64,000 nt of DNA from Armatimonadota bacterium (GTDB lineage: Bacteria; Armatimonadota; Zipacnadia; Zipacnadales; JABUFB01): the NCBI GenBank assembly GCA_013314775.1, contig JABUFB010000015.1, positions 1-64,000 of the forward strand, written 5' to 3'. The notes beneath the pieces were generated by a model. That model was not told the origin of the DNA, did not search any database, and saw only the letters and a list, made by a program, of their open reading frames with translations. A program made the translations under genes and the position numbers. Within the stretch, counting starts at the first letter, position 1. Each line of letters starts with the position of its first letter. Shown one piece after another: positions 1-64,000 of the stretch.

Positions 1-127
1 GACCGCAACAGAATGGCCTTCAGAGCGCCTGTAAACGGCTCACGTTGAGAGAAAAGGGCCCGGGCCTTCAAAAAAGACGGCCAGAGCGACGCGTAACACC
101 CCGCCAATGGGGTTGTTCAGCGATTAG

Positions 128-742
128 ATCATTGCCATCCTGGCGGCGATTCTCTTTCCAGTCTTCGCCCGGGCAAGAGAGAAAGCGCGGCAGTCAAGTT
201 GTGCCAGCAATCTCAAGCAGATCGGCCTTGCGGGCATGATGTACTCCCAGGACTATGATGAACGGTTCCCAATGAACCACAGCGGCGCACAGGTCAATGG
301 GCGCTGGGTTGAGTGGTGGAGCGTGCTGCAGCCGTACGTCAACAACTGGAATGTGTTCACTTGCCCAAGTAACAGTGTGAATATTTACAACGGCGTGAAC
401 TACGGCAAGCGCGGCTGCGGCGACAGCCCCCTTGCCGGCGAGCGCAGCTCTGACTTCTGGTACGGCGCGACACGCGACCTGAAGCAACCTGCCGAGACGA
501 TTGCCTTCGCGGACTGGGGTCGCGGCAATGGTCACCGCCTGTGCCCGCATTGGCACGCGGGAACCACCTACTACGGGTATGTTCATCCCGAGATTCACAA
601 TGACGGCACCAACTACACGTTCTTCGACGGACACGTGAAGTGGATGAAGTACAGTTCCACTTACACCGGCGTCAACCTGTGGCTGTACGACAAGACGGGC
701 GCGGTGCCCACCACGGCTCCGCCCGCCTGGCCCTGGCCGTAG
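128..742 (+). CDS. DUF1559-type prepilin-like protein, 5' end disrupted
   Basis: The frame encodes the second half of a type IV prepilin-like N-terminal helix ([19 protein letters not shown]) followed by a [11 protein letters not shown] segment and a globular part rich in W, Y and N. It ends with an H-x9-DG motif (HNDG...FFDGHVKW), the hallmark of DUF1559 proteins of Planctomycetes and Armatimonadota. The expected [10 protein letters not shown] start of the helix is absent: an in-frame TAG lies at 125-127 and no recognisable prepilin cleavage site can be read upstream in any frame. The first ATG in frame is at 236. The gene is therefore either a pseudogene, a frameshifted copy, or damaged by sequence error near the window edge. 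An intact relative lies at 26044-26583. Function if intact: surface pseudopilin; role unknown. Confidence 0.7.
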   Translation: MIAILAAILFPVFARAREKARQSSCASNLKQIGLAGMMYSQDYDERFPMNHSGAQVNGRWVEWWSVLQPYVNNWNVFTCPSNSVNIYNGVNYGKRGCGDSPLAGERSSDFWYGATRDLKQPAETIAFADWGRGNGHRLCPHWHAGTTYYGYVHPEIHNDGTNYTFFDGHVKWMKYSSTYTGVNLWLYDKTGAVPTTAPPAWPWP

Positions 743-762
743 TCACACCCTCCCATCTGCGC

Positions 763-794
763 ACGGGGCCGGTGTCCACGGATGCCGGCCCCGT
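763..794 (+). terminator. hairpin after the pilin-like gene
   Basis: A perfect 10-bp stem (ACGGGGCCGG pairing with CCGGCCCCGT) with a 12-nt loop lies 20 bp after the stop of the pilin-like frame. It has no uridine run, so it may be a weak or Rho-assisted terminator. Confidence 0.5.
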
Positions 795-850
795 TGTGCG
801 ACCCCGCACGGGTTGCGATCCGCATGAACGGACGCGTACGGAGGATCAGA

Positions 851-1714
851 ATGATGATCTGGATCGCCCTTGCCGGCGCTTTCGGCATGTACGGACTCGT
901 GCTCCTGACCGTGTGGGCCTTCCAGGAGAAGCTTATCTACGCCCCGACGAGAGATGTGTTCACTGATCCCGCAAAGGCCCACGGGCTGGACTTTGAGGAA
1001 TTGGAGCTCGTGACTGAGGACGGGGTTCGGATCTGCGCCTGGTACACTCCGGCGGAAAACCCGCGCGCCGTCCTGCTCTTCTGCCACGGCAACGGCGGCA
1101 ATCTCGCGCACCGCGTGGACGTGATCAAAGGGTATCGCGACCTGGGGTTGAGCAGCCTGCTGTTCGACTACCGGGGCTACGGCAAGAGTGAGGGCAGACC
1201 GTCCGAGCAGGGGACGTATCTCGACGCGCAGGCGGCCTGGAATCATCTGGTGGAGGAGCGCGGGATCGATCCCGGGCGAATCATCCTGGTGGGGCGGTCG
1301 CTGGGTGGGCCCATCGCCGCCCACATTGCCGCGAAGCACCGACCCGCCGGTCTGTCACTGGAGGCTGCGGCGACATCTGCCGCGGAAGCCGGGCAGCAGA
1401 TGTTTCCCTTCCTGCCCGTGAGCCTGCTCCTGCGCCACCGCTACGACACCGTCGCCTGGCTGCGGGATGTGACTTGTCCTGTGATGGTCTCTCACGGGGT
1501 TCGCGACCGAGTGATCAGATTCTCCCACGGCAAGCGGCTCTACGAGCTAGCGCGTGAGCCAAAGCGTTTCCTCGAACTGCACGGGGACCACCTGGAGGCG
1601 CACCTCGACGGCACGCGGGACTACCCGGAGGCTTTGTCTCGTTTCGTGGACGATTGTGTGGGGGACGGTCAGGCTCAGATCGCGCAGGGCGCGTCGGACA
1701 ACACCCGGTTATAG
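851..1714 (+). CDS. alpha/beta hydrolase, Bem46-like, membrane-anchored
   Basis: A 287-residue serine hydrolase. An N-terminal hydrophobic segment (residues 2-23) likely anchors it to the membrane. The core carries the oxyanion motif HGNGGN (79-84), the DYRGYGKS turn (106-113), the nucleophile elbow GRSLGG with Ser150, an acid near Asp219 (HGVRD) and a candidate His in LHGDH (244-247). This is the arrangement of the Bem46/YqkD group; substrate unknown. ATG 851 is chosen over upstream alternatives because GGAGGATC precedes it and the hydrophobic segment begins there. The 3' end overlaps the convergent glycosyltransferase gene by 40 bp. Confidence 0.85.
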   Translation: MMIWIALAGAFGMYGLVLLTVWAFQEKLIYAPTRDVFTDPAKAHGLDFEELELVTEDGVRICAWYTPAENPRAVLLFCHGNGGNLAHRVDVIKGYRDLGLSSLLFDYRGYGKSEGRPSEQGTYLDAQAAWNHLVEERGIDPGRIILVGRSLGGPIAAHIAAKHRPAGLSLEAAATSAAEAGQQMFPFLPVSLLLRHRYDTVAWLRDVTCPVMVSHGVRDRVIRFSHGKRLYELAREPKRFLELHGDHLEAHLDGTRDYPEALSRFVDDCVGDGQAQIAQGASDNTRL

Positions 1715-2961
1715 ACCTCGACCACGCCTTCCACCATGTTGGCCACGGAGTACCGTGAAAGCAGCCGCTCGATGTCGGATTCCTCCTGTGCGCGGCGGTC
1801 CCGCGGGTCCAGGCCGGGACGATCGAGGTCGTACTCGTCCTGAGAGGCCAGTACTTCGTCCATTCCCCATGCGAACCCTTCGGCCGTTCGCACCCGCTCA
1901 TCCTCGTCGCCGGACATGCCTTCCAGTTGCTGGAGTATGGCATCCGCGAAGGCCTGGCGGTCGTCGAGAGGGACAAGGGGGAGGCTGAGCGCCTGGCCGA
2001 AAACCTCGCGGATCGCGGGCAGGTCCCGGCCAACGACGCGCAGATCCCGGGCGAGAGCCTCGAGGGTGTAGGCTATACCCGCGGCGTCATCCGTCAGGGC
2101 TACGTAGACATTGCAGGTGGAGATGATGTCAAGGGTATCGGGGCGCCAGGGGAGGAAGACTGTGGAGCCGAACAGTCCGAGTTCGTGGGCAAGCGCCTGC
2201 AGGCCCTCAAGCTCCGGGCCCCCACCGAGCACGGCGAACTCAACGCTGGGAACCAGCGCACTGACCACAGCGGCAGTCTCAAGGAAATCTGCAACGGGCG
2301 CAGAGCCGTCCAGCGGGGCCGCCGTGACCACGATGGAAGTGTCCCGGTGAAGGCCCACGGAGTAGCGTTTCTCGCCTACGTCAAACAGGCTGCTTTGCCT
2401 GCGGCGCTCCACGCCCGGTGGTACCACGTACAGTCGGGCATCCAGCGCATCTTTGCGTTTCCCTGCGAACCGGATGATCTGTTCGCGCTCAGACTGCGTG
2501 GAGGCGATCACTGCGCGGCTCGCGTCCAGCGTCCGGCCCAGGGCGTTCCTCCGGGCCCGACGCTCCCGAAAGGCGCCGGAATCTCGCGGAACAACGTGGG
2601 GCGTGAAGACTAGCGGCGGAGCTGCCGATGTACTGGTCAGGCCTGTGAGAGCGAGCGCTGCCGTGGTACCGGCCGCCAATCCGTGACCGTGAACCATGAC
2701 CGGCTTCGTGTTGCGCAGGAACCGGATGACCGTCTGTGTGGCCGGCGCGAGGGACCTGGGTGATAGCCCGGAGGGAAAGGGCAGGTTCACCCAGCGGATC
2801 CCCTGGTGGGACAGTTCGTCGCGGAACTGGCGACTGAGCGGTCCGACCACGTGGGCCTCAACGCGGCGCGCCTTCAGCCCCGAAGCCAGCGCGACCACGT
2901 GTCTTCGCAGCTCATCAGAGCCCTCTTCGACCAGTTGCACAATGCGCGGGCAATCCGCCAT
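1675..2961 (-). CDS. GT4-type (GT-B fold) glycosyltransferase
   Basis: A 428-residue protein with the two-domain layout of family 4 glycosyltransferases. The N-terminal half has a VHGHGL acceptor-side loop and a FTPHV segment; the C-terminal half has VVPPGVE, VLGGGPELEGL and EALARDLRVVGRDLPAIREVF, which corresponds to the usual nucleotide-sugar binding region EAxAxGxPVV...GGxxE. The common GG before the terminal Glu is replaced by LP, so donor binding may differ. It probably builds a cell-surface glycan or glycolipid. The ATG follows GGAGGGA. A sigma70-type promoter lies about 75 bp upstream (3036-3064). It is convergent with the hydrolase and is a single-gene unit. Confidence 0.82.
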   Translation of the reverse strand: MADCPRIVQLVEEGSDELRRHVVALASGLKARRVEAHVVGPLSRQFRDELSHQGIRWVNLPFPSGLSPRSLAPATQTVIRFLRNTKPVMVHGHGLAAGTTAALALTGLTSTSAAPPLVFTPHVVPRDSGAFRERRARRNALGRTLDASRAVIASTQSEREQIIRFAGKRKDALDARLYVVPPGVERRRQSSLFDVGEKRYSVGLHRDTSIVVTAAPLDGSAPVADFLETAAVVSALVPSVEFAVLGGGPELEGLQALAHELGLFGSTVFLPWRPDTLDIISTCNVYVALTDDAAGIAYTLEALARDLRVVGRDLPAIREVFGQALSLPLVPLDDRQAFADAILQQLEGMSGDEDERVRTAEGFAWGMDEVLASQDEYDLDRPGLDPRDRRAQEESDIERLLSRYSVANMVEGVVEVYNRVLSDAPCAI

Positions 2962-3035
2962 GCTCCCTCCAAAGTGGCAGAGGTTCCGCAGGCCCGCGAC
3001 TACCGAAGCAGGCCGGCTGTTCAGGCGCTTGCGGG

Positions 3036-3064
3036 AGTATGCACCGCGCGGCAGGGGGAGTCAA
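3036..3064 (-). promoter_or_regulatory. sigma70-type promoter for the glycosyltransferase gene
   Basis: Read on the minus strand: -35 TTGACT (3059-3064), 17-bp spacer, -10 CATACT (3036-3041). Transcription would start near 3030, giving a leader of about 70 nt. Its -35 is the same hexamer as that of the ileS promoter, and a copy of repeat family A begins 25 bp upstream of both. Confidence 0.6.
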
Positions 3065-3089
3065 GCCAATCAAGCGCGTTGCACAGGAT

Positions 3090-3424
3090 CATCGGTTTTT
3101 CGGGATGCGTGCCTCCTCCGTGTGCGGCCAGCGTCCGGCGTCTGCGGTGCGGTGCCGTGCCGCGTGCTGTCAGGCTCCGGATGAAATAGCCTCTGGTGGA
3201 GGCCGGGGGATTGCGGCCTCAGAAATGGGTCATAAGCCCCAGAGGGGCGGTCGGACCCGATGCGAGGGGAAAGGCCTGTCGCCCCCTTTCGGGGTCAGAG
3301 TGCATCGCGTGGCGGCAGTCCGGGGGCTTCCGCCTCCGGCTATAAGCTGCCGCCCGCTTCGTGGGCGGTGAGGCAACGGCTCGGGCCGAATGGCATGCTG
3401 AACGCCAATTCGGCCCCAGCCGGC
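3090..3424 (+). repeat. dispersed intergenic repeat, family A, copy 1
   Basis: About 335 bp of non-coding sequence that aligns along its length with 13268-13614. Shared blocks include CATCGGT, GGGATGCGTGCCT, CTGTCAGGCTCCGGA, CGGCCTGTCGCCCCC, CCGGGGGCT and TGAGGCAACGGCT, in the same order and spacing. The last 44 bp, from the end of that block to CAGCCGG, have identical length in both copies. No reading frame is shared between copies. Together with flanking sequence it fills the gap between the glycosyltransferase promoter and the TPR gene. Confidence 0.75.
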
Positions 3425-3622
3425 ACGTATCTCACAGAACCAAGGCTCCTGGCGCGTTACCCTGAACCGAGTGCAGAGCAGGCGAACGGACGGTCGGTCT
3501 CGCCGGCTGTCGGCCCGTCGGACCCCAAAACAGTGGATAGACCGTGGCGGCTGTAGTAAACTGTACAGACACTTGAATTGGAGCCGGACGGCGCACGCCG
3601 TCGGCGGGTGAATGTCCCAGGA

Positions 3623-5737
3623 ATGACTGAAGACCCCGGAACCAAGGGCAATCAATCGGCACAGGATCGCCCGCCCTCTCGGGCGGGCATGTGGGCTCGT
3701 CTGCGCGGCATGCTTGATGCCGCCATACCGCCCGCAGCCGACGAAAGCGAGGAGCTGGAGGATGTCACGGGCGGGTTGAGGCCGGAGGACCTCGCCCACC
3801 TGGCCGTCGGGGAACCGGACGACCCACTGAAGCCTGCGCAGGAGCCAGCACCGCCGCAATGGCCCGAACAGTGGAAGGCCCCGGGTGCTCCACGAAAGAG
3901 CATCCCCGCGCAGGCGAAGGACGCGAAGCCGGCCGATGATGAGCCCCCGCCGTGGCCTGAGCATTGGGGCATCATCAAGCCGCATACGCCGCGAAAGCAG
4001 CCGCCGAAGCGGCCGAAGAAAGAGGAGCGCGAGCCGGTCGCAAATCCCTGGGCCGCAGGGAATGCGGACGCCACCCCGCCTTCGGATGCTGATCCGCCGC
4101 CGTGGCCCGACCAATGGAACACAGCGTTGCCTCCGGCCGCTCGCCCGAAAAAGCAGGTTGCTGCCGCAGAGGCTCCGCCGAGGCGATCAGAACCGCCTTC
4201 GCGACCGTCCGGCCGCAAACCCCGTGTGCCGAGGTCCGAAGCAGGCGACTCATCCCCCCGCACGCCTGTGCAGGCCGATAACGACCCGCCTGCATGGCCT
4301 GCGGAATGGGCCGGCCGCTTGCCCGGTTCCACCGCGCCGGCTCCGCCGCACCCGGCCCGTCCCGCGCCAAGACGAAAGACGGCGCTGCCGGATAGCCTCC
4401 CCGAGCCCCTGGGTTGGCGCGTGCTGCGTGCGGTCTGTGACCCGGTCCTGACGACTATGGGCTTCCGCCGCCTCCGGGAATACGCGCGGGTGGATTACGT
4501 ACCACCGGAACTGCGGCGCGTCCCTGATTACGATCCTGGCGCGGCCCGGCGCATCATGCCCCTGCTTGGTCTCGGACTGCTCATCGCTCTCCTGGCGCTC
4601 GGAGCGGTCTGGGCATTCAGCCTCCTGAATCCCCGTCCGAGCATTGTTGACGCCGAGAGTTCCCGGGCGCTCTTGCGTGATGCAGTGGCGAAACTGACGG
4701 CTGGCGACGTGGCCGCAGCCCGGGCTCTGCGTGACCGCATGCGGGATGTCGACCCCGACTCGGTCACCCTGAGCTATTTCGAGGGGTACTTGCTGGCCTC
4801 CGATGAGGGTATCCATCAGACGCTGGCGCGGAAGCTGGGCCAGCGCACGGGAAATCGTCGCCGCACCGTGCGCAATCTGGCCACGCTGGCGGGCTACTAC
4901 GAGGCCGGTGGGGACATGCAACGCGCCGCTGACCTGCTTCTCGACGTGGTTCGGCTGGACCCCCGCAATCTCGAGGCCCGTCTGCTCGCGGCAAGCGCTC
5001 TCCTTGCGACCGGCAGGAATGAGGAGGCAATCAAGCAAGCCGATGAGCTGGACTTGCAGGGCGGCTCCTCGAGGGCATCCAGCGACATACGCGGCCAGGC
5101 CTATCTTGCGATGGGGTACCCGAAAGCCGCGCGCGATGAGTTCTCGGCGGTACTCGCCTACGATAGCGCGTCTATTAGCGCACGACTGGGGCTTGCCGAT
5201 GCCTTCATCGCCGAGGGCGATTTCGCCAACGCGCTCACGGAACTCAAGCAGGTGGTCGCCCAGGATCCCAACAACGTGGAGGCGTACGCGCGACTGGGGG
5301 TCATCCACGAACAGGTTGGCGATTTTGTGAAGGCCGAACGCGTCTACCGCAAGGCCATCAAGATGGGCGAGCACCCGGGCGCTCTCAACAACCTGGCGTA
5401 CCTGCTGGCCGTGAAACGCAATAAGCCCAGGGAAGCACTCCAGTATGCCCTGAGGGCCCGGGAACTGGCACCGGAAGGCGCCGCGGTCCTGGATACCCTG
5501 GGCTGGATCTACCACCTGCTTGGGCAGGCGGACCGGGCCGTGCCGCTGATCCGCGAGGCAGTCGAACGTGACCCGAAGAACCCCGAACTCCGGCTTCACC
5601 TGGCCCAGGTCCTGAACGCTTCCGGCAAGAGAGCTGAGTCGCTACGGATCTTGGAGCGACTAGCCGGTGAGAATGGGGAGACCGCCTTCCACCAAACCGC
5701 CCGGCGCATGCTCAGGGATTTGAAGGCTGCGGCCTGA
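3623..5737 (+). CDS. TPR protein with N-terminal PPxWPxxW repeats and one membrane segment
   Basis: A 704-residue protein in three parts. Residues 1-300 are proline-rich and charged, probably unstructured, and contain four copies of a PPxWPxxW motif (near residues 77, 108, 158 and 222: PPQWPEQW, PPPWPEHW, PPPWPDQW, PPAWPAEW). Residues 311-335 form one transmembrane helix. Residues 340-704 are tetratricopeptide repeats, visible as A(x)L...G(x)...A(x)...P units, including an LDTLGWIY repeat typical of PEP-CTERM/PilW-like TPR proteins. With Arg/Lys before the helix, the Trp repeats should be cytoplasmic and the TPRs extracytoplasmic. The start is uncertain: ATG 3623 has only AGGA next to it; GTG 3608 and TTG 3578 are alternatives. 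It lies 28 bp upstream of the C45 hydrolase gene, probably in one operon. Confidence 0.75.
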   Translation: MTEDPGTKGNQSAQDRPPSRAGMWARLRGMLDAAIPPAADESEELEDVTGGLRPEDLAHLAVGEPDDPLKPAQEPAPPQWPEQWKAPGAPRKSIPAQAKDAKPADDEPPPWPEHWGIIKPHTPRKQPPKRPKKEEREPVANPWAAGNADATPPSDADPPPWPDQWNTALPPAARPKKQVAAAEAPPRRSEPPSRPSGRKPRVPRSEAGDSSPRTPVQADNDPPAWPAEWAGRLPGSTAPAPPHPARPAPRRKTALPDSLPEPLGWRVLRAVCDPVLTTMGFRRLREYARVDYVPPELRRVPDYDPGAARRIMPLLGLGLLIALLALGAVWAFSLLNPRPSIVDAESSRALLRDAVAKLTAGDVAAARALRDRMRDVDPDSVTLSYFEGYLLASDEGIHQTLARKLGQRTGNRRRTVRNLATLAGYYEAGGDMQRAADLLLDVVRLDPRNLEARLLAASALLATGRNEEAIKQADELDLQGGSSRASSDIRGQAYLAMGYPKAARDEFSAVLAYDSASISARLGLADAFIAEGDFANALTELKQVVAQDPNNVEAYARLGVIHEQVGDFVKAERVYRKAIKMGEHPGALNNLAYLLAVKRNKPREALQYALRARELAPEGAAVLDTLGWIYHLLGQADRAVPLIREAVERDPKNPELRLHLAQVLNASGKRAESLRILERLAGENGETAFHQTARRMLRDLKAAA

Positions 5738-5765
5738 GCTACGGCCGCCACTGGAGGGATTGTGA

Positions 5766-7133
5766 TTGCGCAACTGGTCGCTGGTGCTTGCGTGCATCCT
5801 GTGTGGCGCTCTTCTCGCCCTGGGTTCCATCGTCACCTCTCTCGTTGCCGACCAGACCCAATGGGATGTCCCCGCGCTCAATTACTCGCGGGTTCCTGAG
5901 ACTCTCCCGGTTGCCGCTCCTTCGCACGTCTCCGGTGACTTGTGGTCGGCGGACGGCCTCCCCATTGTAGTGGTGAGCGGATCGCCACGAGAGATGGGTC
6001 GCCGGTACGGAAAAGCAGTCGTGGACCTGATCCACAAGGGGATGAACGATTACCTGGTCAAGCGGGTCATCCAGGATCAGGGCTACAGCATGGAATACCT
6101 GCTGGAGTGCGCCCGAGCCATGCTCCCCCACATTTCGCCCGAGTACATCGAGGAGATGAAAGGCGTTGCCGAGGGCGCCGGGGTTACCTTCGACCAGGTT
6201 CTCGCGATGCATGCCCACGCGGATATCGTCCATTACGGGCACGGCTGGGGCAAGGAGAAGCGCGAGCCCGGTCAGGCGGCCGGGTGTTCCAACTTTGCGG
6301 TCTGGGGCCCACTCACCGTGGACGGAACTCTCTTCCACGGCCGGAATCTGGACTGGACCATCGGTTCGGGGGTGCAGGAAGCCGCAGTGGTCTACGTGGG
6401 CATCCCGGATAACGGCCATCCTTTCGCTCTGGTAACCTATGCCGGGATGATCGGGGCGGTCACGGGCATGAGCGCCCGTGGCATCACTTTCGGCGAGATG
6501 ACCAGTCAGACCGGGGACGAGACCCTCGCGGGCGAGCCTCTCTTTATCGTCTGCCGCCGCATCCTGCAATACAGCGACGATATCGAGTCCGCGATGCGGA
6601 TCGTGCGAGAGTATCCGGGCACGACGGGCTGGAACTTCGTCATTGCATCGGGGCCGGAGCACACCGCTCGGGCTTGCGAGGTGGACGCCGGAGACAGGGC
6701 TATCATGCTCCCGGGCGACCCGGGCGAGAATGACCCGCCCGTGAGCAAGGGGCACCCGAACGCCATCTACAGAACCAATCACCCCACGAGTCCGTTGATC
6801 CTCGAGAAGGTGGCCCGCAAGCACGGGATCACCAATCTCGAACTGGGCAAGGTGCTTCTGCGCAGTCTCGACACATGGCAGCGATACGAGACGCTGCGAC
6901 TGTGGACCACCGAGCGATACGCGGGGAAGATCGACGAACGCGCCGCGCTGGCCATGCTCCAGAGCGAGCCGATCTCGGCGGGGAATACTTTGCACAGCGT
7001 GGTCTTTGTGCCGGAACGCTTGCGGATGTGGGTGGCCAACGCCTCCGCACTGCCCAATCCGCGCCCGGCGTGGCATGAGACCTATCACCTGATCGACCTG
7101 GGGGAACTGCTGAAGCAGGCCGGGGCGCGGTGA
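5766..7133 (+). CDS. C45-type Ntn hydrolase (acyltransferase/amidase-like)
   Basis: A 455-residue protein of the acyl-CoA:6-APA acyltransferase-like (peptidase C45) group. The N-terminus looks like a signal peptide (hydrophobic residues 5-28). The family nucleophile is Cys174 in AAGCSNFAVW, expected to be exposed by self-cleavage, followed by the conserved FHGRNLDW and later GITFGEMT and GWNFVIA. Earlier residues contain the typical GSPREMGRRYG and EMKGVAEGAGV. Family members cleave or form amide bonds of small acylated molecules; the substrate here is unknown. TTG 5766 is the chosen start because GGAGGG lies 7 nt upstream and no ATG fits. It follows the TPR gene closely and is convergent with rluA. 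Confidence 0.85.
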   Translation: MRNWSLVLACILCGALLALGSIVTSLVADQTQWDVPALNYSRVPETLPVAAPSHVSGDLWSADGLPIVVVSGSPREMGRRYGKAVVDLIHKGMNDYLVKRVIQDQGYSMEYLLECARAMLPHISPEYIEEMKGVAEGAGVTFDQVLAMHAHADIVHYGHGWGKEKREPGQAAGCSNFAVWGPLTVDGTLFHGRNLDWTIGSGVQEAAVVYVGIPDNGHPFALVTYAGMIGAVTGMSARGITFGEMTSQTGDETLAGEPLFIVCRRILQYSDDIESAMRIVREYPGTTGWNFVIASGPEHTARACEVDAGDRAIMLPGDPGENDPPVSKGHPNAIYRTNHPTSPLILEKVARKHGITNLELGKVLLRSLDTWQRYETLRLWTTERYAGKIDERAALAMLQSEPISAGNTLHSVVFVPERLRMWVANASALPNPRPAWHETYHLIDLGELLKQAGAR

Positions 7134-7200
7134 GGATGCGCCGATCTGGTTCGATACAGACCGGGCGGTGCGCAGGGACACCTCGACGCTTCGCGCCGGC

Positions 7201-8166
7201 TCAGGTCCGGCCGAGTGAGCCGCCCAGTCCCAACTCATCCACCAGGCTGTTGAACGCCTCGGGCAGGTTCGCTTCCAGGCGCATTGCTTCGCCGGTCTCC
7301 GGGTGCACGAAGGCGACCTTCCACGAATGCAGCATCTGTCCGGGCAGATCAAGCTCCCACCCACGTGCGTCAGTCCCGCCGCGATAGACACGTTCTCCGA
7401 CCAGCGGGTGTCCGATGTACTCCATATGCACCCGGATTTGGTGGGTCCGGCCGGTCTCCAGCCTGACTTCGACCAGTGACACGGGGCCATCGGTGTGCTG
7501 CGCGCTGCCGAGAACGCGGTAGTGGGTGCGCGCGGGGTCGCCCGCATCCAGCACTGCCATGCGCGTCTTCCGTCCCCGGTCGCGCCCGATGGGAGCGTCC
7601 ACGGTTCCCGCGTTCTCCCCAAACTGTCCCCACGCCAGGGCCAGGTATGTGCGCTTCAGTACTCCGGAATCCATCTGCCCCCGCAGGTTGCGATGCGCCG
7701 ATGCAGTCTTGCTTGCGATGATGATCCCCGAGGTGTCCCGGTCCAGGCGGTGGATCAAAGCCGGCCGCCAGGCGCCCTTCGCGTAGCCCACGAGACCATT
7801 GAGGAGCGTTTCGTCGCCGGTGCCGGGCGCGGGGTGGGAAGGCATTCCGGGGGGCTTGTTGAGCGCGATGAGGGAAGTGTCCTCGAAGACGATGTCCAGG
7901 GGAATCTGCGCAGGGAACACGTCAGTCTTCGGCTCTGCGACCTCCAACAAGATCACGCTTCCAGGCTTGATCTTCATTGAAGGCTTTCCCGGGACACCGT
8001 CAACCGTGCAGTGCCCGGCACGAATGAGTGCGCCGGCCTGCGATCGCGACAGACCATCCACCAGCCCGGCAAGCGCCTGGTCTAGACGCATGCCGGCGCA
8101 ATTGTCGGGTGCGACCAGGCGGTTCGGACTACTTGCGTCTGGATCGCCGGCGGCGGTGGGATGCAT
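7201..8166 (-). CDS. rluD: RluA-family 23S rRNA pseudouridine synthase (RluD-like)
   Basis: A 321-residue enzyme with an S4 RNA-binding domain (about residues 26-80: MRLDQALA...SRSQAGALIRAG) and a pseudouridine synthase domain. The catalytic aspartate is Asp142 in HRLDRDTSG; ALNKPPGMPSHP and GRTHQIRVH are the other family signatures. It isomerises uridines in large-subunit rRNA; RluD modifies helix 69, but the exact target cannot be read from sequence. It is the last gene of the ileS-traR-lspA-lgt-rluA run, and its start overlaps the end of lgt by 38 bp, indicating translational coupling. An internal ATG at residue 26 would remove the overlap but leave no linker ahead of the S4 domain. Confidence 0.88.
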   Translation of the reverse strand: MHPTAAGDPDASSPNRLVAPDNCAGMRLDQALAGLVDGLSRSQAGALIRAGHCTVDGVPGKPSMKIKPGSVILLEVAEPKTDVFPAQIPLDIVFEDTSLIALNKPPGMPSHPAPGTGDETLLNGLVGYAKGAWRPALIHRLDRDTSGIIIASKTASAHRNLRGQMDSGVLKRTYLALAWGQFGENAGTVDAPIGRDRGRKTRMAVLDAGDPARTHYRVLGSAQHTDGPVSLVEVRLETGRTHQIRVHMEYIGHPLVGERVYRGGTDARGWELDLPGQMLHSWKVAFVHPETGEAMRLEANLPEAFNSLVDELGLGGSLGRT

Positions 8167-9196
8167 GGGATGCGTGCCCTTCGGATCCGGGACTGAACTC
8201 AGGCAGAGGGACGCCGGCGCTCTCGGGCTCCACCGCCATCGCGGTGATGGGATTCTCGGCCGGCAGGCGCTGCAGATAGGCGAAGATGGCCAGGCCCGCG
8301 GCAGCGATGAAAATGCAGGCCACCTGAGCCACGGACAGCGACGGGATGAGCCCGGACGCTTCCGCCGAGAAACCCAAGCGCGTGTACTCGCACAGGAAGC
8401 GGAGGACGGAGTAGAGAATCATGTACAGGGGCAGCAGCTGACCTGGGCGGTGCATGCGCGGCCAGGCCCGGACGAGGATGAAAAAGAGCAGGAGACTTCC
8501 AGCAGAGGCGTAGAGTTGGGTGGGGTGCAGGGGCTCGGTGTAGCCGGTCTCGGGCATCACAACCCCGAGGAAACTGTGTGTCGGTCCGCCGTGGCAGCAC
8601 CCGTTGAGGAAGCAGCCGATCCGCGTGAGCGCGTAGCCAATGGGGATACCCGGTGTACAGATGTCAGCCAGCACCGCGAACCGGATCTTGCGGGCTCGCG
8701 CGAACCAGACGGTCGCGATGATTGCCCCGGCCAGACCGCCGTGGAATGACAGCCCGCCCTGCCAGACGTCCAGCACCGTCTCCGGGTTTTCCGCATACTC
8801 ACCGAGCATCAACAATACGAACAGCAGTCGCGCGCCGACAATTGCGGAGACCAGTTGCACAAGCAGCAGGTCGAGGAGCGTCGGGATCTGCAGGCCACGG
8901 GGAGGACCGACGCGAGTCAGGTAGATGAATCCGCAGATGAACCCCACGAGCAGCATGACCCCGTAGGAGCGGATCTTGACTGGACCGAAATGGTTTACGA
9001 GCAGGAAAAGCCCCACGGACAGGACCGCGATAATCAGGCCGGTGCTCAGGAACCAGCGGGCGTCTAGAGGGGCGACGTCCCCTTCGACGCGCTCTTCGAC
9101 TTTCCGCCATGCCAGCACCGCAAGCAGGAACACCGCAGCGATTACCAGCACCGCGGGCCACTGCCAGGGACCTAGCTCGACGAGAACGGAACGCAT
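8129..9196 (-). CDS. lgt: prolipoprotein diacylglyceryl transferase
   Basis: A 355-residue polytopic inner-membrane enzyme that moves diacylglycerol from phosphatidylglycerol to the lipobox cysteine of prolipoproteins. Signatures seen: IRSYGVMLLVG near the N-terminus, GGLSFHGGLAGA, and the Lgt signature region RIGCFLNGCCHG with HPTQLY after it. Seven or so hydrophobic helices are visible. The long C-terminal tail is polar and ends in an Arg/Lys-rich stretch. The start at 9196 (MRSVLVELGP) is chosen because the upstream frame is antisense-like and runs through lspA. It lies between lspA and rluA; having lgt and lspA together puts two steps of lipoprotein maturation in one operon. Confidence 0.9.
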   Translation of the reverse strand: MRSVLVELGPWQWPAVLVIAAVFLLAVLAWRKVEERVEGDVAPLDARWFLSTGLIIAVLSVGLFLLVNHFGPVKIRSYGVMLLVGFICGFIYLTRVGPPRGLQIPTLLDLLLVQLVSAIVGARLLFVLLMLGEYAENPETVLDVWQGGLSFHGGLAGAIIATVWFARARKIRFAVLADICTPGIPIGYALTRIGCFLNGCCHGGPTHSFLGVVMPETGYTEPLHPTQLYASAGSLLLFFILVRAWPRMHRPGQLLPLYMILYSVLRFLCEYTRLGFSAEASGLIPSLSVAQVACIFIAAAGLAIFAYLQRLPAENPITAMAVEPESAGVPLPEFSPGSEGHASHASHRRRRSRRK

Positions 9197-9236
9197 GAAG
9201 TACCAGGCTTTCGGTGACGTTCGGGTGGGTCCAGCG

Positions 9237-9737
9237 CTACTCCGCCGCGGGGCCGTCCGGACGCCGCAGTTCCAGGAGCATGCTGATGATGAGCAGGCCC
9301 GCTCCCACGGTAATACCAATGTCGGCCACGTTGAACACGGGCCAGACGTGGAAGTCGAGGAAATCCACAACGTGGCCGAGACGCACGCGGTCCAGCAGGT
9401 TCCCCGCCGCGCCGCCTGCAATAAGGCCGACACTGGTCAGGGCTGCCCGGTTGCTTCCCGCGAGCCGCGGGCCCCAGAGAACCAAGGCGCACAGAACTGC
9501 GGCGCTGATGACCGTCAGCACTGCGGTGTTCCCGGCGAGAATGCTGAAGGCGCCGCCGGTGTTGGTGCGGTGTGACAGGCTCATCACCGCACCGAGCACC
9601 GGGATACTTTCGCCGGGCTGAAGCTGGTCAGTGACCAGCCATTTCGTGAACTGGTCACCGACTAATACGAGACCGGCTACTCCGATGAGGAGCAGCCGGC
9701 AGCGGATCTCCCCGGTGGGGGCTGGCTCTTCGCTCAT
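9237..9737 (-). CDS. lspA: lipoprotein signal peptidase (signal peptidase II)
   Basis: A 166-residue membrane aspartyl protease with four hydrophobic helices. The two catalytic aspartates lie in GNLLDRVRLGHVVDF and in FNVADIGI; the LSHRTNTGGAF motif is also conserved. It removes the signal peptide from diacylglyceryl-modified prolipoproteins in the inner membrane, the step after Lgt. ATG 9737 overlaps the TGA of the upstream traR/dksA gene in an ATGA arrangement (9734-9737), which fixes the start and implies coupled translation. Longer upstream extensions of the frame are simply the traR region in another frame. Confidence 0.92.
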   Translation of the reverse strand: MSEEPAPTGEIRCRLLLIGVAGLVLVGDQFTKWLVTDQLQPGESIPVLGAVMSLSHRTNTGGAFSILAGNTAVLTVISAAVLCALVLWGPRLAGSNRAALTSVGLIAGGAAGNLLDRVRLGHVVDFLDFHVWPVFNVADIGITVGAGLLIISMLLELRRPDGPAAE

Positions 9738-10153
9738 CGCGCTGACAGGCGCTCGCGGCACTTGGTGCACATTGTGGCGAAGGGCATGATGTCCAGGCGC
9801 GCCTTGGGAATATTGCACCCACAGACTTCGCAGATCCCGTAGGTGCCCTCCTCCACTCGCTTGAGCGCATTGTTGACGTTATCCAGCATCTCGCGCAGGT
9901 TCTCACTCAGCGCCATGGCTTGGGTGCGCTCCAGTGTTTCCTGTGCGGCATCACCACCCGGCTCGTCGAAGTCCTCCCCGGCAGTGTCGGAGTTCAGCGG
10001 ATCCCGGCCGGACGCGCGGTCCTCGATGCGCTGCAGTTCGACCACCAGTTCATTGCGCGTTTCCTCGAGGCGTTCCCTGAATTTTTCCATGTCTAGGCTT
10101 CGCTTGCGTGCCACCTTGCTGTCCTCCTGCGATGCATCCGCCCTGGCAGCCAT
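9734..10153 (-). CDS. DksA/TraR-family zinc-finger protein
   Basis: A 139-residue protein with a long N-terminal coiled coil (MEKFRERLEETRNELVVEL...) and a C-terminal four-cysteine zinc finger (CEVCGCNIPKARL...CTKC). This is the layout of DksA/TraR and of the Firmicutes YteA/YlyA group, which bind RNA polymerase through its secondary channel and tune rRNA and amino acid promoters, often with ppGpp. Its place between ileS and lspA matches the conserved ileS-ylyA-lspA-ylyB order in Bacillus. Start 10153 is the first ATG; AAGG lies upstream. An inner ATG before the coiled coil (residue 22, MEKFRE) is possible. Confidence 0.82.
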   Translation of the reverse strand: MAARADASQEDSKVARKRSLDMEKFRERLEETRNELVVELQRIEDRASGRDPLNSDTAGEDFDEPGGDAAQETLERTQAMALSENLREMLDNVNNALKRVEEGTYGICEVCGCNIPKARLDIMPFATMCTKCRERLSAR

Positions 10154-10296
10154 CGGCCCCAACCTTGAAGCAGGCGGATCGTTCCAACCCCCACGCCGTT
10201 TTCACTACTCGCACATGGGGACGCGCCAGCCACAAGCGCATCCCGAAGGGCATCTTTCCCGTCTGTGTGTTACCTAAACACGCTGCGGGCCAGAGA

Positions 10297-13098
10297 TCAG
10301 AGATTGGCCGCGCAGCGCTCACAGATGGCTGGGTGTTCAGCGATCGTGCCAACGGTCGACGACCGGAGCCAGCATCGCTGACACTTGTCGCCGTCCGACA
10401 GGACCGCCACTGCCGAGACACCGGTATGTTCGTCAACAGGTACCGGCGCACCTTCCGCCGGGTTCAGAGAAACAGCGGATACAATGAACAGGTTCGGAAG
10501 ACTCGGCCCAAAGCTCTCGAGGAACTCCAGCGCATCGGCAGTCCCGTAGAGTTCGACCCGCGCTTCCAGCGGCTTCTCCACGACCTTCTCGTTCTTCGCC
10601 TTCTCCAGCGCAGAGAGAACCACGTCTCGGATCGCGAGCAGCCTGCTCCAGCGTTCCAGCAAGGCGGTATCTTGCACCCCTTCGGCCTCGGGCCAATCGG
10701 CAAGCTGGACGCTCTCGGGCAAAGAAGGATCGAGCTTGCGGCATTCCTGCCACAGTTCCTCCGCGGTGAAGGTCAGCACCGGCGCCACCATCTTCGCCAG
10801 CGCGATGAGAATCTTCCACAGCGCCGTCTGGGCTGATCTGCGCTCCGGTGAATCGGCCTTCATAACGTACAGCGTGTCCTTGAGGGCGTCCAGGTAGAAA
10901 GCGCTCAAGTCTGTGGCGCAGTACGCGTGCAGGTCATGGTAGAACAGGTGCAAGTCCCAGTTGTCGAATGCATCTGTCATGCGCTGGACGATCTGCCCCA
11001 GTCGCGCGATCGCCCAGCGATCCACCTCGCGCATCGCATCGGGCGCGACCGAATCCTTGGCCGGGTCGAAATCCTGCAAGTTGGCCAGCATGAATCGCGC
11101 AGTATTGCGGATGCGCCGGTAGGCGTCGGCAACCTGGTTGAAGATGTCTTCGGTGCAGTACATTTTCCGCCGGAAGTCGGCGTACGTGAACCACAGGCGC
11201 AGGACATCTACCCCGTACTTCTCATAGATTTCCTGGGGCGAGATGATGTTCCCTTTGGACTTGGACATCTTCATGCCGGTCTCGTCCACGAAGAACGCGT
11301 GCCCGACCACCATCTTGAAAGGAGCGGGCCGCCCCAGTGCCACAGCTACCCACAAAGATGTCTGAAACCAGCACTGGTACTGGTCGTCGCCCTCGAGGTA
11401 GAGGTCAGCCGGGTAGCCCAGCTCGTCGTTGGCGCTCAGTACGCAGTAGTGGCTGGCACCGCTATCGAACCACACCGACATAATATCGGGCTCTTTGGTG
11501 AAGGACTGCGCGCCACATTTCGGACAGACTGTTCCGGGCGGCACAAGCTCCGCCGCCTCCCGCTCAAACCAAACGTCGGCGCCATGCTCGGCCACCAGGT
11601 CTCGCACGTGGTCCAGCGTTTGCGGGGTGATGATGGTCTCATCGCAGTCGGCACAGTAGAAGACCGGGATCGGCACGCCCCACACGCGCTGTCGGGAGAT
11701 GCACCAGTCCGGCCGTGCCTCAATCATGCCGCTTATGCGGGACAGGCCCCACTTGGGCATCCACTCGCACTTCTCGACTTCGGACAGCGCCGTCTCACGC
11801 AGCTTGTCGATGTCCATGAACCACTGGCGGGTGGCGCGATAAATCACCGGCTCGTGGCAGCGCCAGCAGTGGGGATATTCATGCTCCAGGGTACCTGCGG
11901 CCAACAGAGCGCCTTTGGCAGCCAGCATGTCCATGACGATCTTGTTGGACTGGTCGCAGACCTTGCCCACCAGTTCCGGTCCGGCCTCGTCGGTGTACTT
12001 CCCATCATCATCAAGCGGGCTGATGACGTCGAGCCCGTACTTGAGCGCGGTCTGGAAGTCTTCGAGACCGTGACCCGGCGCGGTATGGACGCAACCGGTG
12101 CCCTGATCCAGCACCACGTAATCCGCAAGAACCAGCCGCGAATCCCGCCCGTAGAGCGGGTGGATAGCGATCAGGCCTTCGAGGTCCTTGCCTTGGGCGC
12201 GCCCGATGACCTTCGGGTCGGCAAGCGCGCAGCCTGCGACCGTGGCACCCATGAGTTCCGCGGCCATCACCAGAAAGCGCCGTCGGCCCTCATGCTCAGC
12301 CTGTACCAGCACGTAATCGGCGCTGGACGCCAGCGCGATCCCTGTATTGCCCGGGATTGTCCAGGGAGTCGTGGTCCAGATGACGATCTCGGCTCGCGAG
12401 CCCTCGGGGAGGGGCTGTTCCATGACGAACCGCTCGGCGGCTCCGGGCAGTTCGAAGGCCACGTAGATGGAGGGCGAGGTCTTGGTGTGGTACTCGATCT
12501 CGTCTTCCGCGAGGGCAGTGACGCACTCGGGGTGGTGGCACCAATACACCGGCCGCAACCTGCGGTTGACCAGGCCCTTGAGGGCGATCTTGCCGAATGC
12601 TTCGATCTGCCGGGCCTGGTATTCTCTGCTCAGGGTCAGGTAGGGGTGATCCCAGTCGGCGCGCACCCCCAGACGCTTGAACTGCCCGCGCTGGATGTCC
12701 ACGTAGCGCAGAGCGAGTTCCCGGCACATGCGCCGCCACTCAACGGGCGATACATCGTGGCGGTCCACGTCCATCTCGCGGCGCACGGCTTGCTCGGTGG
12801 GCAGGCCCTGTGTATCCCAACCCGGAACGTAGGGGCAGTCGAACCCGCGCATCGTCTTGTACTTGATGGCGATGTCCTTGAGGATCTTGTTGAGCGCCTG
12901 GCCGAGATGGATGTTTCCGTTCGCATACGGCGGGCCATCGTGCAGAACCCACTTGGGCCGACCGACGCCCTTCTCGCGCACCTTGCGGTAGATGTCGATT
13001 TCTTCCCACCACTGAACCAGACCGGGCTCGCGCTGGGGCAGGTTAGCTTTCATTGGGAAGTCGGTTTTCAGCAGGTTGAGCGTCTCTCGGTAGTCCAT
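10297..13098 (-). CDS. ileS: isoleucyl-tRNA synthetase
   Basis: A 933-residue class I synthetase, the usual length for the bacterial type. The HIGH signature is [11 protein letters not shown] near residue 60; the KMSKS loop is MKMSKSKGN. The editing domain contains [11 protein letters not shown] and [12 protein letters not shown]. Two zinc sites are visible: CADC...CPKC in the connective region and a C-terminal CQRC...CERC module, which is characteristic of the bacterial rather than the eukaryote-like enzyme. It charges tRNA-Ile and hydrolyses Val-tRNA-Ile. It heads the operon ileS-traR-lspA-lgt-rluA, with a 143-nt gap before traR. Transcription starts from a strong promoter at 13212-13240; the leader of about 105 nt carries no T-box. 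Confidence 0.97.
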
Positions 13099-13211
13099 GG
13101 GGCCGTCCCCAGTTCACAGGGCTGTGGGCTTATCAACGGGCAAGAACAACGGCACGCCGGCCCTGGGGCCGACCCGCCGATGCAAATCACGCAGGAAAAC
13201 GTCAGGAGGCG

Positions 13212-13240
13212 ATTCTAAGCTCTGCGGTGTGCGAAGTCAA
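13212..13240 (-). promoter_or_regulatory. sigma70-type promoter of the ileS operon
   Basis: Minus strand: -35 TTGACT (13235-13240), exactly 17 bp, -10 TAGAAT (13212-13217). The predicted start near 13205 leaves a leader of about 105 nt before the ileS ATG at 13098. No second promoter is evident in the leader. Confidence 0.75.
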
Positions 13241-13267
13241 GGCGAGTTGGGCCGCGAGTGGCAGGGC

Positions 13268-13614
13268 CATCGGTCGTGTGGGATGCGTGCCTGCCTCATG
13301 TGTGGCCGGCGTCCCGTGCCGGGGATGTTGGGGCCGTGGCGTGTACTGTCAGGCTCCGGAAGGAGCCGTCCGCCTGGAGTCCGCGGCGGAATCTGGAGGA
13401 TTCCGTCCCCAGGAATGGGCCACAAGCGCCGGATCGGCGGCCCGCCCCGGGGCAGGGAGAACGGCCTGTCGCCCCCGTTGGGGCTCACGGCGCCATCGCG
13501 GGGCGGCAATCCGGGGGCTCCCCCCCCGGCTACAGGCTGTCGCTCGCTCCGCGGGCTGTGAGGCAACGGCTAAGGGTGAAGGGCACGCTGGAAGCGGATG
13601 CGGTCTCAGCCGGC
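13268..13614 (+). repeat. dispersed intergenic repeat, family A, copy 2
   Basis: The partner of 3090-3424, in the same orientation and also between two divergent genes (ileS and the ThiE-like gene). Blocks held in common in the same order include GGGATGCGTGCCT, CTGTCAGGCTCCGGA, CAGGAATGGGCCACAAG (a close variant in copy 1), CGGCCTGTCGCCCCC and TGAGGCAACGGCT. As at copy 1, a minus-strand TTGACT -35 element lies less than 30 bp beyond the CATCGGT end. No conserved frame, terminal inverted repeat or transposase is seen, so it is not a classical insertion sequence. The rest of the 13615-13768 gap holds nothing I recognise. Confidence 0.75.
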
Positions 13615-13755
13615 AGGCATTCCCCAAGACCGCTGCTCGTGGGGTTGGTCGGCCAGATGCACCCGCGCGCAGCGACCGGGCTCACGGTCCGCGCCGTTAC
13701 ACTTTCGCCACTCTCGGACCTGGTCCGTCGTCTTCCCTTGAGTGTCCCATAGAGA

Positions 13756-13761
13756 TATACT
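13756..13761 (+). promoter_or_regulatory. possible -10 element for a leaderless ThiE-like transcript
   Basis: TATACT lies 7 bp ahead of ATG 13769, which has no Shine-Dalgarno sequence. A transcript starting at the ATG itself would be leaderless. There is no good -35 hexamer at the right distance, so this is tentative. Confidence 0.3.
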
Positions 13762-13768
13762 TGCGTGT

Positions 13769-14419
13769 ATGCTTATCGGCAACCTGAACTCGCGCGTGTA
13801 TTACGTCACTCCCGAGCAATCCGAACCGAATGGGCACCTTGTGCGCCTCGTCGATGCTGCTATCAACAGCGGTATCGGTCTCCTGCAGTTCCGCCCGAAG
13901 CGCCTGACCACCCGCCAGATGGTGGAGGAGGCTACGGTGCTGGTGTCCATGACCCGCAGGGCTCGCGTCCCGCTGATCATCAATGACCGCGTTGACCTTG
14001 CCCTCGCAGTGGGCGCAGACGGCGTTCACCTCGGCGCCGACGACATGCCGGTGGGCCATGCGCGGCGTCTTCTGGGGCCCGCGGCGATCATCGGGGCAAC
14101 CTGCGTCACCCCCATGGACGCCCGTGTCGCTGAAGCAGACGGGGCGACGTATGTACTTGTGGGGCCTGTGGGCGATCTATCGGGAGAAGTCGGAGAAATG
14201 GGGCTGGAGCGGGTGCGGCAGGTGCGCAAGGCCACAGGCCTTCCCGTCTGCGTGCACGGAGATGTGACCGTCGAAGGCCTGCGCAAACTGCGGGCCCTGG
14301 GCGTGGAGATGATCTGCGTGGCTGATCTTGACGGAGAAGCCGAGATTGTCGCGCGCGCTCTTCAGGACGCCGTTGCCATGGCGTTGGAGCATCTTGCACC
14401 GCGGCATGTTGCTCCGTGA
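13769..14419 (+). CDS. ThiE/TenI-like thiamine phosphate synthase family protein
   Basis: A 216-residue TIM-barrel protein. It has the ThiE-family sequence landmarks VYYVTPE at the start, LLQFRPK (usual IQLRxK), LIINDRVDLALAVGADGVHLGADDMP, and VGPVGD in place of the usual GPxxxTxTK. The loop that binds pyrophosphate (normally with T and K) is changed, and the end reads VCVHGDVT instead of the usual VAIGGI. It could be a true thiamine phosphate synthase or a TenI-like regulator/paralogue; the altered loops favour the paralogue. No other thi gene is nearby and no TPP riboswitch precedes it. ATG 13769 is preferred over an upstream GTG (13742) because homology starts there. Confidence 0.72.
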   Translation: MLIGNLNSRVYYVTPEQSEPNGHLVRLVDAAINSGIGLLQFRPKRLTTRQMVEEATVLVSMTRRARVPLIINDRVDLALAVGADGVHLGADDMPVGHARRLLGPAAIIGATCVTPMDARVAEADGATYVLVGPVGDLSGEVGEMGLERVRQVRKATGLPVCVHGDVTVEGLRKLRALGVEMICVADLDGEAEIVARALQDAVAMALEHLAPRHVAP

Positions 14420-14519
14420 GTGCACGGGGCAGCAGCAGCGAGGGGTGGGTGGGGCCGGTGAGTTGGGACCCGATCTGCCCACGCATGCCGGCGCCTGCGG
14501 CTTACCCCACCCATTGCAT

Positions 14520-17500
14520 TTACAGCAGGTCCCTCTGCTCCACCCATTCGCCCTTCAGGATCTTCTCTGCGCGGTCCGCGTAATTCAGCTTCTCACCGTG
14601 CGGCACAGTGCGCCAGATCAGGAACTGCTTGCGGATCCCCGACATGAACAGCGCATTGGTCTTCTTCCATGACGTGATATCCCCGGCCAGCCGCGTCAGG
14701 CGGATGTGGATCTCATAGATCTGCGAGTCGCCTGTTGGGCGGCACTCCAGCGCGAAGTCCTGGCTCACGCCCAGGTCATACGGGGCCAGCCACATGCGCA
14801 GCTTCACGGTCATGCCGGCGTCCTCGGTGTGGTCATGGTCCACCGGCTCAAGCCGCACGTCTTCGGCCAGGAACTCTCCGCCCGCGTATCCCACGTATTC
14901 ATCGAAGAACTCCTTCAGGAACGCGGAAACGCCGAAAGCGTCGCGGCCGGTGACTGTGAATGGGAGCAGTACATCCATGACGTCGCCCACCGGTTCGGGC
15001 AACGACCAGCGCCGTTCGATCCCCGGTGAGGCGATCTCTGCGGCTTTCCGGCTGGGGTAGAGAGTGGACAGCAGGACTACGGCCACGATGACTATCGTCA
15101 CCGCAACTGCCGACATGGACGAGTAGTTCAGCTCAAGGCCGCCGGTATTGCCGGTGACGTACAAGATCCGGGCGAAGGTCTGCCCGATGAGATAGCCGAC
15201 AATCGCCCCCAGGTTCGCGAACACCGCCGCTTCGGCCAGGAACAACATTGAGATGTGGCTGGGCGCCAGACCCAGGGAGCTGAAGATTCCGATCTCCCGA
15301 CTACGCTCATAGACCGATCCGAGCATGGTGTTGAGGACGATTAGCGCGGCGATGAGGATGGGGATGATCAGGCTTTCGACGCCGCTGAAGGAGGTCATGC
15401 CCACGGAGCTGAACAGGAATGTGCGGTCCCCAATCCCGGCGTAAAGGCTGAGGGCGAACCGCTTCATCATGCTTTCAACCTGCTGGGCAACATCTTCGCC
15501 TTTGTTGTAGCGAATGGCCACGGAGCGCAGGGTACCGCCGAACTCCAGCACCCGGTCATACGGCATGATGATGACCTTCTCGGGGCTGAAGTGCTTGTAC
15601 TCCTGGAGAAGGGATGAGGCGCTGCTGGTGCCGAGCTGGGAACGCTGGGCCGCCTGGCGCTGGAGTTCCTTGATGATCTCCGGCCGCAGCAGCGCGTAGT
15701 TGACCGGCATCATCGGTTCGCCGTCGAGGTCCGCCATCTTGCGCATCTTCGCCTCGTCGAGCAGGCCGATGACCCGGAAGTCCGTGCCAAAAACCGTGAT
15801 GCTCACCGAGCCGAGCTTGTCGGCGGTGATGCCCAGGCCCTGTGCTACGGACGTGGGAACGAGGCAGACGTTCCTCGCTCCAGGCGGGATCCATTTCCCG
15901 GCGATGGTGAATTCCTCTACGTCCATGACCTTCTTCTCATCAGCGGTCAGGCCGAGGATGCAACTGACCGAGTAACGCTTGGACGGGTCATTGGTGAGGG
16001 TCAGGTCGATGACCAGCTCTTTTTCGATGTCTGCCGACGTGTACCATGCGCGGGACGCCACCGTTGCATTGCGCGCAAACTCGTTGGCGATGATGTCGGC
16101 GGTGGGTTCCTCGAGAGACAGCCACGCGCGGTCTCGCAGCATGATCCCCGGGTACGCTGGGGCATGGGAGAGGGCGATCTTATTGGAGCGCAGGTATGAC
16201 TTCACCGACGTGAAGCTCAGAACCGTGAAGGTCAGGAGCGTGAGGGTAATGGCCGTCAATGCCGTCCGGGTCTTGCGCCGCCGCATGTTCGCGATACCCA
16301 GGGCGAAGGCGGCGGTGGCGGCCGACAGCCGTCCCACGTCGGCCTCATGCACCCCGCCACGCTGCTGTTTCATGGCCTTGAGTTCCGTGTTGAACTTCAT
16401 GGTCACGATGGCGATAACCAGCACGGCCAGCGCCATGATGATGAAGGACAACAGGATCACGGGTGGAGCCGTGGTGAGCGCGAAGGCCGGGTGCACCAGA
16501 GCGATCATGAAGAAGACCACGATGAACACCCCGACCGTTCCGGCGATCTGCAGGATCACGTTGCGCCCGGCAAGCAACAGGCGCTCGCCAAAGTACGCGA
16601 ATGGCAGCAGGATCGCCAAGTAGAACAGCAGGCCCTTCACAACGTCCACCGCAGTCTTCTGCACTTCGGGATAGGCCCGAGACTCGTACCCCCATGCGTG
16701 TCGCCCGGCGGATATCGCCACGTCGTAGCGGCGCTCGCTCAGGGCTTTGGTCGCTTTCTCCAGCGATGCCTTCGCGAGGTCATGCAGTTCCCTGAGACGC
16801 TCGTTCTCAATCCCGTTCTTGCGCAACTTGGCCATGCGCGCTTCATCGAGCGTCCACATATCGGCCGCAACTCGGATGGGGGTGAGCGGAATGCGGGGAG
16901 TGCGCGCCGCAGGGAACCCGATGCCTTCAGGATGCTCGGGCGTAGCGTTGATCAGCACCATTCGCACGCCGAGAAGCCCCATGCCCATGGTGATCTGCAA
17001 GTCCACGGTGGGTTGGGAGTAGACCACGGCACAGGGCTCGACATACGACGGGAACTCAGCTGCCGTCGCCGCAGCCTGAGATAGCGAGTAGCCGAAGGAG
17101 ATCGGCTCGCTGTAGTCGCGCGCGTCGTACACGAAGACTTTCTGCAGGGTCTGGAAGTAGCGCTCGTCCACCAGGTCATAAACGTCGGTGGGCACGCACT
17201 CGAACACAACCACAGGGCGCTTGAGACCGGCGCGCCCGTACACATCGCGCGGGTACTTGCGATCGCCATCCGGGCCCATGTCGGGAGCGCACCGGATCTG
17301 CCCGCTGTCGGGGTCGAATGCGTAGGCTTCCAGTGTCCCGCCGGCGGCGCGCTCACCGCGAAGCAGGAACTCACTGGTCTCATTGGCCATGGTCATGACC
17401 TCGGTGTGCATGCCCATCATCATGCGATACTGCCCCTGGATGAGCACCAGCGAGTACGGAACCGGGGTGTTGGGCACGAAGCTCTCGGTGCGGCGGAATT

Positions 17501-19277
17501 GCAGGACGGTGCCTTTCACGTCCTTCAGCTCATCCATTTTCTTGAGCGCGTTGACCCGCTTGAGGGCGTTCTCCTCAAGTGTCCTATCGCTCAGGAAGTC
17601 ATAGAGCAGGCAGGACAGCAGCCGCACCTGTTTCAAGAGATTCGGCCGGTTCACCCGGTCGGGCGTGTCCAGCGGGGTGTCCACCAGGGACCTGGCATCG
17701 TTCACGGTGGCGAACACAATGCCCGGACGTCCACCGCGGATCGCCATCTCGTGGTCGAAGCCGATCTTTCCGGGGAAGAAGGTGTGCCATTCCCGGCCCT
17801 TCACCGGATTCACACCGTCCACGAAGCTTTCATCCACCACCAAGCCCAGTTCATCGCATGCGCGGGTGGCGTATTCCGTGAACTGCTTGCCGAGGGGCGA
17901 GTAGAACCGAAGCAGGTGCGACTGGTTGTAGTACCAGCCCACCTGAAACACGCCGAACATGGTGTTCTGGGTGCTCAGGTCGAGGGAGACGAACATGCTG
18001 ATCTTATCGAACTCGTTCAGTCGCTTCCAGATCCGGATGTCGTTCTCCTTGCGAGCGATCTCCTGCTGCAGACGTCCCGCCCGGACCCTGGCCATCTCCG
18101 GGGCAAGCTGAAGTTGTCCGACGTTGACCAGCGGCCTTTCGTGGCGGCTTAGCGCGATGCCTTTGGCCTTTGCAATGGCCTCGCGCTCCTTCGACCGCGC
18201 GATAGCGGCGTCGATATCTGCCAGCACACGCTCGCGGTCGGCGCGCAGTGCCTCCAGCTCTCGATTGTGTTCCCGTAATCGTGGGGCGCGCTGGCGTTCG
18301 CTCGTTTTCCTCGGCTCGCGCCCCCACATACGAACGAATTCCCGCGCTCCTGCTGCCGCCTGAAAATGCCCGCTGGTCGCCAGAAACACCACACTGCGCG
18401 CGGGCGGGTCCTCAGAGAAGACCCGGGCCAGCTCCAGCAAGGTGGCTATTCCGGTGGCGTTCTCGGCGCCGGGTGAGATGGCCGGCACCACGGATATGCT
18501 GTCATAATAGGCCTGCACAATCACGGCTTCCTGGCGCAGGTCGGGGTCGGAGCCCGGCAGGATGCCGATGATGTTGCGGTTCACATTGCTACGCCAGGGC
18601 ATGCGGGAAACCAATCGGCCCTCGGTGCGTCTGGACTGTACTGCGGCGATGATCTCGGTGGCGTCGTCTCCGCTCAGGTAGAAACGCGGCACGTCGACGG
18701 GGCACTGGAGGAACTTGACTTCGGCCTCGCCGCGCGTGGTGAGACCCGGCTCCACGAAAATCACGGCCGCCGCTCCCAGCAGCGGCGCATTGATCCAGTT
18801 CTGCCCGACATTGAAGTCCATGATGACAATGCTGTCTCTGACGACTTTGCCATTGAAGTCGGACAGGTTGCCAGGACCGACATAGAGGATTGGTCCAGTC
18901 ACCCCGGCGCGCGCGGTCTGGCTGGTGCGCACGAGGTTCGGCCAAATGCCGGCCAGTTCGTAGCGCTTCCCGTCGACTTCCAGGAAAGCGGACTCATCCA
19001 TGGGCGCGGGCAGGTCAAACTCCTGGACCATGGTCTCGAGGCCCAGGCGCTTGAACTCGGCCAGGATCATGTCGGCGGCGCGGGCATTCCCGGGATAACC
19101 GGACACCCGCGAGCCAAGATCCGCGAAATCTTCGATCCAACCGAAGATGCGGTTCTCATCGACCCGCTGGGCTCTTTCGACGTACCCGGCGCCGAATGTG
19201 GGGCACGCGGTAACCACCAGCGAGATGAGCAGGCCGAGTTCGGCTATCCAGCGCCTGCAATGTGGGATGCGTCTCAT
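14520..19277 (-). CDS. fusion of degenerate M28 peptidase-like domain with FtsX/MacB-type permease
   Basis: A 1585-residue membrane protein. After a signal peptide (residues 1-30) come a PA-like and an M28-like domain (about 30-320 and 430-620) interrupted by a coiled coil (about 325-420). The M28 scaffold is recognisable (VIVQAYYDS, SPGAENATG, VVFLATSGHF, LDTPDRV), but the metal and catalytic residues are gone: His of the usual AHYDS is Tyr257, the bridging Asp is Glu272, the Glu-Glu pair aligns with His304-Phe305, and the final His of HTPxDT is Val. The C-terminal half has the topology of ABC permeases: helices near 900-1010, an MRRRKTRTALTAI helix, a large extracytoplasmic region, then an FtsX domain (ERSREIGIFSSLGLAPSHI) and a soluble tail. 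No ATPase gene is adjacent. AGGAGA precedes ATG 19277. Confidence 0.8.
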   Translation of the reverse strand: MRRIPHCRRWIAELGLLISLVVTACPTFGAGYVERAQRVDENRIFGWIEDFADLGSRVSGYPGNARAADMILAEFKRLGLETMVQEFDLPAPMDESAFLEVDGKRYELAGIWPNLVRTSQTARAGVTGPILYVGPGNLSDFNGKVVRDSIVIMDFNVGQNWINAPLLGAAAVIFVEPGLTTRGEAEVKFLQCPVDVPRFYLSGDDATEIIAAVQSRRTEGRLVSRMPWRSNVNRNIIGILPGSDPDLRQEAVIVQAYYDSISVVPAISPGAENATGIATLLELARVFSEDPPARSVVFLATSGHFQAAAGAREFVRMWGREPRKTSERQRAPRLREHNRELEALRADRERVLADIDAAIARSKEREAIAKAKGIALSRHERPLVNVGQLQLAPEMARVRAGRLQQEIARKENDIRIWKRLNEFDKISMFVSLDLSTQNTMFGVFQVGWYYNQSHLLRFYSPLGKQFTEYATRACDELGLVVDESFVDGVNPVKGREWHTFFPGKIGFDHEMAIRGGRPGIVFATVNDARSLVDTPLDTPDRVNRPNLLKQVRLLSCLLYDFLSDRTLEENALKRVNALKKMDELKDVKGTVLQFRRTESFVPNTPVPYSLVLIQGQYRMMMGMHTEVMTMANETSEFLLRGERAAGGTLEAYAFDPDSGQIRCAPDMGPDGDRKYPRDVYGRAGLKRPVVVFECVPTDVYDLVDERYFQTLQKVFVYDARDYSEPISFGYSLSQAAATAAEFPSYVEPCAVVYSQPTVDLQITMGMGLLGVRMVLINATPEHPEGIGFPAARTPRIPLTPIRVAADMWTLDEARMAKLRKNGIENERLRELHDLAKASLEKATKALSERRYDVAISAGRHAWGYESRAYPEVQKTAVDVVKGLLFYLAILLPFAYFGERLLLAGRNVILQIAGTVGVFIVVFFMIALVHPAFALTTAPPVILLSFIIMALAVLVIAIVTMKFNTELKAMKQQRGGVHEADVGRLSAATAAFALGIANMRRRKTRTALTAITLTLLTFTVLSFTSVKSYLRSNKIALSHAPAYPGIMLRDRAWLSLEEPTADIIANEFARNATVASRAWYTSADIEKELVIDLTLTNDPSKRYSVSCILGLTADEKKVMDVEEFTIAGKWIPPGARNVCLVPTSVAQGLGITADKLGSVSITVFGTDFRVIGLLDEAKMRKMADLDGEPMMPVNYALLRPEIIKELQRQAAQRSQLGTSSASSLLQEYKHFSPEKVIIMPYDRVLEFGGTLRSVAIRYNKGEDVAQQVESMMKRFALSLYAGIGDRTFLFSSVGMTSFSGVESLIIPILIAALIVLNTMLGSVYERSREIGIFSSLGLAPSHISMLFLAEAAVFANLGAIVGYLIGQTFARILYVTGNTGGLELNYSSMSAVAVTIVIVAVVLLSTLYPSRKAAEIASPGIERRWSLPEPVGDVMDVLLPFTVTGRDAFGVSAFLKEFFDEYVGYAGGEFLAEDVRLEPVDHDHTEDAGMTVKLRMWLAPYDLGVSQDFALECRPTGDSQIYEIHIRLTRLAGDITSWKKTNALFMSGIRKQFLIWRTVPHGEKLNYADRAEKILKGEWVEQRDLL

Positions 19278-19394
19278 GCGCGATCTCTCCTGCGGAGCGT
19301 CTTGTGAGTCCATCCGCCGACGGAACGGCCGGCCTACGCGACATGTTCCACTTCGCCGCGCCGGCCGAGTTCCCACTCGACGACGTCTTTTCTC

Positions 19395-21401
19395 TTACCC
19401 GAAATGCACCGTGTAGCGGCGGTACATTTCGTTGATCAGACTTAGCCACCCCCACACGAATCCGGCCACGAAGAAGTGACCGATCACGATCCCCAGGAAG
19501 AACGGGATCAGTTGCCGGTACATCCGCATGCCGCCTAACTTGAGCACCAGCGTCTTCACAATCCAAACCAGCAGGAACGGTCCCCACAGCGGGCCACCGT
19601 AAGACGCCACCATGGCGAATCCCAGCGGGTGCAGCGGGAAGCGCAGGAAGATGCTGCGCAGCACCACCAGGATGCCCGTGACCAGCAACCCACTCACCAG
19701 CGCGCCCGTGCGCGCCTTGTCCGGCGGGGTGTGGCCCTTGAGGTACGATGCCAGCGTCTCGAACTCCTGCCGCGCCAGCGTGGTTCGGTATCCGCCCTGG
19801 GTGGTACCGCCCTCAAGAATGTTGGCCCCGTGGGTGTAATACGCGGTCAGGTGAATGTAGTACGCGAACAGCATGCCGAGAATCAGGCCCCAGGTAAGCC
19901 ACGTTGACATCGTGCGCTGCTTCAGGCGGGCCTCGGTGGCGATCTTCTGACTCTCGATCTGGTACGCCATCACGGACTGGAAATATCCGCGCGAGCAGAA
20001 CATCATGGTCGAGAGGATAGTCAGGTTGCTCCAGTTGCCGCCGCGTGCGAAAGGCTCCGAACCCAGTACATACAGGAGAGCGCGCTTGTGCTGGTAGAAC
20101 GGGAAGAGCCAGACCATCGCCGCCCCGGCTTCGGCCCTGGCCCGTGCGTAGACAAGTCCGAACAGCAGCACCAGGCCGAAGTACAGGGTCGCCGTCCACA
20201 GCGCCATCCCTGCCTGGGTCGCGAACAGAAGCATTCCCGCAATCCCGACAACCGCCCAGATCACCGCCCACCGGTACGGCATGGGCTCTCCGGAATCGTC
20301 CAGTTCCACGGCGGTGCCCCAGGCCTTGCGCAGCGCCTGCCTCAAGTGGTCCCGGGCCACCCAGATCAGGAAGATACCCATGGCCAGGTATGATCCGGTC
20401 GCCTGCTCCTGGTCGAAGGGGAAACCCGCGATCTCGTAGCCCGCAGCGGTAGCGACCACGTTAGAGATCCGCAGGAGCAGGTAGAAGACCCAGACCGACA
20501 GGGTAATCTCCGTGGACACCAGGTACCCGAGCCCGATGTTCTCGGGCCGCCATGCGATGGACAGTGGTCGAATGGCAGACAGGGGCCGCTCGGTGAACAG
20601 GCCGCCGATGTCGTAGACTTTCCCCAGCGCCGGCACCCCTGGGTTCCATGCGTTCAGGATATTGCCGACGTTGTAGATGGCAGCCACCGCAAACCCCGCC
20701 CACATGATGGGGTTGGCGAAGAATGCCCCCACGAGTCGCCCCGTCCCCTGGTCCGAAATGTCCATTGCAAGGTGCACGATAGGGAAGGTCAGGCGCTCGC
20801 GGTCTGCCCACTGGCGGCGAAACAGGGTGATGGTGCCCAGCATCGCCAGGAACCAGGCGAGGAAGAACAGGGACCAGAAGAACAACGGCTTCACCCAGGC
20901 GGCCCACGGAACGGTCTCGGTGAGCGACGCCTCGTACATCTCCTGCACCACTCGCGGGTCCTTGGGCACCAACCAGTCAGGCTGATACTTCTGAAACTGG
21001 GCGAAGTCGTTCTCCGGCGACTCGAAATACTGCAGTGCGGTGAGGGACGGGAACAAAATACGCGCCACGCCCACGGAGGACATGGTCACCGCGACGCAGA
21101 GAAAGCAGTAGATGAACAGGATCTGGCCCTGCGACAGGTCGAGTTTGCCCCAGAATCGGCGCAATAGGGGCGCTATCAGCGACAGTACGAAAAGCACCCC
21201 GACCGCGGGCACGACCGGTACGCTCTCGCCAAGCTGGGCGCCGTGGGAGACAAGCCCGGCATGGCGCATCCACAGCACTGATCCCCAAAGCGCCAGGATG
21301 GCGAGGATCACAGCTCTCGCGGTTATGCCCTCTGCTGCCGATGCAGTAGCCTCCAGGGCTTCAGACGCCTCGCTGTCCTTCCGATTGTCCAAGCTGGTCA
21401 C
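19395..21401 (-). CDS. large polytopic membrane protein, DUF6785/DUF6784-like
   Basis: About 668 residues with 12 or more hydrophobic helices in a roughly two-fold arrangement. Recognisable pieces are FRRQWADRERLTFPIVHL, FDQEQATGSYL, a YARARAEAGAA loop and FYQHKRALLY. I associate these with the DUF6785/DUF6784 membrane proteins common in Planctomycetes and Armatimonadota, whose function is unknown; a transporter related to OPT-type permeases is a guess. The chosen GTG at 21401 has GGGAG 7 nt upstream; an ATG at 21485 is possible, but its GGGGAGGG is too close and the extra residues look non-conserved. It lies 117 bp upstream of the M28/FtsX fusion on the same strand, so the two may be co-transcribed. 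Confidence 0.65.
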   Translation of the reverse strand: MTSLDNRKDSEASEALEATASAAEGITARAVILAILALWGSVLWMRHAGLVSHGAQLGESVPVVPAVGVLFVLSLIAPLLRRFWGKLDLSQGQILFIYCFLCVAVTMSSVGVARILFPSLTALQYFESPENDFAQFQKYQPDWLVPKDPRVVQEMYEASLTETVPWAAWVKPLFFWSLFFLAWFLAMLGTITLFRRQWADRERLTFPIVHLAMDISDQGTGRLVGAFFANPIMWAGFAVAAIYNVGNILNAWNPGVPALGKVYDIGGLFTERPLSAIRPLSIAWRPENIGLGYLVSTEITLSVWVFYLLLRISNVVATAAGYEIAGFPFDQEQATGSYLAMGIFLIWVARDHLRQALRKAWGTAVELDDSGEPMPYRWAVIWAVVGIAGMLLFATQAGMALWTATLYFGLVLLFGLVYARARAEAGAAMVWLFPFYQHKRALLYVLGSEPFARGGNWSNLTILSTMMFCSRGYFQSVMAYQIESQKIATEARLKQRTMSTWLTWGLILGMLFAYYIHLTAYYTHGANILEGGTTQGGYRTTLARQEFETLASYLKGHTPPDKARTGALVSGLLVTGILVVLRSIFLRFPLHPLGFAMVASYGGPLWGPFLLVWIVKTLVLKLGGMRMYRQLIPFFLGIVIGHFFVAGFVWGWLSLINEMYRRYTVHFG

Positions 21402-21507
21402 GGCGCGACTCCCATGCTTTTGTCGCGGCTCGCAGGAATGACTCGGCCGATCACGCCCCTGATTATTCGCTACCCAGCGCGTCATTCCCTCCCCATGCCT
21501 GGAGACG

Positions 21508-21537
21508 TTGACAACCCGGCAGGCTGTCTTCCATAAT
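21508..21537 (+). promoter_or_regulatory. sigma70-type promoter for the zinc-ribbon membrane protein
   Basis: Consensus -35 TTGACA (21508-21513), an 18-bp spacer and -10 CATAAT (21532-21537). The start would be near 21545, leaving a leader of about 85 nt. It lies in the divergent gap between the DUF6785-like gene and the zinc-ribbon gene. Confidence 0.65.
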
Positions 21538-21630
21538 CTACCCCCGTGACAGTACTTGGCGCGAAGCCCTCGCGGGCACGCCGGGACATGCGCCGGCGGG
21601 GAGGTAGTCCCAGCAGCAGGAGGACCCGAG

Positions 21631-22419
21631 ATGCCACTTTGCCCCGAATGCGGCGAAGAGGTCGCGAAGACCGATACCCACTGCATGAAATGCGGCGTGG
21701 ATCTGCTTGCCGCCAAAGAGAAAGAGCGCATGATCATGCGCGAACAGAGCATCGCGGCGCGTATGGGCACCGGTCCAACGTCCGTGCCCGCAAACGCCGC
21801 TGCCGCCGGTGTGGTGGGAGTAGGGGAGAAGTCCTCAGACGAAACCCGCATCCGGGTCTTCGATAAGCAGGAAGCCGAGCGTCTTCAGCAGGAGCGCCTC
21901 ACCGCCTGGGTCACATCCGGGATGGCCCTCGTGATCGGGCTGGTCCTGGTGCTTCTCGCACTCAACCGCATCAAAGCCGGGGGCGGTTTCGGCGCTGTGT
22001 GGCCTGCACTCAATCCTCAAGCCCTCCGCAACGGCGGGATGTTTGCGGTGCCCGTGATGGATACAATGATGCTGGGCATGGGTATCTGCGCGATCCTGGT
22101 GGCAATCGGCCAGTGGCGCCTTTCTGTGAGTGCCACACGGGCAATCCGCGACGTGAAGAACAATGCTAAGCCGGAGATCGCCCGGGTCAGCAGTTTCACT
22201 CTAGCCGGACTGTTTCTCCTGTGCCTCTTCTGTCCTCCGCTCGGCCTCATCATCGGCCTGGTGATGAAGTTCGGGCGCAACCCGGACCTGCGCGGGCTCG
22301 GCGGGACCATGGCGCTCGTGGCCATCGGGATCATGGTTCTGATGGGCCTGAACCTTCTTTGGAAGGTCGCGGAGAACATGAAACCCGCAACCAGCCCGAG
22401 GCCGACTTCAGGGGGATAG
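21631..22419 (+). CDS. zinc-ribbon membrane protein of unknown function
   Basis: A 262-residue protein. Residues 1-25 form a zinc ribbon (CPECGEE...CMKCGVD). A charged linker that may be coiled follows (EAERLQQERL), then four hydrophobic helices (for example VTSGMALVIGLVLVLLALN, LGMGICAILVAIGQW, LAGLFLLCLFCPPLGLIIGLV and a final one near the C-terminus). N-terminal zinc ribbons joined to membrane helices are common in uncharacterised bacterial envelope proteins; no catalytic motif is visible. The start is well supported by AGGAGG 8 nt before ATG 21631 and by the ribbon starting at residue 4. Confidence 0.78.
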   Translation: MPLCPECGEEVAKTDTHCMKCGVDLLAAKEKERMIMREQSIAARMGTGPTSVPANAAAAGVVGVGEKSSDETRIRVFDKQEAERLQQERLTAWVTSGMALVIGLVLVLLALNRIKAGGGFGAVWPALNPQALRNGGMFAVPVMDTMMLGMGICAILVAIGQWRLSVSATRAIRDVKNNAKPEIARVSSFTLAGLFLLCLFCPPLGLIIGLVMKFGRNPDLRGLGGTMALVAIGIMVLMGLNLLWKVAENMKPATSPRPTSGG

Positions 22420-22695
22420 TCCGCCCCGTCCGTGTGTAATCAGGGACCGGCATCCGGCTTCGGGTCTCATGTTGGATGCGGCGCGTGTGCCCGAGGCGTG
22501 GGTGTATTGCGCCTCCTGGTAAACGGGTGCAGGCACGGGGCGTGTACAGGCCCCCGAAAAGCGATGCCGGTCTCCGCTTTGCCGCTTTCTTTACCCCGTC
22601 CGCCGTTGCCGTCTCCTCCCCACCCTTCCCACGCAGGACTTCCCGATCCGGCGGGGAACAAGATGCCTGAACCTCGATCTCTGGAGGCGAGAACC

Positions 22696-23238
22696 ATGCT
22701 CAGCCGCGAACAGCGTGCCCGACTGCTATCCGTCGCCCGGGAGTCACTGCGCCACGCGGTGGGGAAGGGGCCCGCGCCGGACCTTACCACGGATGACCCC
22801 GACCTCACCCGGGACAGCGGTGCTTTCGTGACCCTGAAGATGGACGGCCACTTGCGGGGCTGCATCGGGTACATCGAACCCGTCGCCCCGCTCATTGAAA
22901 CTGTGGCGCGCATGGCCCGGGCGGCGGCTCTTGAAGATCCGCGATTCGACCCGGTGGTGGCGAGCGAAGAGCCTCGCATCACCATCGAGATCTCTGTGAT
23001 GTCGCCCATCGAGCCTGTCCCGGACCTGGGTCTCATCGAGGTCGGCAGGCACGGGCTTGTGGTGGAACAGGGCGGCCGCAGGGGGCTGCTCTTGCCCCAG
23101 GTGCCGGGAGAATGGGGCTGGAACCGCGAGGAGTTCCTGGCACACACCTGCATGAAAGCCGGCCTTCCGCCCGATGCTTACAAGCGCGGGGCGAAGGTCT
23201 ACTGGTTCGAAGCGGAAGTGTTCGGGGAGGAGGAGTGA
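22696..23238 (+). CDS. amrA: AMMECR1-domain protein (AmmeMemoRadiSam protein A type)
   Basis: A 180-residue protein covering one AMMECR1 domain. Family signatures read directly: GAFVTLKMDGHLRGCIGYIEP near residues 45-65, AAALEDPRF, ITIEISVMSP, and a C-terminal QVPGEWGWNREEFLAHTCMKAGL. AMMECR1 proteins of prokaryotes often occur with a Memo protein and a radical SAM enzyme (AmrB, AmrS); their biochemical role is unsettled. Neither partner is present in this window, so the gene stands alone here. ATG 22696 has GGAGG 8 nt upstream. The 276-bp gap before it holds no clear gene, but 22460-22570 weakly resembles repeat family A. Confidence 0.88.
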   Translation: MLSREQRARLLSVARESLRHAVGKGPAPDLTTDDPDLTRDSGAFVTLKMDGHLRGCIGYIEPVAPLIETVARMARAAALEDPRFDPVVASEEPRITIEISVMSPIEPVPDLGLIEVGRHGLVVEQGGRRGLLLPQVPGEWGWNREEFLAHTCMKAGLPPDAYKRGAKVYWFEAEVFGEEE

Positions 23239-23351
23239 AAGACAGGAGGAACCGCCTGGCTTGCCCGTGAATACAGACGTCACCCCGGTGATCGGCAGAG
23301 AGCCACCTTTCACCGGGCACCAACCATACACGCGCAAAGGAGAACCGCAAG

Positions 23352-24128
23352 ATGGCCCGTGTACCCATTGGCCTGCAGCTCTACTCGGTCCGCGAGGACT
23401 GTAAGAATGACCTGCCCGGGACCCTCGAGAAGGTCGCAAAGATGGGCTACGAAGGCGTGGAGTTTGCCGGATACTATGACTACAGCGCCTGCGACCTGCG
23501 CAAGATGCTGGACGACAACGGCCTGACCTGCTGCGGCTCGCACCTGGGCATCAACGCGTTTCTGGGTGACGAGTTCGCGAAGACCGCCGAGTTCAACGCT
23601 GTTCTCGGCAACCCCTACCTGATCTGCCCCGGGCTGCCCGGCGAGTATACCGCCAGCCGCGATGCCTGGAAAAAAACCGCCGACCTCTTCGATGAGCTGT
23701 CGGCGAAGGCGCGCCTCGTGAACGCCTGGGTGGGCTACCACAATCATCATACCGAGTTCACAGCGCTGGACGGCGAGATGCCCTGGGACACGTTTTTCGG
23801 CAACACCCCGCAGGATGTTGTGATGCAGCTTGACACCGGCAATGCCTTGCACGGGGGTGCCGACGTGACCCCCTTCATCACCCGCTACCCGGGCCGCGCC
23901 CTGACTGTACACCTCAAGCCGTACTCCACCGAGGCCGCGAAACAGGGCGAACACGCGGGGTTCCGGCCGCTGATCGGCGACGACAGTGTGCCCTGGGAGA
24001 CCATCTTCAACCTGTCGGAGACCATCGGGGGAACGCGCTGGTACATCGTGGAGTACGAAAGCGATCTGTATCCGCCACTGGAGGCCGTTGAGCGGACGCT
24101 GAAGATCCTGAAGGACATGGGCAAGTAG
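23352..24128 (+). CDS. sugar phosphate isomerase/epimerase (TIM barrel)
   Basis: A 258-residue xylose-isomerase-like TIM barrel. Conserved features: IGLQLYSVRED at the start, MGYEGVEFAGYYD, a metal-binding region VGYHNHHTEF, MQLDTGNALHGG, and late strands RALTVHLKPY and WYIVEYESD. The group contains hydroxypyruvate isomerases, inosose dehydratases and many uncharacterised ketose epimerases; the substrate cannot be told from sequence. ATG 23352 has GGAG about 10 nt upstream. It lies 113 bp after the AMMECR1 gene and is convergent with the histidine kinase; a long hairpin separates them. Confidence 0.85.
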   Translation: MARVPIGLQLYSVREDCKNDLPGTLEKVAKMGYEGVEFAGYYDYSACDLRKMLDDNGLTCCGSHLGINAFLGDEFAKTAEFNAVLGNPYLICPGLPGEYTASRDAWKKTADLFDELSAKARLVNAWVGYHNHHTEFTALDGEMPWDTFFGNTPQDVVMQLDTGNALHGGADVTPFITRYPGRALTVHLKPYSTEAAKQGEHAGFRPLIGDDSVPWETIFNLSETIGGTRWYIVEYESDLYPPLEAVERTLKILKDMGK

Positions 24129-24143
24129 GTTAGCGCTGCAACC

Positions 24144-24210
24144 GAGACAGGAACCGGGCTGCCCTGCACGATCCACCCGTGAGGTCAGCTCGGTTCCGTA
24201 GCCCTGTCTC
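24144..24210. terminator. bidirectional hairpin between convergent genes
   Basis: Outer arms GAGACAG (24144-24150) and CTGTCTC (24204-24210) enclose a second pairing of GGAACCGGGCT with AGCTCGGTTCC (one mismatch). It sits between the isomerase stop (24128) and the histidine kinase stop (24228), so it probably ends both transcripts. Confidence 0.6.
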
Positions 24211-24227
24211 CATGGGCAAGCCGCGAG

Positions 24228-25826
24228 TCAACTGGCGATTTCTGCTGCCCGTGCCAGGGGCAGCGTGAAGGTGAAGGTTGAGCCGCGCCCACGCACGCTG
24301 TCGCAGGTGATTTCGCCTCCATGTTTGTGGACGATCTCCCGGCACAGGAAGAGCCCCAAGCCGAGACCGCCTGAGACATAACCCGCTGCGCCGGACTCCC
24401 CGTGTGTGAACTTTTCGAATATCGCCTCCCGCATTTCCGGCTCCACCCCACAGCCGTTGTCGGCCACCGAGACCCTGGCTGAGTCACCGTCCGAAGACAC
24501 CGTGACCTGGATCCTGCCGCCCTCGGGGGTGAACTTCACTGCATTCTCCACCAGATTGCAGACCACCTGGTCCAGGCGTGTTGCGTCTGCCCAGACGCGC
24601 GGTCTTGCTGGGGACGTCTCTACAGTGATGGTCTGATTCTTCTCTCTGGCGAGGGATACCAGCCCGCCGCAAGCCTCCCTCACCAGGGAGTTCAGGCAGA
24701 GGTCTTCGAACTGCATATTGTCCGAACCGTCTTCCATCGCGGCTGCTTCGAGGGTGCGGCCGATGAGCCGGCTGAGGCGCCTTGTCTCGCTGTCCAGGAG
24801 GCGGAGCGCCTCGGCCCTGACCTGCGGCGTGAGGTGGTCGGCCATGCGGATCAGTACCTCTGAACTGGCTCGCACACTGTGGAGCCGCCCGCGTAGTTCG
24901 TGGGTGATGACCGCCAGGCCCTCCTCTTTGACCCGAACTTTAGTGAGCACCTGAGTGATGTCCTTGCAGACGATCACCCAAGCCGACTGTCCCGTGCCAG
25001 GAGCGGCGCAGGGCACGATGAGTGTCTCAACGTCCATGGGGTTGGGGTTCTCAATGTGCAACTGTCGGGCACGTGTTCGCTCCGACTCATCCGGTCCGGT
25101 CGGGATATCCTCGAGGATGCAAGACAGCGGCTCCAGGGCGGCGGCATTGGCCGGGTCCCGTATGTTCAGCCCCACCAGCTTCGACCCATCGACGCCGAAC
25201 ATGTGCTCAATTCGTGGGTTCACCACCGCAATCTCGCCATTGCCCGTAATGAGCATGACGCCCTCCGTGAGGAACCGAACAATGCGGTCGCTGGTGGCCT
25301 TCTCGTGTCGAGCGACTTCGGCCATCGCATATGCAAGCCAAGCCACCACGACCGTAGCGCCCACCATCCCGGCCTGTGCGTGGAGGCGGTGGGCTTCCGG
25401 CGGCGCAGACGCGCCCAGCGCGATCATCGCGCCGCATACCAGCCCGGTTACCAGCGGAAGCTCGAACCCACTGAAGAACGCTGCGGCGAAGACGACATCC
25501 AGCAACAGGAGCAGCGAAAGGTTGTTGAAGTCCGGCCCCAGGGCCCAGACGAAGACGCTCATGAACAGGACGTCCACGCACACCATCAGCGCTGCCATGA
25601 GATGTACGCGGCCCTCGCGCCGGATCAGATGCCAGTTGAGCACGAAGTGTCCGAAAAGGACGTAAAGGCAGTAGAAGGTGATTACGGTTGCGGCAATGGG
25701 GAAGTGGGCTACCGCGGAACGGGGCAGTGTGTAGAGGGTGACGAGGAATAGTCCAACAAGGACAAGCCGGATCTTGTCTGCCTGGTCCAGTAGCCGAAAC
25801 TCCAGGCTCCTGCGAGGTAGATCCAT
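24228..25826 (-). CDS. membrane sensor histidine kinase with PAS-like domain
   Basis: A 532-residue kinase. Residues 18-170 contain six hydrophobic helices, so sensing may be within the membrane. A PAS-like segment follows (about 175-300: LTEGVMLITGNGEIAVVNP...FGVDGSKLVG). The HisKA box has phospho-acceptor His309 in VITHELRGRL. The ATPase domain shows N box NLVENAVKFTPEG, G1 DNGCGV, F box FEKFTHG and G2 GGLGLGLFLCREI. All catalytic motifs are intact. No response regulator is adjacent, so the partner is encoded elsewhere. Start 25826 is chosen because GGGGGAA precedes that ATG; the longer frame adds 15 residues. Confidence 0.92.
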   Translation of the reverse strand: MDLPRRSLEFRLLDQADKIRLVLVGLFLVTLYTLPRSAVAHFPIAATVITFYCLYVLFGHFVLNWHLIRREGRVHLMAALMVCVDVLFMSVFVWALGPDFNNLSLLLLLDVVFAAAFFSGFELPLVTGLVCGAMIALGASAPPEAHRLHAQAGMVGATVVVAWLAYAMAEVARHEKATSDRIVRFLTEGVMLITGNGEIAVVNPRIEHMFGVDGSKLVGLNIRDPANAAALEPLSCILEDIPTGPDESERTRARQLHIENPNPMDVETLIVPCAAPGTGQSAWVIVCKDITQVLTKVRVKEEGLAVITHELRGRLHSVRASSEVLIRMADHLTPQVRAEALRLLDSETRRLSRLIGRTLEAAAMEDGSDNMQFEDLCLNSLVREACGGLVSLAREKNQTITVETSPARPRVWADATRLDQVVCNLVENAVKFTPEGGRIQVTVSSDGDSARVSVADNGCGVEPEMREAIFEKFTHGESGAAGYVSGGLGLGLFLCREIVHKHGGEITCDSVRGRGSTFTFTLPLARAAEIAS

Positions 25827-26043
25827 ACCGTTCCCCCGACAGGCCGTAGTGTGATGTTCGCTATCGCGCAACCTGCCATTTGGGCTAACCAGGGAACAGG
25901 CTATACTGTCAACGATTGAACTTCAATAAAGAGAAAACAAGAAAAAGGGGAAATTTTGATGAACGAGCGGGGGTGTCAGCGACGTCTCCGGGGGCGAACA
26001 GCCGTCGCGCGGGTGCCGTGGAGCAAGCTCTGTTTCCCTGCGT

Positions 26044-26583
26044 CTACATCAATTGCGAAGGGATCTTGGGGACGAACTTCGCGTGCCCGTCAAGCCACAG
26101 GCAGTTTTTCTTGAAGTCCGGTGGACTAGCCGAGTCGTCGCCGCCGTGGAACTTGCTGTCGGCGTCGAAGAGGTACGGCACATCCGTCAGGTCGATGCCA
26201 AAGAAGACGGGATAGTCGACATGCTGGCCTTCGAAGATCTCCAGCCATTGGTAACTGGAGTATTCGGTCTTGTAGTAGTCGCTATCTGAGGGGCAGCGGA
26301 AGATCTGCTGGTTCTTCACGTACGGGTAGATGATATACGACAGGGGCAGGCGCCCCGATACTTCCACGCTTGGTTTGGGTGACGGGTAGGGCAGATAGCC
26401 ATCGCTATCGGTGACGTACATGGTCATCGCCAGGCCGATCTGCTTGAGGTTCGACAGGCAGCTTGTCTTGCGCGCCTGGGCCCTGGCCCGCGCGAAGACA
26501 GGGAAGAGTATGGCGGCCAGAATCGCGATGATGGCAATGACCACCAGAAGCTCAATAAGCGTGAAACCCCTGCGGGTGTGCAT
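26044..26583 (-). CDS. DUF1559-type prepilin-like protein
   Basis: A 179-residue protein with an intact class III signal: a short basic leader (MHTRR), Gly-Phe cleavage site and the helix [20 protein letters not shown], with the essential Glu5. [25 protein letters not shown] follows, then a small globular domain ending in [10 protein letters not shown]. Such pseudopilins are cut by prepilin peptidase and assembled by type II secretion/type IV pilus machinery; in these phyla they occur in many paralogues of unknown role. The ATG at 26583 is fixed by the leader peptide. It lies 35 bp downstream of the secretin-N-like gene on the same strand, probably in one operon. Confidence 0.87.
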
Positions 26584-26618
26584 AACCGTGTATCTCCAGT
26601 GCGGGTCTCCGTGCCGGC

Positions 26619-27713
26619 CTACCATCCGAATGAATTGAGCGCTTGCATGATGGGGCCCAGCTGCGCGCGAGTAGGCGCGGGCATGGCCATGTATCCTGCA
26701 AGCACCAGCCCCATAAAGGGCTTCACCCGGCTCTTCAACTCCGCCTGGGTCTCGGGCGTCAGGCGCTGGGTCAGCGCGGCCAGTCTCCGGATGGCGCTCG
26801 CGCCCTGGCGCACCAGTTCGCGCTGGTCCTCGGGGTCCATGTCGTTGAACATCCGCACCCCGTCCATCATGCCCTGGGCAACCCGCCCCTGCACTTCCTG
26901 CTGCAGATTGGGGACTGTGCCCTCCGCTTCTTTCATCATTCCCAGGCCGCGCCTGAACATCTTCTCCAGGTCCTCGTCCGACATCTGCTCAAGCTGCTCG
27001 ATGCCCTTCTCGATATCCATCCTCTGCAGCTTATAGCCCGTGGTCAGTTCGAGTTTCGCGGCCTTCGCGACTTCTTTCAGCGCATCCTCCAGCGGCTTGC
27101 CCTCGACCTCGCAGGTCACCTTTTCCTTGCGCCACTGGTCCGTGCAGTCGACGGTTGTTCCCGTCACCTCGCTGATGTAGTCAAGCGCATCGCCAAGAAC
27201 CGCATCTTCCAGTGTGATCTTCACCCACTTGTCGGAGGAGACTTTGGGCAGCAGTTCGCTGTCCCAGACCTCGTCGATGCCGCACATGATGAAGGCGCGT
27301 CGGGGTTCCTGCAGAACCGGGCGGCAGATGGCATCCATCGCCATGGTGTCGGGCACATTGAGGGTTCTATAGTATGAGCGCTCCAGCAGTTTCTGGTCCC
27401 GGCAGATGATGATCAAGCCCAGCTTCTCGCTGATATCAGCAAGGACATCGCGGAAAGGAACGCCCGAGTACTGGAGCTTGATCAGCGGGGCTTTGACAGC
27501 CTCCTGCAGCGCGGTCTGGGGCTTTTCGGCGCCCGCCGGCTCGTCAACCGGCTTCTCTGCTGGAGGAGCAGGAGCCTGTATGAGTTCTACCGTCACCCCG
27601 GCGGGGGGCTCGGTGAGCGTGTCGTCGGGGGCTTGCGCGGCGCCCTCATTCTGGGCGAGGACGGTTCCGCAGAGGGTCAGGGCGAACACGCAGAAAATGC
27701 ACAATCCACGCAT
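26619..27713 (-). CDS. secreted protein with secretin N-domain-like (STN) repeats
   Basis: A 364-residue protein with a signal peptide ending near LAQ (residue 21) and a proline-rich linker. Two regions look like secretin/TonB short N-terminal domains: [23 protein letters not shown]...II and [26 protein letters not shown] followed by [25 protein letters not shown]. These folds are found in secretins of type II secretion and type IV pili, but the secretin pore domain itself is missing. The C-terminal 130 residues are helical with repeated acidic stretches ([13 protein letters not shown]). The start has GGGAGGT 11 nt upstream of ATG 27713. It sits just upstream of the prepilin gene, which suggests an envelope or pilus-associated role. 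Confidence 0.65.
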
Positions 27714-27873
27714 AATGCGGGACACCTCCCAAGTGCCTGGTGACGCGTTTATCGACGCATAACTCGCACGCCTTGTTCGCGCGCGGGCCATGCACAATCC
27801 TATGGACCTTCTGCGGCAGGAGATGTTCCGTCCCGGAATCGAGCCCCTCATTCGTCTGGGGTGGCCGCCAGTA

Positions 27874-28896
27874 TCAGGCAACTCCCACGAACGCCCTGTA
27901 GCGGTCCAGCAGGTCGTCCGGCGGGTCGAAGGGCATGTCCACCGGTCGTGCCTCCACGGTGCTCAGGTATCCCGCAAGGATCACCGCCCATTCGTTCAGG
28001 GAGGTCGCGAGATTCGTGGGGGAAGGCTTCGCCTCGTCTTCCAGCCAGTCGAACATGGCGTTGGTCAGCCCGGCCTGGCCCTGGATGTCTTCATCCGCGT
28101 AGACGTGGTCCTGTCTGTCCAGGGTGCCATCCGGCATGGAGCGCTCGAAGCCGGCCATCCACCAGTGCCGGAAGCCGTGGGTGCCGTAGACCGCGATCCG
28201 CTTGTGCATCCAGCTTGGCCCTTCGATGAATTGCGGTGCGCCTGCTCCGGCCTGCAGCATGGCCCTCACGCCATTGGCGAATGTGATCATGAACTCGGCT
28301 GTCTTCGGGCTGGGGTGGGTGCCGTTGATGTCATCGTAACCCGCGCCCGCGCCGAAAACCGTAGTGGGTTGGGCGTAACCATTGAAGGCGAAGAGCAGGT
28401 CCAGCACATGCACTCCCTGGCCGGACATGGGTAGTACAGATGATGCGTCGATGCAGCGGACCTCGCCAATAGCGCCGCTTGCGACGTCGCCCAGGAACTC
28501 GAGGATGCGCGGATGATGGCGCAATTGATGGTTCACGGCAAACCGCGTGGATGATTCCGCTTCCAGCCTGCGCAGTGCCTTGTAGTCGGCAGCGCCGATG
28601 CAGACGGGCTTCTCCACGATGACCCCCGGGACGCCGGCTTCGGACAGCTTCGTCATCAGCGGAACGCGGAGGGTCGGGTCGGTGACGCAGTGCACCACAT
28701 CGGGCTTCTCGCGCTCCAGCATCTCGTCCAGGTCGGTGTACCGGGCGGCCACACCATACGTGTCGCCGAACTGATTGAGGCGCTCGGTGTTCATGTCACA
28801 CAGGGCCACGATCTCGCCCCGATCAATGAGCGAATAGGCATTTGCATGGCCGTTGGCCCGGGGGCCGCATCCCAGCATTGCGCAGCGGAAGGACAT
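27874..28896 (-). CDS. Gfo/Idh/MocA family oxidoreductase
   Basis: A 340-residue NAD(P)-dependent oxidoreductase. The N-terminal Rossmann fold has MLGCGPRANGHANAY as its dinucleotide loop and IVALCDMNTERL as the strand that selects the cofactor ribose. The family EKP motif is present (VIVEKPVC, about residues 91-98), with the following HQLRHHP containing the catalytic-region histidines. Members oxidise or reduce sugars, inositols or their derivatives. ATG 28896 has AGGAG 8 nt upstream. It is divergent from the UroD-like gene, and both lie in a cluster of carbohydrate genes. Confidence 0.88.
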   Translation of the reverse strand: MSFRCAMLGCGPRANGHANAYSLIDRGEIVALCDMNTERLNQFGDTYGVAARYTDLDEMLEREKPDVVHCVTDPTLRVPLMTKLSEAGVPGVIVEKPVCIGAADYKALRRLEAESSTRFAVNHQLRHHPRILEFLGDVASGAIGEVRCIDASSVLPMSGQGVHVLDLLFAFNGYAQPTTVFGAGAGYDDINGTHPSPKTAEFMITFANGVRAMLQAGAGAPQFIEGPSWMHKRIAVYGTHGFRHWWMAGFERSMPDGTLDRQDHVYADEDIQGQAGLTNAMFDWLEDEAKPSPTNLATSLNEWAVILAGYLSTVEARPVDMPFDPPDDLLDRYRAFVGVA

Positions 28897-29060
28897 CGGA
28901 AGCTCTCCTGCACAGCGTTTTTTCCTGCAACGCGGACGGGTACTCGTCCGACGGGACACGGTTCGCCGCGGCCTGCCTGGGACCTTCCCCGGCGAACCCG
29001 GGAGGATTCAACGCGGCCCGGGGGCAATTGGCCCCGGAATACCGGCAGCGTGGGAGCGAC

Positions 29061-30188
29061 ATGACAACGCAACAAGTTGAGGCTCACAATCGCGAGGTGG
29101 CTGAACTGTGGGAGGCGTACTCCCGGGGTGAGAACGCCCGAGTGCCCATCACCATCGCCACCGACGAGTTCCTCTGGCTGAAGCTCACGGGCAACAGTTT
29201 CCGGGAGTTCTACACCGACCCGGCGATCCAGTTGCGGGTGCAACTCGAAGGAGACGCGTGGATGCGCGACGAGATCCTCCAGGACCGCGCGCTGGGGCCG
29301 CCCGATATCTGGAATGTGGTCCCCCGCTTCTGGATGGATGAACCGGAATGCTTCGGCTGTGATGTGGTGATCCAGGAGAACGACTTTGCCTGGAGCCTGC
29401 CGCTGGACATGCCGAAGACGGAGCTCCTGGCGCACCTGCGCAGTATCGACATCGAGGAGATGGTCACCGAAAGCCGCCTGTACCGGCTCTACCGCGACAT
29501 GCAGGACATTGCTGCAGACATGCGGTTCCGCGATCGCCCGGTGCAGATCTTCTTCCCGGGTGGCGGCACCCACGGCATCTTCACCATTGCCGGGCGGGTC
29601 CGGGGTGCGGAGGCGCTCTGTCTGGATATGATGGAAGACCCGGATTTCGCTTTCGAGTTCATTGGGCTCATCGCGGACCTGACGCTTGAGCGCATCCGGG
29701 TCTGGCACCGGCTGGCGGAGACCGGACAGGAGTTGCCCTCGGCAGCGAGCTGGGGTACCGCCGACGATGCCCTTGAGTTCATCTCCGAGGCGGGATTCCG
29801 TCAGTTCGTCCTGCCCCACTACCAGCGGATGTTCGACGCACTCACCACTGGCGGCCGGCGCTTTCATCTGTGCGGCCGCGCGACCCAGCACTTCCGCACG
29901 CTCTACGACGACCTGGGCATGACCCACCTGGACGGACCGGGGACATTCGCCGACCACGGTCAGCTGCTGGCGGAAATGCCGAAGCTGAGCATCAGCGCCC
30001 AGTGCGACCACACGCGACTGGATCGCGGCCCGGCGGAGGACATCGACGCGATGATGCGGGAAATGCTGACCAAGTCCGCAAGGGTGCCGGGACGGTTCTG
30101 CATCATGGGTTTCCTCTTCCGGGACACCCCCTTGGAAAACGCCCGGGCGTTCTACGAGTCGGGCAAGCGGCACGGGGGGATTGGGTAG
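29061..30188 (+). CDS. uroporphyrinogen decarboxylase-fold protein, putative corrinoid methyltransferase
   Basis: A 375-residue UroD-fold TIM-barrel protein. It lacks the N-terminal RQAGRY motif of true uroporphyrinogen decarboxylases. Instead it shows H269-x-C271 in FHLCGRATQHF and a later Cys347 (RFCIMG), which fits the zinc site of MtaA/MtbA-type methylcobamide methyltransferases. HLDGPGTFADH and a terminal MGFLFRDTP resemble the same group. No haem gene is nearby. The likely role is methyl transfer or demethylation of a methylated substrate in the neighbouring catabolic pathway; this is inference. ATG 29061 has GGGAG 6 nt upstream. Confidence 0.8.
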   Translation: MTTQQVEAHNREVAELWEAYSRGENARVPITIATDEFLWLKLTGNSFREFYTDPAIQLRVQLEGDAWMRDEILQDRALGPPDIWNVVPRFWMDEPECFGCDVVIQENDFAWSLPLDMPKTELLAHLRSIDIEEMVTESRLYRLYRDMQDIAADMRFRDRPVQIFFPGGGTHGIFTIAGRVRGAEALCLDMMEDPDFAFEFIGLIADLTLERIRVWHRLAETGQELPSAASWGTADDALEFISEAGFRQFVLPHYQRMFDALTTGGRRFHLCGRATQHFRTLYDDLGMTHLDGPGTFADHGQLLAEMPKLSISAQCDHTRLDRGPAEDIDAMMREMLTKSARVPGRFCIMGFLFRDTPLENARAFYESGKRHGGIG

Positions 30189-30210
30189 TGGGCGTGAGGC
30201 GCCCCGCGCG

Positions 30211-30275
30211 GAAGCATGGGGCTGGGGGCCTCGGGCCAGGCGTCCTTTCGGACGCGTCGAGCCGTCAGTCGCTAG
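30211..30275 (+). repeat. short dispersed repeat, family B, copy 1
   Basis: A 65-bp intergenic element that matches 32564-32621. Both read GAAGCA(T/C)GGG..CTG.GGGCCT.., then a small hairpin with a TTTC-type loop (GCGTCC/GGACGC here), then CGTCAGT.GCTA. The hairpin stem differs between copies in a compensatory way. A second perfect hairpin (GAACAGGC/GCCTGTTC) follows at 30278-30299. The element lies between the UroD-like and isomerase genes. Confidence 0.55.
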
Positions 30276-30337
30276 TGGAACAGGCAATCCTGCCTGTTCG
30301 CCGTCACCGTCAACCAAACGAAGCGAGGCCAACATAC

Positions 30338-31129
30338 ATGCGCTATGCGACCGCGATCTGGAACTACGCCGAAGCCCACATTCCCCTGGTGGACCTGGTC
30401 CGTGACTTCGCCGATTACGGTTATGACACCATTTCCTTCCTGCCCTGGCAGCTCATGAACTGCGAACCCTCCCAGGTGCAGAATGTCATCAAGCTCATGG
30501 ATGAGCGCGGACTTGCCGCCACGGTCCACGGCAACTTCGACACCCCGCTGGACGATGCCCGGCGGATCATCGACCTCCTGGGCGACCGCCTGCTTGCCAT
30601 GACCTTCGACGCCGCCATGCGCCCGTCATCGCTGGGCATGGTATTTGATTCCACCCGAATGGCGGGGCATGTGCAGGCCCTGCTGGATATGACGCCCAAT
30701 GCCAGCTTCCGGCTTGCGGTGGAGGACTACCCGCTGGATGCCCTCGCGCTGGGCTTCTACCGGGAGCATCTGGGCGAGCTGATACAAAGCGAGCGCTACG
30801 GGATGCTTGTTGACGTGGGCCACATGAACATGCGGCTTCGGGCAGGCGGGTATTTCGAGGGGCAGTCGGTGATGGATTACTTCCGGCGCCTGCCGCTGCC
30901 GGTGGTGGAAGTCCACTTGCATGACAACAACGGCCCGAAGGATGAGCACGGGCATTTCGGGCTGGGGAACATCGATTTCGGGCAGGTGGCCCAAGCGCTC
31001 AAGGCCATTGGATTTCGGGGGATATCAACCATCGAGATCGCACCCACGTTCCACGGCAGCAACCCGGCAGAATCACGCCCACGCTCGAGAGACAGCCTGG
31101 AGACGTGGAAGTGGTTGTGGGAGGGTTAG
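30338..31129 (+). CDS. sugar phosphate isomerase/epimerase (TIM barrel)
   Basis: A 263-residue xylose-isomerase-like barrel. The start MRYATAIWNY and the DLVRDFADYGYDTISF segment fit the first strand and helix. Metal-binding regions are visible at LAVEDYP, LLVDVGHMNM, VEVHLHDNNGPKDEH and TIEIAP. The HDN...DEH pattern is typical of the endonuclease IV/isomerase superfamily; the activity is probably a ketose or inosose epimerase or dehydratase. It is transcribed with the UroD-like gene, 149 bp apart, and may act on the same substrate. ATG 30338 has GAGG about 11 nt upstream. Confidence 0.82.
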   Translation: MRYATAIWNYAEAHIPLVDLVRDFADYGYDTISFLPWQLMNCEPSQVQNVIKLMDERGLAATVHGNFDTPLDDARRIIDLLGDRLLAMTFDAAMRPSSLGMVFDSTRMAGHVQALLDMTPNASFRLAVEDYPLDALALGFYREHLGELIQSERYGMLVDVGHMNMRLRAGGYFEGQSVMDYFRRLPLPVVEVHLHDNNGPKDEHGHFGLGNIDFGQVAQALKAIGFRGISTIEIAPTFHGSNPAESRPRSRDSLETWKWLWEG

Positions 31130-31157
31130 GGGAGGGGAGAGAGGGACGTGCGGGAAA

Positions 31158-31250
31158 GGGGTGCCACTGCTTACCGCCGGCGACCGTTCTCCGTCGCGGC
31201 GGAAGCAGCGCTTGCAACGAAGCACACCAGGGAGGCCTGGTGTGGCACCC
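31158..31250. terminator. nested inverted repeat between convergent genes
   Basis: Outer arms GGGTGCCAC (ending 31167) and GTGGCACCC (31242-31250); near the right arm there is a tight hairpin CACCAGG/CCTGGTG with a 4-nt loop (31225-31242). It sits after the isomerase gene and could stop transcription from either side. Confidence 0.5.
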
Positions 31251-31274
31251 ATGCGCTTCCGCGATCTCGGTGCC

Positions 31275-31297
31275 GCCACGGGTTTGTGACCCGTGGC
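31275..31297. terminator. perfect 9-bp hairpin before the cupin gene end
   Basis: GCCACGGGT and ACCCGTGGC pair perfectly around a 5-nt loop, 12 bp beyond the cupin stop as read on the minus strand. It probably terminates the minus-strand transcript. Confidence 0.5.
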
Positions 31298-31308
31298 CGG
31301 CCGTCCCC

Positions 31309-31644
31309 TCACACCGCCCCGTGGGTGTAGATCACTTTCACGGGCGCGTCACCCGTACGCCGCGTCGAATGGGACACTCCTGGCCCCACGTACACCGCCG
31401 TCCCCGGCTTCAAGGGCAGCACTTCATCGTTCAGCTTGATCTCGCCCTCGCCGGATATGATATAGAGCGCCTCCTGGTCGTCATGCACCTGGACCTGGGA
31501 GAAATCGGTGGCGTGGTATTCGGCCACCCCGAGATTGAACCCGTTGGTGGTGGGAATCTGGTCGGTGCCCACCAGGTTCTTGCTCCAGCGGTCGGCGAAA
31601 TCTGTCTGCTGCACTTCGCACTCGTGAATGGACTTCAAGTTCAT
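31309..31644 (-). CDS. small cupin-domain protein
   Basis: A 111-residue single-domain cupin. It shows the two cupin motifs: VQVHDDQEALYIISGEGEI (motif 1, with His and Glu as possible metal ligands) and PGTAVYVGPGVSHSTRR (motif 2, with the second His). Small cupins of this type act as sugar isomerases, as metal-dependent mutarotases, or as ligand-binding proteins; no specific role can be read. ATG 31644 is preferred over the TTG at 31671, which adds nine residues, although its GGGAG is very close. It is downstream of the MBL-fold gene with a 31-nt gap and likely co-transcribed. Confidence 0.8.
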   Translation of the reverse strand: MNLKSIHECEVQQTDFADRWSKNLVGTDQIPTTNGFNLGVAEYHATDFSQVQVHDDQEALYIISGEGEIKLNDEVLPLKPGTAVYVGPGVSHSTRRTGDAPVKVIYTHGAV

Positions 31645-31675
31645 CGCTCCCTGAATCGGTTCGTGCTGCAATGGC

Positions 31676-32515
31676 TTACGGACTGGCCAATGTACCCTGA
31701 TCCGGTCCCTGCATCAAGGTCCGTCGGGCACCGGGGGATTGTAACTCGATGATATCTCCCGCGCGTGGCACGAAGACTTCGTCAAAGATGGCCCGCGCTG
31801 CTTCGGTCGCCGTCGCGTGCGAACCCTCATTGAGGTGCACCAGCGCGAGACGCCTCGCTCCGGCCTGAAGGGCTACGTTCGCGGCATCCGGGGCTCCGGA
31901 ATGGGCAGCCTGGGGGTCACCGGCCGTGGATGACGGGCCGTGAGACGCCTCATGCACCAGCAATTCGCAGTTTCGCGCCAGTTCCACCAGCGCGGGGCTG
32001 AACGCCGTGTCCCCGCTGAAGACCACACTGGCCCCGGCGGGGTTCTCCAGCCTGAGGTGAACCCCCGGCACATTGTGTCGAGCGCTGGCCACCGTGACCT
32101 TGAGCCCCTCGAGATGAAATTCCTCCCCGTGTGCCAGGTCACCTGTCTCCACCGGGAAGCCAAGATGCGGGTAGCGGTCGATCTGCAGGAAGCGCCAGGC
32201 GTCCTCGACCACCCGCTCAACCTCTCCCGCCGGGCCGAAGACATGCACGCGCGGGCGGTTGGCCTGGGGAGAGTGGAGCCCTATGTGGAAGAGCAGAGAG
32301 ACGAGGCCCATGAAGTGATCGTGGTGGCAGTGGGTGAGGAGCACGGCCTTGATCGACCGCGGGTCCACGCACAGGTCGGTGAGTCTGCGGGCCGCACACC
32401 AGCCGGTATCTACCAGGATTGAGTCGTTGATGCGGAAACAGGCGGTCTCGCCACCCGGCTCGGGAGTGCAGGAGGATGAGCCGAGAACCTGGATGCGCAG
32501 GGAGTGTGGGGGCAT
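31676..32515 (-). CDS. MBL-fold metallo-hydrolase, ribonuclease Z-like
   Basis: A 279-residue metallo-beta-lactamase-fold enzyme. The zinc motif is THCHHDH (about residues 61-67), with further ligands at ARHNV, SGDTAFS and a C-terminal LVHLNEGSH. The N-terminus IQVLGSSSCTPEP and the VVFSGDT strand match the RNase Z/cyclic phosphodiesterase branch. It lacks an obvious exosite insertion of tRNase Z, so the substrate may be a small phosphodiester or cyclic ester. ATG 32515 is well supported by GGGAGGT 7 nt upstream. It heads a two-gene unit with the cupin. Confidence 0.85.
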   Translation of the reverse strand: MPPHSLRIQVLGSSSCTPEPGGETACFRINDSILVDTGWCAARRLTDLCVDPRSIKAVLLTHCHHDHFMGLVSLLFHIGLHSPQANRPRVHVFGPAGEVERVVEDAWRFLQIDRYPHLGFPVETGDLAHGEEFHLEGLKVTVASARHNVPGVHLRLENPAGASVVFSGDTAFSPALVELARNCELLVHEASHGPSSTAGDPQAAHSGAPDAANVALQAGARRLALVHLNEGSHATATEAARAIFDEVFVPRAGDIIELQSPGARRTLMQGPDQGTLASP

Positions 32516-32563
32516 GAGAAAGACCTCCCGGGAAGTGCCACGGAACGCAGTGGGCCCCGCGCT

Positions 32564-32621
32564 GAAGCACGGGTCTGCGGGCCTTCGGCCATCCGTCTTT
32601 CGGACGGAACGTCAGTGGCTA
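32564..32621 (+). repeat. short dispersed repeat, family B, copy 2
   Basis: Matches 30211-30275: GAAGCACGGG..CTGCGGGCCT, then a hairpin CCGTC/GACGG with a TTTCG loop, then CGTCAGTGGCTA. It lies in the gap between the MBL-fold gene and the PAP2-like gene. Confidence 0.55.
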
Positions 32622-32642
32622 CAGACCGAGCCACTTGAGCCA

Positions 32643-33308
32643 TCATCCCGACTCCAGCCAGCCCGTCACGCAGTAGTACACAATCGGGGTGAGCACTGAC
32701 ACCAATACCACCGGCACGATCCCCTGCGCCAGCGTATGTCTATTGCGGCGCATGCGCGCCCAGAAGACCACGGGAAGCGCCAGGCCGAGCCAGAGGAACT
32801 GCAGCGATCCCACCATAGTCAGGCCGAGAATGCACCCGGCAAGGGTAGCCGCGTGGATACTGGCTTTCCAGGCAAGGGTCACCACCGTGAGCACCATGCC
32901 GTTGACCATGAAGGCCGCCCCGAGCGCAATCAACTCCGTCGGCGCGCCCGCAGCGCGTAGAGCAACGAGACCACATGCAGCGCTCACAAGGGCGCCGATG
33001 AAAGGGATCGTGCGCTGTTCTCGCAAGGCCACGTGCATGTCGGTGACGCGTCCGGTTCGCCACAGGAGGAAAACTATCAGGAAGGGGATGACGGCGGTGG
33101 ACAGGCCAGTGATGCCGCCCCAGATGATAATATCCAGCCACGTCGGGTGCAGGAGCCACGCAACCGCCAGCGCCGTCAAGCCGGCGACAAGGAACGGGCT
33201 TGTCACCGCGGAGACCGCAAAGGCGAACCGGTCCAGCCGCCCGCCGGGCGCGACCGCCGGTTTTCCATTTCCTTGCATCTCGGGCGCCGCGGATTGCCGG
33301 TCGTCCAA
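32643..33308 (-). CDS. PAP2-like integral membrane protein
   Basis: A 221-residue protein with six hydrophobic helices. Three short motifs resemble the phosphatidic acid phosphatase 2 signature: REQRTIP (for KxxxxxxRP), KASIHAATLAG (for PSGH) and RRNRHTLAQ (for SRxxxxHxxxD, with the last Asp replaced by Gln). It may therefore be a lipid phosphatase relative with altered or lost activity. The start is TTG 33308, whose GGAG lies inside the end of the upstream sialidase-fold gene; the 3-nt gap indicates translational coupling. ATG 33278 is a less likely alternative. Confidence 0.6.
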   Translation of the reverse strand: MDDRQSAAPEMQGNGKPAVAPGGRLDRFAFAVSAVTSPFLVAGLTALAVAWLLHPTWLDIIIWGGITGLSTAVIPFLIVFLLWRTGRVTDMHVALREQRTIPFIGALVSAACGLVALRAAGAPTELIALGAAFMVNGMVLTVVTLAWKASIHAATLAGCILGLTMVGSLQFLWLGLALPVVFWARMRRNRHTLAQGIVPVVLVSVLTPIVYYCVTGWLESG

Positions 33309-33311
33309 GGC

Positions 33312-34325
33312 TCACTCTCCGGTCAGCCAGAACTCGGTGACAGCCACGTGCTTCATGTGGGTGCGCTGGTAGGTGTAGATCATGTGCAGGCGCCCGCCGT
33401 GGCCCTGAATGATGGCCGGGTAGGAGAATTCGCCCTCTTCGCTTTCGATAGTCTTGCGGATGGGCCACGTCTTGCCCTCGTCACGGGAGAGAGCGAGGGT
33501 AAGCGGAGTCCGGGCGGTTCGCGAGTCATTGAACAGCAGGGCGAGGTTGCCGTCATCCAAAAGGACCAGGTCCGCGGCAGAGTTGGGATTAGGCAGGCCG
33601 GTGGGTTCGCAGGGAGACCAGGTCTCGCCGCGGTCCGTGGACACACTGCGCCACAGTACGCGCTGATCGATGTTCTCTTCGGGTGCGCCACTGCGCAGGT
33701 ACGCTTCGATCGCACCGTCCCGCCGCACGAACAGCGAGGGCTGGATCACCGCGCACGGGCCTTCCATGAGCCCTGACTGCCGCCAGGTGATGCACTCATC
33801 GTCGCTGATAAGGCAGAAGCCTTTCCAGGTCTGTTCATCGTAGCAGGGCAGAAGCGTGCGGCCGTCATCCAGGCGGATGGCTTTGTTGCGAACCATCCAC
33901 CCCTGGTTCGGGGCCATCTGGACGGCCGGCTCCCACGTGCGTCCTTCGTCCTCGGACTTCATGCTGTAGAGATAGACGCTGTCCCAGCCGATTGGCTCCG
34001 CGCCGGCCTCCTTGCGGGTACCGTCGGCGTTCCACTTCGGGTTATGCTGGGTGGCATAGAAGAGCCAGACATGCCCGTAGTGATCGACGTGCAGGACCGG
34101 ATTGCCGTCGGACCACCCTGGATTATCCACAACCACAGAGACATCCTGCCAGCCATCGATCTCATTCGCCAGGCGGGCGGTGAGAATCGCCGAATCGGGA
34201 TGCCCTTCAAAGGTCCCGGCGTAGAAAGCTGCCAGATACTCGCCGCTTGGGAGTTCAACGATGGTCCCGGCGTGACACCGGGGACGGCCCTGCAAAGTGT
34301 CATAAAGAAATCGCGCTTTGTACAT
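33312..34325 (-). CDS. sialidase-fold (BNR/Asp-box) protein
   Basis: A 337-residue six-bladed propeller-type protein with four Asp-boxes: SEDEGRTW, SDDECITW, STDRGETW and SRDEGKTW. Other sialidase superfamily features are the N-terminal RCHAGTIVELPSGEYLAAFYAG and GNPVLHVDHYGHVWLFY. There is no signal peptide, so it would act in the cytoplasm unless exported otherwise. True sialidases need an Arg triad; Arg residues are present but cannot be assigned. Similar proteins in these phyla occur in glycan-use clusters. ATG 34325 has GAGGA upstream. It is divergent from bioY. Confidence 0.78.
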   Translation of the reverse strand: MYKARFLYDTLQGRPRCHAGTIVELPSGEYLAAFYAGTFEGHPDSAILTARLANEIDGWQDVSVVVDNPGWSDGNPVLHVDHYGHVWLFYATQHNPKWNADGTRKEAGAEPIGWDSVYLYSMKSEDEGRTWEPAVQMAPNQGWMVRNKAIRLDDGRTLLPCYDEQTWKGFCLISDDECITWRQSGLMEGPCAVIQPSLFVRRDGAIEAYLRSGAPEENIDQRVLWRSVSTDRGETWSPCEPTGLPNPNSAADLVLLDDGNLALLFNDSRTARTPLTLALSRDEGKTWPIRKTIESEEGEFSYPAIIQGHGGRLHMIYTYQRTHMKHVAVTEFWLTGE

Positions 34326-34342
34326 CGCCGATTCGTCCTCGC

Positions 34343-34371
34343 TTGTCGCGTGCCACGTAGCATGCTACAAT
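34343..34371 (+). promoter_or_regulatory. bioY promoter with overlapping palindrome
   Basis: -35 TTGTCG (34343-34348), 17 bp, -10 TACAAT (34366-34371). A perfect 12-bp palindrome, GTAGCATGCTAC (34357-34368), overlaps the spacer and -10, where a repressor would block polymerase. It does not look like the long BirA operator. Confidence 0.6.
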
Positions 34372-34466
34372 TCGGCTCCGCGCCGATTGCCGCGCGGGAG
34401 CCCGGAATGGATGCTTGCGGTGACATTATACCCCACAGCGGCGGGCTTGCGAAAGGACGATCCACC

Positions 34467-35036
34467 TTGCTCAGAACCCTCACTGTTTCACTGCGGGCAA
34501 CCGCCATTGAGCGCGGAACCTGGGTCACAGTCGCCGCAGTCTGCGGCCTGGCGCTGGCCACTGCTCTTGCGGCCCAGGTGCGCCTGCATCTGCCATTTTC
34601 GCCGGTTCCTGTGACCCTCCAGACTTTCGTGGTCCTGCTCGGAGGGGCCATTCTGGGCGCCAGAGCGGCAGTAGCGGGGCAGGTTCTGTATCTTGGCCTC
34701 GGCGTCGCGGGTGCGCCGGTGTTTGCAGGCGGGCCCACACTTCTGACTATCCCCACCGCCGGGTATCTCGCGGCCTTTCCGGTGGCGGCGTGGATCGTGG
34801 GTGTTGCGGCGGCCCGTGAGTCCCGGACCGCGCTCCCCCTGGGCCTGCTGGCGGCGACCACGCTGATCTATCTGTTCGGGTCAGCATGGCTCGCGGCTTG
34901 GACAGGGCAGCCTTTCGCGAAAGCGCTGGCGCTCGGTGCGTTGCCCTTCATCCCCGGGGATTTGATGAAACTGGTCGCGGTGATGGGTCTGGCAAGGCTG
35001 GGTCGCAAGGGGTTTCTCGCCTGCAGGGGTGAGTAA
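34467..35036 (+). CDS. bioY: biotin transporter substrate-binding subunit
   Basis: A 189-residue membrane protein, the normal length of BioY, the S component of the ECF-type biotin transporter. Family features: VRLHLPFSPVPVTLQTFVVLLGGAILG near the start, AGPTLLTIPTAGYLAAFPVAAW in the middle (GGPT), and LPFIPGDLMKL near the end. Six helices are visible. It binds biotin in the membrane and works with BioM/BioN or alone; no ATPase or BioN gene is nearby. TTG 34467 is chosen because AAAGGA lies 9 nt upstream and the length then fits; ATG 34407 is an alternative with GGGAG upstream. Confidence 0.9.
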   Translation: MLRTLTVSLRATAIERGTWVTVAAVCGLALATALAAQVRLHLPFSPVPVTLQTFVVLLGGAILGARAAVAGQVLYLGLGVAGAPVFAGGPTLLTIPTAGYLAAFPVAAWIVGVAAARESRTALPLGLLAATTLIYLFGSAWLAAWTGQPFAKALALGALPFIPGDLMKLVAVMGLARLGRKGFLACRGE

Positions 35037-35171
35037 GGGTGCAGCGAGGTGATGAGACGGTCAGTGGCGGCCGATGTGTCCGGCCCATGCGATGAGGTCC
35101 CCGCCCCACGGGTTCAGACGGCGGACGTCATGACTCGGCCGACCAGGTGCCCGCATCGCGCATCACATCGC

Positions 35172-35200
35172 TTGCCGAAAACCCGTTGTCATGCTATATT
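35172..35200 (+). promoter_or_regulatory. sigma70-type promoter of the cimA T-box transcript
   Basis: -35 TTGCCG (35172-35177), 17 bp, -10 TATATT (35195-35200). Transcription would begin near 35207, just ahead of stem I of the T-box, giving a leader of about 360 nt. Confidence 0.7.
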
Positions 35201-35206
35201 ATCGTC

Positions 35207-35510
35207 AATACCAAACGGCAGCGAAGGGGACGAGTACCCGCCGAACGCCCTTTGAGCGAGCCGGGGACGGTGCGAGCCCGGCAGGAAACCCGGCGGGGAA
35301 TATCACCCCTGAGCCGCGGACCCAACGAGACGGACACGAACAGCCGCTCCAGTAGGCTCCGCCGGAGGCTTGCTCCGTTATCAAACAGACGGCATCGGCC
35401 AGCTCGGCCCGTGCCGGACGAGGGGATGCGCAGGTGTTAGCCTGCGCCATCAAGCAGAGTGGTACCGCGAGCCTTCATGGCCCGTCTCTGTCGCAGGGAC
35501 GGGCTTTTGC
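35207..35510 (+). promoter_or_regulatory. T-box riboswitch, isoleucine specifier (AUC)
   Basis: The leader of cimA carries the diagnostic T-box sequence AGAGTGGTACCGCG (35456-35469). Stem I is recognisable: a GA/GA kink (GCGAAGGGG with CCCCTGAGC), an AGTA loop-E segment (35233-35236), CCGCCG pairing with CGGCGG, and the distal AGCGAGCC...GGTGCGAGCCCGG loops. The specifier loop reads GAAT-ATC-A with ATC at 35302-35304, which pairs with tRNA-Ile(GAU). The UGGU bulge of the T-box would pair with the ACCA end. A terminator stem GCCCGTC.../GGACGGGC with TTTTGCTTT ends at 35510. Uncharged tRNA-Ile should favour antitermination and cimA expression. Confidence 0.9.
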
Positions 35511-35567
35511 TTTGCGGTCCAACTTTCACCCCGCGCGCTGCCGAACACAGGAGCAAGGGGAAACACA

Positions 35568-37154
35568 ATGAGCAGACAGGTACTGATCTACGACACCACG
35601 CTGCGCGACGGTTGTCAGGGCGAAGGAGTGGCCTTTAGCGTCGAAGACAAGCTGCGGGTAGCCCACAGACTGGATGACCTCGGCGTGGCATTCATCGAGG
35701 GCGGCTGGCCCAACGAGACCAACCCGCGAGACCGCGAGTTTTTCCAGCGCGCGAAAGGGGATACCTGGAAGCATGCGAAGATAGCGGCTTTCGGCAGCAC
35801 CCGGCGCGGCGGGATCAAGCCCGAGGAAGACTCCAATCTCAATGAGCTTATCGCTTCGGGCGCGCCGGTCGTCACCATCTTTGGCAAGTCCTGGGACATG
35901 CACGCGACCGATGTCCTGCGGGTGAGTCTTGAAGAGAACCTGGCAATGATCCAGGACTCGGTGGCTTATCTCAAAGCTCATGTGCCTCAGGTTATCTTCG
36001 ACGGCGAGCATTTTTTCGATGGCTATCTCGCCAACCCCGAGTACGCGATGAAGACCCTGGAGGCCGCGGTTCGCGGTGGCGCTGATGCTCTGTGTCTCTG
36101 CGACACCAACGGCGGCAGGCTGCCCCACCAGATCGCGGAGATTTGCCAGGTCGTGCTGAAGCAGGCGTCCGTGCCGGTAGGCATTCACTGTCACAATGAC
36201 AGCGGCACAGCGGTGGCCAGCACACTCGCGGCGGTCATCGCCGGTTGCTCCCAGGTGCAAGGGACGATGAACGGCTATGGAGAGCGGGCCGGGAATGCCA
36301 ACCTATGCGAGGTCATCCCGAACCTCGAGCTCAAACTGGACATCCGTTGCCTGCCCGAGGGCAGTCTGCGGGATCTCAAGCCTGCCTCGCGGTACATAAG
36401 TGAACTGGCGAACTTGCCGCATTACCACCGCCAGGCATACGTGGGGGACTCGGCTTTCGCGCACAAAGGCGGCATGCATGTGAACGCGGTGCTCAAACGG
36501 GCGGATTCTTTCGAGCATATCGATCCGGAACTGGTGGGCAATGAACGGCGGATTCTGGTGAGCGATGTAGCCGGCAGCAGCACGGTGGTCAGCAAGCTGC
36601 GCAAGCTCTGGCCCGACCTGGACCGCCGCGACCCGCTGGTGGGCGAAGTGCTCACGAAGATGAAGGACCTGGAAAATCGCGGGTACGAGTTCGAGGCCGC
36701 GGAGGGGTCCTTCGCGCTGCTTGCCATGGAACTAAGGGGCGAGCGCAAGGACCTGTTCACGCTCCACGGTTTCCGGGTCTTGTCCGGCAAACATGAAGAA
36801 GGCACTGAGCCTTTCGCCGAGGCGACCGTGGAAATTGACGTGGATGGCGAACATTTCCACACCGCTGCCAAAGGAACCGGCCCGGTGCACGCGCTTGACC
36901 TTGCTCTGCGCAAGGCTCTGCGCGAGAAGTACCCGAAAGTGGATCAGCTTGAGCTGATCGACTACAAGGTGCGCGTGCTGGAGGGCACCCACGGCACGGC
37001 AACCGGCGTCCGCGTCATCATCCTGACCACCGACGGCAAGGAGACATGGGGCACGGTGGGGGTGCACGAGAACATTATCGAGGCAAGCTGGCAGGCGCTG
37101 GTGGACAGTATCGCCTACGGCCTGCAGCGAAACGGCGGACACAAGCCGCAGTAG
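35568..37154 (+). CDS. cimA: (R)-citramalate synthase, CimA type
   Basis: A 528-residue enzyme condensing pyruvate with acetyl-CoA to citramalate, the first step of the threonine-independent isoleucine route. The HMGL-like barrel starts with IYDTTLRDGCQGEG and has GIHCHNDSGTAVA (metal-binding HxH) and the GYGERAGNANL loop. Residues from about 400 onward form the LeuA-type allosteric dimer domain (GTGPVHALDLALRKAL, GTAT). The N-terminal DTTLRDGxQ with VxFSxEDK is typical of the long CimA/LeuA2 group rather than LeuA. The isoleucine T-box upstream independently supports citramalate over isopropylmalate synthase. ATG 35568 has AAGGGG 7 nt upstream. Confidence 0.92.
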   Translation: MSRQVLIYDTTLRDGCQGEGVAFSVEDKLRVAHRLDDLGVAFIEGGWPNETNPRDREFFQRAKGDTWKHAKIAAFGSTRRGGIKPEEDSNLNELIASGAPVVTIFGKSWDMHATDVLRVSLEENLAMIQDSVAYLKAHVPQVIFDGEHFFDGYLANPEYAMKTLEAAVRGGADALCLCDTNGGRLPHQIAEICQVVLKQASVPVGIHCHNDSGTAVASTLAAVIAGCSQVQGTMNGYGERAGNANLCEVIPNLELKLDIRCLPEGSLRDLKPASRYISELANLPHYHRQAYVGDSAFAHKGGMHVNAVLKRADSFEHIDPELVGNERRILVSDVAGSSTVVSKLRKLWPDLDRRDPLVGEVLTKMKDLENRGYEFEAAEGSFALLAMELRGERKDLFTLHGFRVLSGKHEEGTEPFAEATVEIDVDGEHFHTAAKGTGPVHALDLALRKALREKYPKVDQLELIDYKVRVLEGTHGTATGVRVIILTTDGKETWGTVGVHENIIEASWQALVDSIAYGLQRNGGHKPQ

Positions 37155-37176
37155 CTGCTGCCCAGATATCGAGCGG

Positions 37177-37219
37177 AACCGGGGACGGGCGCACGGCGGA
37201 ACGCGCGCAGTCCCCGGTT
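37177..37219. terminator. hairpin after cimA
   Basis: Perfect 10-bp arms AACCGGGGAC (37177-37186) and GTCCCCGGTT (37210-37219) lie 22 bp after the cimA stop. The same AACC.GGGGA/TCCCCGGTT arms occur after the SMP-30 gene at 44617-44674, so it may be a recurrent element. Confidence 0.6.
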
Positions 37220-37286
37220 TGTGATTCGGGTGCTCAAGCTCGCGCGGCTGCATACCTGATGGGTGTGCACGCCTTCGCGCCGTTCC

Positions 37287-37315
37287 TTGCTACTCGCGAA
37301 CAGACTGGCTAACAT
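37287..37315 (+). promoter_or_regulatory. possible sigma70-type promoter for the membrane glycosyltransferase
   Basis: -35 TTGCTA (37287-37292), 17 bp, -10 TAACAT (37310-37315); about 50 bp before the next ATG. Each hexamer matches consensus at four positions. Confidence 0.4.
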
Positions 37316-37366
37316 AATCCAACCCGTTAGCGGGCACTCGATCCCACACCCGGAGGGTACGGCTTC

Positions 37367-38968
37367 ATGGAGTCGGCGCGCGGGACGAAGCCGCACATTG
37401 CAGCGCGTCTCGCCACATCCTCCGGGCTGTGGCTTTTCCTGATGTTCCTGTGCCTGTATGCCCTGACGAACCGCGGGAACATCTGGTCCAGCGATGCCGC
37501 GATGCGTCTTGGAATGGCGCGTCACCTGCTGGATACCGGGACGGTGGGTGTGCCGGGCGATCTGAAGCCTCACCTTCGGGTGCACGGGGGGAAGCTGGTC
37601 TGGGGACTCGGGCACCCGCTGGTCCTGTCCCCGGCGGTTCTGGTGGGGCGTGGGTTCGGTCCCGTGGCCAGTCGGTTCCTGGGCCCGGATGCGGACGAAA
37701 AGCTGGGGGAGATCCTCGCCAGCTTCAGCAGCGTTCCGCTGGGCGCTCTGGGCGTCCTTCTGGTGTACCTTGTCGGCCGGGGGCTGGGTTACCGGCGCGA
37801 GGTGTCGGTCGCCGCGGCCATGGCGCTGGGTGTGGCGACAACCTGGTGGCCGTACACTCAGGATGCCTTCTACGAGCCGCTGCAGGGGGTCTGCCTGGTG
37901 GCAGGGCTGCTCCTGCTTCTCAAGGCCGGCAAGGACCGCAGCGCACGGGTAGCCCTCGCGGCCGGTTTCTGCTTCGGGTTTGCGGTCTTGACCAAGCTCA
38001 CAAATCTCGCCATCGCGGCGCCCCTGGTGCTTGCGCTGGCCTCAAAGGATCGCAAGCGGAACAGGCGTCCCGGCCGGTGGGTTCTCGTTCTGTGCGTTTT
38101 TCTGGGCGCCCTGCCTCTGCTGGCACTGAACGGCTGGAGCGATTATGTCCGGTACGGAACGGCCTTCCCCTCCGCCGCCGAGCGTCATCCGAAGTACGAG
38201 GGCGCTCTCCAGCACGGAGATATCCTGCCGGGAGTGATCTCCCTCGCGACGGGCCTGACCGAAGGCCTCCTGTGGTATGCCCCGCCGGTGCTTGCGGCGC
38301 TGTTTTTCCTGCCGGGCGTGGGAAAGAGGAACCGCGCAGCGTGTATCGGGGTGATGCTGGCGGTTCTCGTGGGGATTCTGCTCACGGCGCGGCTGGATGA
38401 CGTGGGGCTTCGCGGCGCCTGTTGGGGACCGCGGTATCTGGTGCCCCTCTTCCCGCTGGCTGCGCTGGGGTTCCTTCCCTGGTTCGAGGCCGTGGCGGCA
38501 CGCGGGAAACGGCTCGCGCGGGCAATGACCGGCCTGCTGCTTGCCGTGTCAGTCGCCGTGCAGTTGCTGGCGGTCAGCGTCCACTATCAGCGCTACTATG
38601 CCGAGCGAGCCGACCTGCCCGATAGCGTTCGGGGGAGCCTGCCGTACACGTTCCCGCTGGCGCGACAGCCGGTGTATCTTGGAAAAGTGCTGGCTGGAAT
38701 GGTCCGCGGAGACCCACACCGGATGCAGGGGGAGGCGCTTGCAGTGGAAGAGGACGACCTGATCGCCGGCTCACGAGCGGTGAATGTGCTCAACTTCTGG
38801 TGGGTGCTCGCTTATTACCAGGGCGTGCCCAAGGTCCTTCTTGCCTTGGTGGTGGCTTCTCTGGCGACGCTGATCTTTCTGAGCGCCCGGGTGCTCCTGC
38901 TGCCCGGTCACCCTCGGGGAGCCCGCGGGGCAGAAGGTGAGACGGTGTTGGCAGACGAACCCTCGTGA
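37367..38968 (+). CDS. polytopic membrane glycosyltransferase-like protein (GT-C, PMT/ArnT-like)
   Basis: A 533-residue protein with about ten hydrophobic helices. The first periplasmic loop contains SSDAAMRLGMARHLLDTG, where an acidic residue lies soon after helix 1, as in the GT39/GT83 family that transfers sugars from lipid-linked donors. An LTKLTNLAIAAPL helix and a CWGPRYLVPLFPLAALG segment are also typical of that group. It probably glycosylates a lipid or protein at the outer face of the inner membrane; the substrate is unknown. ATG 37367 is preceded by GGAGGG at a normal distance. It lies 66 bp before the GH95-like gene. Confidence 0.7.
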   Translation: MESARGTKPHIAARLATSSGLWLFLMFLCLYALTNRGNIWSSDAAMRLGMARHLLDTGTVGVPGDLKPHLRVHGGKLVWGLGHPLVLSPAVLVGRGFGPVASRFLGPDADEKLGEILASFSSVPLGALGVLLVYLVGRGLGYRREVSVAAAMALGVATTWWPYTQDAFYEPLQGVCLVAGLLLLLKAGKDRSARVALAAGFCFGFAVLTKLTNLAIAAPLVLALASKDRKRNRRPGRWVLVLCVFLGALPLLALNGWSDYVRYGTAFPSAAERHPKYEGALQHGDILPGVISLATGLTEGLLWYAPPVLAALFFLPGVGKRNRAACIGVMLAVLVGILLTARLDDVGLRGACWGPRYLVPLFPLAALGFLPWFEAVAARGKRLARAMTGLLLAVSVAVQLLAVSVHYQRYYAERADLPDSVRGSLPYTFPLARQPVYLGKVLAGMVRGDPHRMQGEALAVEEDDLIAGSRAVNVLNFWWVLAYYQGVPKVLLALVVASLATLIFLSARVLLLPGHPRGARGAEGETVLADEPS

Positions 38969-39034
38969 AAATGGGCCTGAATGGCCCGCGCTGGTGCTTT
39001 ACCCGAACCGCCAATCCCTATCGGGAGTTCACGC

Positions 39035-41260
39035 ATGTCAAGCTCACAACGCCATCCCTTCCTGGCCGAGCCGCTCCCCTGGCATTTCCCGCTGGTGCAC
39101 ACTCACCACGGGATGCCCCTGAGCAACGGGACCTTCGGCGCCCTCATCTGGGGCGGCGGCCAGGACCTGCGCATCACGGTGAACCGGGCTGATTACTGGG
39201 ACCACCGTGGCGGGGTCGTTTGGACCGAAGAGGCCACCTATCAGAACCTCAAGACCTGGCTGGAAACAGGTGACGAGGAGAATTTGCGCCGAGTGTTCGA
39301 AGGTGAACGCACTTCGGGCGACGACGAACCAGCCCGGCCCACACGCCTGCCCATGGGCCGCGTCGATCTGCGCCTACCGGCGGGCTCGCGGCTGAAGATC
39401 GGGCACCTGGACCTTTCCACCTCGGAAGCCTGCATCGAAGCGATGCCCGAAGGGAATGTGCGAGGGGTGCTGGTGCGGCACGATCCCGTGCTGGCGCTGG
39501 TGATCGAGGACATGCAGGTCACTGCGTCATCGAGGCCTCCCGATGCGCAAGCCGTGATCGAACATTTCCGCAAGTACGGCTTCCCGCCGGCCGAAGTCTT
39601 TGATGATGAAGATCGTGGCGGGTGGGTGCAGGAGTGCCCTGGCGAGCCGGCTATGTGCGTGGCCTGGCGCATGTGGAGACGCAACGGGCACACCGAGATG
39701 TTCATCACCAGCGTTTACGGAGACTCGGCCCGGGAGGCGCGGCAGAACGCAGAGCGCAGCCTGGAGGAACACGCGGAGGCGGGCTTCCGTCAGTGCGCGG
39801 AGCGGACCGCGAACTGGTGGTCGGGGTACTGGGCGCGCATTGCGGCGCTTGACCTGCCCAGCCGCGATGACCTCCTTCTGTACTACCTGGGCATGTACAA
39901 GCTAGCGGGGCTCTCCGTCCCCGGCAGTCCGGCGGCCACGCTCCAAGGCCCCTGGGTCGAAGAGTACTGCATGCCCCCGTGGTCCAGCGATTACCACTTC
40001 AACATCAATGTGCAGGAGTGCTATTGGCCGGCGTACGCGGGCAATTACCTGCCCAGTCTGGAGCCTTTGTGGGAGATGCTCGCCAGCTGGGAGCCGCGAC
40101 TGCGCGAGAATGCCCGGGTGTTCGCGGGTGTTCCCGACGGCCTGCAGCTGCCGCACGCGGTGGATGACCGCTGCACCTGCATGGGCGGCTTCTGGACGGG
40201 TTCCGTGGACCACGGGTCCACCATGTGGACCGGGCAACTCATGTGGCTGCGCTGGCGCTACAGCATGGACCGCGACTTTCTGGCAAAGACCGCCTATCCC
40301 TTTATCAAGGGCGCAATGCGGGTCTACGAGGCCATGCTTGAGGAGACACAGGACGGCTGGCGCCTGCCGGTGAGTGTGTCGCCCGAGTTCGGCGGGGCCA
40401 ATCTCAACGCGTGGGGGGCTAACTCCAGCTTCCAGCTTGCGAACATCCACTTCGCATGCCGAGCTCTCATCGAGGCCTCGGAAATCCTCGGCGTTGACGA
40501 GGCTGACCGGGCACGCTGGAAGGACATCGCCGCGCGCTTGCCTGAAGCCTGCACGAGCCCGGATGGTCGCGAACTGTGGCTGTGGGAGGGCCAGCCTCTG
40601 ACCGAGAGCCACCGGCATCACTCGCACCTCGCCGGGTTGTACCCCTTCGACATCTTCGACTATTTCGGCAAAGCCGAGCACCGGGCGCTGATCGACGCCT
40701 CACTGGCGACTCTCACTCGGCAGGGAATGGGCTTGTGGACGGGCTGGTGCATGCCCTGGGCGGCAATCCTGTATGCCCGCACCGGGAACGGCGAAATGGC
40801 CCAGGTGCTCCTGGATACATTCCGGCGGGTATTCATGAACCCAGGTTATGCGACGGGGCATGACGCGCGGTTCCGAGGCTTCACGGTGATGGCCGGGCGA
40901 CCGGAGATCATGCAGATCGAGGCCTCCATGGGGGCCGCCGCGGCAGTGCTGGAATTGGTGGTCCAGTGCGCGCAGGGTGTGGTTCGGGTGTTCGGTGCAG
41001 TGCCCAACTGGTGGCGCGATGTGAGCTTTCAGGGCGTCCGAGCAGAGGGCGCGTTCCTTGTTTCCGGGCGCATGCGCGACGGCGTCATCGAGGAGATCCG
41101 GCTGCTTAGCGAAGCCGGTGCACCCCTCAAGCTCGCCAATCCGTGGGGTGGCCCCTGTCGCGTGCAGACCTCCCGCGGCCAGACGAGAACGCCGGAAGGC
41201 ACCATCATCGCCATAGAGACCGAACCGGGTGAGGAGATCGTGGTCACACCTTTCCAATAG
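39035..41260 (+). CDS. glycoside hydrolase, GH95-like
   Basis: A 741-residue protein with the domain order of GH95 enzymes (1,2-alpha-L-fucosidase / L-galactosidase group): an N-terminal beta domain beginning PLPWHFPLVHTHHGMPLSNGTFGALIWGG, an (alpha/alpha)6 barrel and a C-terminal beta domain. Family-like motifs are YHFNINVQECYWPAY, HRHHSHLAGLYPFD and GMGLWTGWCMPWAAILYAR. There is no signal peptide, so it would be cytoplasmic. Specificity could be fucose, galactose or another deoxyhexose; sequence divergence leaves this open. ATG 39035 has GGGAG 8 nt upstream. It is followed 19 bp later by the copper-amine-oxidase-N-like gene. Confidence 0.78.
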   Translation: MSSSQRHPFLAEPLPWHFPLVHTHHGMPLSNGTFGALIWGGGQDLRITVNRADYWDHRGGVVWTEEATYQNLKTWLETGDEENLRRVFEGERTSGDDEPARPTRLPMGRVDLRLPAGSRLKIGHLDLSTSEACIEAMPEGNVRGVLVRHDPVLALVIEDMQVTASSRPPDAQAVIEHFRKYGFPPAEVFDDEDRGGWVQECPGEPAMCVAWRMWRRNGHTEMFITSVYGDSAREARQNAERSLEEHAEAGFRQCAERTANWWSGYWARIAALDLPSRDDLLLYYLGMYKLAGLSVPGSPAATLQGPWVEEYCMPPWSSDYHFNINVQECYWPAYAGNYLPSLEPLWEMLASWEPRLRENARVFAGVPDGLQLPHAVDDRCTCMGGFWTGSVDHGSTMWTGQLMWLRWRYSMDRDFLAKTAYPFIKGAMRVYEAMLEETQDGWRLPVSVSPEFGGANLNAWGANSSFQLANIHFACRALIEASEILGVDEADRARWKDIAARLPEACTSPDGRELWLWEGQPLTESHRHHSHLAGLYPFDIFDYFGKAEHRALIDASLATLTRQGMGLWTGWCMPWAAILYARTGNGEMAQVLLDTFRRVFMNPGYATGHDARFRGFTVMAGRPEIMQIEASMGAAAAVLELVVQCAQGVVRVFGAVPNWWRDVSFQGVRAEGAFLVSGRMRDGVIEEIRLLSEAGAPLKLANPWGGPCRVQTSRGQTRTPEGTIIAIETEPGEEIVVTPFQ

Positions 41261-41279
41261 TCGACAGGAGGCGTGGGGC

Positions 41280-42128
41280 ATGAGAACTCTCGTCTGTTTT
41301 TGCGCAGCGCTCACCGTTGCTGTGGTGGTGATCCCGGCGCAGGCGCAGGAGTCCATGCCGTACGCGCTCTTGAGCCGGGGCACGTCGCTGGTCCCCTTCC
41401 GGCCCGTTTTCGAGTATCTGGGAGCGACGGTGGACTACGTGGACGGCAAGGCCACAGCAACCCGGCGCGGGACCATCGTGGAACTCACCGTGGGCAGCAA
41501 GATCGCCCGGATAGGCGGCAAGCCGGTCCGCCTTAGCACCGCTCCGCGAATCGTCGACTACACTCTGTACGTGCCTCTGCGGTTTGTCTCGGAGGCCCTT
41601 GGGGCAGAGGTGGAGTACGCCGGGGATGGCCGGTCCGTGCACATCACCGCGCCCGGAAAGCCTTCGTGGGGGCTGGTGGTGGTGAAGGACAAGGGTGCCT
41701 GGCGCACCTACCAGGGCCCCTGGTTCGACATCGACTACCCCGCGGGCTTCTCCGTCTCCGGTGACACCTTCGATCTGGACCCCAGGGGGCGCCTCTATTC
41801 GGACGCCGCACTGTTCCTGTCGCCTGGCGGGGCACCCGTGCAGTTCTACGTCTACTCGCCCCAGTGGAGCGGCAAGTCGGAGTGGGCGCAGCCGCGCGCA
41901 GACGAGAAGCTGGGTGAGGTCCGCACAGAGCGCCGCGGCTCGAAGACCGTCACATGGACCAGCGTAACCGGGCCCGGAGGGTACACCCGCGCATGGGTAG
42001 AGACCGTCGACGAGATGACCAACACGAACCATGTCTTCGGCATCAAGTACCGGAACCAGGCGGCTTACAGCAAATACAAAGCGAAGTACCTGGAGTTCAA
42101 GGAGTCGCTGGTCCAGTACGCGGACTAG
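41280..42128 (+). CDS. secreted protein with copper amine oxidase N-terminal-like domain
   Basis: A 282-residue exported protein. A signal peptide ends at AQAQ (about residue 23). Residues 30-120 form the repeat known as the copper amine oxidase N-terminal domain, with the typical VPFRPVFEYLGATVDYV and VPLRFVSEALGAEVEY halves. It is a stalk-like domain found on many surface proteins of spore-formers and related bacteria. The rest (WFDIDYPAGFSV...KYLEFKESLVQY) resembles small PsbP-like lipid or surface-binding domains. No enzyme motif is present. The start is well supported: AGGAGG about 9 nt before ATG 41280. It is in one run with the GH95-like gene. Confidence 0.8.
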   Translation: MRTLVCFCAALTVAVVVIPAQAQESMPYALLSRGTSLVPFRPVFEYLGATVDYVDGKATATRRGTIVELTVGSKIARIGGKPVRLSTAPRIVDYTLYVPLRFVSEALGAEVEYAGDGRSVHITAPGKPSWGLVVVKDKGAWRTYQGPWFDIDYPAGFSVSGDTFDLDPRGRLYSDAALFLSPGGAPVQFYVYSPQWSGKSEWAQPRADEKLGEVRTERRGSKTVTWTSVTGPGGYTRAWVETVDEMTNTNHVFGIKYRNQAAYSKYKAKYLEFKESLVQYAD

Positions 42129-42288
42129 GCCTGCCGTACTGGGGAGCGCGACGGTTGCCGGAACCAACTGCTGCCCTTCACTCGGGCTGTGCCGGAAATG
42201 GAGCGTTCGATGGGCGTATCTGGCCGGGGATTCGGCGGCGATGGTACTGACCGATACTATCCTTGGGGGACAGGTGGGAATACACCGA

Positions 42289-42318
42289 TTGACTTTTTCT
42301 CAAGATACTGTCTAGGAT
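42289..42318 (+). promoter_or_regulatory. sigma70-type promoter before a small membrane gene
   Basis: -35 TTGACT (42289-42294), 18 bp, -10 TAGGAT (42313-42318). It sits in the 334-bp gap 42129-42462, which otherwise shows nothing recognisable; the leader to ATG 42463 would be about 138 nt. Confidence 0.6.
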
Positions 42319-42462
42319 AGGTCAAGTAAGGCTCACGAATGGGTGAAGGGGCGCGATCCGGGTTCCAGTCTGACGTTGCTGGGCCTCGGACCCTCCCCAT
42401 CGTTGGCTCGGGGGGCTTGCGTGTGGCCGTGTCGGGCCGGCCGCAAGGGAGGCTTGTCTGAA

Positions 42463-42678
42463 ATGTCGCTCTGGTACCTGTTCCTGGATTGGCTGTCGTA
42501 CAACCCCGGTCTCCATGGGATGGTGTTGATCGGGATCGGCATCATGTCGCTGGGACTTGTGCTCGGGCTCGCAGGTGGGCCCGCCAAGGGCTCTGGCGGC
42601 GTGATGTACGGGATGATGGGCGTTGGTGCCGCCCTGGCTGCGGGAGCGTATCTCGCGGCTAATTACTACTACTTCTGA
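42463..42678 (+). CDS. small membrane protein of unknown function
   Basis: A 71-residue hydrophobic protein with two predicted helices: LHGMVLIGIGIMSLGLVLGLAGG and YGMMGVGAALAAGAYLAANY, separated by a short glycine-rich loop. The N-terminus MSLWYLFLDWLSYN is aromatic. No homologue is recognised. It is supported as a gene by its own promoter, by GGGAGG 10 nt ahead of ATG 42463 and by coherent codon use. It lies 104 bp ahead of the nucleoside hydrolase. Confidence 0.6.
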   Translation: MSLWYLFLDWLSYNPGLHGMVLIGIGIMSLGLVLGLAGGPAKGSGGVMYGMMGVGAALAAGAYLAANYYYF

Positions 42679-42782
42679 ACTGAGAAAAGCTCAGCCAGGA
42701 GGGTCTGCGCGGGGAGTTGGCGCAGGCCTGTTCTGGCGTCTTCGCGTTTGACCGTCGATGCGCCAGACCACGGGAGGCCATC

Positions 42783-43721
42783 ATGCCTGACAAGCCCGTC
42801 CGCATCATCCTGGACACCGACATCGGCGGCGACATCGACGACCTGTATGCCCTGTATTTCGCGCTGTTTGACCCACGCATTGAGCTCCTTGCCGTGACCA
42901 CGGCGTACGGCGACACCCAGTGGAAAGCGAAGCTGGTTGCCAAGGCTCTGCGAAAGGCAGGGCGAACGAACATCCCTATCGGCGCGGGGATAGGGGTGCC
43001 GCAGGCCCGGGTTGCGCTGGGCGAACTGGCCCCAGGCAGCCATATGGGCAAGGGCTACTGCACTTTCGTTACCGAACAAGACCCCGAGTTCAGCCGGGAG
43101 TTCCCGCCGGCGATCCAGGTAATGAAGCAAGTCCTGCGCGAGAGCGATGGACCGCTGGCCATCGTCTGCATTGGCGCGGCCAGCAATGTGGCCGAAGCAG
43201 TGCTCATGCCGGAGACAGACCTGCGAGCGAAGATCAGCCAGACCGCCTTGATGGCCGGCGAGACCCGGCGCATGTTCCGCGAGTACAACGTGGTATGCGA
43301 TCCAGACGCATGTGAGATCGTGCTCAACTGCGGCATTCCCAGCTTTCTGGGGACCTTTGACGTTACCGCCCGGCTGCGACTGACCATGGACGACGTGCGC
43401 CGGGAGTTCGCGGACCAGACCAATCCCGTGTACGAAACCCTTGTCGCCTGCAGCGAGCTTTGGGGCCCCCATCGCGGACACAAGCAGGGGCCGGTATTGT
43501 ACGATCTCGTGCCGCTCCTGTGGCTCGCGGACCCGGATTGCATCGCCACCTGCAAGTCAACGGTTCACGTGGAATTGCGCGGGACGTACACTCGCGGGAT
43601 GACGGTGCGCACGGCGGAAGACGGCCTTGTAACAGAGTCCGTGGACATCGATGCGGCCGCGCGGATGGCCGAGGTCCTGAGCGTCCTGCACGCGGGCGCG
43701 AAGTCCGTGGCAACCGGGTAG
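42783..43721 (+). CDS. nucleoside hydrolase family protein (IunH-like)
   Basis: A 312-residue enzyme of the inosine-uridine nucleoside hydrolase group. The calcium-binding signature DTDIGGDIDD is intact (residues 11-20, usual DTDPGxDD with an insertion), and VCIGAASNVAEAV corresponds to the family's GxxTNxA region. It would release ribose from a nucleoside or a related N-riboside. The usual C-terminal histidine region is not clear, so substrate may differ. ATG 42783 has GGGAGG 6 nt upstream. The SMP-30-like gene follows after 24 bp, suggesting one operon. Confidence 0.82.
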   Translation: MPDKPVRIILDTDIGGDIDDLYALYFALFDPRIELLAVTTAYGDTQWKAKLVAKALRKAGRTNIPIGAGIGVPQARVALGELAPGSHMGKGYCTFVTEQDPEFSREFPPAIQVMKQVLRESDGPLAIVCIGAASNVAEAVLMPETDLRAKISQTALMAGETRRMFREYNVVCDPDACEIVLNCGIPSFLGTFDVTARLRLTMDDVRREFADQTNPVYETLVACSELWGPHRGHKQGPVLYDLVPLLWLADPDCIATCKSTVHVELRGTYTRGMTVRTAEDGLVTESVDIDAAARMAEVLSVLHAGAKSVATG

Positions 43722-43745
43722 AGACACCACACAGCGAGGCGGAAA

Positions 43746-44600
43746 ATGACCCCTGAACTGATCGCGGACTATCAGTGCGTCTGTGGCGAGGGCCCGATGT
43801 GGCATCCCCTGGAGAAGCGGGTGTACTGGGTGGACATCCCGGCCGGCAAGCTATTCCGGTACGACCCGGCCACTGGGAAGCACGAGCAGTGCTATCAGGA
43901 TGTGGCCATCGGAGGGTTCACGGTGCAAGCTGACGGCGCGCTCCTGCTCTTCATGGACAAGGGCATGGTGAAGATCTGGCGCGAGGGAAGTGTGGAGAGC
44001 ATCCTGGACGGCTTGCCCGGGGAAGAGGACTCGCGGTTCAATGACGTGATCGCTGACCCCGAGGGCCGGGTGTTCTGTGGCACCATGGCGTCACCCAACC
44101 ACCTGGGGCGGCTTTACCGGCTGGACCTGAACGGCACTATCACCCAATTGCTGGACGGCATCGGCTGCTCCAATGGGATGGGGTTCACGCCCGACCGCAA
44201 GCAGATGTATTACACGGATTCGCCGCTGCGAGAGATATCGGTCTTCGACTATGACCAGTCCACTGGGGAGATCACTAACCGCCAGGTCTTCGTGAAGACC
44301 GAGGGCGAAGGCGCACCGGACGGCATGACAGTGGATGCGGAAGGCTGTGTCTGGTCGGCGCGATGGGATGGCGGGTGCCTGGTGCGGTACTCGCCGGACG
44401 GGCAGGAGCTGCAGCGGGTGAGCTTCCCGGCGAAAAAGGTCTCCAGCGTGGTTTTCGGGGGCGAGGATTACACGGACATATACGTGACCACCGCCGGAGG
44501 AGACAACAAACCGGACGAGGGTGAAGGTGCCGGCGCGTTGTTTCGGGTGAATCTCGGCATAAGAGGCGTGCCGGAGTTCTTGTCGAGGGTGGGGTTATAG
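43746..44600 (+). CDS. SMP-30/gluconolactonase family protein
   Basis: A 284-residue six-bladed propeller. Metal-site landmarks of sugar lactonases are visible: CGEGPMWHP (Glu), WVDIPAGKLFRYDP, RFNDVIADPEGR (Asn), GCSNGMGFTPD (Asn), YTDSPLREI and PDGMTVDAEGCVW (Asp). It probably opens a sugar lactone in the cytoplasm, which would follow a sugar dehydrogenase such as the Gfo/Idh/MocA enzyme of this region. GAGG lies 6 nt before ATG 43746. It is co-transcribed with the nucleoside hydrolase and convergent with the sulfatase. Confidence 0.88.
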   Translation: MTPELIADYQCVCGEGPMWHPLEKRVYWVDIPAGKLFRYDPATGKHEQCYQDVAIGGFTVQADGALLLFMDKGMVKIWREGSVESILDGLPGEEDSRFNDVIADPEGRVFCGTMASPNHLGRLYRLDLNGTITQLLDGIGCSNGMGFTPDRKQMYYTDSPLREISVFDYDQSTGEITNRQVFVKTEGEGAPDGMTVDAEGCVWSARWDGGCLVRYSPDGQELQRVSFPAKKVSSVVFGGEDYTDIYVTTAGGDNKPDEGEGAGALFRVNLGIRGVPEFLSRVGL

Positions 44601-44616
44601 GCGGATCGATCGAAAG

Positions 44617-44674
44617 AACCCGGGGATTGTCATTTCTGCGCACCCGCCTGCGCGATGGGTGACTGTCCCCGGTT
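44617..44674. terminator. nested hairpin between SMP-30 and sulfatase genes
   Basis: AACCCGGGGA (44617-44626) pairs with TCCCCGGTT (44666-44674) with one bulged C; inside, CACCC (44641-44645) pairs with GGGTG (44657-44661). It lies between convergent stops and resembles the post-cimA hairpin. Confidence 0.5.
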
Positions 44675-44757
44675 GCGAAAGTCGCTGCTGATTTGGATGA
44701 CGAACAACTGGCGGGTGAGACGCCCGCCCCGCGCGGAGGGTAACCGGCCCCGCGCCC

Positions 44758-46188
44758 TCAGTAGTGGACGTCCGGCTCTCGGACCGGCAGTGGGTCCTGA
44801 GACCTGGCCAGGCGGTCCATGAGCAGCTCTTCCATCTCGCGCCGCCGGGGCAGGTAGCCCGGGTCCGCCCAGAGGTTGTGGAACTCCCCTGGGTCCTCGC
44901 GCAGGTCGTACAATTCCCCATGCGGATAGTCCACGTAGTGGATCAGCTTCCAGTCATCGGTCCGCACCCCGATCTGCCAGATCAGGTTCGGATCGAGACC
45001 CCGTGCCAGCAGGTCTGGGGCATGGCGCTCCTGCACCAGGACGGAGTCTCGGCCGCAATCGGGTGCGGATCCCGTGAGCATCGGCGCCAGCGAACGGCCC
45101 TGAACCCCGGCGGGTTGCGGTGCCCCACACAAATCGAGAATCGTGGGCATGATGTCCACGCCCTCGATTAGCCCGCGACTGCGCGCTCCGGCAAGACCGC
45201 CTGGAACCCGCCAGATCATGGGCACATTGATCACCTGGTCGAACAGGAATGGGCCATGGCGCCACTGGTAATGGTCATTGAGCGAAAGGCCGTGGTCCGC
45301 AGTGAAAAGGACGATGGTATTGTCCAGCACTCCCGCAGTCTCCAGGGCGCCCATGAGCCTCGCGAACTGCCGGTCGATGAAGGCGAGTTGGTCGTAGTAA
45401 CTCGCCAGATAGCGCTGGAGCGTGGCATTATCAGGGTGGCGGTTACGCGCCAGGTAGCCTTCATAACATTCCCGGTAGAACGGTGGCTTCAGGTCCAGGT
45501 CCCCGGGGCGCATTTCGGGCACCGGCATGTCCGCGGGGTCGAACAAGCCCATGTAGTTTTCCGGCGGCGTGCAGGGCGGGCTGAGCTCGTGATATGAACA
45601 GGAGCAGAAGAAGGGTCTTCCTGCCGCCACCTGGCGCTGTATGAAATCGATGGCCTGGTCGGTGATCCACTGCAGGTCGTGGAGTTCCTCGGGCATGCGA
45701 TCACGGGCGCGGGCACGCTGCTCGAGTTCCGGGCGGTTGTCGCGGATGAAATCGATGTACTCCTGCCCGATGTGGTTCTCGGACAGATGTACCTCCTGGA
45801 AACCGTAGTACGGCTCCCGCGACGTGTCGATGCGCGGCGACAGGCCTCCGAACTGCTGGACGTATGGTTGCTGGGGCTGGAAATGCACCTTCCCGCTGGC
45901 GCAGGTGGCGTAACCGTGCGCCCCGAGCACTTCGGGCAGGGTGGTCTCGGATCGGCGCAGGGGCACGCCATTGGCCCAGGTACCGTGGATATGGGGGTAC
46001 CGCCCCGTGAATATCGAGCTTCGGGTGGGCATGCAGACGGAATGGGTGCAGAAGGCACGTTCGCAGATCACGCCCTGACTCGCAAAGGCATCTATCGCGG
46101 GTGTGCGGGCGATGGGGCTGCCCGCGCAGCCAAGGGCATCGGCGCGGTGGCCGTCGGTAATGAACATGAGAACATTGGGGGCGGGCAT
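44758..46188 (-). CDS. formylglycine-dependent sulfatase
   Basis: A 476-residue type I sulfatase/phosphodiesterase. The activation motif is CMPTRSSIFTGRYPHIHG, so the active-site residue is a Cys converted to formylglycine (C-x-P-x-R). Metal ligands are expected in FITDGHRADALG and in FTADHGLSLNDH. DLREDPGEFHNL near the C-terminus is the usual end of the family. There is no signal peptide, so it should act in the cytoplasm and needs a formylglycine-generating enzyme or anaerobic maturase, not seen in this window. The substrate is probably a sulfated sugar or phosphodiester. ATG 46188 has AAGGA upstream. Confidence 0.87.
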   Translation of the reverse strand: MPAPNVLMFITDGHRADALGCAGSPIARTPAIDAFASQGVICERAFCTHSVCMPTRSSIFTGRYPHIHGTWANGVPLRRSETTLPEVLGAHGYATCASGKVHFQPQQPYVQQFGGLSPRIDTSREPYYGFQEVHLSENHIGQEYIDFIRDNRPELEQRARARDRMPEELHDLQWITDQAIDFIQRQVAAGRPFFCSCSYHELSPPCTPPENYMGLFDPADMPVPEMRPGDLDLKPPFYRECYEGYLARNRHPDNATLQRYLASYYDQLAFIDRQFARLMGALETAGVLDNTIVLFTADHGLSLNDHYQWRHGPFLFDQVINVPMIWRVPGGLAGARSRGLIEGVDIMPTILDLCGAPQPAGVQGRSLAPMLTGSAPDCGRDSVLVQERHAPDLLARGLDPNLIWQIGVRTDDWKLIHYVDYPHGELYDLREDPGEFHNLWADPGYLPRRREMEELLMDRLARSQDPLPVREPDVHY

Positions 46189-46348
46189 GAAGCAGGTCCT
46201 TTCCGCGAATGTCCAAGGTTCGAAAGCCGACGCATGTCCTGTCGCAGGTAATTTTCCCCCTAAGACTGCACGACCTTCTCGGATCTTGCGCAGATGGGGA
46301 GGTGCCTGAGAAGACTGCTGCGAACGGAATGTCATCCGGAGGTGCGCT

Positions 46349-46711
46349 ATGCGCAGGCTTACCCTAATATCTCTCATATGCACCCTTGGCATGATGATTG
46401 CGGGGCAGTGTTGTTGGGCTCAAACGCCGGAGGGTGATCCAGGTCCGAAGGTGCCCATTGCCGGCCCGCCGCCGCCGGACGAGGGGCTCCCTCCATTGCC
46501 CGATGAAATGCGCCAGAAGGCGGCCCTGCAGATGATGGTCGTGGTAGTGGTGGCGCTTGTGGTCATCGTTCTCCTTCTGCACATTTTCGGCAAGCGAATG
46601 AAGCTCGCGACGCCACCGGCGACTCCCGAACAAGAGCTTACCGAAAGGGTCGACAGAGCGCTGCGGGAGCGTGATGCGAACTCCGGCGAGGGCGAGACGC
46701 GGGGCATGTGA
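46349..46711 (+). CDS. small secreted/membrane protein with proline-rich linker
   Basis: A 120-residue protein: signal peptide or first helix (residues 1-24, ending CCWAQ), a proline-rich stretch (GPPPPDEGLPPLPDE), one strongly hydrophobic helix (MMVVVVVALVVIVLLLHI) and a polar, charged tail. No family is recognised. GGAGG lies 6 nt before ATG 46349. It is 160 bp upstream of the anti-sigma-like gene on the same strand and divergent from the sulfatase. Confidence 0.6.
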   Translation: MRRLTLISLICTLGMMIAGQCCWAQTPEGDPGPKVPIAGPPPPDEGLPPLPDEMRQKAALQMMVVVVVALVVIVLLLHIFGKRMKLATPPATPEQELTERVDRALRERDANSGEGETRGM

Positions 46712-46871
46712 ACTGAGTTGTGGAAAAGTGGTGAGAAGCGAAACTCAACGGCACCGCGCGTGTCTATGAATCACGAGATCAGGGTAGCCGGTTGTTGGTG
46801 GCTTCTGGTCGGTGGACGCCGGTCTGCCGAATTGCCGGGCCAGACCGGGATTGGGGCGAAAGAGAGCAGAA

Positions 46872-48356
46872 ATGTCGACCTGTCCACATCCGTATGACCT
46901 GCAGAGCCTGGTAGACGGCGCTCTGGGGCCGCGGGAACTACGCCAGGTTGTAGAGCATCTGGCCCAGTGCGAAGCCTGCTCCGCGCGGGTACGTGACTTG
47001 GAGCGCCTTCACGAATTGTTGCTCGAGCGCAGAGTCTCCGCGCCCGAGGGCCTTTTGGATCGCATACTGGACCTGTTGCGCACCGTGATCCCCGTCCGGA
47101 AGCTGACCTGCCGGCAGGCGCTGGAACTGGCCTCCCAGTACATCGATGATGAACTGAACGAACTGGAGCGCGAGACCCTCGAAGCCCACCTGTTCGCATG
47201 TGATGACTGTTTCTACGAGTATGTGACAATGCGCACGGCGGCGGAAGCCATGCGCAGTGCTCCCGCGGTTGTACCTGCCGAAGGCCTGAAGGACCGTATT
47301 CTGGCGGCAGTTGGTCAGGAAGCGGCCGGCCCGGCGCCTGCCCCTGCTGTGGTGGAGTTCCCGGCTTGGCGCGTGCGCAGGGTTCTCGCTCCGGCTGCAG
47401 CGATAGCGGCGGTTGCGCTGCTGACCTTCGGGGTCTTCATGGCAATGAACAGTCCCACGAGCGAACCCGCGGCCCATGTTGCGAGCGTCTCGGCGGTTCG
47501 TCCTGTGACGTCCGAGCCGATGCTTGATGCGACCGCCGACGAGAGCGCGGCACCCATCGAGACACGGGACGAAACCGGAGATGTGGCCGGTGAGGCCGCG
47601 CTTGCGGACGCAGGTACGGTCCCGGAGGATGAGGCTGCGGCCGAGGACAAGACGCAGGAAAGCGAAGGTCTGACCAGCGAAGCGCTTGATGCTGCCGAGA
47701 GCTCTCCGCGATATGCCGAGGTGCTGGAGGCGGCGGGTCATTCGGTGAGGGCCGCACGGACCGAGCGGCCCGTTTCCCGGACCACTCCGGAAAAGCCGCG
47801 ACCGGCCGCGGGAACTACTCCGGCGCCGACAAGCCGCCCTGTTCGGGTTATCGAGCCGCCCGAGATCGCCATGGTTCCGCCTGCTGGTGAGCACCGGGGC
47901 GCGGGTCTGCGCACCTCGGAGCGCACCGCGCGGCGCACGGTGAGCCGGGGCAGTGAAGCCGGGGTCGGTGGCGAGATGCCCGCGCCGCCCATGCCTGTAG
48001 ATATGGGCACCGGAGTGGCCGCTATCCGTCCGCTCCCGCCGTCCGGTGGATCCCCCACGACCCTTCGACCGGGCGCTGAAGGAATGCTGGCCACGGCCCA
48101 CCCGCTGACACGTCCCGCGCAGCGCCCGGTCATTGCAGCGCGGCCCGCTGAAGAGCGGTACGAGGAGACGCCCGAGAGCGCCCTGGCGCATCGTAGTCTT
48201 GTGGCGACAGTGGGAACTTCCAGTCGCACCGTCTACAGCGCCCGTGACACGGAAGAAGTGGGAGCGCGGCTGCGCGAGAGCAGCGAGAAGATCAACCGCG
48301 AGATCAGCCGGGATCGGCGCGCAACCTCTGCGCCTGGTGTTGACCTGGACGAGTAG
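46872..48356 (+). CDS. anti-sigma-like protein with two zinc-finger (ZAS) domains
   Basis: A 494-residue protein. Two anti-sigma zinc fingers are at the N-terminus: HPYDLQSLVDGALG...HLAQCEAC and CRQALELASQYIDDELN...HLFACDDC. They show the Hx3Cx2C pattern that binds ECF sigma factors. A transmembrane helix follows (VLAPAAAIAAVALLTFGVFM, near residue 190). The last 290 residues are Pro/Thr/Glu/Arg-rich and look unstructured; they would be extracytoplasmic. Two tandem ZAS domains in one chain are unusual. No sigma factor gene is adjacent. ATG 46872 has only a weak AGAGAG upstream. A strong terminator follows. Confidence 0.78.
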   Translation: MSTCPHPYDLQSLVDGALGPRELRQVVEHLAQCEACSARVRDLERLHELLLERRVSAPEGLLDRILDLLRTVIPVRKLTCRQALELASQYIDDELNELERETLEAHLFACDDCFYEYVTMRTAAEAMRSAPAVVPAEGLKDRILAAVGQEAAGPAPAPAVVEFPAWRVRRVLAPAAAIAAVALLTFGVFMAMNSPTSEPAAHVASVSAVRPVTSEPMLDATADESAAPIETRDETGDVAGEAALADAGTVPEDEAAAEDKTQESEGLTSEALDAAESSPRYAEVLEAAGHSVRAARTERPVSRTTPEKPRPAAGTTPAPTSRPVRVIEPPEIAMVPPAGEHRGAGLRTSERTARRTVSRGSEAGVGGEMPAPPMPVDMGTGVAAIRPLPPSGGSPTTLRPGAEGMLATAHPLTRPAQRPVIAARPAEERYEETPESALAHRSLVATVGTSSRTVYSARDTEEVGARLRESSEKINREISRDRRATSAPGVDLDE

Positions 48357-48378
48357 CGGCGGCAAAATAGCTGTACCC

Positions 48379-48414
48379 ACGGCGCCTTCGACGGTTTGCG
48401 GTCGAGGGCGCCGT
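48379..48414 (+). terminator. intrinsic terminator after the anti-sigma-like gene
   Basis: A 14-bp stem (48379-48392 with 48401-48414, one G-U pair) with an 8-nt loop, followed by TTCATTT. It starts 22 bp after the stop codon. Confidence 0.75.
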
Positions 48415-48539
48415 TTCATTTGTGCCGCCGGAGCAGGGAACCCGCGCGGGCTCCGGCAAGTCCACATTCCAGCGAATGGTCACGGGGGCCGTCCTTGCGC
48501 CGATCCGGGGCCGGTATGCGATGCATTTCGAGGTCGCCC

Positions 48540-49541
48540 ATGAGCAAGCCACGTCTCGCCGCGCTTTTTCTTATTGCCCTCGGCGTACTGGCCGGATGCA
48601 CCACCTGCGGCGGCGGCAGTTCCGCAGTGACACCTCCCCCTCCACCTCCTGTGGAGCGCCCCGAGTTCGACCGCAGCCTGGCGTTCTCGGCCCTGACCGC
48701 CCAGTGCGATTTCGGGCCGCGCGAACCCGGGTCGCAGGGTCACGAGGACTGCAGGGCGTGGCTCGTGCAACAACTCACCGCAGTTGCTGACAGTGTCGTG
48801 ACCCAGGACTTCACGTCGCGCACACCCATGGGAGGGCCGTATCAGTTTCAGAACATCCTGGGCCTGTTCGGGACGGGCCAGCCAGGAAGTCCGCTGCTTC
48901 TCGGGGCACACTGGGACACCCGTCCGGTGGCTGACCAGGACCCAAACCCCGCAAACCGGAACACCCCGATCCTCGGAGCGAACGATGGCGCCTCCGGCGT
49001 GGCAGTGCTGCTGGAACTGGGCCGGCTGATGAAGCACCAACCCCCCCCGCGCCCGGTGATTGTCGCGTTCTTCGACGCCGAGGATTCCGGCGTCGGCGGA
49101 ACCACGACTTTCCCTCATCAAGGGTTCTGCATTGGTTCGGAATACCTGGCATCTCACTGGCCCGCAAACGTCGCGCGGCCCGGCGAGATGATCCTGCTGG
49201 ATATCGTGGGTACCGACCAGCTCAACAACCCCCGCCTCCAGAAAGACGGGAGCACGGGCGGGCCGGAGTTCAGGCTGGAAGGCAACTCCTTGCGGTCCAA
49301 TCCCTCGCTGGTGAACGCCATCTGGTCGGCGGCGGAACAGCGGGGGCACAAGGCCTTCAAGCGCGTGACCGGCCAGACGATTACCGACGACCATGTGCCC
49401 TTCATCAACCGGGGCATCCCGGCGGTGGACATCATCCATTTCGTGCCGGCGGAGTGGCATACGGTGGACGACACTCCGGAGCACTGCTCGGCAGACACAC
49501 TATACCAGGTGGGAGACACGCTTGTTGATGTGATCTGGTAG
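48540..49541 (+). CDS. M28-family lipoprotein, glutaminyl-cyclase-like
   Basis: A 333-residue lipoprotein. The signal peptide ends in a lipobox (GVLAGC, Cys at residue 20). The M28 zinc site is intact: GAHWDTRP (His, Asp), GANDGASG (Asp), FFDAEDSG (Glu, Asp) and EWHTVDD (His). GAHWDTRP and the DxED pattern match animal-type glutaminyl cyclases more than aminopeptidases, so it may form pyroglutamate at protein N-termini in the periplasm; an aminopeptidase is the alternative. ATG 48540 is fixed by the lipobox and has GAGG 8 nt upstream. It is 19 bp from the LptF/G gene. Confidence 0.85.
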   Translation: MSKPRLAALFLIALGVLAGCTTCGGGSSAVTPPPPPPVERPEFDRSLAFSALTAQCDFGPREPGSQGHEDCRAWLVQQLTAVADSVVTQDFTSRTPMGGPYQFQNILGLFGTGQPGSPLLLGAHWDTRPVADQDPNPANRNTPILGANDGASGVAVLLELGRLMKHQPPPRPVIVAFFDAEDSGVGGTTTFPHQGFCIGSEYLASHWPANVARPGEMILLDIVGTDQLNNPRLQKDGSTGGPEFRLEGNSLRSNPSLVNAIWSAAEQRGHKAFKRVTGQTITDDHVPFINRGIPAVDIIHFVPAEWHTVDDTPEHCSADTLYQVGDTLVDVIW

Positions 49542-49560
49542 GCATACGTGGGCGTGAACC

Positions 49561-50622
49561 ATGAAGCTCATTGACCGATACATCCTGGGCGAAATGGTGG
49601 GGCCGGCGCTTGCCGCGCTGGCGGCTTTCGTGGTGCTCATCACCGGGCATGTACTGTACACCGTGGTCGATGTAGTCGCCGGCAAGGGTGTGCCTGTGGC
49701 GAGTATTGTCAAGTTCGCTGCCCTGAAGGCCCCGGATGCGGCGATTCTTGCCATGCCGGTAGCGGCGCTTCTGGGGTGCTCGCTGGCCCTGAACCGCCTG
49801 GCTTCGGACCATGAACTGATCCCCATGCTCACTTCGGGTATCAGCGGCGTGCGGCTCATGGCCCCGGCGCTCGTGCTTGGGGTTGTGGCAACCTGTGCGT
49901 CTTTCGCGCTGAAAGAGTATGCAGTACCCCGCGCGGACCAGGAAGCTCAGCGTCTGATGAGCTCGATCCTCGTCCAGCAGAAGACCCTGGCGTTCAAGCC
50001 CGGGCAGTTCGTGGAAGCCGGTAACCAGTGGATATTCGTTGCGCAGGATGTAGATAATGACCGGGACACGCTCAAGGGCCTGCTGGGGTTCATGAAGCGG
50101 CCGGACCAGCCGCCCTGGGTGGTGTATGCCCCGGAAGCGAGATTCTCGGGCAGGCGGCTGGTGGCCAACAACGCCCGGTTCCACGGCGTCACCTGGCCTG
50201 ACTCGCTGGACTCCCTGTCGGGTGACCTGGATGTGGACCTGACGGAAGTCAGCGGGGCGTCGTTCAGCGGAGAACGCATGGAAAACCGCAGCCTTCGGCG
50301 TCTGCTGGAACTGCGGCGGCAGGTCGCCGCAGGTGGACCGACTGCAACCCGGGAATATGACCTGGAGATTCACGGGCGGCTCTCGCTGATTTCGGCCTGC
50401 CTCGTATTCTCGCTGCTGGCAGCGCCGGTTGCGCTGCGGTTCGGTAGAGGTCAGAGTCTGGCAGGGGTCTTGTCGACGCTTATTGTCGCTTTCGTTTACT
50501 ATGTGGTGATGATGGGGATGCGTATTCTCGGCGGCAACGGCGTCTTGCCGGTGCCTTTGGCTGCGTGGGCCGAGAATGCCGTGGTGCTGGTTCTGTCCCT
50601 GTGGGGGATGCGACGCTTTTGA
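49561..50622 (+). CDS. LptF/LptG (YjgP/YjgQ) family LPS export permease
   Basis: A 353-residue permease with the LptF/G plan: three N-terminal helices beginning IDRYILGEMVGPALAALAAFVVL, a periplasmic beta-jellyroll (about residues 130-260) and three C-terminal helices. KAPDAAILAMPVAALLGCSLALNRLASDHEL is the region that contacts the ATPase, and LALNRLASDHELIPM is a clear family marker. With LptB it extracts LPS from the inner membrane and passes it to LptC/A. Only one LptF/G gene is seen; the partner and LptB must lie elsewhere. It sits between a lipoprotein and LptD, consistent with an outer-membrane assembly locus. Confidence 0.87.
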   Translation: MKLIDRYILGEMVGPALAALAAFVVLITGHVLYTVVDVVAGKGVPVASIVKFAALKAPDAAILAMPVAALLGCSLALNRLASDHELIPMLTSGISGVRLMAPALVLGVVATCASFALKEYAVPRADQEAQRLMSSILVQQKTLAFKPGQFVEAGNQWIFVAQDVDNDRDTLKGLLGFMKRPDQPPWVVYAPEARFSGRRLVANNARFHGVTWPDSLDSLSGDLDVDLTEVSGASFSGERMENRSLRRLLELRRQVAAGGPTATREYDLEIHGRLSLISACLVFSLLAAPVALRFGRGQSLAGVLSTLIVAFVYYVVMMGMRILGGNGVLPVPLAAWAENAVVLVLSLWGMRRF

Positions 50623-50782
50623 TGATGCCGGGTCAGACTTCCGCGCTGCTCACCCGGGTCTCGCCGCGACTCGCCGCCCCCGTTCGTCTGCCGCGATAGA
50701 TGTCGTTCACATCCTCGGGGATCATCGCACTCGCTTCGGCACTTCGCTGCACGACCCGAGCCCACGTGTTTGATTGGTGCGC

Positions 50783-53149
50783 ATGTCAGGGTCTCTCGGC
50801 AGGGCAATCCGGGTGGGGCTGCTTTTGGTCGCGTCTCTGGACGCGGCTTGCGGCATATGCTGGTCGCAGGACGAGCCGGGGCAGGCTCCGCCTCCGATCC
50901 AACGCCTCCCGGAGTTGACACCGGACGAGGGGGATGGCTCTCCGCCGCCTGCAGGCCCTGACGGCAGGCCTCCTTCTCCCAATGCTCCGCTGCCCGGATT
51001 GCCCCCACAAGCGGGGCAGTCCGTCGCTTCCCCGACGGATGGCTCGCTGCAGCCGCCTCCCGGGGACGGGTTCAATTTCCGCGCGGACAAGGCCCGGATG
51101 GAGCGGGACGGCACCCGCATCCAGGGCAATGTAGAAATCGTCGGCAAGGACTTCCGGGCCACGGCGGATACCGCGGTCATTGACGCCGACCAGATATGGG
51201 TCGAACTCACCGGCAAGGTGGTTGTCGGCTCGGAGCATATGCGCACCACCGCAACCAGCGTGGCGATCAATGTCGAGACCAATGACTGGCGGGTGAAAAG
51301 CGGGCGGACCGAGATACGGCCAGGGTTCTTCGACGGCACGGTTGCCGAACCAATCTACGTCAGTGCGGCGGAGATCGAGACCCCCCCAGACCGCGACATC
51401 ATCGAGGCTTTCGGCGCAATGGCCACAAGCTGCAACAAGCTCCATCCCCACTTCGGGCTCCAGTCAGACTACGTCCGAGTGGTCCCGGACCAGAAGATAC
51501 TCTTCCGCAAGCCCGCGCTTTACGTCTCAGGCAACCGCGTGTTCAAGTACCCCTTCGACCTGGTGTTGTCCCTCAAACGCAAGGACAACCGGCTGATCCC
51601 GGTCATCGGCGAAAACACAGTAGAGGGCAAGTTCGCCAAGTTCGCCTACTCGTACCTGATGAACGAAGCGAATAATGGCATCCTGCGGCTGCACCTGACG
51701 GAGAGGCGAGGCACCGGCTACGGCGTGGATCATTTCGTGGATACTAAAGACCACACCGCAGAGGTGGTTTTCTTCATCGAGCCCAGTGAAGATGCCCTGG
51801 TGTCGCGGGTGAGCCACCGATGGCAGATCGACGACACGTACACCTGGGACCTCCGCTCCAATCTTCAGGAGAATAGCGGGTACTACGGAACCTCGGAGAC
51901 GCTCTCCAACGACTGGAGCCTCACGCGGCGCGAGCCGGGAGCGGACACCACCCTCGGCGTGCGACATTCGATGAACTCCAGCAGCAGTTTTCGGTCCCGG
52001 CGGCTCGACGGCAGCCTGTCACACCGACAGCAGAACGGCCCGAACACGAGCTGGGATTTCCGTGCGAACCTCCAGGAAAACCGCCGTTCGGCGTCGGATC
52101 CGCTGGACAAGGAGTTCACCTATGCCTTCGAGTTCCAGAACCGGCGGGAGAAGTACGATTGGAGCTTCCTGATGGACGATCGGTTCGACACAGACCGTGA
52201 CAGCTACACCGGCGATGACACTTACCGCTCGCTGAATCGCCTGCCGGAACTGCGCTTGCGGACGGACACGGATCGGTTGAAAGGGTGGAAGCCGTTGGGG
52301 CGAGTCTCCACCCGGGCGAGCTTCGAAGTGGCACATTATACGCAAGACCCCGATGATATTGAGGTCAGCCGGGCAGCGGCGAAACTGGATTTCGGCGGCT
52401 CCACACGCAGGCTCACCGGCGACACCACGATTCGCACCGCCGGACGGTATTACCAAGCCTTCTACGATGAGGGCAGCGCGGCGTATCTCGCGGCTATTGA
52501 CACCGAAATCCGGCAAAATGATGGGAAGCGCTGGACCGCACGCTACCGGTTCAACTGGGCGGCTCCTCAGGGGTACTCACCGCTGCGTCTGGACTACTGG
52601 GGGCGTAACCGGGATGCCAGTTTCCAGCTCACCCATGTGGCGCCGAACCGGTCACGACTTGATTTCAGCACCGGCTATGACGCAGTCCTGGACCGCTGGC
52701 GCACGGCGCTGGTGCAGTACGAACTGATGACCTCGCGCAACTCAAAGCTGTCGCTGGATACCGGGTACGACATCGAGCAGTCCGAATGGCGCGATCTGCA
52801 GGCGAGGTGGGTATTGGTCGAGCCGCGGCGGCTTTACCTTGGGCTGGGGGCGCAGTATGACATTGAGGACGGCAAGCTGAAGCAGGGGAGCATCGACCTG
52901 GACTGGGACATCGACAGGCGAACGCAGCTTGAATTCCTTGGGCGCTACAGCGGCTTCACCCACAAGATCGACCAGATGGACGTCCGCCTTACGCGGGACC
53001 TGCATTGCTGGCAGGGCTCGATCTCGTACAGCGAACCGGATGGCGAGTGGCAGATCAACCTGGGCATCAAGGCCTTCCCGTCACTGCAGGCTAACTTTGG
53101 CAGCACGCGTGGAGCCCAGTTCCAGAGCGGCTCGGGGAGTTATTACTAA
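50783..53149 (+). CDS. LptD/OstA-like outer-membrane LPS assembly protein
   Basis: A 788-residue exported protein. A signal peptide (to about residue 27), a proline-rich linker, then an OstA/LptA-like beta-jellyroll (FNFRADKARMERDGTRIQGNVEIVGKDFRATADTAVID) and a long C-terminal beta-barrel with alternating aromatic and charged strands, ending SGSGSYY. The layout matches LptD, which inserts LPS into the outer leaflet. The cysteine pairs used by E. coli LptD are missing, as is common outside Proteobacteria. ATG 50783 is used; TTG 50774 adds three residues. It lies 160 bp after the LptF/G gene. Confidence 0.82.
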   Translation: MSGSLGRAIRVGLLLVASLDAACGICWSQDEPGQAPPPIQRLPELTPDEGDGSPPPAGPDGRPPSPNAPLPGLPPQAGQSVASPTDGSLQPPPGDGFNFRADKARMERDGTRIQGNVEIVGKDFRATADTAVIDADQIWVELTGKVVVGSEHMRTTATSVAINVETNDWRVKSGRTEIRPGFFDGTVAEPIYVSAAEIETPPDRDIIEAFGAMATSCNKLHPHFGLQSDYVRVVPDQKILFRKPALYVSGNRVFKYPFDLVLSLKRKDNRLIPVIGENTVEGKFAKFAYSYLMNEANNGILRLHLTERRGTGYGVDHFVDTKDHTAEVVFFIEPSEDALVSRVSHRWQIDDTYTWDLRSNLQENSGYYGTSETLSNDWSLTRREPGADTTLGVRHSMNSSSSFRSRRLDGSLSHRQQNGPNTSWDFRANLQENRRSASDPLDKEFTYAFEFQNRREKYDWSFLMDDRFDTDRDSYTGDDTYRSLNRLPELRLRTDTDRLKGWKPLGRVSTRASFEVAHYTQDPDDIEVSRAAAKLDFGGSTRRLTGDTTIRTAGRYYQAFYDEGSAAYLAAIDTEIRQNDGKRWTARYRFNWAAPQGYSPLRLDYWGRNRDASFQLTHVAPNRSRLDFSTGYDAVLDRWRTALVQYELMTSRNSKLSLDTGYDIEQSEWRDLQARWVLVEPRRLYLGLGAQYDIEDGKLKQGSIDLDWDIDRRTQLEFLGRYSGFTHKIDQMDVRLTRDLHCWQGSISYSEPDGEWQINLGIKAFPSLQANFGSTRGAQFQSGSGSYY

Positions 53150-53219
53150 GGCGAACCGGCGTTGTCACGGTGTGGCGAGAAGGAAACTGGAGACCGTCAT
53201 TCCGGCGCGGGTTCCGGCG

Positions 53220-53966
53220 CTACGCGATGTCCACGATCAGCACCTCCGGCTCGCGGTCTGCGGCCAGGGCCACTATCTCCCCGTGGGCGTTTGAGACCAC
53301 GCTGCATCCACCAAATGTGTATCCCGTCCATGGCCCGTGGCCGATGATCCCTACGCAGTCCGTCCCCACCACCGGGCAACCCACTCGCAGCGCTGCATTC
53401 GTCACGACTTCAGCCAGCTTCTCGGAATGTTCCGGCCACTGGTGGGGTTCAGCAGCCCAGCCGTACGGGACCAGGAGAAGGTCGGGTTTGAGCGATGCCA
53501 TCCGATCCAGGACAGGGGAGAGAAATGTATCTGCGCAGATGAGCAAGCCCACTGTGCCGAACTCGGTTTCCGCCACCTGGATGTCGGCGATGCTGCCGCG
53601 GGTGTAGGGCGGCGTCAAAAGGTGGGTGAGGGTGTTGATCTTCCGGTGCTTCAGGATGATCTCGCCCTCGGGTGAGACAAGGACCGCGCTGTCGTACAGG
53701 TCGGCGCCGGACTTCTCCGCAAGCCCTGCACAGATGAACATGGAAAGCTCGCGGGCGCGCTCAGCGAGGTGATCAGTCCAGGCGCCGGGGATTGCGGGAG
53801 CGCGGTGGTAGGCGTCCGGGTTTACCCAGCCCAGAAATGCGGTTTCGGGGAAACACGCAAGGCGCGCGCCTGCCGCATGGGCCTGGATGAGCGCGCGATC
53901 CATGCGGTGCATGTTGCCCTCAAGGTCACTGGGGAGGCATAGGATCTGGCAGACGGCGGCTATCAT
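53220..53966 (-). CDS. carbon-nitrogen hydrolase (nitrilase superfamily)
   Basis: A 248-residue nitrilase-fold amidase. The catalytic triad is intact: Glu in CFPETAFLGW, Lys in LKHRKIN and Cys in GLLICADTF. VPYGWAAEP follows the nucleophile as in many amidases. It would hydrolyse a carboxamide or carbamoyl group in the cytoplasm; the substrate cannot be assigned. The gene is convergent with lptD (70 bp apart) and divergent from nothing close. The ATG at 53966 has no strong Shine-Dalgarno. Confidence 0.87.
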   Translation of the reverse strand: MIAAVCQILCLPSDLEGNMHRMDRALIQAHAAGARLACFPETAFLGWVNPDAYHRAPAIPGAWTDHLAERARELSMFICAGLAEKSGADLYDSAVLVSPEGEIILKHRKINTLTHLLTPPYTRGSIADIQVAETEFGTVGLLICADTFLSPVLDRMASLKPDLLLVPYGWAAEPHQWPEHSEKLAEVVTNAALRVGCPVVGTDCVGIIGHGPWTGYTFGGCSVVSNAHGEIVALAADREPEVLIVDIA

Positions 53967-54109
53967 GGCAGGCTTCCGTTTGGGCGTATCGGATATGGGA
54001 CGGCGACGGCGGTCTCATCCCCGCGTTCCGTGGCCGGAACGCTTCCTCATCTCCCTCGCCGCGATGGCGGTTGGGATGATGGGGGAGCTACGACACACGC
54101 CGCGCCTCA

Positions 54110-54841
54110 TCAGCGCAGGGGCCACAGGACGACGAGCACATCCATGGACGTCGCCACCAGCCAGTGCAGGAGCCACGTGCCCACGAAGGAGCGGCCGCGG
54201 TAGGCCATGAGGCCGAGGGCGATGCCGCAAATGATGGATGACCAGGCCTCCGCTTCAATCTTCGGATAGTGCATCATCGCGAAGGGAATGGTCTGCACCA
54301 GGATGGCGGTGCCCGGCCCCAGTCGTGGCGCCAGGGCGAACAGCATGAACCCGCGGAAGAACCACTCCCACGCGAAGAAATAGACCAGCCATCCGCCTGC
54401 GGACAAGAGCAGGTAGCCTGCGTGAATCCGGGCCAGGCTGAACCGCGGGTAGTACATGGCGAATCCGGGGTCGCGGGAGACGAGAATAATCAGCGGAGCC
54501 ATCCCGACAAAGAAGACAGCGAAATAGCGCCCCCACGTGGAAAAGTCGCCCCACTGCAGGCCGTAGCGCGTCAGCGGCTCTTTCCAGCCAAAGCGGATGA
54601 TGAGGGCCGGGACGCAGAACAGCACCAGGAAGTTGACGCCGAACCAGACGAACAGGCCCCAGTCAGCGTCCATGTTGCGCGGGCGGCCGTGGAAGAAGAC
54701 GAGGCTCAGTCCGACCGCGGCGTAAAACAGGCACACGGCCTCGCGCGCCTGGTCGGCATCGCGGAGCAGGCCAAGGCGCGCGAGGAGGGGTTCGCGTGGT
54801 GTTGGCCGGTCGACGGGAACCTGCGGCGGGTCCTGGCTCAT
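54110..54841 (-). CDS. CPBP family intramembrane protein (Rce1-like)
   Basis: A 243-residue membrane protein with about six helices. The CPBP motifs are FAWEWFFRGF (motif 1, E..xxFRG with the first Glu of the usual EE replaced by Trp), FAMMHYPK (motif 2 His) and HWLVATSMD (motif 3 His, Asp in place of Asn). Members are membrane metalloprotease-like proteins that process prenylated or bacteriocin-type peptides or serve as scaffolds. The changes leave activity uncertain. Its ATG overlaps the stop of the upstream kinase in an ATGA arrangement (54838-54841), so the two are translationally coupled. Confidence 0.8.
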   Translation of the reverse strand: MSQDPPQVPVDRPTPREPLLARLGLLRDADQAREAVCLFYAAVGLSLVFFHGRPRNMDADWGLFVWFGVNFLVLFCVPALIIRFGWKEPLTRYGLQWGDFSTWGRYFAVFFVGMAPLIILVSRDPGFAMYYPRFSLARIHAGYLLLSAGGWLVYFFAWEWFFRGFMLFALAPRLGPGTAILVQTIPFAMMHYPKIEAEAWSSIICGIALGLMAYRGRSFVGTWLLHWLVATSMDVLVVLWPLR

Positions 54842-55866
54842 GGGGCCTGCCAGACCTCCAGACCCCGGAAGTCAAACCCGAAGCTGATGATGCGGCCGCC
54901 GGCGGCTTCGAGGGCCCGGGAAACTGCGGCTTCGGCGTCATCCGCGCACAAGAATAGCAGACAGCCTCCACCGCCCGCTCCGCAGACCTTTGCAGCCACC
55001 GCACCGGCGTTGATGCCCGCGTCGCGCAATGCCTGGAGACGCTCGGTGACCACGCCGGGGGCGAGCATTGACCGGGCCTGCCATTCCTCTTCGAGTAGCT
55101 CACCCAGCCACGCGATATCTGCGCCGATCAGAGCGCGACGGATGTCCATGGCAACGCGCTTCACCGTGCGTAAGGCTCCGCAGACCACAGGGTCATTGGA
55201 CTCATAGGCGGAGATCATGCGCTGATTCGTGTCTCCGCTCAGACGCGACTGCCCCGAATAGCACAGCAGCAGGTGCTTGTGGAGTTCCAGGCGTACTTCA
55301 GGCCGCAACTCCAGGGGCTCCACGATCACCCGGTGCTCATCGTAGAACTCCATGTAGTTGAAGCCGCCCACTGCCGCCGCGTACTGGTCCTGCTTCCCAC
55401 CGACGATGCCCAGATCGTGCTCGAGATTGCAGGCCATTTCGGCGATCTCAAAGCGGCTCAGGCACTGGCGGCGATTGTCTGTTGCCGATGCCTTGAGCCG
55501 GTCCAGCAGGCCCAGCAGCGCCACGCCCACCGATGCCGACGAGCCCGTGCCGGAACCTGGAGGCGCGTCGCAGCGTACGTTCACGCAGATCCCGCCCGGC
55601 AAGTCCAGGGCGCGAATGGCAGCCTTTAGCAAGTCCAGATTGCCGTCATACTCAAGCTCGCGGATGTTCGCGGCCTCGACGAACTGTTCGAGGTCCTGGG
55701 AGACGATCCGGAAGCCGTTGCCCTCGCAGCGTGTGAGGGAGCAGTAGGCATAGCGATCGATTGCGGCGCTCACCACCGCGCCGCCCTCGCGCTTGCGGAA
55801 GGAGGGCAGGTCCGTGGTGCCGCCTGCGAAGTCGATTCGTGTGGGTGCGCGGGCGCGTATTGGCAT
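54838..55866 (-). CDS. GHMP-family sugar kinase (heptose/fucose kinase-like)
   Basis: A 342-residue GHMP kinase. Motif 1 is RIDFAGGTTDLPSF, motif 2 PPGSGTGSSASVGVALLG (phosphate loop) and motif 3 CGAGGGGCLLF. The FAGGTTDLPSF version and the GGxVVSAAIDRYAY that follows are typical of HddA-like D-glycero-alpha-D-manno-heptose 7-phosphate kinases and related fucokinases. It may feed an activated sugar for LPS or S-layer glycan. Start 55866 has AGGAGAT 8 nt upstream; the longer frame adds 29 non-conserved residues. It overlaps the CPBP gene by 4 bp. Confidence 0.85.
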   Translation of the reverse strand: MPIRARAPTRIDFAGGTTDLPSFRKREGGAVVSAAIDRYAYCSLTRCEGNGFRIVSQDLEQFVEAANIRELEYDGNLDLLKAAIRALDLPGGICVNVRCDAPPGSGTGSSASVGVALLGLLDRLKASATDNRRQCLSRFEIAEMACNLEHDLGIVGGKQDQYAAAVGGFNYMEFYDEHRVIVEPLELRPEVRLELHKHLLLCYSGQSRLSGDTNQRMISAYESNDPVVCGALRTVKRVAMDIRRALIGADIAWLGELLEEEWQARSMLAPGVVTERLQALRDAGINAGAVAAKVCGAGGGGCLLFLCADDAEAAVSRALEAAGGRIISFGFDFRGLEVWQAP

Positions 55867-55975
55867 CGATCCGATCTCCTGAATTGCTCCGGCAATGGGT
55901 TGCAGAGGGGGCAGATTGCCTTCGTCCTCTCGACCCGTGGAGATCCCCAACATTCCGTGGGAAATCCGGGGACCA

Positions 55976-56695
55976 CTACTTGAGCTTGTATGTCAGGCCG
56001 ATCCACTGGGTCCGGTCTGAATTGGGGACTGTGTTTCCATACCACAGACGGTAGCCGACGCCAATGCGTTCGCTGGCCTGGTAATCCACGTTGACGTCCC
56101 AGGAGTAGCGGAAGCGGTCTTCGCGCAGGCGCACGCTTCCCAGGGCGCCGTATTCGCCCTTGGGCCCGGTCCGCACCTTCCACTGGCTGCCGATTTGCTT
56201 CTCGAAGCCGACCTCGAAGCCGATGTCGCCCACCCAGCTCTCGCCGGTCTGGATGTCTTTGCTCACGCCCGCAGTGGCCTCGAAGAAGCCGTAACGCCTT
56301 TTCTGGCGGAATCCGGCGGCGACAAGCGTGTGGACGCTGTCGAGGCTGTGGTCGCCCTCAGTCTGGATCAGGTAAACCGGGGACCACTTGCGCAGGACTT
56401 TGCCGTAATCCGTGTCCAGCAGGCGCGTGCCTGTGCGCAGGCGGTCCAGTTTGGCCGTATCGCTCTTGGAGTAGTCGGAATCGAGAGTGAATTGGAAAGT
56501 GCGGTCCCACATCTCGCGGTCCCAGCCTCCGTCGAGGCTCCATGATAGCGTGGTATTGGTGTCTCCGCCGCCTTTGGTCTCGGTGGCGCTGAGAAGGATC
56601 TGGAACTTGCTGGTGTTCCAGTCCGCCTGGGAAATTGCCGCTACGGCCATGAGCGCGAAAGACAATTTGGCGGTTCGCAGTGCCCCGTTGCTCAT
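55976..56695 (-). CDS. DUF481-like outer-membrane beta-barrel protein
   Basis: A 239-residue exported protein with a signal peptide (cut near ISQA, about residue 22). The rest is a run of amphipathic strands with aromatic ends (FQILLSATETKGGGDTNTT, YGFFEATAGVSKDI, VGDIGFEVGFEKQI) finishing WIGLTYKLK, a typical barrel C-terminus. WNTSKFQILLSATETKGGG and the salt-induced-type repeats resemble DUF481/YdiY. Function is unknown. GGAGG lies 6 nt before ATG 56695. It is divergent from mraZ; the 304-bp gap 56696-56999 contains the mraZ promoter. Confidence 0.72.
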   Translation of the reverse strand: MSNGALRTAKLSFALMAVAAISQADWNTSKFQILLSATETKGGGDTNTTLSWSLDGGWDREMWDRTFQFTLDSDYSKSDTAKLDRLRTGTRLLDTDYGKVLRKWSPVYLIQTEGDHSLDSVHTLVAAGFRQKRRYGFFEATAGVSKDIQTGESWVGDIGFEVGFEKQIGSQWKVRTGPKGEYGALGSVRLREDRFRYSWDVNVDYQASERIGVGYRLWYGNTVPNSDRTQWIGLTYKLK

Positions 56696-56899
56696 GCAAT
56701 TCCTCCCTGCTTTCGGCTGCTCCGACGACACCAGTTCGCCCCGCGCATCGGAGGGACCTTCCCGGTGAGATGTGTGGGAGGGGGGCCTGGCTTCCGGGGA
56801 GACGTGGGAACTGACTCCAAGAATTGTTGCTTGCACCACACAATATCCCGTGCAGATTTGAGCTAAAGAACTAATCCGCTGTATTTTGCTTGATTTTGC

Positions 56900-56928
56900 T
56901 TGACAGCTACCCCGAACTGCGCTACTAT
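56900..56928 (+). promoter_or_regulatory. promoter of the mraZ division/cell-wall cluster
   Basis: Consensus -35 TTGACA (56900-56905), 17 bp, -10 TACTAT (56923-56928). Two tandem copies of TTTTGCTTGA (56884-56903) run into the -35. Just downstream, G-runs GGGG-TAC-GGGG-CT-GGG (56932-56947) are candidates for MraZ binding. Confidence 0.8.
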
Positions 56929-56999
56929 GCAGGGGTACGGGGCTGGGCAGATTGCTCAGGAGCCGTCGGCAGAGGGAGAAACCACAGGGAGGAAAAGCG

Positions 57000-57497
57000 G
57001 TGTCTGAGCCCGTCGGGGCGTTCTCGCGGAAACTGGACACCAATTGGCGGGTAGCGATGCCCGAGCCGCTGCTAGACATCTACCCCCGTAAGCTCGTCCT
57101 CTGCCGTGGCTTCGACCGATCGATCCGCATCTATCGGACGGACAAGTGGGAGAAGTTCGAGGCTGAACTGCAGAAGCTCAACTTGAACAATCCCAAGCAC
57201 GCCAAGTACGCCCGTTTCTTTCGCTCAATGGCCCAGACCATCCAGCTTGACACGAACAACCGCTTCCGCTTTTCGGACCCCCTGATGCAATGGGCCGGTC
57301 TCGGGGAGAACAACCGGAACGTGGTGATCTACGACGCGGGCGAGTACCTCGAGTGCTGGGAAGAGGAATGGTGGATCCAGTTCAGTCGCGCGGAGGCCGA
57401 GGAGATCAAAGAACTGGCGCAGGAGATATACGGGGGTGCGCCGGCCACCTCCCATGAGCAGGGAATCGATCCGACACAAGCCGGTCCTGGTCAGTGA
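57000..57497 (+). CDS. mraZ: MraZ transcriptional regulator
   Basis: A 165-residue protein with two SpoVT/AbrB-like beta halves: FSRKLDTNWRVAMPEPLL (usual DxKGRxxxPxxxR) and QTIQLDTNNRFRFSDPLMQWAGL. The central GRxxxP is replaced in both halves by NWRVAMP and NNRFRFS, a divergence from the E. coli consensus. MraZ binds repeats upstream of its own gene and controls the division cluster. GTG 57000 is the start: AGGGAGG lies 8 nt upstream. The coding end overlaps rsmH by 44 bp. Confidence 0.88.
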   Translation: MSEPVGAFSRKLDTNWRVAMPEPLLDIYPRKLVLCRGFDRSIRIYRTDKWEKFEAELQKLNLNNPKHAKYARFFRSMAQTIQLDTNNRFRFSDPLMQWAGLGENNRNVVIYDAGEYLECWEEEWWIQFSRAEAEEIKELAQEIYGGAPATSHEQGIDPTQAGPGQ

Positions 57498-58422
57498 GGT
57501 CCTGCGGCACCTTCAGCCGCAGCCGGGCAAGACGATCCTTGACCTGACGCTCGGATCGGGCGGGCACGCCAAGCACATCCTGGAGCATGGTGCGGCTGTC
57601 ATCGGTGTTGACCGGGACAGGGAAGCGCTGGAGAGGGCTCGGGGAGTGCTGGCCGAGTACGGCGATCGAGTGACGTATGTGTGGGGGAGGATGTCACAGG
57701 CGAGGGAGTTGTTGGGGGGGCTCGGGATTTCCTCGGTGGATGGTTGCCTGATCGACGTGGGAATCTCGATGGATCAGATGTTTGATATGGACCGCGGGTT
57801 CAGCGCAGCGAGTACGACGTCGCTGGACATGAGGCAGGATAGATCAGAAGCAGGGTCGTTGACGGCGTACAGGATTGTGAATGAGTACCTTGAAAGCAGC
57901 CTCAACCGAGTACTGTCCGTCGTTGGGCGAGGGCGGGAGGCACGCGCGGTGGCAAGGCGCATCGTGCGAGCGCGGCAAAAACGCCCCATCCAGTCCACGG
58001 CGCAGCTGGCAGAGGTAATCACCTCGGCGATGGGGCCCGCGGCCAAACCGATGGATGCCGCGCGGTACCTGAAAGCGATTCTTGATGAGGTGAATCAGAC
58101 GCTCCCCGAACTGCGCCAGGGCATTGAGGCGGCCGTACACCTCCTCCGAACAACCGGCATGGCTAACCTGGTCGTCTTGACCTGGAACAGTAGTGAGCAC
58201 CGCGTGTCGCGCCAGGCGTTGAGACAGCTCGAGAAGCCATGCGTGTGCCCCCCGGCTCTCGCCGTGTGTTCCTGCGGGAGGAAGCCTTTGGTGCGGATTA
58301 CCACTCCCAAGCTGGTGAGTCCCACTGAGGAGGAGATTCGAGAGAATCCCGCTGCACGTTCGGCGAGACTCTATGCCGCTGTGCGTCTGGAGGAGCCAGA
58401 CGAAGAAGCCCGGCAGGGGTAG
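57454..58422 (+). CDS. rsmH: 16S rRNA m4C1402 methyltransferase
   Basis: A 322-residue SAM-dependent methyltransferase. Features: RHKPVLVSEVL at the N-terminus, ILDLTLGSGGHAKHIL (SAM loop), GVDRDREAL, LIDVGISMDQMFDMDRGFS (usual DLGVSSxQLDxxxRGFS) and LDMRQDRSE. It methylates N4 of C1402 in the 16S rRNA P-site. The C-terminal part contains a less usual Cys-rich stretch (CVCPPALAVCSCG), reminiscent of the usual HPPxCPCGxxP... region. ATG 57454 overlaps the end of mraZ by 44 bp. It is followed by a 476-bp gap before ftsL. Confidence 0.92.
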   Translation: MSRESIRHKPVLVSEVLRHLQPQPGKTILDLTLGSGGHAKHILEHGAAVIGVDRDREALERARGVLAEYGDRVTYVWGRMSQARELLGGLGISSVDGCLIDVGISMDQMFDMDRGFSAASTTSLDMRQDRSEAGSLTAYRIVNEYLESSLNRVLSVVGRGREARAVARRIVRARQKRPIQSTAQLAEVITSAMGPAAKPMDAARYLKAILDEVNQTLPELRQGIEAAVHLLRTTGMANLVVLTWNSSEHRVSRQALRQLEKPCVCPPALAVCSCGRKPLVRITTPKLVSPTEEEIRENPAARSARLYAAVRLEEPDEEARQG

Positions 58423-58898
58423 ACGTTCTCCCAACAGGAAGAACGGTCAACACGGCCTACGCGACAGGACGGTACGCGACTTCAGTTTTCCGGGGGAGTT
58501 TTAGCGCAACCCCCTCGGGAGCCACGAGGAACGGGCGACGACCGTACACGAAGCAATGGCCGCACTATAACATCGCAGCCCATCATCGCAGCCGACGCAA
58601 ACCCAACACTGCAGAAAATGTAGCACATCGAAGCTCAGACGGTCAAGCGCCCAAGGAACGCAGCCCATCATCGTAGCCCCGACCGAACCCTATATTGCAC
58701 GACAGTCGTTCGCCCGTTCCTCCACACAATGCGCTGACAGGCAGCAGAGACCGATCCGCGCAGTCGGGGACATTGCCAAATCCGACAACAGCAATCCACG
58801 AGACGTGCCTTGAATAGACATGATGCTTGGGCCGCGGCGACATCCGTCGAGGACTCGCCGAACTGGAAGGCACTGTCGAGACTGGGGGTCCGGAGGGC
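58423..58898. other. 476-bp gap between rsmH and ftsL
   Basis: An unusually long break inside a division cluster. No convincing gene is seen on either strand. Contents: a small hairpin CGTTCT/AGAACG directly after rsmH, a GGGGG/CCCCC stem around 58492-58515, and a direct repeat described separately. A TTG at 58827 could begin a longer ftsL. Confidence 0.5.
58575..58699 (+). repeat. imperfect direct repeat, two 40-bp units
   Basis: Units at 58575-58613 and 58660-58699, 85 bp apart. Both begin GCAGCCCATCATCG(C/T)AGCC, continue with GAC and AA.CC, and end in TGCA. Two units only, so not an array. Confidence 0.55.
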
Positions 58899-59351
58899 AT
58901 GGCCGGGATAACCATCGAGTTTGACGATCGCAGGCATGGCGGGGAGTCGAAGCTGTCCGGGTACCTCTGGGACATTGTGGCGCTGTGCATCGCCGGGCTT
59001 GCCCTGGGCTACCTGTTGCTGATGTCTCGGGCAGTCTGTCTTGATGAGCAGCTCTGCGAGATGGAGCGAGAGATCACCCAGCTTGAGGGCCAGCTTGTGC
59101 TGGCAAAGCAGGAACTATACAGTGTACTGACGCCCCAGGCGCTGGGTATCGATCCGGACGCGGTGCAGGCCAGTCGTTCACCCGAAGACAGTGAGCCGGT
59201 GGTCACGCCGCCATTGCCACCTGTGGAGCCCTCGGTGATGCTGAGTGTAGCGGGTGGCGATGCTCCTGAACTTGGCGGTCCCGCGCTGGCTCGCAGCGAT
59301 GGTCACGAAATTCGAACAGACCCGGAGAGAATTGCCCGGACGGGGCAATGA
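58899..59351 (+). CDS. ftsL: FtsL-like divisome protein
   Basis: A 150-residue bitopic protein: short cytoplasmic N-terminus, one helix (LWDIVALCIAGLALGYLLLM), then a leucine-zipper-type coiled coil (LDEQLCEMEREITQLEGQLVLAKQEL) ending YSVLTPQALGI, the pattern of FtsL/DivIC. A proline-rich tail of about 70 residues extends beyond the usual length. Identification rests on topology and position ahead of ftsI. The start is uncertain: GGAGGG touches ATG 58899, and TTG 58827 would add 24 residues. Confidence 0.72.
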   Translation: MAGITIEFDDRRHGGESKLSGYLWDIVALCIAGLALGYLLLMSRAVCLDEQLCEMEREITQLEGQLVLAKQELYSVLTPQALGIDPDAVQASRSPEDSEPVVTPPLPPVEPSVMLSVAGGDAPELGGPALARSDGHEIRTDPERIARTGQ

Positions 59352-59383
59352 GAAAACGCGGCGCGCCACGGCGCGCCGTTTTC
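59352..59383 (+). terminator. strong hairpin between ftsL and ftsI
   Basis: GAAAACG-GGCGCGCC pairs with GGCGCGCCGTTTTC around a 2-nt core with one bulged C. It begins at the base after the ftsL stop and ends in TTTTC, so it looks like a terminator or attenuator inside the operon. Confidence 0.6.
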
Positions 59384-59443
59384 GCCGCAAGAGGGTAGCC
59401 TGCCGTGGACAGGCGCCGTTCGGTAGAGGGAGGGAGGGGCGCC

Positions 59444-61399
59444 GTGACTGCTTCGCGCGATATGTCCCGTCGGGCGCGGGCCATGCTCGCGGCCCTCGGC
59501 TGCGCATGCCTCATACTGTTCCTCCGCGTCGCGCACATCCAGACTTACGCTCGCAGTTTTTACATCGAAAATGCCCGGCATCCCGGGACGTCCACGCAGG
59601 TGCTTGACGGGGCCCGTGGACGCATCACAGATCGGCATCTGTACCCACTTGCGCAGACCGTGGCTTTCGTGCGCGTGGAGGCCTCCCCGAAAGCGATTCG
59701 TGAACGGACGCTGAAGGCTCGCGAGGTCAAGTCCGAGCAGGTCCCGCAGGTTGACCTGCAGCGTGTCGGCAGTATCCGGCAAGCGGCACAGGTGATTGCG
59801 GCGACGCTAGGGCTGGATGAGCGCGAGGTGCTCCGGAAGCTGTGCGAGCCCAAGGTCCGGATGGTTGAGGACAAGGAACGCCCTGGCAAGAGAAGGAAAG
59901 TTGTGGAAACCTATCAGGCGGCTGAGCACGTGGTGATCGCGCAGCAAGTGCGCCCGGAGCATGTCCAGAAACTGCGCGAGACCTTATCCGCTCTCAAATT
60001 CGGCGGCCTGTCGTACCGACCCATCACTCGGCGGTACTACCCAGCGGGTCCCCTGTGCGCAAATGCCCTTGGTTACTGTCGGATTCCGGATGACCCGCTC
60101 TCACCGGCTCTCCCTGCAAAGGGCATCGAGCTCCTGTACGCCAGTGTCACCGCAGGGCAAAGCGTGGCGATTCGGCAGCCTTTCGATGCCTGGGGCCGGC
60201 GCATCATGCGGCGAGACATGGGCGAGAGACCCCGGGCGCTGCCGGGCAAAGACCTCGTGCTCACCATCGACATGGGCACCCAGGAGATCGTGGAAGAAGA
60301 GCTCAACCGTTGCTGTGAGCTGCGGGATCCCGTTGGCGCCAACGTAACTGTGATCGGGGTGCAGACGGGCGAAATCCTGGCCATCTCATGCCGCCCCAAT
60401 TTCGACCCCAATGACTTGAAGCCCCACGTGGTCAAAGCAGAGCCAGGCAGGAAGCCGCCCGATCCGTTGGAACATACGCGCAATCGCATCACGAACCTAC
60501 CGATGGACCCCGGCAGCACTTTCAAGATCCTGACGGTGGCCGCGGCGCTTGAGGCCGGGGTAATCAGCGAGCACTCGGTGCTCCACTGCTCAGGCACCCG
60601 GCAGGTCGGTGGGCACCCGCTTGGTTGCTGGGGCAAGTATCGGCATCAGGGTCATGGTGCGCAGACTCCTGCTCAGGTGCTGGCGAACTCATGCAATCTG
60701 GCGGCTGCCGAGATTGCGCTGCGGCTTGATCCGGAATGGTTCTGCGAGTTCCTTAGGCGTTGCGGGATCGGTCAGGTGCCCCATTCGGGACTGGCTGAGG
60801 AGCACCCGGGGAAGCTGCGCAACCCCAAGACGATGCGGGAACGCGACATCGCCTGTCTTGGGTTTGGTCAGGGGGTTCAGGTGTCAGACCTGCAGCTTGC
60901 GGTTGCGGTGTCGGCGATCCTGAACGACGGGATCATGGTTCAACCCCACGTGGTGCGGTCCATCTACGACAGCGCACGAGGCGTCCGGTACCCGGTTGAG
61001 CCAAAGGCGGTCCGGCGCGTGTGCAGCCCGCGCACATCCCGCCTTGTGCGCGAGATGATGCGATATGTAGTGGATAAAGGCACAGGGAAGAAGGCAGCGA
61101 TCGATGGCGTGGCGGTGGGCGGCAAGACGGCAACCGCCCAGATATGGGACCCCGATGCGGGCCGATGGATGGACGGGCCGCGCGACTACGTGATGGCGTT
61201 CATGCTCGCAGCGCCAGTGGATCGCAAGCCGGACTTCCTCATTCTCGTGACAGTTGAGCGGCCAAAGGTGGGAGAACACGGTTCGGAAGTCGCAGCACCC
61301 ATCGCAAGACGGATCGCCGAGCACCTGTTGCGGCAACCGGAATTGTTCACGCCGTCGGATCAAACTGAGAGCCCGGATCCGGATCGTCCCCCGGTGTGA
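59444..61399 (+). CDS. ftsI: FtsI-type penicillin-binding protein (class B transpeptidase)
   Basis: A 651-residue septal peptidoglycan transpeptidase. One N-terminal helix (AMLAALGCACLILFLRVAHIQ), a pedestal domain starting DGARGRITDRHLYPLA (usual RGxIxDRxGxxLA), then the transpeptidase domain with SxxK in DPGSTFKIL and SxN in ANSCNLAA. The third motif reads GGKTATAQ: the usual KTG is KTA. The protein cross-links septal peptidoglycan. GTG 59444 is chosen because GGGAGGGG lies just upstream; GTG 59405 would add 13 residues. It lies between ftsL and murE. Confidence 0.92.
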   Translation: MTASRDMSRRARAMLAALGCACLILFLRVAHIQTYARSFYIENARHPGTSTQVLDGARGRITDRHLYPLAQTVAFVRVEASPKAIRERTLKAREVKSEQVPQVDLQRVGSIRQAAQVIAATLGLDEREVLRKLCEPKVRMVEDKERPGKRRKVVETYQAAEHVVIAQQVRPEHVQKLRETLSALKFGGLSYRPITRRYYPAGPLCANALGYCRIPDDPLSPALPAKGIELLYASVTAGQSVAIRQPFDAWGRRIMRRDMGERPRALPGKDLVLTIDMGTQEIVEEELNRCCELRDPVGANVTVIGVQTGEILAISCRPNFDPNDLKPHVVKAEPGRKPPDPLEHTRNRITNLPMDPGSTFKILTVAAALEAGVISEHSVLHCSGTRQVGGHPLGCWGKYRHQGHGAQTPAQVLANSCNLAAAEIALRLDPEWFCEFLRRCGIGQVPHSGLAEEHPGKLRNPKTMRERDIACLGFGQGVQVSDLQLAVAVSAILNDGIMVQPHVVRSIYDSARGVRYPVEPKAVRRVCSPRTSRLVREMMRYVVDKGTGKKAAIDGVAVGGKTATAQIWDPDAGRWMDGPRDYVMAFMLAAPVDRKPDFLILVTVERPKVGEHGSEVAAPIARRIAEHLLRQPELFTPSDQTESPDPDRPPV

Positions 61400-61468
61400 T
61401 AACCAGCCAGGCCGTGGCCCCGATGATTACGGACGGGCGACGAGGCGAGTACGAAGGAAGTGGAACGA

Positions 61469-63049
61469 ATGATTGATGCGCACTGGCTCACGGGATCGGA
61501 GATGGTACTGCCCTTCATCCAGCGACGCACTCTGTGCCCCATGACAGCACGTACTTCCGGGCAGACGCCGCGACGCCTGGCTGAGCTGGTGCCGGGACTG
61601 GGACTGCAGATAAAGCTGCCATCGGACCCGGTGATTACCGGAATCACGGCAGATTCGCGCGAGACGCGGCCCGGAGACCTGTTCGTGGCGATTCGGGGGT
61701 TCGCGACCGACGGGCACAGGTTCGTGGGCGAGGCGGTGGTGAAGGGCGCCGTCGCGGTGGTCCTTGAAGACGAGGCTTACGCGCCTGTGGGCGCACCGGG
61801 GTTACCGGTGATCGTGGTGCCTAACTCTCGCAAAGCCGCCGGGCAACTGGCCGCAGAGTTCTACGGGCACCCATCCCACAAGCTGTGTCTCGTCGGCGTG
61901 ACCGGGACCAATGGAAAGACCACGGTCTCACTGCTGATGGACAGCATATTCCGGGCCTGCGGGCACAAGACCGGGGTCGTGGGCACCCTCGGACGAAGCG
62001 TGGCTGGGGAGTGGCGTGGTGGAGAGCGTACCACGCCGGACGCGATCGAGCTTCAGCGGCTGCTGGCCGAGATGCATCAGTGCGGCGTCACGCACGTATC
62101 GATGGAAGTATCCTCACACGCCCTGGACCTTGACAGGGTTGTCAGGTGCAGGTTTGCCGGCGGGATCTTTACCAATCTTACTCAGGATCACCTTGACTAC
62201 CACGTAAGTTTGGATGAGTATCTGCAGGCAAAGTTGCGCTTGTTCACGGCCTGCGCCGATGAGTCCGATCCCCGGCATCCGATGGTGGCCGCGATCAACG
62301 CGGACGACCCGGCGGGCCGGCAGGTGGCCCAGGCCGCCCGGGCCCGGGTGATTATGTATGGCACCAACGGCGGCAGCGAAGTCCGGGCGCGCAGTATCAG
62401 CCTTGGGCCGAACGGGTCCCAGTTTGAGTTGCTGATCGGGCGCAAGGCAGCTGCCGTCGAGCTGAAGATGCCCGGGCATTTCAACGTGTACAATGCGCTG
62501 GCGGCAGCCGCATGCGCCTACGGATTGGGCGTCGAAATGGGGGACATCATCGCCGGCCTGGAAGCTTTGGAGGCGGTTCCGGGCAGGTTCGAGCGGGTCT
62601 CGGGAGCGCGGGATTACGCGGTCATCGTGGACTACGCCCACACACCGATGGCTCTCGACAATATTCTCAGGGCCGCGCGGAACATCGGTCCAAAGCGCAT
62701 CATCTGTGTAATGGGCTGCGGGGGCGACCGCGACAGGGGCAAACGGCCGAAGATGGGCAAGGTGTCCGCGGATCTTGCGGACATCACAATTGTGACCAGC
62801 GATAACCCGCGGTCCGAAGACCCACTGGCGATCATCGAGGACATCAAAGGCGGTCTCACCGGTGGGACCTACGAAGTGGTGCCGGATCGCAGGGAAGCTA
62901 TCTTCAGGGCGGTTGAGCTTGCCGAACCTGGAGATATAGTGGTTATTGCAGGTAAGGGCCATGAAACTTATCAAGAGTTCGCCGATCACCGTATTGACTT
63001 TGATGACCGGATTGTGGCAAGAGAGGCTATCGAGGCGCGGGAGGCGTAA
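61469..63049 (+). CDS. murE: UDP-MurNAc-tripeptide synthetase
   Basis: A 526-residue Mur ligase that adds the third stem-peptide residue. Seen: ITGITADSRETRPGDLFVAI in domain 1, the ATP loop VGVTGTNGKTTVSLL, TTPDAIELQ, MEVSSHALDLDRV, LTQDHLDYHVSL (with the Lys to be carbamylated in YLQAKLRLF) and VVDYAHTP. The residue-selecting motif reads SDNPRSEDP; DNPR is the meso-diaminopimelate type. ATG 61469 has AAGGAA 8 nt upstream; homology begins around ATG 61541, so a shorter start is possible. murF starts 69 bp after its stop. Confidence 0.95.
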   Translation: MIDAHWLTGSEMVLPFIQRRTLCPMTARTSGQTPRRLAELVPGLGLQIKLPSDPVITGITADSRETRPGDLFVAIRGFATDGHRFVGEAVVKGAVAVVLEDEAYAPVGAPGLPVIVVPNSRKAAGQLAAEFYGHPSHKLCLVGVTGTNGKTTVSLLMDSIFRACGHKTGVVGTLGRSVAGEWRGGERTTPDAIELQRLLAEMHQCGVTHVSMEVSSHALDLDRVVRCRFAGGIFTNLTQDHLDYHVSLDEYLQAKLRLFTACADESDPRHPMVAAINADDPAGRQVAQAARARVIMYGTNGGSEVRARSISLGPNGSQFELLIGRKAAAVELKMPGHFNVYNALAAAACAYGLGVEMGDIIAGLEALEAVPGRFERVSGARDYAVIVDYAHTPMALDNILRAARNIGPKRIICVMGCGGDRDRGKRPKMGKVSADLADITIVTSDNPRSEDPLAIIEDIKGGLTGGTYEVVPDRREAIFRAVELAEPGDIVVIAGKGHETYQEFADHRIDFDDRIVAREAIEAREA

Positions 63050-63118
63050 AGCTCCGCGGCACCCCGCGGCTCAAGCCGGGATGTGCCGACTGTTCGTAGA
63101 ACGCGTGGGACGAGACCG

Positions 63119-64000
63119 ATGACCCCCCACTCACTCCAGCAGATAGCAGATGCGTGCAAGGGCGTACTGCTTGACGCAGACCCCGAAACCAAAGTCAGGA
63201 ACGTGACCACCGACACCCGCGAGCTCGTCGCGGGTGACCTTTTCGTCGCGCTCGTGGGCGAGAAGCACAACGGCCATGACTACGTGGCCCGTGCGATGGA
63301 GTTGGGCGCGGTGGCCGCAGTGGTGAGTCGCAGCAACGAACTCGCCTCCCCGCGGATCGTGGTGGAGGATACGCTCCGGGCATACGGAGAGATCGGTGGT
63401 CTGGCGCGAAATGACGCGACCGCAACGGTGATCGCCATCACCGGTTCTGCGGGGAAGACTACCACGAAGGACATGACGGGCACCATTGCCCATCTTGCGG
63501 GACCGTCCCTGGTGACGCCAGCCACTGAGAATAATGAGGTGGGCGTCCCAAGGCTTCTGCTCAGACTGACGCCCGAACACCGTTACTGTGTGGCCGAGCT
63601 TGCCATGCGCGGCCCGGGGGAGATCGGGTACCTGGCACGCATTTGCAGGCCTCACATCGGGGTCATCACCAACATTGGCGATGCCCATGTGGGGCGCCTG
63701 GGAAGCCGGGAGGCAATTGCACAGGCGAAGGGTGAACTGCTGGCGGCGCTGCAGCCGGACGGCGTTGCGGTACTCAATGCGGATGACTTTTTCTATGGGC
63801 TATACACCCAACTCGCGCCGTGCAAAGTCTTCTCTTTCGGACTGGGAGATGCGCGGGATTCGGAACTGCATGTCACGGCGACCGATGTGCGCGCGCAGGG
63901 AGTAGAACCGGCGCGGTTTCGGCTGGTGTTGGGAGACGCGTCTTTCCCGGTTGCACTTCGGGTGCCGGGGATACACAATGTGCGCAATGCTCTGGCATCC
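63119..64000 (+). CDS. murF: UDP-MurNAc-tripeptide--D-Ala-D-Ala ligase (partial, runs off window)
   Basis: The first 294 codons are present and open to the window end. Domain 1 has NVTTDTRELVAGDLFVALVGEKHNGHDYV; the ATP loop is ITGSAGKTTTKDM (usual GSxGKTTTK); TENNEVGVPRLLLRL and AELAMRGPGEIGYLA are further MurF markers, as is ITNIGDAHVGRLGS. It adds D-Ala-D-Ala to complete the pentapeptide precursor. The ATG at 63119 has a weak GGGA upstream. Order murE-murF is the usual one in division/cell-wall clusters. Confidence 0.93.
   Translation, partial: MTPHSLQQIADACKGVLLDADPETKVRNVTTDTRELVAGDLFVALVGEKHNGHDYVARAMELGAVAAVVSRSNELASPRIVVEDTLRAYGEIGGLARNDATATVIAITGSAGKTTTKDMTGTIAHLAGPSLVTPATENNEVGVPRLLLRLTPEHRYCVAELAMRGPGEIGYLARICRPHIGVITNIGDAHVGRLGSREAIAQAKGELLAALQPDGVAVLNADDFFYGLYTQLAPCKVFSFGLGDARDSELHVTATDVRAQGVEPARFRLVLGDASFPVALRVPGIHNVRNALAS

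What the first reader, a model, noticed from the sequence alone, without database searches (positions are those of the whole stretch)
35172..35567. Isoleucine-specific T-box riboswitch controlling citramalate synthase
Seen: the T-box sequence AGAGTGGTACCGCG, a stem I with AGTA/GAA loop E, a specifier ATC followed by A, a UGGU bulge able to pair with ACCA, and a terminator with a T-run, all placed between a good promoter and cimA. Known: T-boxes are frequent in Firmicutes, Actinobacteria and a few other phyla, and usually control synthetases or amino acid genes. Inference: this organism regulates the pyruvate-derived isoleucine pathway by tRNA-Ile charging. The codon independently argues that the gene is CimA, not LeuA. 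The ileS gene of the same genome lacks a T-box.
Basis: partly seen in the sequence, partly recalled or inferred. Interest (0 to 1): 0.75.

Follow-up and report, generated by a model that had tools for sequence, protein, structure and literature searches.

The report
Isoleucine T-box leader before cimA
A stretch of RNA in front of an isoleucine-making gene in an uncultured Armatimonadota bacterium is a genuine T-box switch that senses uncharged isoleucine tRNA; this is a well-known type of control, here found as a consistent set of switches in a poorly studied phylum.

Summary
The finding is right. Window 35212-35492 (+) is a canonical class I (transcriptional) T-box leader. Rfam RF00230 gives 83.7 bits, E = 8e-19; this is under the curated 93-bit cut-off, so a default scan misses it. 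The specifier AUC (35302-35304) is followed by A, and UGGU (35460-35463) can pair with the ACCA end of this genome's own tRNA-Ile(GAU). The antiterminator's 3' strand is also the 5' strand of an intrinsic terminator. The gene is cimA by TIGR00977 (722 bits).

Of 43 Armatimonadota cimA leaders with a T-box, 40 carry AUC, and the helices covary. The paralogue leuA of the same genome has its own T-box with a Leu (CUC) specifier; valS and ilvD have Val (GUC) and pheS has Phe (UUC).

Ile T-boxes also precede ilvC-cimA in several Firmicutes contigs, so the logic is not unique. This is a new member of a known kind, in the lineage of Ca. Zipacnadia/WS1. The least ordinary detail is an extra covarying hairpin (35391-35415) between stems II and III, seen in cimA and leuA leaders but generally not in Val leaders. 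Regulation itself was not tested.

The parts
35172..35200 (+). sigma-70-type promoter, TTGCCG-17-TATATT with TG before the second hexamer
   Evidence: consensus scan, 1 site found, 0.1 expected
35212..35492 (+). T-box leader (RF00230), full model length
   Evidence: 83.7 bits, E 8.3e-19
35218..35314 (+). stem I with AGUA/GAA specifier-loop motif (35233-35236 and 35298-35300)
   Evidence: Rfam alignment; helices covary among relatives
35302..35304 (+). specifier AUC (Ile), followed by A35305
   Evidence: Rfam alignment; AUC in 40 of 43 homologous leaders
35317..35386 (+). stem II and stem IIA with CCGUUA
   Evidence: Rfam alignment
35391..35415 (+). extra hairpin between stem IIA and stem III, absent from the Rfam consensus
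   Evidence: 87% canonical cells against 28-42% when slid; 42 double-change cells
35425..35450 (+). stem III
   Evidence: Rfam alignment; all 7 pairs show double changes
35456..35489 (+). antiterminator: T-box sequence AGAGUGGUACCGCG and CCCGUCUCU, with UGGU bulge 35460-35463
   Evidence: Rfam alignment; 96-100% canonical pairs
35480..35513 (+). intrinsic terminator (11-bp hairpin 35480-35504, tail TTTTGCTTT); its 5' strand overlaps the antiterminator 3' strand
   Evidence: 96% canonical pairs, 5 pairs with double changes
35568..37154 (+). cimA, (R)-citramalate synthase
   Evidence: TIGR00977 equivalog, 722.6 bits, E 2e-217

Best explanation
The 5' leader of cimA is a class I, transcription-attenuating T-box riboswitch specific for tRNA-Ile(GAU). 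Shown by sequence: the full T-box anatomy, an AUC specifier, a UGGU bulge complementary to the ACCA end of the genome's own tRNA-Ile, and mutually exclusive antiterminator and terminator. Inferred: when isoleucine is short, uncharged tRNA-Ile pairs with AUC and UGGU, stabilises the antiterminator and lets RNA polymerase reach cimA. When tRNA-Ile is charged the terminator forms and transcription stops about 55 nt before the start codon. It is one of a set in this genome (valS and ilvD on Val, cimA on Ile, leuA on Leu, pheS on Phe).
For: RF00230 full-length match. Five T-boxes in the genome, with specifiers that agree with the genes they precede: GUC-valS, GUC-ilvD, AUC-cimA, CUC-leuA, UUC-pheS (leuA confirmed). 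Across 61 Armatimonadota genomes, 54 have a T-box. Forty of 43 cimA leaders with a T-box read AUC; 16 leuA leaders read CUC/CUG; 23 ilvD and 17 valS leaders read GUC. Structure: 26 of 47 pairs have changes on both sides and 86% of cells are canonical, against 35-47% when partners are slid by 1-3 nt. The terminator is kept at 96% canonical with 5 doubly changed pairs. tRNA-Ile(GAU) ends in ACCA. A promoter is present upstream.
Against: The score is below Rfam's gathering cut-off. No expression or binding data exist. In the thermodynamic fold the terminator (-21.5 kcal/mol) is stronger than the antiterminator alone (-14.0), which is expected for a T-box but does not show switching. A threonine dehydratase-like gene means the citramalate route is not proven to be the main one.
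Confidence: 0.95

Rival explanations
1. A Leu- or Val-specific T-box (different specifier register) acting on a leuA-like gene.
For: CimA and LeuA are paralogues, and leuA T-boxes are common in this phylum; other registers of the specifier loop would read UAU or UCA.
Against: The codon next to the conserved purine is AUC here and in 40 of 43 relatives, while the base before it varies. The gene passes the cimA equivalog cut-off and fails the leuA ones. The true leuA has its own T-box with CUC.
Confidence: 0.02
2. A degenerate T-box relic that no longer switches.
For: Score under the Rfam cut-off.
Against: All key motifs are intact, helices and terminator covary across many genera, and the high G+C (67%) probably explains part of the lower score against an A+U-rich model.
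Confidence: 0.02
3. A T-box acting on translation (class II) rather than transcription.
For: Such T-boxes exist in Actinobacteria (PMC7778990).
Against: A strong intrinsic terminator with T-rich tail overlaps the antiterminator, and the Shine-Dalgarno region (about 35549-35560) lies outside both structures.
Confidence: 0.01

Closest known systems
T-box leader, Rfam RF00230 (class I, transcriptional)
   Same: Stem I with loop E and specifier, AG-bulge region, stem II, IIA with CCGUUA, stem III, T-box bulge UGGN, antiterminator/terminator switch.
   Different: G+C-rich; scores 83.7 against a 93-bit cut-off; carries an extra hairpin between stem IIA and stem III.
Ile T-box before ilvC-cimA in Firmicutes contigs (L044, L056, L062, L065, L076)
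   Same: A T-box whose specifier loop reads AUC, upstream of a cimA gene on the same strand (codon read by eye from the sequence).
   Different: There ilvC lies between T-box and cimA, and the leader is about 237-243 nt, too short for the extra hairpin; here the T-box is directly before cimA.
T-box before leuA in Geobacter and Pelobacter (PMC2494555)
   Same: T-box control of a member of the same enzyme superfamily outside Firmicutes.
   Different: That paper names the gene leuA; here the gene is cimA and the codon is Ile, while a separate leuA T-box with CUC is present in the same genome.

Membership tests
T-box riboswitch (RF00230) | Match to the covariance model over its whole length | tested here: met
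   Model 1-219, E 8.3e-19; below the curated 93-bit cut-off
T-box riboswitch (RF00230) | Conserved T-box sequence with UGGN bulge | tested here: met
   AGAGUGGUACCGCG at 35456-35469
T-box riboswitch (RF00230) | Specifier codon in the stem I internal loop that matches the downstream gene | tested here: met
   AUC at 35302-35304; cimA; conserved in relatives
T-box riboswitch (RF00230) | UGGN complementary to the discriminator and CCA of the matching tRNA | tested here: met
   UGGU against ...ACCA of tRNA-Ile(GAU)
T-box riboswitch (RF00230) | Mutually exclusive antiterminator and terminator | tested here: met
   35481-35489 is shared by both helices; terminator conserved
T-box riboswitch (RF00230) | Read-through stimulated by uncharged cognate tRNA | not testable with these tools
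   Needs in-vitro transcription or an in-vivo reporter
Citramalate synthase CimA (TIGR00977) | Score over the equivalog cut-off and better than leuA models | tested here: met
   722.6 bits against 450; best leuA model 269 against a cut-off of 517

The most novel reading that the evidence does not exclude
Armatimonadota have a lineage-specific T-box subtype: Ile and Leu leaders carry an extra, covarying hairpin between stem IIA and stem III that Val leaders generally lack, possibly adding tertiary contacts or helping the stem II region to dock on these tRNAs.
Probability: 0.3. Interest if true: 0.4.

Novelty: new member of a known kind. Interest (0 to 1): 0.3.

Why it matters
It extends a clean, gene-by-gene T-box regulon (Val, Ile, Leu, Phe) to a little-studied phylum for which I found no T-box paper in the library searched. 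It also shows how a specifier codon can separate the paralogues cimA and leuA in genome annotation: AUC goes with cimA and CUC/CUG with leuA, with very few exceptions.

Tried and rejected
A default Rfam scan of the window gave nothing because the score is below the cut-off; the E-value mode was needed. Automatic extraction of specifiers with simple patterns mis-picked some leaders; a stricter pattern and reading by eye resolved most. A few non-cimA leaders remain unassigned: two leuA, several ilvB, and some whose target was not identified. A Guanidine-III match inside the leader (13.9 bits, E 1.7) is chance. Literature searches for T-box with Armatimonadetes or Armatimonadota found no paper, and T-box with citramalate only one, which does not treat this lineage. 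Papers of subscription journals, including a large comparative T-box study I remember from 2008, are not in the library, so absence of an earlier report is not shown.

Full report
What is there. The intergenic region 35037-35567 lies between a BioY-like open frame and cimA. It holds one promoter-like site, TTGCCG-17-TATATT at 35172-35200, then a T-box leader at 35212-35492 that matches RF00230 from first to last model position with 83.7 bits, E = 8.3e-19. Rfam's curated cut-off is 93 bits, so the default scan reports nothing. The same genome has five T-boxes at E < 1e-10, two of them over the cut-off. Bases 35481-35489 belong both to the antiterminator and to the terminator, so the two exclude each other.

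The gene. The protein from 35568 is citramalate synthase by TIGR00977 (722.6 bits, cut-off 450) and far below the leuA cut-offs. The genome has one such gene. Its paralogue leuA (over the TIGR00973 cut-off) is on another contig and has its own T-box.

The organism. Other members of the class coincide in contig length with 'Candidatus Zipacnadia' MAGs, and a WS1 MAG appears among the nearest relatives. The window is therefore from Armatimonadota, in or near Ca. Zipacnadia.

The regulon. Specifiers in this genome, read from Rfam alignments, are GUC before valS, GUC before ilvD, AUC before cimA, CUC before leuA and UUC before pheS. The tRNA-Ile(GAU) of the genome ends in ACCA, complementary to UGGU. 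In one genome of the same order and one of another part of the phylum ileS does have an AUC T-box (L260, L285), so T-box control of ileS varies within the phylum.

Conservation. T-boxes occur in 54 of 61 genomes of the phylum searched. Of 57 cimA loci examined, 43 have a T-box core upstream; these cover nearly all of the class plus one genome from elsewhere in the phylum (G055). Forty carry AUC; one carries ACC (L158) and two have an altered specifier loop (L167, L170). The specifier follows the target gene: 16 leuA leaders read CUC or CUG, 23 ilvD and 17 valS leaders read GUC. Mapping the window's Rfam structure onto an alignment of 33 cimA leaders gives 86% canonical cells and 26 of 47 pairs with changes on both sides, against 35-47% canonical when partners are slid by one to three positions. 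The terminator gives 96% canonical with 5 doubly changed pairs.

Known relatives. In a sample of 19 Firmicutes-labelled cimA loci, five have a T-box over the Rfam cut-off about 1.8-2 kb upstream, followed by ilvC and then cimA; their specifier loops read AUC by eye. Ile T-box control of a citramalate pathway operon is thus found outside this phylum too. Wels et al. 2008 (PMC2494555) report T-boxes in Firmicutes, Actinobacteria, Chloroflexi, Deinococcus and two Proteobacteria (leuA). TBDB (PMC7778990) describes the discriminator and specifier rules used here. I found no paper on T-boxes in Armatimonadota in the library, but the library is incomplete.

What is unusual. Between stem IIA (CCGUUA) and stem III the cimA leaders have an extra hairpin (35391-35415 in the window) that is not in the Rfam consensus. 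It covaries: 87% canonical against 28-42% when slid, 42 double-change cells. leuA leaders are lengthened at the same place (median distance from CCGUUA to the core 79 nt, against 84 in cimA and 46-52 in valS and ilvD), and in the leuA leader of this genome a similar hairpin is visible. This is a structural variant of interest to T-box specialists but does not change the mechanism.

Verdict. The finding is real and correctly interpreted. It is a known kind of regulator in a less-studied phylum, well supported by comparison, untested by experiment.

Noticed in passing
window 35391-35415; same place in other cimA and leuA leaders: Extra covarying hairpin between stem IIA and stem III, present in Ile and Leu T-boxes of this lineage and generally lacking in Val T-boxes.
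   Followed up: partly
   Followed up: no
L167 and L170 (G007, G012): Two cimA leaders of one genus lack the AGUA/GAA motif: the region pairs as GAGGC/GCCUC and AUC is followed by U. The T-box core and terminator are intact.
   Followed up: partly
L260 (G019) and L285 (G059): ileS under an AUC T-box in other Armatimonadota, while the window's own ileS has none.
   Followed up: partly
L144 4223-4316: Fluoride riboswitch over the Rfam cut-off in a relative's cimA locus (39.4 bits), on the strand opposite to cimA.
   Followed up: no
G000:C13:230005-231090 (own genome, outside the window): Threonine dehydratase-like gene over the TIGR01127 cut-off, so a second possible source of 2-oxobutyrate exists in this genome.
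   Followed up: no
window 34044-35036 (+): Upstream open frame with a BioY-like (biotin transporter) C-terminal half by eye; no NCBIfam match.
   Followed up: no
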